A program made the translations under genes and the position numbers. From assembly GCF_000003195.3 (NCBI RefSeq), contig NC_012879.2, positions 21,672,844-21,736,843 on the forward strand: DNA of 64,000 nucleotides. Reading direction: 5' to 3'. A model generated the notes under the pieces. The model was given only the letters and a program-made list of their open reading frames with translations, was not told the origin of the DNA and ran no database searches. This DNA is from Sorghum bicolor (Eukaryota > Streptophyta > Magnoliopsida > Poales > Poaceae). Positions 1 through 64,000 of this stretch are shown one piece after another. The stretch's first letter is position 1, and the number at the start of each line of letters is the position of its first letter.

Positions 1-414
1 AGCATCATAATCATGGCTCGAGCATGAACCATCACCTTCACCATCAAGTGCGCATTGAGTAGTATCAATAGTTGTGTCACTAGTGGCATCATCATCATTG
101 GAGATTGCCCCATATTTCTCATTGAGAAATACCCAAATCTCATGGGCGGTCTTCATGTCAATGATCTCTCCCAATATGCAATCATCCAAAGATCTATACA
201 TGATGTTAGTAGCTTGGATGTCTAGATCTAGGCATTTCTCTTGAGCTTGAGTTAGATCATCTTCATCCAACACATGAGAAAAGCCTACATCTACCATCCA
301 CCACATTTGAGGAGAAATAAACATAAAATTGCATTGCATCCAATTTCTCCACCGTGCAAAGTGTGTGCCATCAAAAGAGTGTGGACACTCAACATCTAGC
401 CCATAAGCCGCCAT
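1..414 (-). CDS. Gag, N-terminal part (copia/Sirevirus type), truncated by the window edge
   Basis: From the ATG complementary to 412-414, 138 codons run without a stop to position 1, so the frame was open when sequenced. The protein should be the structural Gag that forms the virus-like particle in the cytoplasm. The start MAAYGLDVECPHSFDG, followed by a W-R-N-W-M-Q-C segment, has the FDG-x(5)-W layout seen at the start of copia Gag proteins. The second copia Gag in this window (20025) has FDGTNYAYWKVKM at the same place. Further on, AHEIWVFLNEKYG resembles the UBN2-type Gag region with its D/E-IW-x-x-L core. The leader between PBS and ATG is only about 37 bases. The zinc knuckle and everything downstream lie outside the window. 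Confidence 0.75.
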   Translation of the reverse strand, partial: MAAYGLDVECPHSFDGTHFARWRNWMQCNFMFISPQMWWMVDVGFSHVLDEDDLTQAQEKCLDLDIQATNIMYRSLDDCILGEIIDMKTAHEIWVFLNEKYGAISNDDDATSDTTIDTTQCALDGEGDGSCSSHDYDA

Positions 415-451
415 CCTCTCGGGTCGGTGAAGACCCCAAAAGAGAGACCTA

Positions 452-463
452 GCTCCGATACCA
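452..463 (-). other. Primer-binding site (initiator Met tRNA type)
   Basis: On the minus strand this reads tggtatcggagc, one mismatch from the tggtatcagagc PBS used by many plant copia elements. It lies two bases from the LTR edge at 466, which fixes the direction of the element. Confidence 0.85.
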
Positions 464-1542
464 CTTGAAGGGTCGAGATGGCGGACTAGAGGGGGGGTGA
501 ATAGTCCTTTCTAAAAATTATTACGCCGGCTAATCGAAACAAATGCGGAATTAAAACTATCGGTCTATCCAAGACTACACCCCTCTATCTAAGTTCTCTA
601 GCACCTTGTAAAGGATCCTAAACAAGCAAACAAGGTGCAGCCTTAGCAAGAGCTCGCCTAACCAATTCTAGGAGCAAGGTCACACAAACCTATGGCACTA
701 GTACTTTGCAAACCGGGGAGCTCCTACACAACTAGTAAGCAAAAGCACAAAGCTCCTAAGCTCACTAGCAATGCTCAATAACAAGGCAACCAATGCCAAA
801 TTAGAGAGCGCAAAATACTTAGCTACACAAACTAAGCAATGTGACTAACAAGGTTACACAAACCAAATTAGTCACGCAAGGGAACTACTTCTAGCTACAC
901 AAGCAAGAAGGTAACTAGTAAGCTACACAAGCTAACTAAATACAAGAGCAACTACACAAGCACAAGTATATGAAGTAAGAACAAGCTCGTGTATAGCGAA
1001 TGCAAACCACCGAGAAGAGTAGACAATGTTGACACGGTGATTTTTACCGAGGTTCACTTGGTTGCCACCAAGCTACGTCCTCGTTGTGGCGATACACCTA
1101 CTTGATCGATCACGAGCTAATTGGCATTCCAAAGCCAAACCCTCAGCGGGTGCCGCACATCCACTCTCATGATGGGGATCCTCCAAGCCACAAGCAATTC
1201 ACTAGAGTTGCTCTTCGCAATCCCCGCGGGGTGAGCACCGTACCCTCACAATCTCTTCTCCGGAGCACCGCACAATCTCCTTGTGTGCTTCGACGGAGTC
1301 ACAAGCCACCAAGCCGTCTAGGAGGCGGCAACCTCCAAGAGTAACAAGCACCACCGGCTTGCAACACGAACATCTAGTGCCACTCGATGCAATCTCTCAA
1401 TGCAACGCACTAGAATCGCTCACTCACACAATCGGATGATCAGTATCAAGCATATGTGAGTTAGAGGCTTTACTAGCACTCCCCAAGCATGGACACTAAG
1501 TCCCAAGGGTGCTCAGCACCAGCCAAGACCGGCTATCACTTC

Positions 1543-1550
1543 TATTTATA
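1543..1550 (-). promoter_or_regulatory. TATA box of the LTR promoter
   Basis: The minus strand reads tataaata inside a block that is also present in the LTR of the second Sirevirus (tataaata at 19103-19110). In both LTRs the box follows the palindrome-rich region and a short stretch containing gccaacggctagt or its equivalent. Position and conservation suggest the core promoter of the LTR. Confidence 0.6.
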
Positions 1551-1599
1551 GCCCCAAGGGCTAAACTAGCCGTTGCCGCTTCACTGGACAAAAGTCGTG

Positions 1600-1912
1600 A
1601 GCACCGGACTCACTGTAGGTAGCACCGGACGCTGGAACAGTGCGTCCGGTGCTCTAGAAACAGACACGTGTCACTAGCCGTTTGAGCTCGACCGTTGCCG
1701 CCAACGGCTAGCACACGCACGCGCGTCTGGAACAGTAGCACCGGACGCGTCCTGTGCGCACCGGACGCATACGCAGAGAGCAACGCAAACTTGCAACAGC
1801 ACCGGACTCTCAGCGTCCGGTGACACCGGACTCATCCTGTGCGCACCGGACTCTCAGCGTCCTGTGCCACCGGAATCGTCCTGTGCGCACCGGACTCTCA
1901 GCGTCCTGTGCC
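1600..1912 (-). repeat. Array of CACCGGAC / GTCCGGTG palindromes in the LTR
   Basis: At least ten half-sites of the type caccggac(gc) and (gc)gtccggtg or gcgtcctgtg are scattered here in both orientations, several forming short perfect inverted repeats. Equivalent arrays lie in the other two Sirevirus LTRs (18680-19045 and 50905-51265). Repeated palindromes in the LTR upstream of the TATA box are, as far as I know, a described hallmark of Sireviruses. The array is GC- and CpG-rich compared with the rest of the LTR. Confidence 0.75.
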
Positions 1913-3949
1913 TGCAGTTCAACTTGTTAGGTTGCTAACTTCTAGCTCTGAACTCCGAATTCGATAATCTTGGACATTTTGGAAAGCTTACTTAGAGTTC
2001 TATCCAATCTATATGAATACTCAATCCAAATCAAAATGGATCAAAGCAGTATTCCAATCTAAGAGACATCCTAATGTCCGGAGAACACCGAAAGACTTCT
2101 CTCTCTTCTCCAAGTTGAACAAAATCAACTCCAACACCTTCTCCTTTGCAAATGTTCCAACACCACCAAGTGTACACCACCATGTGCAAGTGTGTTAGCA
2201 TTTTGACAAATATTTTCCCAAAGGAGTTAGCCTCTCAAACTTGCCACGCCACTCGATCCAAATCACGTATGCAAAGTTAGATCGCTCAAGTGGCACTAAA
2301 TGACCGATATGCAAACAAGTTTGCCCCTCTTGATAGTACGGCCATCTATCCTAAATACGGTCATAAACTTCTCTACACACCTATGACCGGTGAAATGGAA
2401 AAGCCCTAGGTTATACCTTTGCCTTGCACTTTCCATTCCAACTCCTCCAATGTTGATGCAGCACATGCACCAACCAATCACCAAATGATATGATCCACTT
2501 CATATCATCACGTGACCATATTGGCTCATTAATCTTGACCTCACTTGCTCTTCACAGTTGCCTCGGTCCATCGGCGCCATGTCTTGCTCAAGCTTCACCG
2601 TCACACGCAGTCTCTCGCTTCAAAGCCTCCGATTTGCCCTTCACTCTTGCAACCGGTCCATCAAGCAAAGCCTCATCTTGATCTTCTCCACCTTGGTCAC
2701 ATGACTCCATGTCATGTCTCATATGTAATAAGCTCCTCCATCATCACATCATCACCTGTGGACTAATCTCCTGTGTATCTCATATAAACACTATTAGTCC
2801 ACATAAGTTGTCACTCAATTACCAAAACCAAACAAAGACCTTTCACCCTCTCCTGCAGTGAAAAGTTTTCCCAAGAACTTCATTTAGAAGGACAGCAGAG
2901 GAACGAGAGGAGAAGATAGATTCCATCCAACTCAGCCATTTATGTCCAAAACCCATAGCTTTCATGATAGTAATCATGGCATGATGCACAATTAGATTAT
3001 GGGAGTGCATTTAGTTAAGTTTTGAACTGATGGATTATATAGTAATGGAGATTTCTCCCTCTCAGCCTCCCAGCTGCCGCACCATCGCGCATAGCCGCAT
3101 AGGCCACAGCTCCACGCAACACTGACTGGTCACTAGTACCCACCACCAGCACCACAACGCCTGCTTCCTTTGCTTCCATGGCGCTTGTGGGGCCGCAGGG
3201 AGCAGCTGTCCCGAGTCATCCTCAGGTGAGGAAGCTGCAGCTTCTCCCATCTGGCCTCAGATAACAGACCTGTGGCCACCTCCTGCGTCGTCCTTGTGGT
3301 CGGTGAAGGAACTTTCCATGCTGCAGTCCGCACAGACCTGCCCCATGCTGCAGTCTCATGCGGCTTCGATTTATCCGCACAAACCTGCCGCATGCTGCAG
3401 TTCCGCATCTTCTATTCTTCTCAGCTATCATGATTGCTGCACACCAATGTTGCCAACTTGCTTCATTTTTACAATTTGTTATCAATGGTCGTTGCAATTG
3501 GTAACATTGAAATGTGATGGTGTTCATCTTTGAAATCTGAGAGTTATGTCACCGCGTGACCTTTTTTGTTAGGGAAATTTTGTTGCACGACACCGCAAAA
3601 ACTTGTAGTTGGCTGGCACACACCTTAATGACGAGAATTTGCTATAATACACCACGCCTATTATTTTATTGGTTGTCAGATTTCAAGACAGAGTAGGTAG
3701 GAAAATGACTTTTTTGCCCTCATCGGTTGTTCATTGAGTTTTGTTTTAACACACAACTGTGCAAAAGTTCCTAGCTAGGATTTTCTAAAACTATTCCCCG
3801 CGCGTTGCCACGGGTATGAGGGAGAAATATAAATAAGCTAGAATGTTAACTAAGAGATAGATCCCTCACGCATTGCCGTGAGATTTTTTGTGTTAAGTGA
3901 ATACTTATGCAGCGAAAAATGTTTTCCTAAATGCTAAACGGTAAAGAGT

Positions 3950-4085
3950 CGGTCACATACCGTTTAGCCATTATTCGGGCTAAACAGACCATTAAATGGG
4001 CTAAACGGTAAATTAAATGGGCTAAACGGATAATTAAACGGAAACGGTATACCACTGTGTAGCGTTTACAAGGCGTTTAAATGGT
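3950..4085. repeat. Cluster of gctaaacgg / ccgtttagc motifs
   Basis: The motif taaacgg, often as gctaaacgg, occurs at least five times in about 130 bases, with one inverted copy (taccgtttagcc). Clusters of short direct and inverted motifs like this are typical of the subterminal regions of hAT and other DNA transposons. I see no matching terminal inverted repeat, so the assignment to a transposon is inference. Confidence 0.4.
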
Positions 4086-4372
4086 CTAAATAAGTGTTTA
4101 GGCGAGCAGTGACGAAAAGTTATAATAATATAGACATGTTTTTTTGACAACATATAATACAAACATGTTAATTTGTGAAGCAACGTATAGAAGTCAATAA
4201 ATTACTACTTTAGTTAATCTAGTTGGGCCGCCATGCCCAATTCCCATGCATGCCAGGCGCACTCACGAAGAGACCGACTTGAAGTCTTGAACTGAAGCTT
4301 CGTGCAGACTCTAGGACACTCGCATATCGTCCGCTGGTCTGCTTGATCCGCTCACCACCTCTTGTGTTGAGA

Positions 4373-4484
4373 TGCTGACGCCGCACAAAGCCACCTATGT
4401 TTCTGCTCCGATGCTATGTTGCTGAGGCGCTGACGCCGCACAAAGCCACCCATGTTTGTCTGCTCTGATGTCGTGTCCCCTCGC
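4373..4484 (+). repeat. Two-copy tandem duplication, period 56
   Basis: The segment starting gctgacgccgcacaaagcca occurs at 4373 and again at 4429, followed in both by a diverged cctatgttt/cccatgttt stretch and a ctgctc(c/t)gatg stretch. It is a local duplication with no apparent coding meaning. Confidence 0.8.
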
Positions 4485-5336
4485 CTCCTCTACATCGATG
4501 ATGGCGTTGGCATCTTGGCCTGCGAAAGCCACATATGTTTGCTTCGGCGGGCCGGTGGATGGACCAGAGTGCGTAGTTGCGCTATGGAGCTGTGTGATGT
4601 TGGTTTATCGTGAGCTTGGGGCCTGGATGGATTATTTAAAGGGATATTGTGAAGAAAAGATGTGGAGCCATCGAGGGAGACCTGTAGACTTCGTCATTCA
4701 GTTGATGCACCAGGATACGGAAACGAAGGATGTCTCCTCAGCTACTAACGATGCTTTAGTTCTTTGGCTGAGCTTGACTTCACAGGAAGTGATGTACATG
4801 GCACTAAATAAACAACTGTAGATGGATGACGTCATCTCATGATATGGCGCAAGGAGAAGCAAGAGAAATAGACTAGTGGGGTTTGTCTTTATAGGAGATA
4901 TAGACATAAAGATTCCTAAAGGGTTATTAGGATGACTTGATAGAGTCAATGAATAGTGGAATAGGTAGAAAGAGGAGGCTTTGTGCAAACAGAGTTTCTT
5001 CCTGCTTAGAACAGTCGTCCATGGCTGCCCTCACCCATGCCGATGCACTGGTTGGCTGTGTCCCCAGCCACGCGTGGCCTGAGTGGCCACCACCCCTTGT
5101 CGAGCCAACCATGGACGCCGCCCCCCCCCCCCCCCCCCCGCTGAGAAAAGGTTGGGTGGGCATGATAACCATTACACTATTCACTCTCTCTCCCCAGGGC
5201 CCCCGGTAACCTAAAACCAATCATCCTGACTCTTTCTCCCCTTAAAACAAGCCCTACTTGTCCAAGGCTAACCCTTCCCCCGGTTCCCCCGGATAAGGTG
5301 GCGCCCCCGCCCCCTTTTTGGGCCAAAAGGGCCCTA

Positions 5337-5436
5337 NNNNNNNNNNNNNNNNNNNNNNNNNNNNNNNNNNNNNNNNNNNNNNNNNNNNNNNNNNNNNNNN
5401 NNNNNNNNNNNNNNNNNNNNNNNNNNNNNNNNNNNN
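5337..5436. other. Assembly gap, 100 N
   Basis: Exactly 100 N, the usual placeholder for a gap of unknown size. The left terminus of the CACTA element whose right end is at 46855 should lie in this gap, because typical CACTA subterminal sequence begins directly after it. Confidence 0.95.
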
Positions 5437-5823
5437 TTAGACTAAATAGTCACTACTTTGATTAGTTTATGACTTTTTTGTGGAGCCAACTTAGCTTAGT
5501 GACTTTAATTAATTTATGTCATAAAAAATGTCTTATTGCTAGTATAATGGAATATCGTGACATTATTTGCCATGTCATAATAACTAATTTACTATTGTCA
5601 TATAGCAAATGGTATATTGTGATAAGTCACAAAATATTTTATTAAATTTTTTGAAACATTATAATCTGGCCAGCGCGGAACCTGCCACTCGTGCACAAAG
5701 TAATGTGACAAAAGGCCCGCACCGCGCGTCCCCTGCACTCCCGTACCCCTTCGCTCACGTCCTCTCACCCATCGGCCGGCACCGCGTGTCCCTTGTCGGC
5801 GCCTCCCTCTCCACCCATAGCTC
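5437..5823 (+). other. CACTA left subterminal region and GC-rich flank
   Basis: 5437-5660 is AT-rich with repeated gtgac, gtcata and gtcac motifs resembling the region before the right CACTA terminus. From about 5661 the composition changes abruptly to GC-rich sequence that continues after the two LTR insertions (13201-13346 and 44395 onward). That block is probably the 5' region of the captured gene. The last five bases, agctc, are the target duplication of the first LTR element. Confidence 0.5.
5819..5823. repeat. Target-site duplication AGCTC (left copy)
   Basis: agctc directly before the LTR at 5824 and again at 13196-13200 directly after the other LTR. A perfect 5-bp duplication, as gypsy elements make. 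Confidence 0.9.
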
Positions 5824-6652
5824 TGTTGGGTATTTTAAACGCAAACAGAAAAATCCGCAAGCGCACGGATACCGATGTAGCTTTCACCCGGAAGTATTCC
5901 AGAGTATCGATTTTCCACACGGAACGTGAGTGTACTAATTAAGACTCAAGATCGCCCAAGAATAACTATATAAGTATTTTTGGTGGGAAGAGAGGAAGTT
6001 TCTTGAGAGTTCTCTAGTTGATCTAAGAATCAAGAATTACTTCAAGATTATTTATTTCGGGACATCAGAACACTAACCACAGAAATAGATGAGAAGGGGG
6101 CTAGGAAGCTCCGACTACGGTATTACAAACACCGATCCGAACAAGGTGGAATACGTCGACCGTTAGGGCTGTCACTACCCTAGGGCTACCACAACAATCC
6201 GTAGGATTGGGTGCAATTCCAGGTAATTGTAAGACTAAACACCACGTCTAATCTATTAATTACTACTCTAGCGTTTCAAAGACTAGAGCACTTGATGCAA
6301 GCGGGAATCCAATAAATAACTTGAATGTAACTAAAAGTAATTAAAGAACTCAGGAATTATGAATTGAAGAACCTGGAGAACGATGAAGAACGAACCAGTT
6401 GCTGCAAAAGTACAATATTGAGGAAGATCCGACAAATCTGGCTCCTCTTCCTCCGCTCTCCTCTTCTCTCTCCCTATTTTCTAGATTACAACTAAAACGA
6501 ACTAGAACTAGAACTAGAGGAAATAGAACTAGAGGAACTAGAACTAGAGGAACTAGATGAACTAGAGAGATCCTCTCTACTTGGATGATGAATTGAAACC
6601 CTAACTTTGATTCTGTAGAAGAGGTATGATCTCTAGGAGCCAGGGGACCTTG

Positions 6653-6660
6653 CTTATATA
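6653..6660 (-). promoter_or_regulatory. TATA box of the LTR (non-autonomous element)
   Basis: The minus strand reads tatataag followed by caaggtcccctgg. The Athila LTR has tatataag followed by caaggccccc at 22903-22910, so the promoter core is conserved between the two families. Confidence 0.6.
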
Positions 6661-6779
6661 GTCGTTTCAGATGAATCTGGGCCGTCGGATCAAACCGACA
6701 TTGATCGCACGATTTTCCTTGATCCTTTAGGTCGGTGGAGCATAATACGCGAAACGGGTCCGAATTGGACACTATAGCT

Positions 6780-6812
6780 GGGCGGGCGCCCTAAGGACTT
6801 GGGCGGGCGCCC
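6780..6812 (-). promoter_or_regulatory. Paired GGGCGGGCGCCC boxes, 21 bp apart
   Basis: Two copies of gggcgggcgccc start at 6780 and 6801. The same pair with the same 21-base spacing is in the partner LTR (12893 and 12914) and in the Athila LTRs (from 22754 and 22775). It also lies upstream of the internal TATA box of the Athila element (28353 and 28374). The boxes are roughly 140 bases upstream of the TATA box in the sense direction. I interpret them as a binding site for an unknown transcription factor. Confidence 0.5.
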
Positions 6813-7082
6813 TGTCCCTGAGCCCTCTCGGCCTCTACTTCGTTCCCGTGGCTTCTGGAGTCTTCTAGATGATAGAAAATTGCGCAGCACGTTAATATCT
6901 CTATGTAAACCCGACGTGTGGGCCTTTCTTCCGTATTTCCTGATAACACCCTGCAGAAATAGACAAACACCAAAACTTGTGGAATTCTGTCAGATAAAAC
7001 CCTAAGTCTGGGTGTTGGTTGCATTTGGCTCCTTTTCCATGGTTAGTTGATGGTTAAATGTGAGCATTAAGGACCGTCAACA

Positions 7083-9129
7083 AGCTCCCCTAAGCTTAAC
7101 CTTTGCTCGTCCCTGAGCAAAGATAAACTCAAAAGTTTCTGCAATGGATTCATACCTTAAAGATACACATGCGTTCAAACAAGACCTCATCTTTGGGTTA
7201 GGGTAAACTGTTAAGATTTAAACTTACTCATTTTACCTTCCACCATGAGGCTTGCAACCATCACTTGTGTCTTGAGCAGTTAAAAGATAGAACGGTCTAA
7301 TCAAGCACCATGTCTCTTGTTCTTCGATTAACTATAGCTCTGGAGTTTTTGCAGATTTTCAAATAAAACTCAGAGATTCCTTTTATGACTCTCTCTAGTC
7401 TCTCTTTTGTGGTATTTCTGGACCCTTACCATGACAGTAATGGTGTATGGCTTCTCTCAAAGTATGTGGTATTTTTAGTATGAGGCATAATGGCATTGCC
7501 TTCTCTATCACCCTACTATAATAAGGTTTTGATATCTGGAGCTCATAGGTGGGAGACAGCTAATACATACTTACAAGACATTTATTGCATAGTCAAACTA
7601 TGGATCCAGAGAAACAAGTCAATAAGTCAAATCAAGATGTGCATGTGTGGCGAATGAATGATGTATGGTGATGATGGTGATAACAATGGTGAAAGTCTAA
7701 TTCTACTTTTGCTCTTTTGAGAGGATACATACCTTCCTTGCTCTTTTGAAACTTTTGGGGAGAATAAGATGCTCTGTATTTTCTTTTTCTTTCCTCTCAG
7801 GTGGGTATCTTGTACCCCTAATTCTACTGTCAGACACTTGTCCATTTTTACCTCTCGTCTCACTTTTTCCTTTCTTTTGAGGTTCCGGGCACTTGCCCCT
7901 TTTTATTTCCTCATATCCTTTTTTTTTTCTCTTTTTTTAGAGCACCCATCTCCTGAAATAATATAGCAAGTGGTAGTAACCAAGATAACTTGAGCATTTA
8001 TTTCATAGGGGAAAAACAAAAATATTTTGGCTATTCTCTCCCGGATTAGGAGTAGAATATTTTTAGGTGATTCTGGAGATGGAAAGAGTGGATATATGTG
8101 GATGCGTACTTCCGGAGTAGAAGCAACATGTGTTAGTGAACGTGCAAGTGAATCTTGATTTAACCACATGACAAGCTCCTAAGGGTCTACACAGCTTGAC
8201 CACACTCAATGGTCATAAGCAGTAAAAAGTAAATGTATGGTTCATAGTCTAATAAGCATGTATATATGGCTATGGTAGGAATTTAAACTCTCATCATACA
8301 GGAACTCATCATACAACATTTTAAAGATTTTCAAAGATAAAATTCTCCAGAATTCTATCATCTCTAGGAATAAACAGCAGCTCAACCTTCCCATATCGTA
8401 TCCGTTAACGACTTAGACTTTAGATCAAGTACTCTCCCCACAAGTTCAGGTTTAGAGCAAATCTTAATTAATACGAGTCATGCCTAAACTTGAGAGAGAT
8501 TTCAATTTTGAGAACTAGTCATGGCAGAGCAACTATTCATCATTTCCATGTGAGAGCTTATCATGAGGGTTCATAGCAAATTTTGTTTATTTATTTATTT
8601 AGCAAACTAAGCAAAGATATATATAAGTACAAAATCTTTATTTGGGTTTTTATGATTATGCATCTTTTTATTATTTGAGTAAAATATAAACATGAGTAGA
8701 ACACTTAGCTGGATAAATGGGGGTGCTCTCCCCCAAGCTGGATTTTGACGTAATTTCTTTTTATGAAGCTAGCAGGTGGCGGATTTGTATTTGAATGTCG
8801 GCAGCACCCTGACAGCGATTAGGATGTTCTCTGTCTGCTAGTCTTCTTTGATCCTTGAATTCAGTGTTAGCATAAATATCTAGCCTTTACCATATTGAGC
8901 CTCCTCAATAAATGTTACACTCTTTGGTAGGATCATAAATTTATTTTTATATTTTTATAGGATAGGAATATATTTATTTTATTTTTATGCCACCACAGTG
9001 AATGTACTTATGGGTTTTATCCCATGAGCATGCTCACATGGGGCTTACTATTTTTAACATTTTTATTTTCTTTTCGAGATGATATGAACCTGATTATCTT
9101 AGCAAACTATTTTAAATAATTGAAAGGAA
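7083..9129 (-). other. 3' internal region without genes (non-autonomous gypsy)
   Basis: The first bases on the sense strand before the 3' LTR are aggggagct, preceded by ggacgagcaaaggttaag. The Athila element has the matching gacgagtaaaagcctaag followed by its purine tract at 30592. This identifies the polypurine tract at 7083-7091. The remaining 2 kb is AT-rich with microsatellite-like T runs (7915-7940) and no open frame that resembles a retroelement protein. Confidence 0.7.
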
Positions 9130-10070
9130 AAGGATAACTACCAAGTTTACATCTTGGCAAGGCGTTCGGTGTTTTTAAGTCCTTCGAACGGGACTCTCCG
9201 TTTTCTCAGTCGTCCTGGGATTCGCTGATGGCGTAGTCGGTGGTTCCGGCGGCGCCTGGTCTTCATGTATAACTAACTTCTCTCTCCACACCTGACTCGG
9301 TGCTACGGTCTCCTCAGGACAGTTCTGTTCAAGTTGTATGTCTTCAGACCTTACTACTTCTCCTTCGTAGTCTGCCCATCCATCCTTGATGATTTGCCTC
9401 CTCTGGTTGCGGTTGCGTCATCTTCTTCTTGTCCTGACCTGCTTAGAGTCTTCAACTATATAGTTAGGGTCAATAGAATAGCGGCGTACCTTCTCAGAGG
9501 GGAAGTGCATGTGGACTTCTCCGGTTCCAATGTAAATGATTGCTTTAATGGTGCTGAGGAAATGTCTTCCAACGATGACGAGTGGATCGAATTCGTCTTC
9601 TCCCATGTCAATAACCTTTCGGCATGTCTGATCTGCCATCCGGTGTCGCAAAGTGTCTTCTGAAAGTTGTATCCATTAATAGAGCACTGGATGCTTGGCA
9701 CACCTGGGTCGTCCTTTTTGATCAAGAAAGGTGACTTGAGTTGACGATCTTGACCTCCTTGAGCTCAAGTGACCATCTTAGCTGACTCAGTCTACATTTG
9801 CTTGTTCCTGTTCCCCCTGTTGATCCTCTTCCTTGGTTCATTTTGGGATTGCTTTGAGATTTGTGTAATCTTGTTCTTGAAGGAAAACGTCTGCTTCCTC
9901 CCTTTGATGTAGAAACTGATCTTGGCAGCACTAGCGTGGATGACCGCTCCCGAGGTGTTCAGGAATGGCCTCCCCTGGGTATAATATTGACACTGGAGCC
10001 AAAGTCGCAGAGTGCTTCTGGGAAGTCCACCATGCCGATGGAGATCGGGATGATAGGGCGTCCTTGATCG
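9130..10070 (-). pseudogene. Gag-protease remnant of the non-autonomous gypsy element
   Basis: Translated on the minus strand in shifting frames, this region contains recognisable retropepsin pieces. Near 10065-9960 an isoleucine-rich PISIGMVDFPEALCDFGSS segment is visible. About 230 bases further, GVPSIQCSINGYNFQKTLCD is followed by TG. Then GEDEFDPLVIVGRHFLST and an IYIGTGEVHMHFPSEKVRRY stretch match the C-terminal half of the protease in Athila/Tat-type polyproteins, with the usual hydrophobic-x-x-GR-x-FL strand. At least two frame changes and several stops make it non-functional. Two D-x-G-like active-site segments in such a short space suggest an internal duplication or a composite origin. 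The real enzyme would cleave the Gag-Pol polyprotein in the virus-like particle. Confidence 0.7.
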
Positions 10071-11929
10071 CCTCTGAGTAGTTAGGCCTCTGTTGATTTC
10101 AACCTTGATTTTGTTGAGAAGGATTGTAGTAGTTGTTGTTGTTAATGTAGTTTACGTCCTCAAGCTTCTTAGGGTAGTGATTGCCTGAGTGTCCAATATC
10201 TCCAGTGTGTTTGTGCTCGTAGATCAAGGTTCTTCACTTGGTGGAGTCTGGGAGTTGTCAAACTCCTTCATTTTTTGCTCGAAGTGTACCTGCTCGTAGA
10301 GACAAGGCAGAGATCAAGTGCATGGGCCCTGTTGGTGGAAAACACCAACAGAACCAAAAAACGTTTTGTTCTTCTCTAACCTTAAGCATAGTGAGCAAGA
10401 CAAAGTTGATGGATAATAAGATCATAAGTGTAGGATTTAAAACATTTGTTAGATCAGATCACTCAACCTTATGGAAAGATAATATATCTAAGTAAATGTT
10501 TTTTTCTTTACATGACTATCATTTCCAAAGATTGAGTGTGCAACATTTTAGTTCATATGATTAGGAGTGTGGGATCACAAAGGTGGAAGGACTAAACACA
10601 TTGAATCGACTGGGTTGGTTATCTAGAGTTGTAAATCATACATGTTTGTCTCTTTTGTTCATGTAAACGCCAGAACCAAGGAGAAGCTTATAAAAGTGAT
10701 AGTCAAGTACCTTAAGATGTTACCTTACTTGAAGAGTGATGGTACAGTATTACCTTGTGGAAGCTTTCCTTTCTTAGCGGTTATGCATCGTGTTTGTGGC
10801 ACCCTCCATGGATCATCTCTTGTGAGCTATGCCTTCCTTGTGTAAATTGTTAAACTTCATGTGCCTCTCTCTTTGTCTCCAATGTGAGTGAATCTAAGGA
10901 CTTCCCAGGTCGATAGTGAAAGTTTTCCTGCAGGGGTTAGTCCAACAAAATATCCAATATCTACTATAGCATACTATCGGCTCAAAAATCAACCTAGACA
11001 CCATGTCTAATTTGATTCAGGAGGGCTATTTTAACCTAAGCACCATGCTTAATTTAAAACACATTGGAAGTAAGATCATCATTCCTAAACTAAGCACCAA
11101 GCTTAATTAAGAGATAAATGAAACTACTCCAAACCTCGACATATACTAAAGCAAATAAAGGTGGTATGAGAGCATTTATAGAGATCTACTCAAGTGGAGA
11201 TAAAGTAGTGTGATTAGTATTTAACAAATTGAGCATGTCTCAAAGGTAGGCACAACCAACATAGCAACATGGCAAAGGATGTTTTTATGTAAAGTACTCC
11301 CCAAGCTTGAATTTTGCAAAATTCAAGTTTGGATGAATTTAATTCAATGTTGTATGATGATTGGTTGGACATACCTTGTGCTTGTCATTCATCCGATCTT
11401 CTTGCTCCAATCCTGTAAAGGTTAGTGACAAGAATACCCGAAGGAATATTTTTACAATTATCCTTATATGCTCAACACACAAGGTAATGTTGCAAATAAT
11501 TAAAAGGTCATGTTACAATCTGATCAGTGCTTGTTTTAGGACACTAAGCTTGTCCTTGGGAAACCATCAATTTATGTCGGCGAAGTGGTTTCCCCTCCAA
11601 CGCTGACCTATATCAAGATCAACTCAACGAGATCTGCAATATTTAATATAGACATATGCATCGACAACCGCCCTTTTAAAGTTTTTATAAATAGAAAGGA
11701 TGAGGGGGTTGGAGATCTCGAATGTGGTGATGTTGGAAAAACCAATGGATTGGAAAGATGTTGCATATGAGCATGGAGTAAATGAAGTGGCTATGAAATA
11801 AATTCCATGCTCATTAATGCTTAGAGTGAAATCCAAGTGGTATGGTGAAAATGATAAGGTGAGTGCTGTAAAAAAGGAAAATAAAAAGGATACACGGATG
11901 ACTTGGTTCGAAACTAGCACACCTACCGT
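10071..11929 (-). other. 5' internal leader without genes (non-autonomous gypsy)
   Basis: This stretch lies between the PBS and the protease remnant, where gag would normally begin. A gag-like domain is not recognisable in any minus-strand frame. The short open frames here (for example 11624-11920) lack family motifs. Confidence 0.6.
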
Positions 11930-11947
11930 TCCCTAGCAACGGCGCCA
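11930..11947 (-). other. Primer-binding site, tggcgccgttgc type
   Basis: The minus strand reads tggcgccgttgctaggga seven bases inside the LTR edge. The Athila element in this window has tggtgccgttgccgggga at 23726-23743. This PBS class is typical of Athila and related gypsy elements, and fixes 11955-13195 as the 5' LTR. Confidence 0.85.
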
Positions 11948-11954
11948 GAAAGCT

Positions 11955-13195
11955 TGTTGGGTATTTTAAACACAAACAGAAAAATCCGCAAGCGCACGGA
12001 TACCGATGTAGCTTTCACCCGGGAGTATTCTAGAGTATCAATTTTCCACAGGGAACGTGAGTGTACTAATTAAGACTCAAGATCTTCCAAGGATAACTAT
12101 ATAAGTATTTTTGGTGGGAAGAGAGAAAGTTTTGTAAGAGTTATCGAGTTGATCTAAGAATCAAGAATTACTTCAAGATTATCTATTTCGGGACATCAGA
12201 ACACTAACCACAGAAAGAGATGAGAAGGGGGCTAGGAAGCTCCGACTACGGTCCTACAAACACCGATCCAAACGAGGTGGAATACGTCGACCGTTAGGGC
12301 TGTCACTACCCTAGGGCTATCACAACAATCCGTAGGATTGGGTGCAATTCTAGGTAATTGCAAGACTAAACACCACGTCTAATCTATTAATTACTACTCT
12401 AGCGTTTCAAAGACTAGAGCACTTGATGCAAGTGGGAATCCAATAAATAACTTGAATGTAAATAAAAGTAATTAAAGAACTCAGGAATTATGAATTGAAG
12501 AACCTGGAGAACGATGAAGAACAAACCAGTTGCTACAAAAGCACAATGTTGAGGAAGATCCGACAGATCCGGCTCCTTTTCCTCCGCTCTCCTCTTCTCT
12601 CTCTCTATTTTCTAGATTACAACTAGAACGAACTAGAACTAGATCTAGAGGAACTAGAACTAGAACTAGATTAACTAGAGGGATCCTCTCTACTTGGATG
12701 AAGAATTGAAACCCTAACTTTGATTCTGTAGAAGAGGTATGATCTCTAGAGGCCAGGGGACCTTGCTTATATAGTCTTTTCAGATGAATCTGGGCCGTCG
12801 GATCAAACCGACATTGATCGCACGGTTTTCCTTGATCTTTTAGGTCGGTGGAGCATAATACGCGCAACGTGTCCGAATTGGACACTATAGCTGGGCGGGC
12901 GCCCTAAGGACATGGGCGGGCGCCCTGTCCCTGAGCCCTCTCAGCCTCTGCTTCGTTCCCGTGGCTTCTGGAGTCTTCTAGATGATAGAAAATTGCGCGG
13001 CACGTTAATATCTCTATGTAAACCCGACTTGTGGGCCTTTCTTCTGTATTTCCTAATAACCCCCTGCAAAAATAGACAAACACCAAAACTTGTGGAATTC
13101 TGTCAGATAAAACCCTAAGTCTGGGTGTTGGTTGCATTTGGATCCTTTTCCATGATTATTTGATGGTTAAATGTGAGCATTAAGGACCGTCAACA
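11955..13195 (-). repeat. 5' LTR of the non-autonomous gypsy element
   Basis: 1,241 bases with the same edges as 5824-7082. The paired GGGCGGGCGCCC boxes lie at 12893-12904 and 12914-12925. Target duplication agctc follows at 13196-13200. Confidence 0.9.
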
Positions 13196-13200
13196 AGCTC

Positions 13201-13346
13201 CATTCTCGGCGAGTAGTGGCAGGGGCGAGTGCTTGGGACGCAGCCGACAGCCACGCAGGACAGCTAGGGCTTGCTTCTGGCCTAGGGCTCTCTTGTTCCT
13301 CTGCTCTCTACCCTGTCGTTCTCGCTCAGTAGCGAGTAGCGGCAGC
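13201..13346 (+). other. Captured GC-rich sequence of the CACTA element between two LTR insertions
   Basis: This 146-base island continues the GC-rich block of 5661-5823 and is continued after 44394. It resembles a 5' untranslated or first-exon region by composition only. Its last five bases, gcagc, form one side of the target duplication of the LARD-like element. Confidence 0.5.
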
Positions 13347-13764
13347 TGTGACAGAACCGCCCAATTTATACAAGTTTAAGTACGACTGTCCCCGTTTAAC
13401 ACGTTGACACGCGCGTACTCTCACTTATATAAACCTGGTAGTCTACCGAGTGTCACAAAGGACCTTGGTAAATCAACTTTACGCCAAGATCGCATGGTTA
13501 AGCAAATACACATCACATACACGGAGATTGGCATCGAAAATAATATTACAAAAGAGTTCACAAATAATAATACAAGTTTGGATTTTCCAAATCAATTAGA
13601 AAACAACATAGCTTAATAAGTCATAAATACATTGCTAGCATAAGTGACATCCTCCGACAAAAGAATGTAGATGGGAACACTATATAGAATTACCGAGCCC
13701 ACCGGCGGTTAGCCACCATCTTTAGCACACTGAAAACTTCACCTGCAACATGGTGGGATAAACC

Positions 13765-13786
13765 CTGAGTACTCGAATGTACTCAG
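13765..13786 (-). other. Conserved LTR hairpin, CTGAGTAC-N6-GTACTCAG
   Basis: A perfect 8-bp inverted repeat with a six-base loop. It is repeated at 39907-39928 in the partner LTR and at 55343-55364 in the chromovirus LTR, where the flanking agtctag and cagggtt are also shared in the sense orientation. Conservation of the arms while the loop differs points to an RNA or DNA structure under constraint. Confidence 0.6.
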
Positions 13787-16700
13787 CTAGACTTACCTGA
13801 CAGGAGAGAAAAATAAAAGTTTCTCAAGTGTATGCAAGGCTATTTGGTGGAGTTGGTTGGATAGCATAACTTTGCCAAAAAGAGCATTACTATCATGAGT
13901 CCTTACTTCCAACCTTTTAGTCAATATTTTAGCATCAAGTTCAATTAAGCTACCATAGCTAGATTTTGCACCTATTCTATAGCAATCACTTGATTAATAA
14001 GCATCACATTAATAACCATATCCGATTTATCATGTAGCCATCATCATCATCATCATCATAACCATTAAGTTTCATTTAGTGTATCTACGTTGCCGCTGCT
14101 CAAGTCAAGTTCTCACTATCCGGGAGAGACGGCGATTCGAATCGATTCCTATCCAGCTGGAGGGGTATTCCTAGCACTCACCCAAGCATACCTCGCGAGG
14201 GCAGCTCGGATCACCTTTAGGACAACTCTGGACCAATTCGCGAGTCCGTACGGCGCCGCACCCCCAGGGACTGCCAATCTGCCAGGGTCAGGACTCTAGC
14301 CTGACACCTTAGTCTTACGCCATTGACTCCCCGCACATTCTTGCTACCAACCGGGGTGCGCACTTTAACCGATCGGGGTATCCGGCCGGAGATGCACTCG
14401 TAGGCTTCGCGGTCGAAACGACTTATCCGGCCAACTAAGTGTTAGGCATACGTTCAACATGACGAGAGGACGTACAGCGTATCGGTCCTTAAACGACACA
14501 GACCGGGATAGATCCACACCCAAGACCTCCATTCCTTGTTGCTTCACTATCGTCATCCTGCTCGGTCTCAAATTCATTATTAACACCATGGTTATTTTCA
14601 CGATAGCAAATATAGCCAACCATGATCAGGTATCCACCCATCTCTCGTAGGTGACAGGAAATCACCTGGCTTCTACCGAGCTAAGCATAGCTAAGCATAG
14701 AACGTCTTCCTTATACTAGTAAGGGTTCACGTAGTTTCATATAGTGAACAAGGTAGGAAATATGCACCAACGGTGTTTCACTCAACTCCTATCACCTAAT
14801 GCATCATATAAAGTTATACTCTTGTGCTTTTGTAAAAAGAGAGGGTAGGAGACTTAGAATGCACCGGGGCTTGCCTGGAATCCGACACAAGTCAGGTAAG
14901 TTAGCTTGCGCCATCTTGACGACATCCAAGTTCACAACACTTGTGTAGTCCTTCCATCATCCCGATAGGTCCACCATCACATCCTTCACATGGTTTATCT
15001 AGCGTACCTAAATGAGATGCAAGATGCAAGCGTATGAACACATAGAAGTGTAATAGACAAAGCATCACACACAAGAAGCATGGCAAGAGCATGGTTACAC
15101 TAAACATACTGAAGCACATCTCATTGTTCAACTTAATGATTACACAACCAACATGCTAAGTCAACAAGGAATGCAACACTAAACATATTAGACATGGCAT
15201 GCATGTTTCACAAGGTCTCAGGTATATTAACTTGGCCATTACCAAAGACATGAGTCATACATAGCAATATACCAAGCAACAACAATAAAAGGAATCTGCC
15301 ATTTTTAGGACTGTTAACAGCAGCTGAGAAAATAAATCATAACTGGAGTTACACAACTCCAAAAGATATGCAATTATCTACATTTCATCTTTAGACATCA
15401 AAGCATGATTCCAACTTAAGCTGGTCGAAATTATAAAGTTCTAGAATCTGTGTCTGACAAACAGAGAGCAGCCATTTCTGGAATCAAACTTTCAATAGAC
15501 ATAACTCACAAACCACAAGGCCAAATACTACCAAATTTTAACAGCATCTAGATAAATAAATTATCTACAACCTTTCTATAAACAAGATTCCCAGAAAACA
15601 TCATTTACATATTGTAATCCAAACAGTTCCAGAAACTGTCCAGAAACAACAATTGCAAACAATTAATTATTAACCTATGTTTCAAACATGCATTTTAACA
15701 AAACCATTGTTACCAACAGTTTGCACATATCTAAAGAACACCAGAAAACATAGTGGTCATTACCAAATAAATTTATTTAATGCCTTTCTTAATTTATTTG
15801 TATAATAAGGTAAATTAAATAACATATAGCGAAATGCTCAGTAAATTCCACCAAAATTACAGTAGCTTCTACGTACTATTCACAGTCCACTGTACAAATT
15901 TCATTGCATTTGGATAAACATAGCAACATCTATGAAAAAGACAAATTGCTATTGCAATTAACCATGTGAGAACAAGATAAATGCACAAATCATATTTTCT
16001 TCAAACACATGACCATATTATATGTCAACATGATACAACAATATCATATAATTGTTCAGGACCAACATTTTCCATTTTCACATTTTTATTTATAATTATA
16101 AACCATTTATCTAGCCCCATGAAGACATCTCTGTTCAAAACATGGACAGAATCTATCATGCCACATTAAACAGCCATAACTTGAGTTTCATATGCCCATA
16201 AATTATGGTTATGTACTTTATAGAAAGCTTACTAAATTTTTAACAACTTTGTTATAAACATCTAGAGCTATATCTACAACTAACAAGGCCTTACATAACA
16301 AACAATGCATCCCTGTCTAGGTTTAGACAGATACTGAAACAGTAGTTTAAACTACTATAACTAAACATATGCTTGACTAAAAATTATGCTATTTAGCTTG
16401 ATAGAAAGATTATGAAAAGTACTACAACTCATGTATTTTCATCCAGGCATGATTCGCAACCTAACTAAGCCAAACAATATAAACATGCAGACCTACTCAG
16501 AATATGAGCAAAGCAGTACATGGCATTTGTGATTTTTCTAACTCTTAATATGTCATACCTAAATTCATGAAACTTTTACCAGACATCAAATATTATATGT
16601 AAAGCATGTCACAATATGTTCACATTTAGTTGACCAATATTACAGTGGTTATGAAAAAGACAAATATAACAAGCAATTAATACCTAACTGCATAAATCTA

Positions 16701-18079
16701 TTTTTACGGCTAAAACTGCAAACTAAGCCATGCTATATTATAGATCTACTGCATAGAGAAGTTTACAAGGATTCCAAAAAGTCCAAATTTGCTATTTTAC
16801 GACTATTCTATGAATTACTATACATTTCCAAAGTTCATCTATGAAATCTGCAAAAACAAAAGAAAAGGAAAACAGATCTTGCACGGGAAACCCTGGATTT
16901 TCATGAATCACGCTGCAGCCCATAAGCACTATTCATATGAGTCTTAGCTTCGCATCTGGAACCCTGAGTTGTTTCATATTCTAACCCGAGGTCTCTGTCT
17001 ACGAATGGAAGGGAATGGAGGTCGGCCATTCAATGGCGACACTGGAGCCAAGGACGCCCTGGGGCTTGGCCACACCCAGCCTTGGCCACGCTAGGCCGCT
17101 GCATCTGCACGACCACGAGCAGTAGCAGTGCAGCAGCAGCTCGAGCTCCGCTCTGCAATGGCGATGGGAACAGAGAATGCACACGGAGATAGAGAGTGCA
17201 AGAGGAAGAGAGGTGGAGCAGACCGTTGGCAAGCGCTCGGGAGTGGAGGGGGACAGGGAGGGCTCTCTGGTGCTCGTCCACAATGGTACGGAGAGAGGAC
17301 AAGGCAAGGTGGAGGTGGGAGACATGGTGGGAGCGCCTTGCTGCATGGTCGCCACGCACAGGCCACGTGCTGGCCTTTCACGCATTCTCCCGAACAGGTG
17401 TCGTGTGATGGTTTGGATGCTGTGGGATGCGATTTTGGGCCAGCTACGGGCCAAATTAGAACTTGGGCCAAAAATGAAGTTTGTTGTCCTCGTGCTGCTC
17501 TACATTTTTCATTTAAGGGTGATGGCCATTAGAGTTGTAGATTAATGGATAATCTGATGCCAACCCTTGAGTGTCAATGAATTGACAATGATTAGCAAAA
17601 CTCAAAATGATGGCCAAAACAAAGTCAAACTGGTGCCATCTTTTTACATGCTATTGTACACAATATGTACTCCAACTTTTATTTTGGGACCCAAACAAGT
17701 TGTTTAGTAAAATTTGAAGAACGCGGAATGCCAGATTCAATTTCAAACTTAGAAATTCGAAGTGATGGAAATTACAGCAGATTCAATTTTGTGGCTCATA
17801 TTTGACATGCTTAGAAGATGATCCAGACTTGGGCACTTTAACAAGGTTTGTAGCATACAAACTATAATACAACTTTTATTAAAGGACCTTATACTGTTTT
17901 GGCATGGTTAGTAAGATACAAGGCTCCCAACTTGAATACCCAAAACCGAAACACTATTTTGACTTGGTCAAATTTCTGGAGTTCAATTTGAGTGATCACT
18001 ATAGGTAGTGATGGATGCAGGACACATGAAAGAGGTTCCATTAAAGGACCTTATACTGTTTTGGCCTGGTTAGTAAGAT

Positions 18080-18084
18080 ACAAG
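18080..18084. repeat. Target-site duplication ACAAG of the copia element (left copy)
   Basis: acaag precedes the 5' LTR at 18085 and is repeated at 33609-33613. The intact target, gatacaaggctccca, is still present in the partner LTR near 44084-44100, which proves the insertion event. Confidence 0.95.
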
Positions 18085-18679
18085 TGAAAGCCCAAGTTTG
18101 GTTTTGGTAATTAATGACACCAAGTTGCTAATGCCTTGTGTTTAAGTGATTTGAGTTAGGCATAGCAACACATGTGATGAAGGTGCATGGTGGCATGGAA
18201 AGATGGCCACATAATCACAAAGGGATGAAGCATGAAGTGAAGATCATGGTGATAGACGAGGAGCAAAGTTATCAAGGCAAAGGTATAAACATAGGGTTTT
18301 ACTTTTGCCGGTCCAAGATGAGTAGAGAAGTGATTGACCGAATTTAGGATAGATAGCCGACTATCAAGAGGGGAAATCACGGTCATCTCTCAAATCAAGT
18401 GCTACTAGGTTCATATCTTGAGCATATGCATTAGGATCTAGTAAAGTGCTAACTTAACTTCTTTGGGAAAATGTTTGTGAAAAGCTAACACACATGCACT
18501 TTGGTGGTGGACACTTGTTGGTGTTAGCACTTTTGCAAAGGAGGTGGAGTTCCTAGGGTTGAGAGGGGTTTGGGTTCCTCTCCCCCTCATTCGGCGCTTT
18601 TGAGAAAAATAAGTGTATATTTTCTATTGCGCCGGTGGGAATTTTGGAGAAGTCGTGGGAGTGTTTTCTCACTGAGAAA

Positions 18680-19045
18680 CAATCACCGGACGCTGAGTGC
18701 GGAGGCACCGGACGCTGGCCTCAGAGTCCGGTGTGCTTGACCCTGCTAGGGTTGAGCACCGGACGCACTCTGTGAGCATCCGGTGGTTAGCGTCCGGTGT
18801 GCGGATGTTTTGCAACCCTCTCTGCGCATGGGTCCAGTGAGCACCGGATGCTACCGGTGCTTAGTGTCCGGTGACCCGCAGGTTTGCGGAACTCTCTGCG
18901 CATGAGTCCGGTGTGCACCGGATGCGTCCGGTGATCCGTAGGTGACCGTTAGGATCTAACACGCGGGATTCAGGATGGACACGTGGCCAACTCCAGTGCA
19001 CCGGACGCAGGGAGTCAAGCGTCCGGTGCTCACTTAGTAGCGTCC
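18680..19045 (+). repeat. Palindrome array in the Sirevirus LTR
   Basis: More than a dozen half-sites of caccggac, gcgtccggtg and near variants in both orientations, upstream of the TATA box. The same type of array lies at 1600-1912 and 50905-51265. Confidence 0.75.
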
Positions 19046-19102
19046 GGTGCCCCCGTTTTCAGCCCAGTGAAAGTGGCCAACGGCTAGTTTCTTTGAGGGG
19101 CT

Positions 19103-19110
19103 TATAAATA
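19103..19110 (+). promoter_or_regulatory. TATA box of the Sirevirus LTR
   Basis: tataaata in ggggcttataaatagaag, identical in the remaining part of the 3' LTR (32744-32751), about 60 bases after the palindrome array. Confidence 0.65.
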
Positions 19111-19969
19111 GAAGGTGGCCGGGTTTGGGAGGCTCTCTCTTGCACATTTGATTACTTGAGACATACATTGAGCTAGAGAACACTCCCTCCACTCATCTCC
19201 TTGCTTGTTTGCTAATCCTAGTGAGATTGAGTGAGATTCAAGTGCATTGCTTTGAGAGTTGCATTTAGTGGCACTTGATTCTTGAGTTTGTTGCGGATTT
19301 CTTGTTACTCTTGGGTGTTTCCCGATGCCCTAGATGGCTTGGAGCAGTGGTGCTGTTGAGCTCGTGACTGGAGATTGTTTCGAGCCTCACCAAGTGATTT
19401 GTGAGGGGTTCTTGAGCCTTCCCCGTGGGAGATCGCAATTGGCTACTCTAGTGGATTGCTCGTGGCTTGGTGGATCCCCATCTTATGAGTGGATGTGCGG
19501 CACCCGCTGAGGGTTTGGCTTTGGATTGCCAATTAGCTCGTGATCCATCAAGTGGGTGTATCGCTACAACGAGGAGTAGCTTGCCTGGAAGCAAGTGAAC
19601 CTCGGTAAAAAATCTTGTGTCATCTCTTGCCGAGGATTCTCTTGTGATTGTGAGTGATTGATTGGATATATCTCTACTCTACAACGTTGGTATAACAATC
19701 ACTCTCCACTCCTTTACTTACTTGTATTCCTTGCTAGTTGTATAGCTTGTTTAGTTTAGTCTTATTGTTTAGGAGTGTAACTAGCCTTCTCTTGTTGTTG
19801 TCCTTTAGTGTTTAGCCTTGTACTAGTTTGTATAGGTGGCTTGCTTAGCTTAGTTGAGCTAGTGCTAGAATTGCTTCGCCTTTCGTTTTACTAACTCACT
19901 TGCTTAGTGAAGTTTGTCAATTTTTTAAATAGGCTATTCACCCCCCTCTAGCCATTTGGACCTTTGAAG

Positions 19970-19981
19970 TGGTATCAGAGC
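19970..19981 (+). other. Primer-binding site, initiator Met tRNA
   Basis: tggtatcagagc two bases after the LTR end, the standard PBS of plant copia elements. Confidence 0.95.
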
Positions 19982-20024
19982 CGAGGCACCGTTTATTGGA
20001 GGCTTAACAACCTACGATGAAGAA

Positions 20025-22067
20025 ATGGCTCTTAGTTTGCATATCAACAACACCAAGAAGACACCTTACTTTGATGGCACAAATTATGCTTATTGGAAGG
20101 TCAAGATGACCGCCCATCTCAAGTCAATCAATAGAGAAGTTTGGAAGGTGACCGAAACAAAGTTTGAGGTTGCAAATGAGAATGCACCAACACCGGTTGA
20201 AGAAAAGAAGCTTCAATGCAATGACATTGCAATTAGTGCTCTTCATGAAGCTCTTGATGACAAAACCTTTGAGCAAATCAAGAACATTGAGGTTGCTCAT
20301 GATGCATGGGCAAAATTAGAAGAAACATTTGAAGGCACCAAAGTACCAAGATCGCCAAGGCATACATCCTCCAAGAAAAGTTCTCAAGCTTCAAGATGCA
20401 AGAAGATGAAAGTGTGCCGGAGATGTTTCACCGGTTGCAAGTCATTGTGAATGAACTCAAGGCACTTGGGGAAGAAGTAAAAGATAGTCAATTCTCTATG
20501 AAGTTCTTGAGAAGCTTGCCCAAGAGATTTGACACGTTGATCACCGTGCTAGTCAAGACAACACTTAGTGAATCAACTCCCGAACAAGTCTTCCAAGAAC
20601 TAATGACCGATGATGCTTATAGAGAAGATGATGAGAAGGATGAGTTGATCAAGAAAAAGAAGAAGGATGGTGAGAAGAAGGGTGACGAAAAGAAGAAGAG
20701 TGTGGCATTCAAGGCCTCCACATCCAAGGGCAAAGCCAAGCAAGAATCATCAAGTGGAGAAGAAGCAAGCTCTTGTGATAGTGATGAAGATGAGGAGATG
20801 GCTCTTCTTGTCAAAAGATTTGGCAAGTTTATGAAGAAGAAGGGCTGTCGAGCAAGAAGAAAGAAGAGCTCCTCCAAGAAGAATGACCATTCCATGAGGT
20901 GCTTTAGATGCCATAGCAAGGATCATCTCATCGCCAAGTGTCCTTATGATAGTGATGATGAAGATGCTATCAAGAAGGAAAGAAAGAAGCAAAAGAAGAA
21001 GCAAGAAAAGAAGGAAGGCTCAAACAAGAAGAAGGGTGATGCCCATGTTGCAACTTGGATAGTGATGACTCCTCAAGTGACGATGAGAGCACCAAGAAGA
21101 AGGCGCATGCTAGCATTGCAATTCAAGGAAAGAGCTCCATCTTCGACACTCCATCATGCTTCATGGCTAAGGCCACTAAGGTATCATCCGATGATGAGAG
21201 TGACCATGATAGTGATTGTGATAGTGATGATGATGAACCAACTAAAGATGAACTAATCACTATGCTAGAATATTGCACTCATCACTATAAAGAAGCTAGA
21301 AAGGAGTGGAAGGCCTTGCTTAAGGATAAGAAAACCCTTGAGCAAGAACTTGATGAGCTTAGAGCATCTTATGAGAGTCTACAGGAAGACCATAAGAAGC
21401 TTCAAAAGGCTCACACTAAGCTTGAAGAAGCTCATTCCTCTCTAGTTAACAAATGTGAAAACGAGCCAACCAAAATTGAGAAAGCTAAAACTTGCAACAT
21501 AGGCCTAACATGTGATATCTTAAGTAAGCCTATTGTTGTTGCTTCTACTAACCCTTCATGTAGCACATCTACATCATCCTCATCTAGTGGTGATGGTTTC
21601 ACTTGTGACACCACACTAAAAGTTGAGAATGAAATTCTCAAGAAGGAGGTGAAAGAGCTCAATCACACACTAGCCAAGGCTTATGGTGGTGAGGACCGCT
21701 TGCTTATGTGCTTGGGTAGCCAAAGAGCTTCTCTCTATAAAGAGGGATTGGGCTATAACCCCAAGAAAGGCAAGGCCGCCTTTGCTCCTCACAAAACTAG
21801 TTTTGTGAAGAACAATGGCCGGTATTGCAAAACTTGCAAGCAAGTTGGTCACTTAGAGCAACAATGCATGAACAAGAAACCCAAAGCCAATGTATCCTCA
21901 ATTAAGCTTAATTCTTTCTATGTGCTTACCAAGATACAAAAGGTGTTCATGCTAAGTTCATTGGTGCACCATGGATGGGCTCAAAGAAGAAAGCCATTTG
22001 GGTACTAAAGAGCTTGGTTGCTAACCTTGGAGGACCCAATCAAGTTTGGGTACCTAAAAAGAATTGA
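20025..22067 (+). pseudogene. Sirevirus gag, broken by frameshifts
   Basis: Gag forms the virus-like particle. The start MALSLHINNTKKTPYFDG is followed by the W-K-V-K-M segment of copia Gag; the UBN2-like core runs to about 20340. A CFRCHSKDHLIAKC zinc knuckle (CX2CX4HX4C) lies at about 20901-20942 in a lysine-rich region, then acidic serine-rich stretches and a coiled coil (about 21240-21460). A second knuckle, CKTCKQVGHLEQQC, is near 21826-21870. The C-terminal region ends in WVPKKN and a TGA at 22065. Frame changes near 20340, 21045 and 21937 separate the pieces, so no full protein can be made. Two knuckles plus a coiled coil and a very long Gag are Sirevirus features. The ATG at 20025 is the first one after the PBS in a good position. 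Confidence 0.85.
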
Positions 22068-22080
22068 TCTTGTCTTGTAG

Positions 22081-22483
22081 GTCAATTACAAAGCTGGAGG
22101 AAGGCATTGGGTGCTTGATAGTGGGTGCACTCAACATATGACCGGAGAGTCTTGTATGTTCAAATCAATTGATACAAATCAAAATGGTGGCTTTGATTCT
22201 ATCACCTTCGGCAACAACAAGAAAGGCAAGGTCAAGGGGCTTGGTAAAATTGCTATCTCAAATGACATGAGCATATCAAATGTGTTCCTAGTTGAGAGCC
22301 TTGATTTCAATCTCTTGTCAATTGCACAACTTTGTGACCTTGGCTTCAAGTGCATCTTTGGTAGTGATGATGTTGAGGTTGTTAGTGTTGATGGATCAAA
22401 CTTGATATTCAAAGGATTTAGGCATGGTAGCATATACTTGGTTGATTTCAATGATAGTGACACTCAATTGACATCATGCCTAA
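22081..22483 (+). pseudogene. Copia protease, cut by the Athila insertion
   Basis: An aspartic protease domain: after HWVLDSGCTQHMTG (the catalytic D-S-G of copia proteases, about 22105-22145) follow the ITFGNNKKGKVKGLGKI and VFLVESLDFNLLSIAQLCD segments that are standard in copia pol. The frame is open up to the target duplication cctaa (22479-22483). It resumes in the same frame at 31843, so the polyprotein was still uninterrupted here when the Athila element arrived. Confidence 0.85.
22479..22483. repeat. Target-site duplication CCTAA of the Athila element (left copy)
   Basis: cctaa precedes the LTR at 22484 and recurs at 31838-31842. Confidence 0.95.
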
Positions 22484-22753
22484 TGTTGACGGTTCTTAAG
22501 TATCAATTTTAATTATCAAATAAACAAGAGAAAGGACCAATATGCAACCAACACTTAGAATTAGGGTTTGATCTGACAGAATTCCACGAGTTTTGTTGTT
22601 TATCTGTTTCTGCAGGGGGTTATCAGGAAATAAGGAAGAAAGGCCCACATGTCGGGATTACATAGAGATATCAACGCACCGCGTAATTTTACATCATCTA
22701 GAAGACTCCAGAAGCCACGAGACCGAAGCGGAGGCGAAACTGGGCCAGGCCCA

Positions 22754-22786
22754 GGGCGCCCGCCCTGGTAGCCTGGGCGCCCTCCC
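22754..22786 (+). promoter_or_regulatory. Paired GC boxes in the Athila LTR, 21 bp apart
   Basis: gggcgcccgccc at 22754 and gggcgccctccc at 22775; in the 3' LTR both copies are gggcgcccgccc. They lie about 150 bases upstream of the TATA box, like the pair in the non-autonomous relative. Confidence 0.5.
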
Positions 22787-22902
22787 CCCTCTGGAGCCAG
22801 ATCAGGACTCTCTTTGTTCGGGATATTCCACCGACCTATTGGATCAAGAAAAACATAGTACCACCTCGCCTATCGACCCAAAAACGCATAGAAGGGGAGG
22901 AC

Positions 22903-22910
22903 TATATAAG
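22903..22910 (+). promoter_or_regulatory. TATA box of the Athila LTR
   Basis: tatataag in ggactatataagcaaggc, identical in the 3' LTR (31022-31029) and conserved in the LTR of the non-autonomous relative. Confidence 0.65.
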
Positions 22911-23725
22911 CAAGGCCCCCCTGGCCCCTGGAGAAGACATGAAGAAATTATCATAGAGACTGAGGGGTGCCCTCGAAGGAAAACCTCTTCTCTAATTAAT
23001 ATTTCTTTTTAGGCTTAGCAATCAATGTAAGGTAGAAATAGATCTTCTAGTTTCTACTAGATTGAGAGAGATAGAGTGGAGGTGTTGATTGGAGGAAGCC
23101 CGGCCTGTCGGTGTCTACTCCAAGCTTGTACCTGCGGGATCAAGTTCTCCTAACCCGAAGCTTGCTCCTAGGATTCTTCAGTAATTCGACTTCTAAATTC
23201 TATAAGTTCTTGTTTTATTGTTCTTATGGTTTATGAGTTTACTTTAATCTCTTCGCGTAGAGTTTAGAGTAATCATTGCTGGCGTAAATGTGGTGTTTAG
23301 GCTGGGGTACTCATAGATATTCCCTGACTAGCTGGACCATGGTAGTAGTGAGGAACGTGACAATTCCGAGCTACCTTTGTAGATCACATCTCGTTAGCAG
23401 GAAGGATAGGGTTTATAGGTGCGGGTTGAACATCCTTTGTGGTGTCTAGATTCCGTTAGCCTCCCCATTAGAACAGTAGATCATCCTTACCAAGGTTAGA
23501 AGGAGACTACGGTTGCAGTCTTCTCTATTTATCACTCACATCGAAAGACATTCTTTGTGCCTAAAGGTTAGTAGTAATAGACCGGTTAGTCAGATGCACT
23601 CTTTCTCCTAGTGGTAAAAAAATAAATACGATACTCTGGATAATTTCCCGGGTGAAGTGGTCACCGATATCCGTGCGCTTGCGGATCAATTCCTTATTGC
23701 GTTCCCAAATATCAACTAGCATTTC

Positions 23726-23743
23726 TGGTGCCGTTGCCGGGGA
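23726..23743 (+). other. Primer-binding site of the Athila element
   Basis: tggtgccgttgccgggga, eight bases after the LTR. One base differs from tggcgccgttgccgggga, the PBS class characteristic of Athila elements. Confidence 0.9.
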
Positions 23744-23848
23744 GAAAGACGGTTGCTGAGATAACCTGTGTCTTGCTATTAGCTTGTATCTATACTTTTA
23801 TCTTTTTTATCTTTTATATTATTTATTTATTTTCTTTATTCTTACCTT

Positions 23849-25285
23849 ATGGAAAACCAAAATTCTAAATCGATCCATGAGTCTGCAATCCCTTTAGCAA
23901 CTGACCTTTTACCATGGGAATCATCACAGCCTATCCAAACATCCCAGTATAAGTTAAGTTCTAGGTTGATTGCCATGATTCAAAACCTATCTTTTTCGGG
24001 AAAGGAAGACGAAAACCCTTACCTTCATATTAGAGATTTTGAGCAAACATGTGATTGTCTTCGCATTGAAGGCATTTCTAATAAGACTTTACGTTGGAAG
24101 CTTTTTCCTTTTTCTTTAAGGGGAGAAGCTAGACAATGGTACAGTCAGAAGGTAAGTCAACAACAAGGTGAATGGGGAGTTTTACGAGCCAACTTTTGTC
24201 TAGATTTCTATTCCCTTGACCGTATAGCCGACCTTAGACTCGAAGTCCTATCTTTTAAACAAAAAGATAATGAAACTTTGGGAAAATCCTGGAAACGTTT
24301 TTCTGATCTTTTAGAATCTGGTCCAAACCTTAATCTTGAAGACCCTGTTCTTTTATTTCACTTTTTTCGAGGTCTTCAGAAAAATCACAAACAAATGCTT
24401 CACACAATGTCTAGAGGTTCTTTCTTTCGCATCCCTGCTGATGAAGCTAGAGTGATCCTAGATAGAATCCTAGAAGCTGAGATGGATAATACCCTTCTTG
24501 ATGAAACCTACGAAGCCGAAGTAGACACTCTGCCAAATTCTTCATCTACTTTAGCTATCCCAAGTTCTGAGCCACAAGAGGAAGAAATTCCACCACCGGA
24601 CTTCATGCTGGATATAGAATCCGATCTTTTTGCCGATTTTGGAAATATTTCAAACTACCATTCTATTGACAAACCCCAAAACGGCCAATTTAGCATTTAT
24701 TTACCAAGTGAATATCAATTGAGAGAGCTTATCTCAGTCATGAGTAGCGAATGGTTGGAGGAATCAGAGCTTTCCTCTGATGTGATCCGTTTGGACACAC
24801 CCTCTATAACTATACGCTGTGCTTATAATTCTGATCGATTTAATGCTCTCTATAATCCTGTTGTGGGGATCAACATCATGTCTGAATCCTTTGCACTTAA
24901 ACTATTTAAAAATTTTGTCTTAACCCCCACAACGAAGGTCATAAAGGAATCTTCGGGACGATTAGTCCCCAGTCTTGGAATTATTAATGTCCTACCTCTT
25001 ACGGTAGAAGGCTCCATGGTTCATTTGAACTTCTATATCTTTGATACATGGGACTTCGACCTATTGATAGGACAACCTTTTAGAAGACTTCTTTATGAAG
25101 GTCATACTGGAAAGCTACACATTTCTTTTGGAAAAACCTTTAAATTCCCAATAATAATTTCACACTCCTTAAACAATAAGGCCGAGTCATATCTTTTGCC
25201 TGATCCTATGGAGGAAGTAAAGGCTGCATCTCTAGAGCTTTTAGATGAACCAGACTTAGAAGACGAAACTCCTTTCTTCACATAA
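23849..25285 (+). pseudogene. Athila Gag-protease (first part of the polyprotein, ends at a premature stop)
   Basis: 478 codons from the first ATG after the PBS. Residues about 45-215 form the gypsy Gag capsid domain: a LRWKLFPFSLRGEARQWY stretch, then the FKQKDNETLGKSWKRF and LLFHFFRGLQKNHKQ segments that mark retrotransposon Gag. A protease-like region follows (about residues 325-430), with a fold-typical WDFDLLIGQPF strand. The expected D-S/T-G active site is replaced by ALYNPVVGINIMS, so the catalytic aspartate is not obvious. A TAA at 25283 interrupts the frame, which continues open behind it into reverse transcriptase. No zinc knuckle is visible, as is common in Athila Gag. Confidence 0.85.
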
Positions 25286-26188
25286 GAAGAAGACGAACCT
25301 TCCGAGCCTGAACCCTTAGATGAGTTTGCAGAAACACCTAGACCTCCCATAGAGCTTAAAACTTTACCACCCGGTCTTACCTATGCTTTCCTAAACAATA
25401 ATCCAGAGTTCCCTATGATCATTAGCGATAAACTCACTCAGGATCAAACTCTGCGATTAATGACCATTCTTGAGAAACATCACTCAGTTTTTGGCTACTC
25501 ACTTCAAGATCTTACAGGAATCAGTCCTATGATTTGTACCCATCGTATTCCAACAGATCCTTCTGTTACACCCTCTCGAGAACCCCAACGTAGACTTAAT
25601 AATACTATGAGAGAGGTAGTTAAAAAGGAAGTTATAAAGTTGCTGCATGCAGGGATTATATATCCTGTGCCGCACAGTGAGTGGGTGAGCCCAGTACAAG
25701 TTGTGCCCAAAAAGGGAGGCATGACAGTTATTATGAATGAAAAGAACGAGCTAATTCCGCAACGCACCGTCACAGGATGGCGGATGTGCATAGACTATAG
25801 AAAACTAAATAAAGCCACGAGAAAGGATCACTTTCCTTTACCTTTTATAGATGAGATGCTAGAGCGGTTAGCAAACCATTCGTTCTTTTGTTTCTTAGAT
25901 GGATATTCAGGGTATCATCAAATCCCGATCCATCCCGATGATCAAAGCAAAACCACTTTTACATGCCCATATGGAACTTATGCTTATCGTAGAATGTCTT
26001 TTGGGTTATGTAATGCACCAACTTCTTTTCAAAGATGCATGATGTCTATATTTTCTGATATGATTGAAGAGATTATGGAAGTTTTCATGGATGATTTCTC
26101 TATTTATGGAAAAACTTTTGATAGTTGTCTTGAAAACTTAGACAAGGTTTTGCAAAGATGTGAAGAAAAGCACTTAATCCTTAATTAA
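25286..26188 (+). pseudogene. Athila reverse transcriptase
   Basis: Same frame as gag-protease. Reverse transcriptase copies the element RNA into cDNA. Visible motifs in order: SREPQRRLNNTMREVVKKEV (entry helix), PVPHSEWVSPVQVVPKKGG, WRMCIDYRKLNKATRKDHFP (first catalytic aspartate region), FFCFLDGYSGYHQIPIHPDD (second), YGTYAYRRMSFGLCNAPTSF, and the FMDD active site in VFMDDFSIYG (about 26080-26110). These are textbook Athila sequences. The frame stops at 26186 (TAA after HLILN). A one-base loss just there and a one-base gain near 26265 restore the frame before 26303. Between them lies a degraded thumb region. Confidence 0.95.
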
Positions 26189-26302
26189 AAAAATGTCATT
26201 TTATGGTTACGGAAGGAATAGTGCTAGGACACTTAGTGTCTGAAAGAGGTATTGAGGTAGACAAAAGCTAAAATTGAAGTAATTGAACAACTACCTCCAC
26301 CT

Positions 26303-28243
26303 GTGAATATAAAAGGAATTCGAAGCTTTCTTGGCCATGCTGGTTTTTATCGTAGATTCTTAAAAGATTTTTCATTTATTGCTAGACCACTTACTCTTTT
26401 GCTAGCCAAGGATGCTCCTTTCGAATTTGATGATGCATGTCTAACATCTTTCAATTTATTAAAGAAAGCACTCATCTCTGCACCAATCATTCAACCCCCT
26501 GATTGGTCGTTGCCTTTTGAAATTATGTGTGATGCTAGTGATTATGCTGTGGGGGCAGTATTGGGACAAACTAAAAATAAGAAGCATCATGCAATTGCTT
26601 ATGCCAGTAAAACTTTGACAGGAGCTCAACTTAACTATGCAACCACTGAAAAAAAGCTTCTGGCTGTTGTCTTTGCCATTGATAAATTTAGATCTTATTT
26701 AGTTGGAGCTAAAATAATTGTTTACACTGATCATGCTGCACTAAAATATTTGCTCACTAAAAAAGATGCTAAACCTCGCCTGATTAGATGGATCTTATTA
26801 CTCCAAGAATTTGACTTAGAAATAAAAGATAAAAAGGGAGTAGAAAATTCTGTTGCTGATCACTTGTCTAGAATGTATTTTAAGAATCCACAGGAAACCC
26901 CCATCAATGATTCACTCCGGGACGACATGCTCTATGGGATTAACAGGTCTGACCCCTGGTATGCAGATATTGTTAATTTTATGGTTTCAGGGTATGTACC
27001 ACCAGGAGCAAACAAGAAGAAGCTTATTCAAGAAAGTCGTTCACATATATGGGATGAGCCATACCTCTTCCGAGTATGCTCTGATGGCTTACTCAGGAGA
27101 TGTGTGACCACTGAGGAAGGATGGAAGATCATCGACAGATGTCATTCATCACCATATGGAGGTCACTATGGAGCATTCCGTACACATTCAAAGATCTGGC
27201 AGTGTGGATTCTATTGGCCTACAATGTATGAAGACACGAAGCAATATATCATAAGATGTGGGCCATGTCAAAGGCACGGAAACATAAATACAAGGGATGC
27301 AATGCCACTCACCAACAACCTTCAGATTGAGCTCTTTGATGTCTGGGGAATAGACTACATGGGTCCATTTCCTCCATCAAAGAAGTGCGAGTACATCTTG
27401 GTGGCAGTTGACTATGTCTCCAAGTGGGTAGAGGCATTACCTTGCAAGCATGCCGACAACGTCAGTTCAAAGAGGATGTTTGAAGAAATTATATTTCCAA
27501 GATTTGGAGTCCCCAGAGTAGTGATAAGTGATGGAGGAGCACACTTCATCGACAAACGCTTCAAGCAATATCTATCAAGACATGGAATCCGTCACAACGT
27601 CGCTACCCCCTATCATCCTCAGACAAGTGGCCAAGCAGAGACTTCCAACAAACAAATCAAGAATATTCTTCAGAAGACAGTAAATGAAATGGGAACGGCG
27701 TGGAAAGACAAGTTACCCGATGCACTCTGGGCATACCGGACAGCATACAAGACCCCAATTGGAATGTCTCCATACCAATTGGTGTACGGGAAGACTTGCC
27801 ATCTACCTGTTGAACTAGAGTTCAAAGCACACTGGGCCATAAAGAGATGGAATATGGACCTAGATGTTGCTGGAGATTATAGAAGAATGCAACTATCGGA
27901 ATTGGAAGAATGGCGAGAAAAGGCATATCATAATTCAAAGATTTACAAAGAAAGAGTCAAGAGGTGGCATGACAAGGGAATCAAGAAGAAGGAGTTCACA
28001 CCCGGAGATAAGGTATTACTTTTTAATTCCAGGGTGAAGCTTTTCGGGCATGGAAAACTCCGGAGCAAATGGGAAGGACCATTCAAGGTAATCAATTCAT
28101 CATCCCACGGAGCTATCACACTTCAAAACAGCGAAGGTACGTTATTCAAGGTAAATGGTCAACGTTTTAAATTATTTTTAGAGCCCAATGTGGAATTTGA
28201 AGAAATAGACGTAGTCCATTTTTACCTTCCCATGGAGAATTAG
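26303..28243 (+). CDS. Athila RNase H and integrase (C-terminal part of Pol)
   Basis: 646 open codons. RNase H (residues about 70-190) degrades the RNA template; its acidic residues are D77 in [10 protein letters not shown] in [13 protein letters not shown]143 in [10 protein letters not shown] and D186 in SVADHLSRM. Integrase inserts the cDNA. Its zinc-binding H281, H288, C319 and C322 ([10 protein letters not shown] ... CGPCQRHG) are present. The catalytic triad is complete: D351 (WGIDYMGPF), D410 (ISDGGAHF) and E446 (SGQAETSNK), with 35 residues between D410 and E446. A C-terminal GPF-x-V DNA-binding region follows (WEGPFKV, about residue 600). There is no chromodomain. All key residues are intact although the upstream frame is broken; translation from residue 1 is unlikely in nature because it is the tail of the polyprotein. 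Confidence 0.95.
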
Positions 28244-28352
28244 AGCCCGACACTTTTGGTCTAATGGTTTTGGGTCATATATATATTTTTCTAAATAATT
28301 TCGCATCTAGAAACGCGCTCGGAAAAGTGGGCCCACAGAGGGGCCAGAGAGA

Positions 28353-28385
28353 GGGCGGGCGCCCAGGTCAAGTGGGCGGGCACCC
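28353..28385 (+). promoter_or_regulatory. Paired GC boxes upstream of the internal TATA box
   Basis: gggcgggcgccc at 28353 and gggcgggcaccc at 28374, again 21 bases apart. They lie about 170 bases before the TATA box of the extra ORF, mirroring the arrangement in the LTR promoters, but in the opposite orientation. Confidence 0.45.
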
Positions 28386-28528
28386 AGCCCGTGTTCCCTC
28401 TCGGTCCCGACTTTCTCTGTTATGGAAAATGCACTTAGGGTGATCCGAATAATCCCTCGGATGGAAAGTTTTGCACGCACATCGACGGGAGCAACCCGAA
28501 CAACCCATAGAGGCACCCTTTTGACCCC

Positions 28529-28552
28529 TATATAAACAGACCCCTGACGTCA
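28529..28552 (+). promoter_or_regulatory. Internal TATA box and TGACGTCA palindrome before the extra ORF
   Basis: tatataaa at 28529-28536 is followed nine bases later by the palindrome tgacgtca (28545-28552), the core of bZIP (TGA/ASF-1 or CRE-type) sites. The ATG of the extra ORF lies about 110 bases downstream, a normal plant leader length. No upstream ATG intervenes. I infer an internal promoter that drives a subgenomic mRNA. Confidence 0.5.
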
Positions 28553-28647
28553 GTTTTCAAATACCAAGCCACCAAGCTTTCTCTCCTTCAATTAGAGCTT
28601 GATTAGCTCTCCTTCAATTAAAATTTTATTAGTTCCTTGCTGTTCCA

Positions 28648-29277
28648 ATGGCCGAGAAGTACCACGACGATTGGGAAGTCGTCCCCTTCAACCTCAACAA
28701 AGAGCGTGTGGAAGACCCCGATGCCCGTGCTCTCGTCCCGGCCAACACAGAGCGACAGCTAGAAGCCATGCCATTACGCCAACGCAGCTCCGCCCAATCT
28801 TACCATGCTCAACCAGTTCTCACCGCACCACCACAACCCCTACTCCTCAAAGGATCATCATCCAAGACGAAGACCACTATCAAGGTGCCAACTGGCACGA
28901 GGATCCTTCCACCTCGACCCAATGAGAGGGTCGTTGGAGTCAAGACCAACCGGAGCGGCGAGATCAGCAGTATTCGCTACACTACAGAGGAGGAAAGGCC
29001 TTACTTTGAAGGGATTAGAGCAGCCAAAGTCCGTTTCATCCATCCAAAGGCAGCCCCGAAGCACTCTCTCAATGCTTTTGAGACACCTCCCAAGCGTCGC
29101 AAGACTATAATGGATATTGATGAGGAAGTTCGCAGGCTAGATAGAGTTATCATAGATCTCCAGTCCTCAATTAATTTCCTCACTAGGCAGCTCTCTAACC
29201 ACAACACTATTATACTAGGCCTTAGGCAGGATCTGGCCAGTGCCAATAAGAAGATCAAGGAATTAGAGCGCCGCTAA
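28648..29277 (+). CDS. Extra ORF of the Athila element, unknown function (209 aa)
   Basis: An intact frame starting ATGGCCGAG, a good plant start context, and ending in TAA. Not recognised as any enzyme. The N-terminal half is proline- and basic-rich. A segment with RPYFEGIRAAKVRFIHPKAA precedes a basic PPKRRK cluster (a possible nuclear localisation signal, near residue 150). The last 55 residues form a heptad-rich coiled coil (from EEVRRLDRVIIDLQSSI to IKELERR). No signal peptide or membrane segment is visible, so it does not look like the envelope-like protein some Athila elements carry in this position. It is intact while pol is broken, and it has its own TATA box, both of which argue for a real product. 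It could be a regulator of the element or a Gag accessory protein; this is inference. Confidence 0.65.
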   Translation: MAEKYHDDWEVVPFNLNKERVEDPDARALVPANTERQLEAMPLRQRSSAQSYHAQPVLTAPPQPLLLKGSSSKTKTTIKVPTGTRILPPRPNERVVGVKTNRSGEISSIRYTTEEERPYFEGIRAAKVRFIHPKAAPKHSLNAFETPPKRRKTIMDIDEEVRRLDRVIIDLQSSINFLTRQLSNHNTIILGLRQDLASANKKIKELERR

Positions 29278-30603
29278 GTTATCTAGATTATACCTTGAGG
29301 CAATGCATCTTAGTCATCTATCTTTAAATTCGGTTTAAGTTTGCTATTATCATCAGTTTGCTATTATTAGTTTGCTATCAGTTTGCTATCAGTCTTTTGT
29401 AATAAATGCCTCAACATCAATAAAGAGTATTACTATTATTATTATTATGTCTTGTGTGTCTCTACTTTATTTTTGTGCAAGAAAGCAGAAAACAAGTATG
29501 GGGGAGATCCCTCGACATGCCAAACACACTCCAACTACACCACTCCACCACTCAGGTACACACTCTGCACACTTTACTTCATACATACATTTATTCTGGA
29601 TTATGCAGATTACTGTTTCCGACATGATAAGATAAAAAGATTAAAATATTTCTAATCATGATTAATCTCAATTTATGATATTTCCTGAAAACTTGCAATT
29701 ATTATAAAATCATTTTAAAAACCTGTGTTACTTAAGTCAATTGGAATATGTGATGGTAGAGTATGAGTTTCTTATTCTTGATATCATTGTTGCTTGGAGA
29801 ATTTATTTCAAAATATTCAAATTTCTAGCTACCATCCTCAGTGTTTCATATGCCTGATAAAACTGAAAATATTAATTATAAAAGCTATCTGCTCTGTATT
29901 GAGTTTGTTCAAAATGAGTTAGACCTTTGTTGAGAGATTTATCATGCTCCTATGATCAAGACAGTATTTCAGTAAGATTCACTCTTCCGAAGTATTATTG
30001 CATTAGAGGCATGGGCTATGCAAAAATAGAAATATTTCGAGAAAATAAAAAGGAGCAAGTGCTCGACAACCTCGCAGAAAAAAATGGACAAGTGTCCGGT
30101 AGTAGAATTAGGGGTACCTCGGTATCCACTTAAAAAAAAGAGAAAAAAAATGATAGCCCATGGTCCCTCTAATAAGCAATATGCCAGTAAGAGTTGACAA
30201 AGATTTTAATTTCCAAAGTCTTTGATCTAAGAGTATGACATTTCCCTTCTCGGATCCTGTTTTGATCAGGCAATAAATGCAAAGTAAGTATGCTTGAGAA
30301 TTTTTGCAAAATAAAACAGCCTCAGTGAGATATATATAAAAGATTATGAGTGATCTGAGAGAACCTATGAGGATCAAAAGGTATCCTACTTTCTTTCAAA
30401 AAAAATATACAAACAACTCCAAGTGATAGGATTGAGAAGAAAGGATCTTTACTCTTAACAATATACCTCCCTGACTATGGTACACAATGGAATTTTTTAA
30501 CACCCTGCAATTATAAAGAGAATGCTTTAAAATGTTTACCCCACATATTATTCTTAACCATCATTTTCTCGAGGACGAGTAAAAGCCTAAGTATGGGGGT
30601 ATT
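29278..30603 (+). other. AT-rich 3' internal region and polypurine tract (Athila)
   Basis: No gene seen; a (att)n run lies near 29431-29448. The end, gacgagtaaaagcctaag followed by tatgggggtattt (about 30592-30603), is the polypurine tract that primes plus-strand synthesis. Short open frames such as 29372-29655 and 30108-30377 show no family motif. Confidence 0.8.
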
Positions 30604-31837
30604 TGTTGACGGTTCTTAAGTATCAATTTTAATTATCAAATAAACAAGAGAAAGGACCAATATGCAACCAACACCTAGAATTAGGGTTTGATCTGACAGA
30701 ATTCCACGAGTTTTGTTGTTTATCTGTTTCTGCAGGGGGTTATCAGGAAATAAGGAAGAAAGACCCACATGTCGGGATTACATAGAGATATCAACGCACC
30801 GCGTAATTTTACATCATCTAGAAGACTCCAGAAGCCACGATACCGAAGCGGAGGCGAAACTGGGCCAGGCCCAGGGCGCCCGCCCTGGTAGCCTGGGCGC
30901 CCGCCCCCTCTGGAGCCAGATCAGGACTCTCTTTGTTTGGGATATTCCACCGACCTATTGGATCAAGAAAAACATAGTACCACCTCGCCTATAGACCCAA
31001 AAACGCATAGAAGGGGAGGACTATATAAGCAAGGCCCCCCTGGCCCCTGGAGAAGACATGAAGAAATTATCATAGAGACTGAGGGGTGCCCTCGAAGGAA
31101 AACCTCTTCTCTAATTAATATTTCTTTTTAGGCTTAGCAATCAATGTAAGGTAGAAATAGATCTTCTAGTTTCTACTAGATTGAGAGAGATAGAGTGGAG
31201 GTGTTGATTGGAGGAAGCCCGGCCTGTCGGTGTCTACTCCAAGCTTGTACCTGCGGGATCAAGTTCTCCTAACCCGAAGCTTGCTCCTAGGATTATTTAG
31301 TAATTCGACTTCTAAATTATAGTAAGTTCTTGTTTTATTGTTCTTATGGTTTATGAGTTTACTTTAATCTCTTCGCGTAGAGTTTAGAGTAATCATTGCT
31401 GGCGTAAACGTGGTGTTTAGGCTGGGGTACTCATAGATATTCCCTGACTAGCTGGACCGTGGTAGTAGTGAGGAACGTGACAATTCCGAGCTACCTTTGT
31501 AGATCACATCTCGTTAACAGGAAGGATAGGGTTTATAGGTGCGGGTTGAACATCCTTTGTGGTGTCTAGATTCCGTTAGCCTCCCCATTAGAACAGTAGA
31601 TCATCCTTACCAAGGTTAGAAGGAGACTACGGTTGCAGTCTTCTCTATTTATCACTCACATCGAAAGACATTCTTTGTGCCTAAAGGTTAGTAGTAATAG
31701 ACCGGTTAGTCAGATGCACTCTTTCTCCTAGTGGTAAAAAAATAAATACAATACTCTGGATAATTTCCCGGGTGAAGTGCTCACCGATATCCGTGCGCTG
31801 GCGGATCAATTCCTTATTGCGTTCCAAAATATCAACA
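30604..31837 (+). repeat. 3' LTR of the Athila element
   Basis: 1,234 bases, tgttgacggt ... atatcaaca, followed by the cctaa duplication. Both GC boxes are in the canonical form in this copy. Confidence 0.95.
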
Positions 31838-31842
31838 CCTAA

Positions 31843-32579
31843 TTACCAAATCAAGTTTGGGTTGGTTGTGGCATAGAAGGCTTGGTCTTGTTGGAATGAA
31901 ACAATTGAACAAACTTTTGAGGCATGACTTAGTTAGAGGCTTGAAGGATGTCACCTTTGAGAAAGATAAACCATGTAGTGCTTGTCAAGCTGGAAAGAAA
32001 GTTGGAAATGCACATCCCAAGAAAAGTGAAATGAGCACATCAAAGGCATTTGAGCTATTGCACATGGATTTATTTGGGCCAACAACATACACTAGCATTG
32101 GTGGCAACAAGTATGGATTTGTGATAGTAGATGACTACACTAGATACACTTACGTGTTCTTCCTCTATGACAAGAGTGATGTTTGTGATCTATTCAAGTC
32201 TTTTGTCAAGAGGGTGCAAAATGAGTTTGAAACCACTATCAAGAAGATTAGAAGTGATAATGGTAGTGAATTCAAGAACACAAGAATTGAGGAATTGTGT
32301 GATGATCTTGGCATTGGACATCAATTCTCTCCAACATACACTCCTCAATCCAATGGTGTAGTTGAAAGGAAGAATAGAACCTTGATTGATATGGCTAGAT
32401 CAATGCTTAGTGAATACAATGTTAGCCATTCATTTTGGAGTGAAGCTATCAACACGGCTTGCTATTGTAGCAACCGTCTCTATTGCCATGGAAAGCTTGG
32501 GAAGACACCATATAAGCTATTGAACGATAGAAAGCCTAACATTGCATATTTTAGAGTGTTTGGTTGCACTAGATTCTCA
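31843..32579 (+). pseudogene. Copia integrase, truncated at its C-terminal side by a deletion
   Basis: Continues the copia pol frame that stops at 22483. The zinc-binding domain is seen as WLWHRRLGLVGMKQLNKL with the Cys pair in CSACQAGK. The catalytic core has D in LLHMDLFGPT, D in IRSDNGSEFKN and E in PQSNGVVERKNRT. The following FWSEAINTACYCSNR and LYCHGKLGKTPYKLL segments are standard for copia integrase. After VFGCTRF the frame jumps into mid-LTR sequence, so the rest of integrase, reverse transcriptase and RNase H are gone. The enzyme would have joined cDNA ends to the host DNA. Confidence 0.9.
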
Positions 32580-33608
32580 TCCGTAGGTGATCCGCAGGTG
32601 ACACGCGGGATTCAGGACAGACAAGTGGCAAACTCCAGTGCACCGGACACAGGGAGTCGAGCGTCCGGTGCTCACTTAGTACGTCCAGTGCTCCCGTTTT
32701 CAGCCCAGTGAAAGTGGCCAACGGCTAGTTTATTTGAGGGGCTTATAAATAGAAGGTGGCCGGCTTTGGGAGGCTCTCTCTTGCACATTTGATTACTTGA
32801 GACATACATTGAGCTAGAGAACACTCCCTCCACTCATCTCCTTGCTTGTTTGCTAATTCTAGTGAGATTGAGTGAGATTCAATTGCATTGCTTTGAGAGT
32901 TGCATTTAGTGGCACTTGATTCTTGAGTTTGCTGCGGATTTCTTGTTACTCTTGGGTGTTTCCCGACGCCCTAGATGGCTTGGAGCAGCGGTGGTGTTGA
33001 GCTCGTGATTGGAGATTATTTTGAGCCTCACCAAGTGATTTGTGAGGGGTTCTTGAGCCTTCCTCGTGGGAGATCGCAATTGGCTACTCTAGTGGATTGC
33101 TCGTGGCTTGGAGGATCCCTATCTTGTGAGTGGATGTGCGGCACCCGCTGAGGGTTTGGCTTTGGATTGCCAATTAGCTCATGATCCATCAAGTGGGTGT
33201 ATCGCCACAATGAGGAGTAGCTTGCCAGGAAGCAAGTGAACCTCGGTAAAAAATCTTGTGTCATCTCTTGCCGAGGATTCTCTTGTGATTGTGAGTGATT
33301 GATTGGATATATCTCTACTCTACAACATTGGTATAACAATCACTCTCCACTCCTTTACTTACTTGTATTCCTTGCTAGTTGTATAGCTTGTTTAGTTTAG
33401 TCTTCTTGTTTAGGAGTGTAACTAGCCTTCTCTTGTTGTTGTGCTTTAGTGTTTAGCCTTGTACTAGTTTGTACAGGTGGCTTGCTTAGCTTAGTTGAGC
33501 TAGTGCTAGAATTGCTTTGCCTTTTGTTTTACTAACTCACTTGCTTAGTGAAGTTTGTAGATTTTTTAAATAGGCTATTCACCCCCCTCTAGCCATTTGG
33601 ACCTTTCA
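32580..33608 (+). repeat. 3' LTR of the Sirevirus element, 5'-truncated
   Basis: Matches the 5' LTR from about 18925 onward, including the TATA box (32744-32751) and the end ggacctttca. The first part, with most of the palindrome array, is missing. At the junction, ccgtaggtga is present and also occurs in the intact LTR at about 18934, so a short homology may have guided the deletion. Confidence 0.9.
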
Positions 33609-33613
33609 ACAAG

Positions 33614-34309
33614 GCTCCCAACTTGAATACCCAAAACTGATACACTGTTTTGACTTAGCCAAATTTCTGGAGTTCCAAAACAGCACTACATTTAATCTTG
33701 TAAGCTCAATTTGATTAGGTTAGGGACCATACTGGCTCTTGACCGTTAAAGAACGTTTGTTCTATAGAATCTAAACGACAACTTTCATTTAAGGTCAAAC
33801 CTCAGAACTAGTACAGAAGTTAAACTTTCACCTTGGTGAATGCAGCAACTTGATAAAGCTCAAACTAAGGTTTTAGGCTACTTAAAGCATTTTCTGGGCA
33901 CAAGCTCAATATGAACCCTTCATGACTTTTGTTGTAGAGTTTATCTAGAGTAATTTGGGCAAGGTTGTAAGGATTGGTTGATGACCCATGGTTCTATTCA
34001 TGTAATGAGGTCATTCCAACAAGCATGTAACTTATCGTTTCATGTGACCTTTTGATTCTAAACTTTATGAAACTTTTTGAGTGATCACTATAGGTAGTGA
34101 TGGATGTGGGACACATGAAAGAGGTTCCATTAATGTCACCCAAGCATGCACTTTGAAAAAGGCCTATATGTAAGCAAGGGTGCATTCTCTAAGTTTAACT
34201 TGAGGCTCACTTTCATGGATTGACCTTAACATGATCACAACCACTTATCTTGGCATGTTTGAGCTCAAAACCTAAAGTCTAACTCGTGGCAAACACCTAG
34301 GGTGTTACA
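33614..34309 (-). repeat. 3' LTR of the LARD-like element, second segment (right of the copia insertion)
   Basis: Resumes at ggctcccaacttgaata, as in the partner LTR near 44093, and ends ggtgttaca. Compared with the partner it carries about 400 additional bases (about 33680-34078) between gagttc and gagtgatcac. Confidence 0.85.
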
Positions 34310-37300
34310 ACCCTCCCCCTTAAAAGAATCTTGTCTCGATATTCAGGGCGAAAGACTTCCAATGGTAGAGAAGCATGTTATTCACTTCCAACATTAGCGA
34401 TAGTAGTCAACTACTTAATTCCGAGCGTTAGAGGGGGCTAATTTTGATCAGCACACTTTCTGATACTTATTCTTCATAGTGAATTTTTGTCTAAAGAATT
34501 TCCTTCATTGACTTCAATGAAGCATTGTTACTTTGGGAGGAATTCAAGACAACATAGTTCTTTATTCCAAATGTATGATGGACGGTTCAGAGCACCATAA
34601 ACTACTCATTACAATGTTTCCATCTTTGTTCACAAAGTTTGAAAAGCAGTCCTATACTAGAATGGATTGAGTACAACCTACTATAGGAGATGAGATCATG
34701 AACTGGATAAACATCCTTTGAGGTTATGAGAAACCAACAAACAATGTCTAATACAGCCATAAAGTCTAATCACTTAGATGCCAATTGATGGAAAGCTACA
34801 TAAGGTTCCATGTGTGCAGTTCTCTTTCTTGATAACAACACTATATTATCCGAGCCTATCAAGTCAATGCTCACCATTCAAGGAATTTCATGGCTCCAAG
34901 TGTTAACAGTGATCTAGGTCATATCAGATACAACCTTTTAGGTAAAAAGGAACATAGAAAACACCGATGGCATGTAAGCATTAGATAAGCATTGCTAAGG
35001 ATGGATGATAGCAAGATCTAGAGAACAACAAGAGTTGCAAGGATTATTTACTGAACTAGGGAAACAAGCTACTACCAAGCTGGTCAACTATAATTTCTTG
35101 TCATTAAGCAATTGCTTAGTATGTTGTGGGTCGACTTGCATTGTAGCAGAACAACTTGGTGAGACTACTTTTGACATTGAGGCTTTCTTTCTAGGGTCAA
35201 ACAATAGCTCTAAGATAATAAATCTAAGATTTGTTGTTAACACTTTTCCAATTATTTTTTACTTGTAGAATGCCTAGATTGCTCAACTATCGGTTGATGT
35301 GATAGGGTAACAGCTAGGCACCAAAGGTGAAAGGACTCTTTTCTAGGTAATCCTAAGGCTCGTCTAATCAATTTTGAACAAAACCTTTGATAGCACCACA
35401 CGCATAATGATGCTAACCGAGACTAGGGATGTGCTTTTCTCTAGCTTGTGACTTAGATATAGCATTTGGTACTATCTATGTGATTGTCCAAGATTGAGTT
35501 GACTTGACAACTCAAGGCCTAGAAAAGGAAATAGTATTTGCATCATGGATCAACATAATGTTTTCATCGCATAACATTATTTTATGAGACATAGCCTACA
35601 GGGCTATCATGGAGTTGTTTCCAAGGTAGTGATTAACCTTCTAACTGATAACTAATCAGTTGTCTCTGAACACTAAAAAGTTCCAAAACTTTCTTCTTTG
35701 GTGGCAACAATTGTAGTTGATGCATTTGCAGGCAGTCAAGGTCGAAGTTAGCCAAAAAGGAGATCACAATAGAGATGGTTGATTATGACTGTGTGATCAC
35801 CATGATCAAGATTTGGATCAATTCTTGTCTGACTGATAACTTGTCCAACTTTAAGTGTTGTGTGAACTTTGGATTCAATAGTGGCTGACACAAGTTACTC
35901 ACTAAACGACTGATATCGTTACATGGGTAACAAATAGAGTCTCTTGTCTACCACCCCTTGCAGTCTACTAAGGTTTATGTTGGTAACCTATTCTTCAAAG
36001 CTTATCTTCTTAGCAACTTCAGAAGGAAGTCCTACTACATAAATATGATATAGACCTTCTGATTGGACATAAGGAATGATAACTAAGGAAAAACTCACAA
36101 TGAGATGACACATCAGTGTAGTTTCATAATAGGTCATGACTAGCAACCACGATACCAGCGCATGCCGAGCAGCACAGTCTTGTGTGTGCACCCACAAGAG
36201 GCTCTCAGTTTCGTCGTGGCACCATTAGTCATTAATCATGACGCTATTACCGATCTTACAACCAACGTGAAATCTCACATGACATAGGTAAGTCTTGCAT
36301 GTACAAGGATCAAGTGCAAGACAAAATTAAGCAAGCAAAGATGACAGCAAGATTTTGAGGTAACAACTAGAAGGTCAAAGTATGAGAACACGACACAAGA
36401 CAGAAATAGATACGCCTTATGCCCATCAAGGTCATTACCTAACAATTAATTCATGAGATGCGGTCATGTTGGGTAGGAACATGAGATCAAAGCCGATAAG
36501 CATCCCAAGACTTGGGGATGTTGGAGGTGAATTAAGAAAACTCCAAAGGTAAAACCATTACGCCGATGAGAGATTGAGTTGATAAGGAGCTACATGATTT
36601 GTAAGCAAAGATTTAGAGATCGGCAATAAGAGATTGCATTACACAAGCTAAGCTTTGGGAGAGGCAACCGGGAGGTCCAATATGGATTTGGCATGGTCTT
36701 TGTAACTAGCAAAGAACAACTATAGTCAAAAGCTTTCTGTAGCGAGAACTTATCCTAGCTAGTTGGCTAGACAAGGATATTTGCAAACGGGTGCAGGACA
36801 ACCATGGTATATGCAAGCATTTGAGGGTCTGGACATTGGTTTACGTATCAAGCGTAGGCATGGATGCTCCAACATTCAAAAGCTAACAGTCGAGTCTATA
36901 AGCTCGGCTCCTAAGAAAGGGAACCTAATTTGATACAACCAACAGACAATTAACATAACTTGAGTGCCATTCTAAGATAAAGCTATTTAACACTCGTGCT
37001 CGTTGTTGGGTATTCTTAACATCATTACCAAAAGTAGAATAAGTTCTCTAATTATCGTCGAGGACAAAACAAGAAACAACCTAGGCACGATCTAGATAAC
37101 CAACATCCACACAACATAACAGTTTTAAGCAAGTACTTGAGAAAACTCAAACAATCATGCTTAAACAACCATTACTAAGCACAAGGCTTACATATAACAA
37201 GCATTTATCTATAGGGATACAACACATTTGTCCCACATACAAAGATTATGCTACAAGATGTGCTACAAAGCTAGTGGACATGGCTCAGTCTTTTAGGGAG

Positions 37301-39085
37301 AAGATGATTTTGAGATAGATAGTAAAAGGGCTCCAAAAGATTTTTTTTTGGCATGGCTGCACTATCATGCAAATGGACATACCACAAGCAAGAGTCTAGC
37401 ATTTAGGAAAACTCAGTGGGAAAAGGTTATCAAACCTATGGAGTTAATTCAAAACTTAACAAGGTTGAAAAAGAATATCAGTCAGCTTTGCCTAAACTAG
37501 GATAGAGACTTGACATGAATTTTAGAAAATGATAACTATAGTTCTATTGATCGAACAAACATGATTTTTAATTTTATGGAAAACTTATCAAGTTATCTAT
37601 TATTTTCTTATTATCATCTTAAGGTGCTTCTACAGCTAACAAGCACAAACAATACAAAGAAGACATATCTATTCAGATTTTTGACAGAATCTGTCATTCT
37701 ACTTCACAATCTCATAACAGAAGATTTAGACCACCAAAAGTAGTGATATAAGACATTTTTTGGAAACCTTAACAAAAGTACTACAATTCTTCTATTAACT
37801 CCAAGACATGATTCCGTATGCACACTAGTCAAACAAACTAAACATTCAGATCTGTTTAGAACACGATCAGGATCTGACAACAAACTTCAAAAGTTCATAA
37901 CTCCTAAACCATCAGGCCTATGGTCATGAAATTTTAGGATAGACTAGATATTGAAGTTGGCTACAACTTTGGTATTCACTATAATTACAGAAACACCATT
38001 ATAGTCATGAAGACATTACGAGAATTGAAACTGCTCTAGCAGCAAAAATTCAACACACATATCGAGCAATGTTTTTCCTTGTTCTATTAACAAGAGAGCA
38101 CACACGTGTATAACTCCAGTAGCTACAAACATTATTACCTAGATAAACAATAATTTAGTTTGGTGACAAGGAGGGATGAACATAAGAATCACAATTGCTT
38201 AAGTGAGGTTAAAGCATTTGCAAACTCTTGCATGAGCAATATATTCACCACTTGGCTAAACAAGCGGACACCTACAAGTTCAAGCATATAGCCTCAGCTA
38301 TTTCTATTATAGGTAGGCCGTACTTTTACTTAGTTAATTAACATTAGAGGATTCATTGGAAAACATTCACATACATGTTCACCGACAAGCTTTAGCTTTC
38401 AAAGGATTGTAGATTCTTATAGAAGCAAACATTTCAAGGCTAGACACATCACACACTACTTTCAAGCAAAACTATTCAAGTAGCATGGAATATGGCAACT
38501 TTTGTATAGATTCACACAACAAAAAGAGTAGCATCACATCACTCACAAGTTACAAATTATTGGAACAAGGTGGGAGAAGCATTGTCATACATAATGCAAC
38601 AATCATAAGGATGCATGCTTCGTCTTATTCGTCCTCACAAAATTGCCAACCTATGGTGGAATCACGTTCTATGTCGGTGGCATAACACCTACTCTCTCGA
38701 CATATAGCTAGTCGTAAACTACGTTCAATCTATGCATTCGTGGTTAGTGTACCTGCAGAAGAATTTCATTTCAGCCCAACCCATCAATAGTATAAGTACA
38801 GAAATGAAAGTCTGTTCTCTAGGTTGAAAACTAAATACTCCAATATATATTCCCGAATATATATTCCAACATACTACCCATGTGAAGCACGCCCATGTAT
38901 ACACAGAGACATGTATACACGGTCATACCATCTAACCCACAATTAAGTACCTTCATACAGACATGTGTGTAACATGCAAATATTCCAGTAACCACATCTA
39001 ACTCTCCCCTAGACCGACGGTTGGACGGTCATGCTCTCACAACTCATATTCTTACCTTAGTGTCAAGGTATGTAGATCTATACAT

Positions 39086-39245
39086 CACCACTTAAACAAG
39101 TGGCATCCATACAATTCCACGCCGCATGGACGACGAAAGGAAAATATTGCTTAGCATGACGTAGAGGTATATGATCCATTCATTACCACTTAAGTAAGTG
39201 GCATCCATACTATTGCACGCCGTATGGACGACGAAAGTAAAAGTT
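39086..39245 (-). repeat. Duplicated leader block with ccacttaa-type hairpins
   Basis: A block of about 65 bases occurs twice with a period of about 95. Each copy has a short inverted repeat (ccacttaaacaagtgg; ccacttaagtaagtgg), then gcatccatac and atggacgacgaaag. It lies 220-380 bases inside the PBS end of the element, where retroelement packaging and dimerisation signals are expected. Confidence 0.6.
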
Positions 39246-39458
39246 GCAATAAAGTAAACCCCCCATAGTTAGTATCAGTTTACATAAAGCCACCTAGTTG
39301 TCCTTAATTGGGCATAATTGGAGGTTGTCGCTAGCATAGTTTTTGTAAATTAGTTTTGACAAGTTTTGCCTGTAGCTAAAGTTTTAGTCCAAATAGGATT
39401 TTTAAAACCAAAACTTTGTTTTTAAAATAGTGTACCTGATAGTATTATACTTAATCTT

Positions 39459-39470
39459 GCTCCGATACCA
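39459..39470 (-). other. Primer-binding site of the LARD-like element
   Basis: The minus strand reads tggtatcggagc, two bases inside the LTR. The chromovirus has tggcatcggagc at the same place. Confidence 0.85.
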
Positions 39471-39472
39471 GC

Positions 39473-42400
39473 TGTGATAGAACCGCCCAATTTATACAAG
39501 TTTAAGTACGACTGTCCCCGTTTAACACATTGACACGCGCGTACTCTCACTTATATAAACCCGGTAGTCTGCCGAGTGTCACGAAGGACCTCGGTAAATC
39601 AACTTTACGCCAAGATCGCATGGTTAAGCAAATACACATCACATACACGGAGATTTGCAGCGGAAATAATATTACAGAAGAGTTCACAAATAATAATACA
39701 AGTTTGGATTTTCCAAATCAATTAGAAAACAACATAGCTTTCAAATGATTACAATAACATGAGTCATAAATACATTGCTAGCATAAGTGACATCCTCCGA
39801 TAAAGCATGTAGATGGGAACACTATATAGAATTACCAAGCCCACCAGCGGTTAGCCACCATCTTTAGCAGACTGAAAACTTCACCTGCAACATGGTGGGA
39901 TAAACCCTGAGTACTCGAATGTACTCAGCTAGACTTACCCGACAGGAGAGAAAATAAAAGACTCTCAAGGATATGCAAGGCTATTTGGTGGAGTTGGTTG
40001 GATAGCATAACTTTGCCAAAAAGTGCATTACTATCATGAGTCCTTACTTTCAACCTTTTAGTCAATATTTTAGCATCAAGTTCAATTAAGCTACCATAGC
40101 TAGATTTTGCACCTATTCTATAGCAACCACTTGATTAATAAGCATCACATTAATAACCATATCCGGTTTATCATGTAGCCATCATCATCATCATAACCAT
40201 TAAGTTTCATTTAGTGTATCTACGTTGCCGCTGCTCAAGTCAAGTTCTCACTATCCGGGAGAGACGGCGATTCGAATCGATTCCTATCCAGCTGGAGGGG
40301 TATTCCTAGCACTCCCCCAAGCATACCTTGCAAGGGCAGCTCGGATCCCCTTTAGCACAACTCCGGACCAATTCGCGGGTCCGTACCGCGCCGCACCCAC
40401 AGGGACCGCCAATCTGCCATGGTCAGGACTCTAACCTAACACCTCGGTCTTACGCCATTGACTCCCCGCACATCCTTGCTACCAACCGGGGTGCGCACTA
40501 TCCGGCCGGAGATGCACTCGTAGGCTTCGCGGTCGGAACGACTTATCCGGCCAACTAAGTGTTAGGCATGCGTTCAATGTGACGAGAGGACATACAACGT
40601 ATCGGTCCTTAAATGATACAGACGGCGATAGATCCACACCCAAGACCTCCATGCCTTGTTGCTTCACTATAGTCATCCCGCCCGGCCTCAAATTCATTAT
40701 TAACACCGTGGCTATTTCCACGATAGCAAATATAGCCAACTGTGATCAGGTATCCACCTATCCCTCGCAGGTGACAGGAAATCACCCGGCTTCTACCGAG
40801 CTAAGCATAGCTAAGCATAGAACGTCTTCCTTATACTAGTAAGGGTTCAGGTAGTTTCATATAGTGGATAAGGTAGGAAATATGCACCAACGGTTTCATT
40901 CAACTCCTATCACCTAATGCATCATATAAAGTTGTACTCTTGTGCTTTTGTAAAAATAGAGGGTAGGAGACTTAGGATGCTCTATGGCTTGCCTGGAATC
41001 CGACACAAGTCAGTTAAATTAGCTTGCGCCATCTTGACGACATCCAAGTTCACAACACTTGTGTAGTCCTTCCATCATCCCGATAGGTCCACCATCACGT
41101 CCTTCACGTGGTTTATCTAGCATACCTAAATGAGATGCAAGATGCAAGTGTATGAACACATAGAAGTGCAATAGACAAAGCATCACACACAAGAAGCATG
41201 GCAAGAGCATGGTTACACTAAACATACTTAAGCACATCTCATTGTTCAACTTAATGATTACATAACCAACATGCTAAGTCAACAAGGAATGCAACACTAA
41301 ACATATTAGACATGGCATGCATGTTTCACAAGGTCTCAGGTATATTAACTTGTCCATTACCAAAGACATGAGTCATACATAGCAATATACCAAGCAACAA
41401 CAATAAAAGGAATCTGCCATTTTTAGGACTGTTAACAGCAGCTGAGAAAATAAATCATAACTGAAGTTACACAACTAAAAAAGATATGCAAGAAGACATT
41501 CTGGAAAGCTTATGAAATTATCTACATTTCATCTTTAGACATCAAAGCATGATTCCAACTTAAGCTTGTCGAAATTATAAAGTTCCAGAATCTGTCCCTG
41601 ACAAACAGAGAGCAGCCATTTCTAGAATCAAACTTCGAACAGACATAACTCACAAACAACAAGGCCAAATACTACCAAATTTTAACAGAATCTAGATAAA
41701 TAAATTAACTACAACCTTTCTATAAACAAGATTCCCAGAAAACATCATTTACATATTGTAATCCAAACAGTTCCAGAAACTGTCCAGAAACAACAATTGG
41801 AAACAATTAATTATTAACCTATGTTTCAAACATGCATTTTAACAAAACCATTGTTACCAATAGTTTGCACATATCTAAAGAACACCAGAAAACATAGTGG
41901 TCATTACCAAATAAATTTATTTAATGCCTTTCTTAATTTATTTGGATAATAAGGTGAATTAAATAACATATACCAAAAGTACTCAGTAAATTCCACCAAA
42001 AGTACAGTAGCTTCTACGTACTATTCATAGTCCACTTTACAAATTTCATTGCATTTGGATAAACATAGCAACATCTATGAAAAAGACAAATTGCTATTGC
42101 AATTAACCATGTGAGAACAAGATAAATGTACAAATCATATTTTCTTCAAACACATTACCATATTATATGTCAACATGATACAACAATATCATATAATTGT
42201 TCAGGACCAACATTTTCCATTTTCACATTTTTATTTATAATTATAAACCATTTATCAATCCCCATGAAGACATCTCTGTTCAAAACATGGACAGAATCTA
42301 TCATGCCACATTAAACAGCGATAACTTGTGTTTCATATGCCCATAAATTATGGTTATGTACTTTATAGAAAGCTCACTAAATTGTGAACAACTTTGTTAT

Positions 42401-44389
42401 AAACATCTAGAGCTAAATCTACAGCTAACAAGGTCTTACATAACAAACAATGCATCCGTGTCTAGGTTTAGACAGAAACTGAAACAGTACTTTAAACTAC
42501 TATAACTCAACATGTGCTCAACCAAAAATTATTCTATTTAGCTTGATAGAAAGCTTATGAAAAGTGCTAAAACTTATATATTTTCATTAAGGCATGATTC
42601 CCAATCTAACTAAGCCAAACAATATAAACATGCAGATCCACTCAGAATATGAGCAAAGAAGCACAGGGCATTTGTTATTTTTATAACTCTTAATATATTG
42701 TTCCTAAATTCATGAAACTTTTACCAGACATCAAATATTATATGTAAAGCATGTCACAATATTTTCACACTTATTTGAGCAATCTTACAGTGGTTATGTA
42801 AAAGACAAATATAAAAAGCAATTAAAACCTAACTGCATAAATATATTTTTACGGCTAAAACTGCAAACTAAGCCATGCTATATTATAGATCTACTGCATA
42901 GCGAAGTTCACAAGGATTCCAAAAAGTTCAAATTTGCTATTTTACGACTATTCTATGAATTACTATGTATTTCCAAAGTTCATTCATGAAATCTGCAAAA
43001 AACAAAAGAAAAGGAAAACAGATATTGCACCTGAAACCCTGGATTTTCATGAATCACGCTGCAGCCCATAAGCACTATTCGTCTTGGCTTCGCATCTGGA
43101 ACCCTGAGTTGCTTCATATTCTAACTCGAGGTCCCTGTCTTCTTCTTTACAAATAAGACAACGATGGAAGAGGGAATGGAGGTTGGCCATTCAATGTCGA
43201 CACTGGAGCCAAGGACGTCCTAGGGCTTGGCCACACCCAGCTTTGGCCATGCTAGGCCGCTGCATCCGCACGGCCACGAGCAGCAGCAGTGGAGCAGCAG
43301 CTCGAGCTCCGCTCTGCCATGGCGATGGGAACAGAGAGTGGACAGGGAGATAGAGAGTGAAAGAGGAAGAGAGGTGGAGCAGACCGTGGGTAAGCGCTCG
43401 GGAGTGGAGGGAACAGGGAGGGCTTTCTGGTGCTCATCCACAATGGTACAGAGAGAGGACAAGGCAAGGTGGAGGTGGCAGCCATGATGGGAGCACCTTG
43501 CTGCATGGTCGCCACGCACAGGCCACGTGCCGGCCTTTCAGGCATTCTCCCGAACAGGTGTCGTGTCATGGTTTGGATGCTATGGGATGCGATTTTGGGC
43601 CAGCTACGTGACGAATTAGACCTTGGGCCAAAAATGAAGTTTGTTGTCCTCGTGCTGCTCTACATTTTTTGTTTAAGGGTCATGGACATTAGTGTTGTAG
43701 ATTAATGGATAATCTGATACCAACCCATGAGTGTCAATGAATTGATAATGATTAGCAAAACTCAAAATCAATGGCCAAAACAAAGTCAAACTGGTGCCAT
43801 ATTTTTATATGCTATTGTACACAATATGTACTCCAACTTTTATTTTGGGACCCAAACAAGTTGTTTAGTAAAATTTGGAGAACGCGGAATGCCAACGTGA
43901 TGAACTGCAATCCCAGACTTAGAAATTTGAAGTGCTGGAAATTACAGCAGATTCAATTTTGTGGCTCATATTTGACATGCTTAGAAGATGATCCAGACTT
44001 GGGCACTTTAACAAGGTTTGTAGCATACAAACTATAATACAACTTTTATTGAAGGACCTTATACTGTTTTGGCATGGTTAGTAAGATACAAGGCTCCCAA
44101 CTTGAATACCCAAAACTGAAACACTGTTTTGACTTAGCCAAATTTCTAGAGTTCAATTAGAGTGATCACTATAGGTAGTGATGGATGTAGGACACATGAA
44201 AGAGGTTCCATTAATGTCACCCAAGCATGCACTTTGAAAAAGGCCTATATGTAAGCAAGGGTGCATTCTCTAAGTTTAACTTGAGGCTCACTTTCATGGA
44301 TTGACCTTAACATGATCACAACCACTTATCTTGGCTGTTTGAGCTCAAAACCTAAAGTCTAACTCGTGGCAAACACCTGGGGTGTTACA
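39473..44389 (-). repeat. 5' LTR of the LARD-like element
   Basis: 4,917 bases, tgtgatagaa ... ggtgttaca. In the sense direction it begins tgtaacacccc and ends ggcggttctatcaca, closely matching the chromovirus LTR ends (tgtaacaccctagg ... ggcggttctgttaca). Blocks such as gatttcctgtcacctgcgag and the CTGAGTAC hairpin (39907-39928) are shared as well. Overlapping open frames in the GC-rich part (43140-43705) are not supported as genes. Confidence 0.9.
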
Positions 44390-44394
44390 GCAGT

Positions 44395-44651
44395 GGCAGC
44401 GCCCCATGGCACGGCGGCCCCGTGGCCCAAGCAGGCCCTAGCTATGGCCGACCTGGCACGGCGGCCTGAGCCCCAGCAGCCACCGGTTCTGGTGGTTCCG
44501 GCTGTGGCAGCCCCTGCGCTAGCGCCCTGAAGCGCGGCTGCCTGAGCGGGCTCTGCTTGCGATGAACCCCTACTCCTCCTCCTCCCCCCGTTCGCCCCTT
44601 TGTTGGTTTGGCTCTGTGTCCCGTAATTCACGTGCTTGCTGTGGCTCGCAG
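44395..44651 (+). other. GC-rich sequence upstream of the captured EMC4 exons
   Basis: Continuation of the CACTA interior. Alanine/proline/arginine-coding composition in several frames, but I cannot align it to the variable N terminus of EMC4. It may come from the first exon or promoter of the captured gene or from another gene. Confidence 0.4.
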
Positions 44652-45000
44652 GATGACGCCGCGGGTGTGCGCCAGCACAAGAACTCCGAGACTGCATGGA
44701 ACGAGGTTCGTTCGATCGGTACCATATCTGTGCTTGGTCTAGTAGATCCAGGCCACAGCCAGCGTGACCTGCCCGCCATGATAGGATACTATATCATGCA
44801 GTTTTGCAAGAGCTCAGATCTTGATAACCTTGCCATCCTAATGTGAGCAGAAAGCTTGGGAAGTCGCGCAGGCGCCGCTCAAGAACCTGATGATGATGGG
44901 CTTCATGATGTGGTTGGCAGGGAGCACCGTCCACCTCTTGAGCATCGGAATTAGCTTCTCTGTTTTGTGGCAACCCCTCAACGCCCTCCGTTCTGTTGGG
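44652..45000 (+). pseudogene. EMC4: EMC4 gene fragment (ER membrane protein complex subunit 4), two captured exons
   Basis: Exon A (44652-44705) encodes DDAAGVRQHKNSETAWNE. Exon B (44848-45000) encodes QKAWEVAQAPLKNLMMMG, then FMMWLAGSTVHLLSIGI and FSVLWQPLNALRSVG. Joined at a GAG|gttcgt donor and an ag acceptor, the reading frame runs straight through and matches the plant EMC4 order (arginine/lysine-rich stretch, AW-x-x-QKAWEVAQ, LMMMGFMMW first membrane segment). EMC4 belongs to the ER insertase complex for tail-anchored and multipass proteins. The N terminus and the second half of the protein (usual length about 150-180 residues) are absent. A taag at the end of exon B, where a lysine codon is expected, gives either a stop or a shifted donor. 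Located inside a CACTA element, it is a captured fragment and not the functional gene. Confidence 0.75.
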
Positions 45001-46639
45001 TAAGGTAATGCTTTTATGGTTTTACCCAAGTGATATGATTTATTTTTGGTTTGCAAATCCATGCCACTTTAGGACTATTTTAGTTTATGGGCAACTAGTA
45101 TATTATGTGTTTACGGCTATACTTTGCAAATTAATTAGCTTAGCTTAGCTGAGCTATAAAGGCTAAGGAGGTTTACTTAGCTGAATTATTTTTTTATCTG
45201 TCCATTGCGGAACCTCCGAGCTCTGGCACGGAGGCTCCAGGGTCTGTCTGACACACCTTCACCCCTCCCTACTCTGGCTAACTCGCATATCACCAGATCT
45301 AAATGTTCGCGTTTCATATAGATTTGTTGCCCTTGCATCATGAACGTAACAATATATTCAATCTCATAGATTTGTTGCCCTTGCATCATGGACGTTTCAT
45401 ATAGATTTGTTGCCCTTGCATCAGTATGTGGTTTTTATTTCTCCCATGGGAATTTGTTCAGCTTGCTCCATGTTTGTGCATTGCTCAACCTCACTGTCTC
45501 TGCATAATTTTTTAACCTTTTCTTTGTAGGTTCAGTGCATATTGCAAACTGAAAGAGCTATTGTGCTAGGAGCCTTTGAGATAAATCTGATAAAAAGTAA
45601 GACCAATCTCTTGAGTCACCATAATTTTGGATTTTGTTTCTTATCAATTAAGCATACCAGCTAAATGAAAAAGAATAAAAATTGTATTACTGTGATACAA
45701 AAGATTGTAATACATCCAGCCTCTAATTGATAAAGAGTGACTTATAAACTGAAGTTGGAAGGCTCAAAGAGACTACAGTCTAGAGAGTTATATACTATGT
45801 CGTGTACCAATTTTCTCTGAACTTGTTGATATATACCAGCCAAGTCTGACATCATCATATTGTAATTGCAGCTGCTCCACGTGTAACTCGACACATTGGG
45901 AAGGCATCTGAATGTGCTCTTGGCAGCAGCTCTACTTGTTTGTATTGGTAGGTTTCTGTTTCCCTAGCCGCTGCTTATGATATATTTTTTTATTTCATAT
46001 TGAAATCTTTTTGATGTCTTACATGTAAGTTAGATTGATCCTTAGAATTTTTGTTGTGGATTCTAATTTTTTGAGTAAATAAACTGCAAATCTTAGGGAA
46101 TGCAAAAAATAGGAACAATTAGTATGCAAATTGTGGTGTATTGTATGCAAATCATTTTGCTAGTCTAATTTTCAGCTGGCTGTTTTATGGGATACACAAA
46201 TATAGATACATGTGTATTCATTTTCTTGCTAAAATTTTTTCTATGCCATCTTGATGTTACAGGTTGAGGGAGGCCTTGGAGGAAGGAAACATATGACATT
46301 TTGCTTTTGATAAGATGGAGTTGAGGCATTTTGTATCGAATCTGCTAGTTAGATTGTGCACACAAACATATGACTTGTGCCTGCCATTTGACCTAGCTAG
46401 ATTGTATGTGTGTTGTTCCTTGTGTACTGGTGACTTGTCATGAATTGTGCGAGCAGACTTGGTAATGTTGGCTTGAATCAAAAATTGAGATAACTTATCT
46501 TATATGGTTGATGAGTGTTGTGGGCAGCTATGTTTTACATATGTATGTGGTTGATAAATAATGTGACCTGTTATGGATATTTATTAGACATAAAATCTGG
46601 TTAATATGAAATTAAAATTATATATAATTCTGTGGCGAG
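45001..46639 (+). other. AT-rich interior of the CACTA element, possible further exon pieces
   Basis: Begins with intron-like sequence after EMC4 exon B. Pieces bounded by good splice sites occur near 45530-45598 and 45872-45949 (tgcag / gtaggt), and a piece from 46262 could be a terminal exon. The last two could be read together as ending in WLREALEEGNI, but I recognise no protein. A three-copy repeat lies at 45312-45427. Otherwise nothing. Confidence 0.35.
45312..45427 (+). repeat. Three-copy repeat with core agatttgttgcccttgcatc
   Basis: agatttgttgcccttgcatca occurs three times, each preceded by tttcatat or a relative, the first two followed by tg(a/g)acgt. Spacing is about 49 and 37 bases. 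Confidence 0.8.
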
Positions 46640-46855
46640 CTTCAAGAAACTTATGACTTTAAATCAGTTGTCATAAGTGTTTGTGACTTTCAAAATCAAA
46701 GTCATAATGCTATGACTTTGCCCGCTAAAATTCATAAGTGGTCATTAAAGATAGTCATCTTTTGAAATTTTATTTTTTGTCAACTTGTTGTCACAAATGA
46801 CAACTTGTGACTTAACTAATGTTAAATGTCAAAAGATGACAGATTTCTTGTAGTG
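46640..46855 (+). repeat. Right subterminal region and terminal repeat of the CACTA element
   Basis: Repeated gtcata, gtgact, gtcaca and their inverse in 200 bases, ending in agatttcttgtagtg. The end is the inverse of CACTACAAGAAAT, the hallmark of a large group of grass CACTA elements. The three bases after it are gaa; the partner duplication is lost in the gap. Confidence 0.75.
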
Positions 46856-47781
46856 GAATTCTCGTCGTTGCGGTGTGTGCCGGCCAATTTACCTTTTTTG
46901 TATTGGTTGTTATGCTATTTTATGTTTTTGTTTTGTCTTTGCGGGTGTATTATCGGGTGGACATGTCGGGTAGATTTACGTGTGTGGGTGCAGGTATGGG
47001 TGAACTTCTGTACCCACGTATGGATACGGATAACCCAACGGGTAGAATTTTTCCTAGCAGGTGTAGGTATGGGATACACATACCCATCGGGTATATATCC
47101 ATTGCCATCTTGACACATCACCATCAAAAGAATAAACAATTTAACATAAATTCTAATATTACAAAGTAATCCAATGATCAACAACCTCTTATAGATTCCT
47201 AGATACTTTAATCCATCCTAATGCCTCCTTACAACAGGTCTAGACCATTGTAGCCATAATGCAGTTGAAAAATTTACATTCGATTGCTTCATTTACCCCA
47301 TAGAGACAACAATTTTATTTTGTATTTGGATTCTTTTTTTCATTCACAAAAATATGTTGTTTATTATCCTGGATAGCTAGCCACATGAAAATTCTTTTTC
47401 ATTGAAAGTTCTGTTTTTTCAAGGATTATTTTATTGGTAATGTCCCTAAACAAAAGACGCCTATACATTGATCTTGTTGCATATTGTTCAGATTTTTCGA
47501 ACACCTATGTGAAAGAATCGTTTGTTGGAAGCAAACAGGAGGGGTTGCCCCGTGCTGAAAATTTATTAAAACGCAATGAAGAAAAGCCTTTACAACGGGA
47601 ATCAAGAGACAAAAAAGGGGCAAAGAAAATAAAGAAGATTACAATAGATAATCTAGCCATAATTCAGTTTGTAGAAAAATATTTCTACTTTCTCTATGGA
47701 TAACCATGGCAAACTAATAACTGAAAGGTCAATTCGACTTTTGTCGATAGTCTGGCTATTCTCCTTTAAAAAATGCCATTG
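46856..47781. other. Inter-element sequence with a repeat of accc/gggta motifs and a LINE remnant
   Basis: 46940-47105 has several cgggta, acccaacgggta and gggtatgg motifs, a low-complexity pattern common in grass DNA transposons. The LINE remnant at 47215-47412 is listed separately. No gene is recognised in the remainder. Confidence 0.5.
47215..47412 (-). pseudogene. LINE remnant: zinc-binding region downstream of reverse transcriptase (zf-RVT)
   Basis: One minus-strand frame shows FMWLAIQDNKQHIFVNEKKN, then after one stop CCLYGVNEAIECKFFNC and MATMV. This is the zf-RVT pattern that follows reverse transcriptase in plant non-LTR elements: F-x-W-L-A, a Cys pair, an E-x-I-x-x-x-FF-x-C segment, and an A-x-x-V-(W) end. 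Two stops and a weakened Cys/His pattern show it is decayed. The flanking minus-strand sequence to 47700 may be more of the same element but is too diverged to call. Confidence 0.55.
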
Positions 47782-48080
47782 CACTACTACAGGATTGATT
47801 GACCACAACAAGCCCATTTCCACCTCCGTGGCGGGCATAGTTTTCGCCCGCCACGGTTATTCAACCGCACGCAATTACTTCTGGCCACAGGAACGCCCGC
47901 TGTGATAAATGATTAACCGCAATGGGCAACATAAAATGATTGCTTCGGTTAATGGTGTTAACCGCAGCGGCCAATGTAATGTGCCTGCTACGGTTAATAC
48001 GTTTATCGTAGCGGGCATGTTATGATGTTCGTTGCGGTTAAGAAACATTACCCGCAGCGGGCTTTTTATGTTGCCCGCTT
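47782..48080 (+). repeat. Terminal repeat and subterminal repeats of the second CACTA
   Basis: Terminal cactactacagg, then alternating gcccgc(c/t)acggtta, ttaaccgcagcgg, gttatcgtagcggg-like and accgcaatgggc motifs about every 30-40 bases in both orientations. Confidence 0.75.
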
Positions 48081-48108
48081 TGGTAGTTTATTGTATAAAT
48101 AGCAACCA

Positions 48109-49911
48109 GCCGACAAGGGCAAAGGACAAGGCGATGGTAATGGCCATGCCCAGGACAAGGAGGAGGCACAAGACGAGGACGGTGGCAGAGATAAGGAGAA
48201 CACTCAAGTAGATGAGGGGGACAAAGACATGGGTGCAACTTGTGCCCCTCCTCCAAACAGTCCACCTCGGAGCCCAAGCAGACAACAAGAAGGAGGCACA
48301 GAGGAGGCAACGTGGACTAAGACACCTCTGCCAACAGCTACTCCTACGCTTGAAGACCCTCCTCCACCGAGCAAGGATGCAGGCATGACCACCACACTGC
48401 TCCCGTACACTACTACATCCGAAAGGTTTGAGACAAACAAGCATAATATTCTCGTAAGCTTTCTAACACATGAAATGGTAATAAAATTTGGATCAATGTT
48501 TTGCTAGGCCTACAAATACTCTCCAGATCAATCTATTTCCCGAGGCGGAAGACTGTCCTGGCCACTATGAGCTTGCAAAGTTCATGCTACTTAAGGCCTA
48601 GCTCATCGATGACGAAAAGTGGGATACAAGGAAGTTCCACCTGTGGTATATGGAAGCGGCAAAAGCCAAGATGACAGGTTTCACCGTCAAGATTCCCTAA
48701 GAGTTTTTCCACTTGTCCGGTGGCGTTATTCAGCTGCCTGTGGACTTCCAGGACATGTACAATCTATTGCGGGAAGAAGACCTTGACATCGTCCAAATCA
48801 CCTTATTCTCTGTGTAAGTGATGATTGCGACCTTCATAGACCAATCTCTACACTTGCATTGGAGAACTATATGACTTTTAGGACACGATGACTTGTCCGT
48901 GCAGGTTGACGGTCACTATTAGCAGCAAAAGGCACCATCCTATCCTATACCTCTCTCCAATGCAGATAAGGGACCCAGAGTTTACAGTGCGGCAGAGGGA
49001 AAAGAAGTACGAAGACAACATGAAAGAGGAGAAGAAGAAATTATCAAGGTACATCTTTGAAGTCATGAAGAAGCTCAACTCGGATGGGCCGCATTGTATT
49101 ATGGCTGCCCACCACTTTGGGTATGTCAAAAACATCCATGTAGAGCAAAAGTGGCTAGGGTCATGCCTTCTCGTCGACATAACCTATACTTTGTTTCAAT
49201 GGTGTAGAAATGACCTAGCCGGCGGCCACTGGGTTGCCTTCCTCATCTATCCTTAAGAAGGCCAGGCTGTCATATTTGACTCGTTACAGGTACCGAACAA
49301 AAAGGGGTACAAGGCCTTCGAAGACTGCTTAAAAAAGTAAGCCACCAAGCTTCTTTATCCTTTACGGTTATCGTATTCAAATTGATGCTAACACTAATAC
49401 ACTTCGTACAGTGCCTAGAGTGCATATCTCAAGGATCCGCAATGCTAAGATCGGAGAACAAAGAAATTTAAGAAGAGGCATGAGCACCACCTCGAAATCT
49501 GATGCGATTTCCCCGTAAGTATGTTTCAAAGGTAGTTCAATCATGCTTTTGGTACATATATGTTCTAATGCTTCTGTATCGATCGTGCAGTGTGCCAAAC
49601 AACCCTTGGGATCAAAGGCATGTGGCTTGTAAACCTGTGAGAACCTAAGGGAAAGCATGGAGTACACCAACAACTGGAAGAAGCTCAAGGAAGTAGTGAA
49701 GAATCATGGAGAGACGATGAAGAATGAACGACACGCTTTCAAGCAAATCAAGGCAGACATTTGTATGTTCATCCAAGAGAAATACATGCTCAAAGGCGAA
49801 CCATTCTTCGACAATGATGGTGAATTGGCGGTTCGACCTGAGTTCGAGAAGTTTTGGAGATGGAACACCATGCTATGGCCGATGGATTATGCCCACGCAG
49901 TACAACTGTGA
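48109..49911 (+). pseudogene. CACTA-associated Ulp1-like (C48 cysteine protease) gene, degraded
   Basis: Five exon-like blocks separated by GT..AG introns: to 48453, 48508-48813, 48905-49336, 49412-49514 and 49591-49911. The first encodes a low-complexity acidic/proline-rich region. The second contains KFHLWYMEAAKAKMTGFTV and LPVDFQDMYNLLREEDLD, found in the plant transposon-associated protein upstream of the protease. Blocks three to five carry the protease: H in GGHWVAFLIYP, D in AVIFDSLQVP and the Cys in GSKACGL, before a CENLRE stretch. All three catalytic residues remain, but at least six in-frame stops (two in the second block, one after FLIYP, three in block four, one after CGL) make it non-functional. 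Such genes are often carried next to CACTA and Mutator transposases. The start is uncertain. Confidence 0.7.
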
Positions 49912-50163
49912 TGTGTAGCGGCTTCCTCGGTTTCCTAGGTGTATATATGGATGATGAGAACAAGTGGATTTATATATTGAACTACGGACCTAACGCGTCT
50001 TATGTATTGAACTTCTAGGCATATATGTCTATGTCTCTCTCTCTATATATATATCTTCTCTTTGTTTCTGAAGTGAAATATGGAATATGGAATTTGTAAA
50101 TTGTTTAAATTCAAATGCAGCAATGGTTCCGCAAAGAATTATTATTTTTATTTAAAAACACTT

Positions 50164-51681
50164 TGAAAGGATCAAGATGCCCAAGAGGGGGTTGAATTGG
50201 GCTTCTCTAAAAATTTAAGAAACCTATAAGCTCCAATTCAACCCCTTGTGCCTAGTGTGACCTAGAGAGCTACCGGATAAAAAGTTTTGCAACCTAGTTC
50301 CAATCCTATTCTAGCATGGCAATTCTAAGAATGTAAAAACACAAAGTAAATGCTAGAATGTAAAGGAGTAGTGGAAGAAAGTGCTCGGCGATGTTTTGCC
50401 GAGGTATCGGAGAGTCGCCACTCTCCACTAGTCCTCGTTGGAGCACCCGCACAAGGGTCTTGCTCCCCCTTGGTCCGCGCAAGGACCAAGTGCTCTCTAC
50501 GGGCTGATTCTTCGACACTCCATTGCGGTGAATCGCCCAAAACCGCTCACAAGCTTGACACGAGCCACCCACAAGAACTCCGTGCGGTCTTCGTGCCTCC
50601 AATCACCACCGAACCGTCTAGGTGATGGCGATCACCAAGAGTAACAAGCAAAGAACTCTCACTTGACCCAAACAAGGCTCTAGAGAGTGGTGGATGCACA
50701 CTTGACTCTTGGAATTCACTAGAGAAGGATTCTCTCAAGAAATCACTCAAATCTCAATCTTCTCTAGGCTCTTGCTGCTCTCTTGCTCCACAACAAGTTT
50801 CTCAGATGTTCAAATGGGCAAGAGTGCTCTCATGGACGAGGTGGAGGAGTATAAATACACCCCACGAAGTCCAAAGGTCAGCCAACCGTTTTCCACTGAA
50901 AACGGGGTCACCGGACGCTCTTTATGTTGCACCGGATGCTCTGCACCAAGCGTCCAGTGCTCTGTAACGGCTAACTGTACCTGCGTCTGACAGGTCACCG
51001 GACGCTAACTCTCAGCGTCCGGTGGCACCGTCCAGTGCTCCGGGAAGTTTTACAAACTCCCTGAGTATGGGACCAGACGCTACTCGTGTGTCCGGTGCAA
51101 GCGTCCGGTGCTTAGGGGAAGTTTACAACCTCCCTGGGTGTGGGACCAGACGCTGCCCGGTGAGTCAGGTGCCAGTGTTTGGTGCCTAACCCTAGTCACT
51201 GAAGACTCCCAACGGCTAAGGACCTCACAGGACGACTCACAGAAGCGTTCGGCAGCTTCCGGTGCCCCCTTGGGCACCCTAACTTTCGTCGAAACACGAT
51301 CGCTCCAAAACGAAGTTGGTTCCTCTCGATGTAAGGAGTATCTCTGAGCTGCGTAGTGCTAGGTTTACCAAGTGTGCATCACACCTAAACCTAAAGCCTT
51401 GCCTAAGTCAAGCTCCTAGATCAAATCCCCTCTTAATAGTACGATCAAAGGAAAACAAAGTCCTAAACTACTCTAAGTGCCCTTCTTCACCATATGACAC
51501 TTAGACCTAGTCTAGTCTTGACGATGTCCATCCATCCTTTGAAAACCGAAACGATTTCCACTATTAAGTAGGCATGTATGTCACCTTACCTATGACTTTG
51601 CCTCTGCAAAACACACGTTAGTCATAGTAATCAACATTGTCATTAATCACCGAAATCACTAGGGGCCTAGATGCACTTTCA
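50164..51681 (-). repeat. 3' LTR of the third Sirevirus-like element
   Basis: 1,518 bases. Shares with the LTR at 466-2845 the edge block (ccaagagggggttgaat against ctagagggggggtgaat) and the accaagagtaacaagca segment. A CACCGGAC/GTCCGGTG array occupies 50905-51265. Two AT boxes (tatttata on the minus strand near 50851-50858) could be the promoter. Confidence 0.85.
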
Positions 51682-52016
51682 ATCTCCCCCTTTTTGGTGA
51701 TTGATGACAATAACCTCGAGTATGAAAAGAGTTAAGGTTTTCAAATGGCTTGGTTTCAATAAGCCTGATACCATAAGAACAAAGGGATTAGGCATGCTTA
51801 TATCAACCAAGTCTAACATCCTGCATCCAAATATGTGAGTGAAGTACAACAGGATAAAAACACAAGGCTCATAAGTACATCGGAGTAAATCGCGGAAGCA
51901 AAGGTAATATGAGCCAAACACATGACATAAAGATATCACAATTAAGCATAAGTCATGTCTCACAAGTATCTCACACAAGTGCAATGCATAAAGATAAACA
52001 AGATGTAGGATGGAGT
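50164..52016 (-). mobile_element. Third Sirevirus-like element: 3' LTR and adjoining internal piece
   Basis: The minus strand shows internal sequence (52016 to 51682) ending in a polypurine tract aaaaagggggagatt, then a 3' LTR from 51681 (tgaaagtgcat) to 50164 (gatcctttca). The rest of the interior was separated by the chromovirus insertion at 52017 and should resume beyond the window. The five bases before the LTR at 50159-50163 (cactt) should be its target duplication. Confidence 0.8.
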
Positions 52017-52873
52017 TGTAACACCCTAGGTGTTAAGCATGCACTTAGTCTCATCAAAACATTCATAAGCATTCTCATCAAGCATAGCATCACATGAGCA
52101 TGTCATCCATTCAAAGTGTGATTTTATGTGCTTTATTTTGTGTGAATTAAATGTGTTAAAAATATTATGCTTGCTTTTAAAATTGTGAAATATTCAAATT
52201 AGGTTGAATAGTGTGCAAAAAGGCTTAAGAGTATTTTTGTGAAATTTTTGGAGCCATAGGATTTGAGAAATGGAATTTATATAAAAATCCCTAAAATGAA
52301 TTTATTTAAAAACCTAGAACTAGTTTTAATTTGTGATTCAAATTCTATTTGGAATTTGGCCTTGCTTATTAAAACAAAGTTGTAGGGTTTTTGTTTTGGA
52401 ACAAGTTTTATTTTGGGAGAAAAAGGTAAAAGTGATTTTTAAATAGTCCAAATGAATTTAGAAAGAATTTGAGAAAAGAAATTCAAAAAAAAGAGAAAGG
52501 GGACAGGCGCTGCTGGGCCGACCCGCCTCCCTTTCGGCCCAGCCAGCAGCGCGGCCCGCTTCCCCCTCCCCTCTCTCTCCCGTGCGCGGCGCCCGCCTCG
52601 CTCCACTCGGCGCCGGCCACGTGGCGGCCGTACGCCGGCGTTGGACGCGCCGCGGCCGACCGCCTTCACCTGGTCGGGACGCCGCCCCGCGCCCCCAGGC
52701 CGCTCCACTCCACTCTGTCGCCCACGCCTCCCTCTCTTCTTCCTCTGTCCGTGAGCGCAGCTACAGCCGTAGCAGCTCCGCCCGCGCCATCGCCGGAAAA
52801 AGCCCCGCCGCTGATCGCCGGTCGCGCCAGAGCCTCAACCTCGACGGTTGATTGAGGTAGGGGTCGAGCCTGT

Positions 52874-53435
52874 NNNNNNNNNNNNNNNNNNNNNNNNNNN
52901 NNNNNNNNNNNNNNNNNNNNNNNNNNNNNNNNNNNNNNNNNNNNNNNNNNNNNNNNNNNNNNNNNNNNNNNNNNNNNNNNNNNNNNNNNNNNNNNNNNNN
53001 NNNNNNNNNNNNNNNNNNNNNNNNNNNNNNNNNNNNNNNNNNNNNNNNNNNNNNNNNNNNNNNNNNNNNNNNNNNNNNNNNNNNNNNNNNNNNNNNNNNN
53101 NNNNNNNNNNNNNNNNNNNNNNNNNNNNNNNNNNNNNNNNNNNNNNNNNNNNNNNNNNNNNNNNNNNNNNNNNNNNNNNNNNNNNNNNNNNNNNNNNNNN
53201 NNNNNNNNNNNNNNNNNNNNNNNNNNNNNNNNNNNNNNNNNNNNNNNNNNNNNNNNNNNNNNNNNNNNNNNNNNNNNNNNNNNNNNNNNNNNNNNNNNNN
53301 NNNNNNNNNNNNNNNNNNNNNNNNNNNNNNNNNNNNNNNNNNNNNNNNNNNNNNNNNNNNNNNNNNNNNNNNNNNNNNNNNNNNNNNNNNNNNNNNNNNN
53401 NNNNNNNNNNNNNNNNNNNNNNNNNNNNNNNNNNN
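52874..53435. other. Assembly gap, 562 N, inside the 5' LTR
   Basis: The 3' LTR continues for 682 bases past the last shared position (63318) without reaching the sequence that follows the gap, so the missing part is longer than the N run. The 27 bases just before the gap (52847-52873) do not match the 3' LTR and are suspect. Confidence 0.9.
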
Positions 53436-55342
53436 ATGTTTTTGCTGGAATTGGAAAATGCACAGTAATCAAAATTTAACTCAGAAAAATATGAAACTTG
53501 TTTTGCTGGCTCTGCATGTATGATTAGTCACTGGAAAAATTTTGCTACACAATATTTGCTGAATAAATGAATTTATGGTGATTTAAATGCTTACATGGCA
53601 GTGGTTTATGATTTTTAATAAATAATTGGATCATGCAATTAATCTGGAAATTTTTGTGGGTGTTTCTTATGATAATAAGCAAATTATAAAAATATGAAAT
53701 CTGCTGTTTGGCACTTATACCACAGTAGAGTATTTATATTTGCTTTGTGAATTAATCTTGTGATTTTTGTAGCTCAAAATAAGTGTCCAAAAATTATGAA
53801 AAATTTATAGTAGACTTTATGTTTGACTGGTAGTCTCCTGTAATTTTTGTGGAATTTATTGATAAACATAAATGTATGCTAGTTTGGTAGGCCTAACATT
53901 GGATAAAGAAATTATGAATTGTTATATAGATTAAGTAGAATAAAAGGGGGTTTGGTGTATCTTTGAAGCATCTTGTGAGTTGGCTGGTTACACTTGAGGG
54001 CAATCTGTAGAAGAGAAGGGAATAGATGCTTAGTGTGTTTACATGTTCTTGGATGATGTTGACTACCTTGTAAATGACCACATAAATCATCTATGCACCA
54101 TGTCATATTCATCTGGTATTCTCTCGCATGTGCATTGCACCCCGGGCATCTCGCACTCCACTCATGAGCACCCATGCATCATACAGGCTCATAGGAGAAT
54201 GAGGTGGGACCTGAGGAGCAGGAGGAAGCACAGGAGCAGGAACCTCTAGGAGTGTCCGAGCCCAGAGAAGAGCTGCAAGAGTGTCCGGATCACAAGCCGA
54301 GCACGTTTGAGAAAGGCAAGCCTCGGAGCATTCTAAGTCTCTCTATTCTCGTTAACTTAAATAATATATTATGCTTGTTCTACTATGTTGCATTTAAGTG
54401 ATAGGAATTGCCTGATACCGTTGATGCATAAGTACTCCTTGATATCACCCCTTGTTTATCTACCTTATCCAATATAGATAGGTGCGGAGTCTATGCTTAG
54501 CCTGCCTAGTCCGGTAGAAGTCGGGTGATTTCCTGTCACCTGCGAGATATAGGTGGATACCTGCTTGATTAAGCGGTAATTGCTTTGGTAGAGAATAACG
54601 AAGTGTGGAATGAAATTTGAGACCGGACAGGGTCTTATGGTGGGTTGACTGTAGTGCCCCTGCCTGTGTCGATTACGGATCGATCGTTGACGGCCATTTG
54701 TCATGTTGAACGCATGCCCCACACTTAGCTGGAAGGATAAGTTGTTCCGACCGCGAAGCCTGAACACTATCCGGGCCGAGAGTCGAGCCGCCATGCGCTG
54801 TATTGGTGATGGTTGAGGAGAACGACGAGGGCGCGGCGCACAACCTTGGTATACCTTGGATACCTCAGTCGCCGGAACGGTCCTCGTGTACTGGCGGTGC
54901 CTGCCGAACCCGCGAATTGGTCCTGGATAGTGTAACACGGTGATCTGTAGCTCACTTGATCAGTGAGTGTGGTTTGTGTGGGGAATACCTCGCCAGCTGG
55001 TTAGAAATCGATTCGAATCGCCATCACTCCTGGACAGTGAGCACTTGACATGAGCCCTGTCCTCGTAGCAAGGACTATGGAACACTTGGGTTATAACGAT
55101 AAATGGTTTCATGAATACTATGATGAGGTACCATCATATTACTACACTTGCTTGTAATAGTACAGGTGCAAACCTAGATAATAAGTAATGATAATATTGA
55201 ACTTGAGCTAATTAAAAGAAGAAAGGTTTTTAGACTATGTTAGTGGAACAATGCTTTTATGCAAAAGTCTCAGCTACCCCACTATATAGCCTTCATGATC
55301 CTTGAAGAGTCTTTATTTTTGGTTTATGACGGGTAAGTCTAG

Positions 55343-55364
55343 CTGAGTACATTCTCGTACTCAG
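55343..55364 (+). other. Conserved LTR hairpin (chromovirus copy)
   Basis: ctgagtac, loop attctc, gtactcag, followed by ggttct. Same element as at 13765 and 39907 in the LARD-like LTRs. It lies about 450 bases before the LTR end, so it could be within the transcript (R or U5). Confidence 0.6.
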
Positions 55365-55815
55365 GGTTCTACTCCCATGTTGTTTTGCAGATGGTCAAAT
55401 GTACTATGGTTATTGCATCCTCTGCTTGTACCCAGCTATGGGCGATGACTAGACCAAGGGCGATCGTCACTCTGTCTTCTCTTTTGCTTTTGTGGGAATG
55501 ACCAAAACTATGGCACTGTATCAGACTAAGTTTGTGTGTGTTATTTTCGAACTATGAAGCTTCCGCTACTTGAGAACTTGGTTTGTAATAACTTTAAGCA
55601 CTCCGATGTATTTGATGGATGTTTTCGAACTGGATGTAATTGTGGATAGTGACCGCTAAACTTATTACGATCTTGGCTGTATGTACGATATGTGGTTTGA
55701 AATCCTTCGAGATTTCACGGACTACCGGGATTATATGGGCTTAAGCTCGATGGTTTGACTATGCAAATGGTCACTATTAGGCTTAATCTTTTATAATTTG
55801 GGCGGTTCTGTTACA

Positions 55816-56640
55816 GCTGGCATCGGAGCAAGGTTTAGCGAGTTACTGTTCTCATAAGTACGTTCTAAACTAAATTTAAACTGGTTTAATAAAAGATTTT
55901 TATTTATTAATGATAATCCAGGTGTCAAACTAAGTTTTTGGAAAACTATCTAGTGTGCAATGGTCATATCCTTTATGCCCAGTTAAGGACTCTAAGGTGG
56001 CTAGTTAAGTACTGACTTGGGGGTTAATGCATCATATTTCTATTTCGTCGCTCATACGGCGTGCAATAGTATGAGTACCATTCATTTGAATGGTAATGTA
56101 TGGATCAATTTTTCCCCTACGCCTCGGTAAGTGGGAGCTGTGAGAGCATGATCGGATACACTGCCGGTCTAGGGGAGTGTTGTTAGGTGCTGTGTCATGC
56201 ACACATGTTTGGTGTGCTTGGGAACAGTACCGCATGTTGGGAGATTCCATCCTGAGAGGCGATGCCATCATTAGGGTGATGATGTGGGTAGTAACACGTC
56301 ATATGCATGGACGGGGTGTCTGTGTATGTGGGGTGTATAGCTTTAAATTCTTGCTCTGCATGTTCATACTGTGGTTGGGCTGAAATGAGTTTTCTGCAGG
56401 TACACTAACCACGTTCCCGCTTAGAACGCTAGTTACGCTATGAGAGAACGCTGTCTGCCACCGCATATACCGTTTCGTGTTAACTTTTGTTTCTAAGTTG
56501 GTGAGATCATAAGTCCGTGCATGCATCATGTTCATTTCATATCATTGCTTACTTTCCCCCTTAATTTAATCTGTCCCAATTCCAATTATAACAATAAAAG
56601 ATAATCCTTAATCTTACCCAAGGTATTCCGTTTGCAGCAG
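55816..56640 (+). other. PBS and leader of the chromovirus
   Basis: tggcatcggagc at 55818-55829 is the PBS. The next 810 bases hold no gene. The leader ends in ccgtttgcag|cag directly before the ATG at 56641, which looks like a 3' splice site. Confidence 0.75.
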
Positions 56641-57684
56641 ATGTCACACACTAGGCTCACCGCTCGCAAGTCAACTGGTGGGTGGGCCCCTCGCCATCAG
56701 TTGGCAGCCAGGAGCTCGTGTCATAAGAGCAAGTTCCTAGAGGAGTTTGGGATGCCCACCTTGCTATGGAGGGTGCTCAGTTCTATGGGGTATCTGGAAG
56801 GAAGGGAACCTCGCTACTATTGGGACAAGGAGCAGCTTGGTGATGGGACCTTGGTGGGGATCGAGGCAGTGGTCCCTACCAGTGGAGGTGACCCCGCCTG
56901 GGGCGGCTGGGTGTACGAGTCCCGAGGTGCCATGCCTTTCCACGGTGCCAGCAGGGAAGCTTTCGCAGTTCTGAGGGACCTCATGGAGAGGTTTCCATAG
57001 GAGCTAGCCCACGCCTTCGCTGGGGTGTTTCCCCGGGGTGACCACTACACTTCAGTGTGGGATCAGTCCGAGGTGAATGCTCTAGAGAGGAGTGCGGATG
57101 AGGACCAGCACAGTGACAGCGCAGCTATGAGTGCTATGTACGCCTTGATGAAGACCTACGGGGGCCTGGAGCGTTGTTTGGGGCGCTTGTCCGGGTCTCT
57201 TCTCACAGTCCAGAATGAGAAGCGTCAGCTGCAGCGTGAGTTCGACACAGAGGTTGAGAGGCTGCAGGCAGAGTTGGCCCGCGTGACCCGAGAGGGGGAT
57301 CAGGCGGTCCAGAAGAACAGTGAGCTGAGTCAGAACCTACTTGCAGTTAGGGAGCAGAGGTACAGGGTGACTACTGCCCACAGGAACTGCGAGCACATGC
57401 TAGTTCATGTGCTTGGTCAGCGGAATGAAGCCTGGCACGAGGAGGACACCCTGAGGGCCCGACAGCTAGAGCTTGAGCAGCAGCTAGCTAATGCTGAGGA
57501 GTACAATGAGAACTTGCACGAGGAGATCCACCAGCTGCATAATCAGCTCCACCCTCACCACCTACCTGGAGCAGCTGAGCTAGACTCTGAGGACGAGATG
57601 GATGAGGATCCAGAGATAGAGGCAGCTGCTAGTGGAGATGAGGACGAGGAGGGTTCCGGCATGGACAGCGACCATAGCGAGTAG
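56641..57684 (+). pseudogene. Additional chromovirus ORF with a histone H3-tail-like N terminus, coiled coil and acidic tail
   Basis: 347 codons plus stop, interrupted by one TAG at 56998; the frame continues unchanged after it. Residues 1-22 align from the initiator Met with the H3 tail: TARKSTGG (residues 7-14) is identical to H3 T6-G13, then APR, QLA are kept, with K14 to W and K18 to H. In total 16 of 22 positions match. Residues about 30-125 form a compact region with strongly aromatic segments (LLWRVLSSMGYLEG, GWVYESRGAMPFHGASREAF) that vaguely recalls a dsRNA-binding fold. Residues about 175-300 form a long coiled coil. The last 33 residues are very acidic, as in histone chaperones. 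Function unknown; histone mimicry or histone handling is inference. The ATG is chosen because it aligns with the H3 start and follows a splice-acceptor-like site. Confidence 0.75.
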
Positions 57685-58009
57685 ATGCTAGGGCTCTAGA
57701 GCTAGTCCTTCTTCTTTTGTTATTTATGTTGCATGGCATGTCTTGTACTTTTGGATCTGGGCTATGTAAAACTTTATGAGATGACGCTAAAAGTCTAGTG
57801 TATGTATGCTGGCAATTTTGGATGTATGCGAGAACCTTGTTGCTTGAATGTTACGTAATCTATTAGTGATGTTGTATGCGGATGATGAGTTGTTTTGCCT
57901 TTGTTTATTGTGCGAATTTATTTCCTCAGTAAATTCAGTACGGCATAATTCTACACATGTCTACCGTTGATGGCAACTCCTAACGATTGCTTATCATTGA
58001 CGCATACAG
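57685..58009 (+). other. Spacer between the extra ORF and gag, probably intronic
   Basis: 325 AT-rich bases without open frames, ending in gacgcatacag directly before the gag ATG. Together with the similar site before 56641, this suggests that splicing decides which ORF comes first on the mRNA. Confidence 0.5.
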
Positions 58010-59088
58010 ATGGTGCAAACACGTGGCGGGGGTAACAGCAACCCGGCTCTTGGAGCAGGTACCTCCGGAGGTGGGGCTCGACGGAATTAGGACAGAGTAC
58101 CATCACCGCCACCACCACCACCTCCTCCGTACACTGCGGACGTGTTCTTCGCGCAGTTTCTGGGAAGTCAACGCAATATGGAGCAGATGCAGCACAACAT
58201 GGAGGAAGCCCTGCGCAATATCGCTGACAACACCCGCCGTGGGGATAACCAGGGCGGCCGTGAAGCCAATCAGTACAGCTCTTTCAAGGACTTCATTGAT
58301 ACCAAGCCACCCGTCTTCAAGGAGGCTTTGGAACCGCTCAAGGCGGATGACTGGATCAACACCATGGAGCAGAAGTTCCGTCTTCTTCATATGACTGAAG
58401 AACTTAAGGCTGAGTATGCGGCACATCAGTTGCAGGGACCTGCTAGGATTTGGTGGTCCCATCACCGTACCACCTACCCAGAGGGGACCCCGATCACCTG
58501 GAACCGCTTCACCACCGCTTTCCGGGGAAATTACATTCCTCCAGGCGCGGTCGAAATGAAGGTTGGGGAGTTCATGAGGCTGTCTCAGGGAACGACGGTT
58601 GAGTATCTACACGCTTTCAACAATCTCGCTCGCTACGCCCCCGAGTTTGTGAACACGGAGGCCAAGAAGATCGCCGGTTTCTAGAGGGGTTTGAGCCCAA
58701 AGATGCTGAAAACCATGGGTACAGGAAGCCGGGCTACCTTCAATGCTTACATCAGTGACTGTCTGACCCAAGAGAACAATAACAACAACTATAGTGCATC
58801 CAAGTCTCGTAAGAGGGCTTTTGAAGCCGGGTCATCTCAGTCCAGGGCACTAGTGGCAGCGCGACAGCAGTATCGTCCTCCTGCCCCAGGTGCTAGGTTC
58901 CGACCGCCACAGAGGAGGAACACCGGGCATCCAACGCAACAGAAGCCGTACAAGGTGGCGATAGCTCCTGCCAAGCCAAAGGCAATTCAAGCTGCAGCCC
59001 CTGCCGCCAATAATGCGACCAAGGGTCCATGCTACAATGCCACAAGATGGGGCACTTTGCTAAGGAATGTCCCTAACCCAAGAGGCAA
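58010..59088 (+). pseudogene. Chromovirus gag
   Basis: Start MVQTRGGGNSNPALG, then a proline run (PSPPPPPPPPYTADVFFAQF). The retrotransposon Gag domain follows: the KPPVFKEALEPLKADDWINT segment, FRLLHMTEELKAEYAAHQLQ, ARIWWSHHRTTYP, FRGNYIPPGAVEMK and a VEYLHAFNNLARYAPEF segment. A zinc knuckle is expected at the C terminus; around 59030-59075 the order C-Y-N, H-K-M-G-H-F-A-K-E-C can be traced only with a one-base loss, and a stop follows. Further stops are a TAG at 58088 and a TAG at 58682. Gag forms the virus-like particle. Arginine/alanine-rich sequence between capsid and knuckle is usual for this lineage. Confidence 0.9.
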
Positions 59089-59091
59089 CAG

Positions 59092-62000
59092 ATGACCTAC
59101 CCAGCTCGAGTGCACCATACCTCGATAGAGGAGATCCCGGAAGGAGAACCGGTAACAGCTGGTATGTTTCCTGTCAACCAACATCTTGCAGTTGTTTTGT
59201 TTGATTCTGGATCATCGCATTCATTCATGAGCCAAGCATTTGCACAAAAGCATGATCAACTAGTTACGGATCTAGGTTATGGCTATCGTATCAGCTCAGT
59301 AGGGGCAGATGTGTTGACAAATAGAGTGGTCCGAGGGGCAACCCTGGATATAAGTGACCGGGTGTTTCGAGTGAATCTAGTAGTCATGCCTGGATTAGTT
59401 TTGGATGTTATCATGGGCATGAACTGGATGAAGGAATGGGATGCCGTCATAGATACTGGGAAGAGGGTGTTATCTCTGAGAGAACCCCTGGGCAGTGGAT
59501 CTTTTCAAGTACCTCTGCCCCGTCACTTTGACTTTGCTAGCATCTCTTGTGCTACGCATGTGGTTCCACTACGACAAATCCCAGTAGTCTGTGAGTTCCC
59601 TGATGTTTTTCCTGAGGAATTACCAGGACTTCCTCTAGATAGGGAAGTAGAGTTCGCAATAGAGTTGATACCAGGTACAACACCGATATCTAGAAGGCCG
59701 TACCGGATGCCGCCAAACAAACTCGCTGAGTTGAAGAATCAACTAAAGGAATTGTTAGATAAAGGGTTCATCCGGCCAAGTTCGTCAGAATGGGGTTGTC
59801 CGGCGTTGTTTGTGAAAAAGAATGATCAATCGTTGCGCATGTGCGTGGACTATCGTCCACTCAATGTGGTAACAATCAAGAATAAGTATCCATTACCAAG
59901 GATTGATATTTTGTTTGATCAGTTGTCCAAGGCAAAAGTATTTTCCAAGATAGACTTGAGGTCCGGGTATCACCAAATCAAAATCCATCCGCAAGATATC
60001 CCGAAGACTGCTTTTTCTACCAGACACGGGTTGTATGAGTATCTTGTCATGTCCTTTGGGTTGACGAATGCTCCTGCATACTTCATGTATTTGATGAATT
60101 CGGTCTTTATGCCAGAATTAGATAAGTTTGTTGTGGTGTTTATCGATGATATTCTGGTTTATTCAGAAAATGAGCAAGATCAAGCCGAGCATCTGAGAGT
60201 CATGCTAACACGACTGCGAGAGCATTAGTTATATGCAAAGATCAGCAAGTGTGAGTTTTGGTTGAAGAAAGTTCCTTTCCTAGGGCACATTCTATCTGAA
60301 GAAGGGATTGCTGTGGATCCGTCGAAAGTGCAGGAAGTCATGGATTGGAAGGCACCAACTTCTGTCTCGGAAGTTCGAAGTTTTCTTGGTCTGGCCGGGT
60401 ATTATCGTCGTTTCATACCCGACTTCTCCAAGATTGCTAAGCCAATGACCAGTTTGTTACAAAAAGATCATAAGTTTGTCTAGACGGAAGGGTGTGAGCT
60501 AGCCTTCCGCACCTTGCGAAAGTTGCTAACCACCGCTCCCGTTCTCGCACAACCCAATATCGAGAAGCCTTTTGATGTGTTTTGCGACGCATCGAAAAGT
60601 GGCTTGGGATGTGTGTTGATGCAAGATGGCAGAGTTATAGCCTACGCTTCATGGCAGTTGAGAAAGCACGAAGTCAACTACCCAACTCACGACCTCGAGT
60701 TAGCAGCAGTAGTGCATGCTTTGAAGATCTGGAGGCACTATTTGCTGGGAAATAAGTGTCATATCTACACCGACCATGAGAGTTTAAAGTATATCTTCAC
60801 ACAGTTCGAGCTGAATATGAGGCAACGAAGATGGTTGGAACTGATCAAGGATTACGATCTGGAAGTTCACTACCATCCAGGCAAGGCTAATGTGGTAGCA
60901 GACGCTTTGAGTCGCAAACCGCATTGTCAGGTGGTTCAACCTCTGTTTCAGGATGGTTTCAATCTAATGCATCCTGAAGTTTTATGTCACATACAGCTTA
61001 GTTGTTCACTTGAAAGCCAAGTCATCGAAGGTCAGAAAACAGACAAGGGTGTTTTCCACATCAAAGAGAAGATCAAAAATGACCCAAAGACTCAATTTAG
61101 AGTTGATGAAAAAGGGGTATTGTGGTTTCAGCACCGGCTGGTAGTTCCGAAGAATCGAGAATTGAAGAATCACATCATGGATGAAGCCCATCTCTCCAAG
61201 CTTTCCATTCATCCTGGCAGTAGTAAGATGTATCAAGACCTAAGATCTCACTTTTGGTGGACTAAGATGAAGAAAGAGATAGCAGCATATGTGTCCCGTT
61301 GTGACACGTGTTGCAGAGTCAAGGCTATACATATGAAACCTGCAGGTCTGTTGCAACCATTGTTAGTTCCAGAGTGGAAATGGGAAGAGGTCAGCATGGA
61401 TTTTATCACAGGCTTACCAACAACAGGAAAGGGGAATGACTCGATTTGGGTGATCATAGATCGATTGACCAAGTCGGTTCATTTCATTCCCGTGAAAACT
61501 CGTTACCGACCTCCCAAGTATGCGGATATATACATAGCTGAGATTGTTAGGTTACATGGCATTCCCAAAACCATCATATCAGATAGAGGACCATAGTTCA
61601 CCGCTCACTTTTGGGAGCGAATGCATAAGAGTTTGGGGACTAGTCTGATAAGAAGCACAGCGTATCATCCCCAGACCTCGGGTCAAACTGAAAGGTTAAA
61701 TCAGGTGTTAGAAGATATGCTGAGGGCCTATGTGCTATCATCCAAGGGATCATGGTAATCGTGGTTACCTTTGGCTGAATTCTCATACAACAATAGTTAT
61801 CAAGAGAGTATTAAGATGGCTCCGTTTGAAGCTTTGTATGGTCGTAAATGTAGAACTCCGTTAAACTGGATTGAACCTGGTGAAAGGAGATACTATGGCA
61901 TCGACTTCGTAAACGAAGCTGAAGAAAAAGTACAAATCATACAACAGCATATGAAGGCGGCACAGTCGCGACACAAGAGTTATGCCGATCGGCGAAGAAG

Positions 62001-62463
62001 GCCACTTGAATTTAATATAGGTGACTATGTATACCTCAAGGTTACGCCAATGAAGAAAGTTCAGCGTTTCCGAGTTCGAAGCAAGTTTGCACCCAGATAT
62101 GTGGGACCATATCAGTTACTGGAAAGAAAAGGCCATGTAGCCTACAAGATTCAGTTACCTGAAGAGTTGAGTTCAATCTTTCCAGTCTTTCATGTGTCCC
62201 AGCTACGTAAATGTTTGAAAGTACCTGAGCAAAGGATTGAACCCTGAGGAATCAAAATAAAGGTAGACTTAGAGTATAAAGAGCAGCCAGTGGGAATCGT
62301 AGATACCAAGGAACGAGTAACCCGAAACAGAGTTGTCAAAACATATAAGGTGGTGTGGAGTCATGATGATGATAGGGATGCCACCTGGGAAACCGAGGAT
62401 TACCTGAAAACAGTTTATCCAAAATTTCATAAGAAATGGTTAGTAACCCAAATCTCGGGATGA
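59092..62463 (+). pseudogene. Chromovirus pol: protease, reverse transcriptase, RNase H, integrase, chromodomain
   Basis: One frame with five internal stops (60226, 60481, 61594, 61756, 62245). Protease: D in [12 protein letters not shown] and IMGMNWM. Reverse transcriptase: [59 protein letters not shown] and the active site FIDD in [11 protein letters not shown] (about 60140). RNase [39 protein letters not shown]. Integrase: H-H-C-C ([11 protein letters not shown] region to CDTCCRVKA), D in [11 protein letters not shown] in IISDRGP, E in SGQTERLNQ. After GPYQLLERKGHVAYKIQLP and VFHVSQLRKC comes the chromodomain (about 62260-62450). Adjacent extra ORF and gag belong to the same element. Non-functional as it stands. 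Confidence 0.95.
62248..62463 (+). other. Chromodomain at the C terminus of integrase
   Basis: Frame of pol after the TGA at 62245: VDLEYKEQPVGIVDTKER, then VVKTYKVVWSHDDDRDATWE and EDYLKTVYPKFHKKW. The Y-x-x-x-x-V/L-x-x-x-W pattern and the ATWE-x-E strand-helix transition are those of retrotransposon chromodomains. In this family the module is thought to steer integration to heterochromatin. Many plant copies lack part of the aromatic cage that binds methyl-lysine, and the W at KVVW and the W at ATWE are the only clear aromatic candidates here besides the early Tyr. Confidence 0.85.
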
Positions 62464-62470
62464 GATTTCC

Positions 62471-62485
62471 CTAAGGGGGGAAGGG
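62471..62485 (+). other. Polypurine tract of the chromovirus
   Basis: ctaaggggggaaggg directly before the 3' LTR; the LARD-like element has ttaagggggagggt at the equivalent place. Confidence 0.85.
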
Positions 62486-62486
62486 C

Positions 62487-64000
62487 TATAACACCCTAGG
62501 TGTTAAGCATGCACTTAGTCTCATCAAAACATTCATAAGCATTCTCATCAAGCATAGAATCACATGAGCATGTCATCCATTCAAAGTGTGATTTTATGTG
62601 CTTTATTTTGTGTGAATTAAATGTGTTAAAAATATTATGCTTGCTTCTAAAATTGTAAAATATTCAAATTAGGTTGAATTGTGTGCAAAAAGGCATAAGA
62701 GTATTTTTGTGAAATTTTTGGAGCCATAAGATTTGAGAAATGGAATTTATATAAAAATCCCTAAAATGAATTTATTTAAAAACCTAGAACTAGTTTTAAT
62801 CTGTGATTCAAATTCTATTTGGAATTTGGCCTTGCTTATTAAAACAAAGTTGTAGGGTTTTTGTTTTGGAACAACTTTTATTTTGGGAGAAAAAGGTAAA
62901 AGTGATTTTTAAATAGTCCAAATAAATTTAGAAAGAATTTGAGAAATGAAATTCAAAAAAAAAAGAGAAAGGGGACAGGCGCTGCTGGGCCGACCCGCCT
63001 CCCTTTCGGCCCAGCCAGCAGCGCGGCCCGCTTCCCCCTCCCCTCTCTCTCCCGCGCGCTGCACCCGCCTCGCTCCACCCGGCGCCGGCCATGTGGCGGC
63101 CGTATGCCGGCGTTGGACGCGCCGCGGCCGACCGCCTTCACCTGGTCGGGACGCCGCCCCGCGCCTCCAGGCCGCTCCACTCCACTCTGTCGCCCACGCC
63201 TCCCTCTCTTCTTCCTCTGTCCGCGAGCGCAACCGCAGTCGTAGCAGCTCCGCCCACGCCATCGCCGGAAAAAGCCCCGCCGCTCACCGCCGGTCGCGCC
63301 AGAGCCTCAACCTCGACGCCAACACCACCATCGCACTCGCCTTCGCCGCGGTAAGCCGTTGCGTACGCTCTACCGAGGTGAGAAGGCGTCGTACGCCGAG
63401 AATCGCTCGCCGGAGTTGCTCCGACCTCGCCGGAGAGCTCTGCCGCGTCGGATCTCGCTAGATCCTACCTCTTTTCGCTCGCTCTTTGGCGCGTTAGGTC
63501 CGTAGTTCGATGAGGAAGCTCGGAGGAGCACTTGCGCGCGCTCTACCGCACCGGAGCAGGCTGGCCACGACGAGTAGCGCCGCCGTGCCACCATGCATGC
63601 TCGTCGGGGGTGCTCCGGTCATCCTCCGGCCGATCCAAGGGCACCCTGGGTGCGCCTCGCTGCGGGGAGCACGCTGGTGCTCACCCCGTGGCCGGAGACC
63701 TCGCCGTCGGCGAGAGCCGGCCAGCCCAAGATCGGCCGGGGTGCTGCATGGCTGACCAGTGGGTCCACGACCCCTAGAACCCACCTGTTAGTGCCTCTGC
63801 GGGTGTGGATCTGGGTGAATCCAGCGTTTTACGTTGATTTTCTTAAATAAAGATTTTCCAGAAATTGATTTAAATCTTGTAAAATCTGTATCTTGAGTTA
63901 TATGGCTCCAAAATTGGTGAAACAAATTTTGGTGCGGTCTCCGTTCTCAGATCTACAGTTTGATGTAATTGCATGTCAAGTTTGAACACCTTTTCTGTAT
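62487..64000 (+). repeat. 3' LTR of the chromovirus, cut by the window end
   Basis: Starts tataacaccctagg (the expected TG is TA) and follows the 5' LTR closely to 63318. From there it supplies the sequence hidden by the gap in the 5' LTR. Open frames in the GC-rich block (62909-63784) occur in five or six frames at once and are not supported as genes. Confidence 0.9.

Follow-up and report, generated by a model that had tools for sequence, protein, structure and literature searches.

An H3-like N terminus on the ORF0 protein of RIRE3/Retrosat2-like retrotransposons and its possible role as a K9-bearing decoy

Extra ORFs of grass chromoviruses and the element in the window

Some extra ORFs of Poaceae chromoviruses are reportedly described as partly similar to a histone H3 gene, with transduction suggested, in an abstract from 2011 (Steinbauerova et al., Genetica, doi 10.1007/s10709-012-9654-9), which is said to mention a LONELY GUY-like domain as well. 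The bare H3 similarity of these extra ORFs is probably in print already. For the LONELY GUY-like domain, Steinbauerova et al. 2011 is cited in the available text of PMC9289625. ORF0 of the grass Tekay elements is itself known, according to the accessible portions of PMC3485330 and PMC11728184, and the word "histone" is absent from the main text of both papers. In the open-licence literature, as far as its accessible text goes, our search found no paper stating the H3 similarity, the K9/K18 pattern described below, a comparison of families or a decoy model; the present analysis adds the pattern residue by residue, its comparison in four families, a test for selection and an account of the exon structure and splice-site context.

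Other accessory proteins of mobile elements offer partial parallels. The anti-silencing aORF proteins of VANDAL elements have the role that we propose for ORF0, that of an accessory protein acting against silencing, and an extra-ORF protein has been likened to a double-stranded-RNA-binding fold with TM scores of 0.35–0.37 (both in the available part of PMC11728184). Element class and mechanism nevertheless differ between the VANDAL proteins and ORF0. The VANDAL proteins, VANC among them, are not known to be similar to H3.

Mimics of the H3K9 site carry an ARKS/T-type motif outside histones; examples are influenza NS1, ATF7IP and the site at which G9a methylates itself. In these cases the motif is short, whereas ORF0, a transposon protein, resembles H3 in a single register that begins at the N terminus and spans 23 residues. 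Closer in its target is the geminivirus protein TrAP, which acts on SUVH4/KYP and is, as proposed for ORF0, a product of a plant genetic parasite directed at the H3K9 methylation branch; TrAP binds the SET domain and is not described as a copy of the H3 tail in the accessible text of PMC4606454.

The stretch of DNA analysed here, 64,000 nucleotides long and called the window throughout, contains a Ty3/gypsy element with the following features, all on the plus strand:

52017–64000, plus: Ty3/gypsy element with long LTRs (domains, LTR comparison, translation)
52017–55815, plus: 5′ LTR of 3.8 kb, with a run of N inside (52874–53435)
55816–56640, plus: leader with 23 upstream ATGs, ending in TTTGCAGCAG, which abuts the ORF0 ATG and resembles a 3′ splice site
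55818–55829, plus: primer binding site (PBS) TGGCATCGGAGC (pattern match)
56641–56712, plus: H3-like tail of ORF0, Met and H3 positions 1–23
56641–57000, plus: first open part of ORF0, 119 codons to a TAG (translation, relatives)
57001–57684, plus: remaining ORF0 frame, with a coiled-coil-like region and an acidic C terminus (translation)
58010–58698, plus: gag start region, its frame interrupted by stops (translation, tblastn to relatives)
59092–60228, plus: pol, protease and reverse transcriptase (Pfam RVP_2, 5.1e-25; RVT_1, 1.2e-27)
60514–61596, plus: pol, RNase H and integrase zinc-binding region (Pfam RT_RNaseH, 2.8e-34; Integrase_H2C2, 3e-17)
62246–62440, plus: integrase chromodomain-like stretch VVWSHDDDRDATWETEDYL, 3′ of a stop (translation, by eye)
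62487–64000, plus: 3′ LTR, ending at the window edge (LTR comparison)

The borders of the 5′ LTR were set by eye (start TGTAACACC, end GTTACA, with the PBS next), the PBS presumably being of the tRNA-iMet type, and the chromodomain-like stretch is, as judged by eye, probably a type II chromodomain. The LTR pair is 96.7% identical over 830 aligned positions (52019–52846 versus 62489–63318), which points to a fairly young copy, and the ORF0, gag and pol frames are all interrupted. The coiled-coil Pfam matches in 57001–57684 were weak and below the cut-off; a relative at another locus (L010) has the same region.

In the described Tekay elements (RIRE3, RIRE8, Retrosat2, SorSat2, Sb7) the extra ORF, named ORF0 or aORF, lies between an LTR of >3 kb and gag. 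The window shows the same arrangement, with a sense ORF0 frame at 56641–57684, broken in this copy, between the 5′ LTR and a gag that starts at 58010, next to an LTR of more than 3 kb and a gypsy-type pol with reverse transcriptase, RNase H and integrase domains (the chromodomain by eye). A grass-like host, a gypsy gag-pol and an ORF without a Pfam match above the cut-off are likewise common to this locus and to the published elements, as given in the parts of PMC3485330 and PMC11728184 at hand. By ORF position, LTR length and the type of pol, the element would be RIRE3/Retrosat2-like.

Elsewhere in the window, a second PBS-like site at 19970 (TGGTATCAGAGC) and an integrase-like stretch at 27740–27820 (by eye) come from another LTR element; a 70-base direct repeat, 80% identical with a spacing of 73, lies upstream of the 5′ LTR at 51017–51159, and a run of N at 5337–5436 adds to the one within the 5′ LTR.

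The H3-like start in the window and in other copies

The ORF0 of the window begins with MSHTRLTARKSTGGWAPRHQLAAR (56641–56712), which after the Met is identical to H3 at 15 of 23 positions, ungapped and in register from Met1. TARKSTGG is exact, and K4, K14, K18 and K23 are replaced by R, W, H and R, respectively. A phmmer search of the PDB sequence set found 132 matches with E≤10, the best being H3.8 (E 1.1e-4), and the best 60 of the 132 were all H3, H3 peptides, H3 variants or chimeras. The composition-based chance of the tail register was 2.7e-14; when all window ATGs followed by 24 open codons were compared (n = 803), 802 had 0–5 identities to H3 and ORF0 had 15. An H3-like tail in register from Met1, with chance as a poor explanation, is what the sequence-only reading had described, and both points were borne out, chance similarity being ruled out by the composition estimate together with the 803-ATG comparison. 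The same reading had treated 56641–57684 as one ORF, which does not hold, as an in-frame TAG at 56998–57000 breaks it.

Residues 1–23 of H3.1 and H3.3 align without gaps to ORF0 in the three families called A, B and C below, in all of which K14, K18 and K23 are replaced. Unlike the histone, ORF0 has no histone fold match and continues with other sequence after residue 23: the H3 similarity ends at residues 24–30, and no histone fold was found by Pfam after the tail, which ruled out that ORF0 is a histone. A single-sequence model of its first 119 residues reached a pLDDT of 50 and gave no Foldseek match at E≤1e-3; the tail is the lowest-confidence part of this poor model, whose weak helix-strand-strand-strand-helix order was not counted as evidence.

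All copy data come from one genome (709 Mb, 846 contigs). In a search with ORF0 residues 1–119, a query that contained the tail, 150 of 2318 candidates were scored and 90 copies of family A were read (30 + 60, the window copy included). The H3-like tail was present in all 90 copies selected in this way, with exact TARKSTGG in 82, K9 in 89, and both S10 and G13 in 90 of 90. Position 4 was R in 87 copies and position 23 R in 90, position 14 was mostly R (64 copies; W 16, other 10), and at position 18, H was found in 88 copies, R and Q in one each and K in none. The commonest form of the tail (28/90) was MARTRLTARKSTGGRAPRHPLAAR, and 67 of the 90 copies had 16–18 of 23 identities to H3, compared with 15 in the window copy.

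As a control for the tail in the query, we searched with the ORF0 core only and scored 150 of 2157 candidates, of which 5 belonged to family B (96–100% identity) and 145 were A-like (56–59%). Among the core-selected N termini read, the tail and K9 were present in 20/20 and exact TARKSTGG in 18/20; position 18 was mostly R (13 copies; H 6, G 1), the R18 copies forming a subgroup of family A (L145–L148, L150–L152, L154–L156, L158–L160). One of these 20 places was also among the matches of the H3-tail search described below. The tail as an oddity of a decayed window copy was ruled out by its presence in the 90/90 and 20/20 copies. More intact relatives without the H3-like start, which the sequence-only reading had named as a sign of coincidence, did not turn up: all 90 carry the tail and 67 are nearer to H3 than the window copy. 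Its list of replacements (K4 to R, K14 to W, K18 to H) is right for the window copy; among the other copies, position 14 is more often R than W, and position 18 is R in most core-selected N termini.

In one family A copy (G000:C7:41976573-41976866, with the N terminus at L143) the ORF0 core lies within an open frame of 1345 codons, possibly ORF0 continuing into gag-pol. One scan each of a viral and a prokaryote contig collection gave no ORF0 relative.

A search of the genome with the H3 tail, in which 150 of 1113 candidates were scored, placed H3 genes in its top rows, and 35 lower-ranked loci (L106–L140, one place occurring twice) comprised 31 ORF0 starts and 4 exons from genes or pseudogenes of the H3 type. 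At L121, L122 and L133 lie H3-like genes, or pseudogenes, that contain introns, and two of these have unusual tails (MARTKSTARNSTGGK... and MARTKCTARKSTGGK...). The tail is common to four ORF0 families, A to D. Family B (L117–L119) has an ORF0 of 349 residues starting with MARTKQTARKSTGGRAPRGQLAPR, identical to H3 through G13. The one open ORF0 read in family C (L123; L125 is broken) has 155 residues and starts with MARTRQTARKSTGGRVPRHQLASR, having lost the core and kept the tail. The C gag is 40.6% identical to that of the window. When it was used as a query (150 of 6730 candidates scored), 95 matches had 87–100% identity and 55, which make up family D, had 75–77%; the gag-selected members of family C carried the tail MARTRLTARKSTGGRVPRHQLASR in 3/3, with 161 bases read in each. 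In the two family D copies read, the N terminus is MARQKQTPRKRTGPKGVPRHQLAPR, with T3Q, A7P, S10R, G13P and one residue extra, and it is clearly the same tail as in the other families; both copies have gag-pol frames of 1511 codons. Among the C and D elements, apparently young groups, many have a gag-pol reading frame free of stops (1499 and 1511 codons).

Taking one representative per family, T6, R8, K9, T11, G12, P16, R17, L20 and A21 are kept in 4/4, and K18 is replaced in 4/4 (H, G, H, H). All four have R in place of K23; at position 14 three have R and one retains K, and at position 4 K and R occur in two each. The A-R-K-S/T context of the lysine is present in A–C (TARKSTGG) and absent in D (PRKR).

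Constraint on the tail and its favoured origin

No part of ORF0 is better kept between families A and B than the tail, which has 18/23 identical residues compared with 49/95, 31/81, 25/93 and 19/45 in the other segments. One representative each of A, B and C gave pN 0.00 and pS 0.41–0.55 at codons 7–14, and other representatives gave pN 0 and pS 0.27–0.68, both over few codons; over codons 2–24, pS was 0.58–0.69 and pN 0.10–0.23. Across A, B and C the residues around K9 are conserved while the synonymous sites differ. Comparisons with D gave a pN of 0.31 at codons 7–14. Within family A, the comparison of shared with singleton changes moved N/S from 2.96 to 0.26 over codons 28–119 (p 3e-11), a sign of strong constraint there, and from 1.87 to 1.11 over codons 2–27, which was not significant (p 0.40); the tail varied mostly at H3 positions 2, 14, 17, 19 and 21–26. 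The constraint on the K9-equivalent and its neighbours that the sequence-only reading had asked about is suggested by the comparison of A, B and C; the D tail is altered, and within family A the test of codons 2–27 did not reach significance.

These data bear on the idea that an H3 exon simply hitch-hikes in the element, its similarity surviving from the youth of the copies. The age of the window copy, as judged from its LTRs, and the non-significant within-family result for codons 2–27 agree with such a neutral relic, but it is hard to hold, and in our view quite improbable, against a tail that is common to families with 40.6% identical gags and that, at a pS of 0.58–0.69 over codons 2–24, shows a pN of 0 at codons 7–14 in A–C. 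We take the tail to be old because the C gag is only 40.6% identical to the window gag.

It is possible, though less likely than not, that the relic of a captured exon now serves as a generic basic, disordered arm, for nuclear localisation or for binding nucleic acid or nucleosomes, without K9-specific recognition, on a coiled-coil, acidic-tailed protein. The ORF0 tail is basic and falls in the least confident part of the model, the grass 5′ aORF proteins are predicted to be nuclear in the available text of PMC11728184, and the K-to-R changes, including that at position 18 in 13/20 core-selected copies, retain the charge; the best argument is family D, in which the context of K9 has changed and the tail is still basic. 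A basic arm, however, requires no exact TARKSTGG, and families A–C keep codons 7–14 at pN 0 despite their synonymous divergence.

As to its source, we favour an ancient capture of an H3 exon, for which the exon structure and the upstream sequence argue. In three H3 genes of the genome (L099–L101), taken as H3.3-type because they bear introns, the match breaks directly after K23 and the next exon matches separately; the ORF0 similarity fades nearby. Only one of these three intron-bearing genes (L101, with gcag) has CAG immediately 5′ of its ATG. CAG directly precedes the ORF0 ATG at 100 of 105 distinct loci, compared with 12 of 1333 window ATGs (an earlier count of 106/112 included repeats and one H3-type gene). 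It abuts the ATG in the window and at L010, L026, L112, L116–L119 and L123, is one base off in family D (ctctacag followed by gATG), and a splice-acceptor-like CAG upstream of ORF0 was also seen at L167 and L168. At the eight loci whose leaders were counted (the window, L010, L026, L112 and L116–L119) there are 20–23 ATGs per 800 bases, and ORF0 probably needs a spliced leader. The CAG before the ATG and the ATG-rich leaders suggest that the exon was captured together with its 3′ splice site, which would give ORF0 its spliced leader. Comparison with the H3 genes at the DNA level did not distinguish an H3.3 from an H3.1 source because synonymous sites are too diverged. Convergent mimicry, a tail that evolved toward H3 and was not captured from it, would account for the fact that clear DNA kinship to any one H3 gene is no longer left, but 23 ungapped residues from Met1, an end near the H3 exon boundary and a splice-like start make it very unlikely.

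A possible decoy in the H3K9 methylation loop

The H3K9 mark is used by plants to silence such elements. The retention of TARKSTGG in three of the four families suggests molecular mimicry, and the pattern agrees with the earlier idea that ORF0 could recruit or titrate the enzymes that write H3K9 methylation or the proteins that read it. Our tentative reading, held at a little less than even confidence, is that the element captured the first coding exon of a plant H3 gene, perhaps of the H3.3 type, and that this exon now acts as a K9-bearing H3-tail decoy on the SUVH/CMT3 silencing loop. An ancestor of the grass elements would have captured the exon, possibly with its 3′ splice site, ORF0 would be made from a spliced leader, and removal of the Met would expose an N terminus starting with ART. 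SUVH enzymes of the KYP type would then bind ORF0 or methylate it at K9, and ORF0 would occupy proteins that write or read H3K9 methylation, CMT3/ZMET2 for example. The H3K9me2–CHG methylation loop that silences the element might be weakened in this process. An alternative outcome would be the placement of ORF0 and its cargo in K9-methylated chromatin.

Published data on these enzymes bear on this reading. The SET pocket of KYP holds H3 residues 1–15, and a geminivirus protein inhibits KYP (accessible text of PMC4606454). ZMET2/CMT3 reads H3K9me2 together with K18, the side chain of which lies in an acidic pocket, and it is not stimulated by an H3 1–17 K9me2 peptide, according to the available part of PMC9256654; for SUVH4, stimulation by H3K14ub was not detected in the portion of PMC8443253 at hand. 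Since K18 is replaced in every family, K9-methylated ORF0 might fill CMT3 without activating it through the K18 input, and the loop would be weakened in this way. The more specific version, a non-activating decoy that presents a K9 surface without K18, occupies CMT3/ZMET2 unactivated, takes up SUVH and uncouples the H3K9me2–CHG loop, seems to us unlikely. The non-activating part is weakened by R18, found in 13 of the 20 core-selected copies, because arginine is charged like lysine and may still be accommodated by the pocket of CMT3. Against the decoy in either version, drift could account for the replacement of K14, K18 and K23. Family D, altered and yet with long gag-pol frames, shows that some elements do without the precise ARKS context; this and the non-significant within-family result for codons 2–27 speak against a strict K9 mimic.

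A partner within the element itself is also conceivable. The integrase chromodomain could bind K9-methylated ORF0, which would connect ORF0 with the pre-integration complex or influence where the element integrates; a chromodomain-like stretch is present at 62246–62440, and type I chromodomains bind H3K9me in the accessible text of PMC6317226. The same text gives the chromodomains of seed-plant chromoviruses as lacking the aromatic cage motif, and the stretch in the window has, by eye, one of the three cage residues, so that we consider this reading improbable.

The elements concerned are numerous, with 2318, 2157 and 6730 first-look candidates for the ORF0 start, the core and the gag query, respectively. 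If ORF0 is an H3 decoy, as we tentatively propose, this would explain why these elements retain it, the function of the extra ORF would be directly testable with short peptides, and the tail would provide a natural H3 variant, with K9 and without K18, for dissecting the CMT3–SUVH loop. Should the decoy also prove to be non-activating, the grass chromoviruses would hold a transposon-encoded long mimic of the H3 tail.
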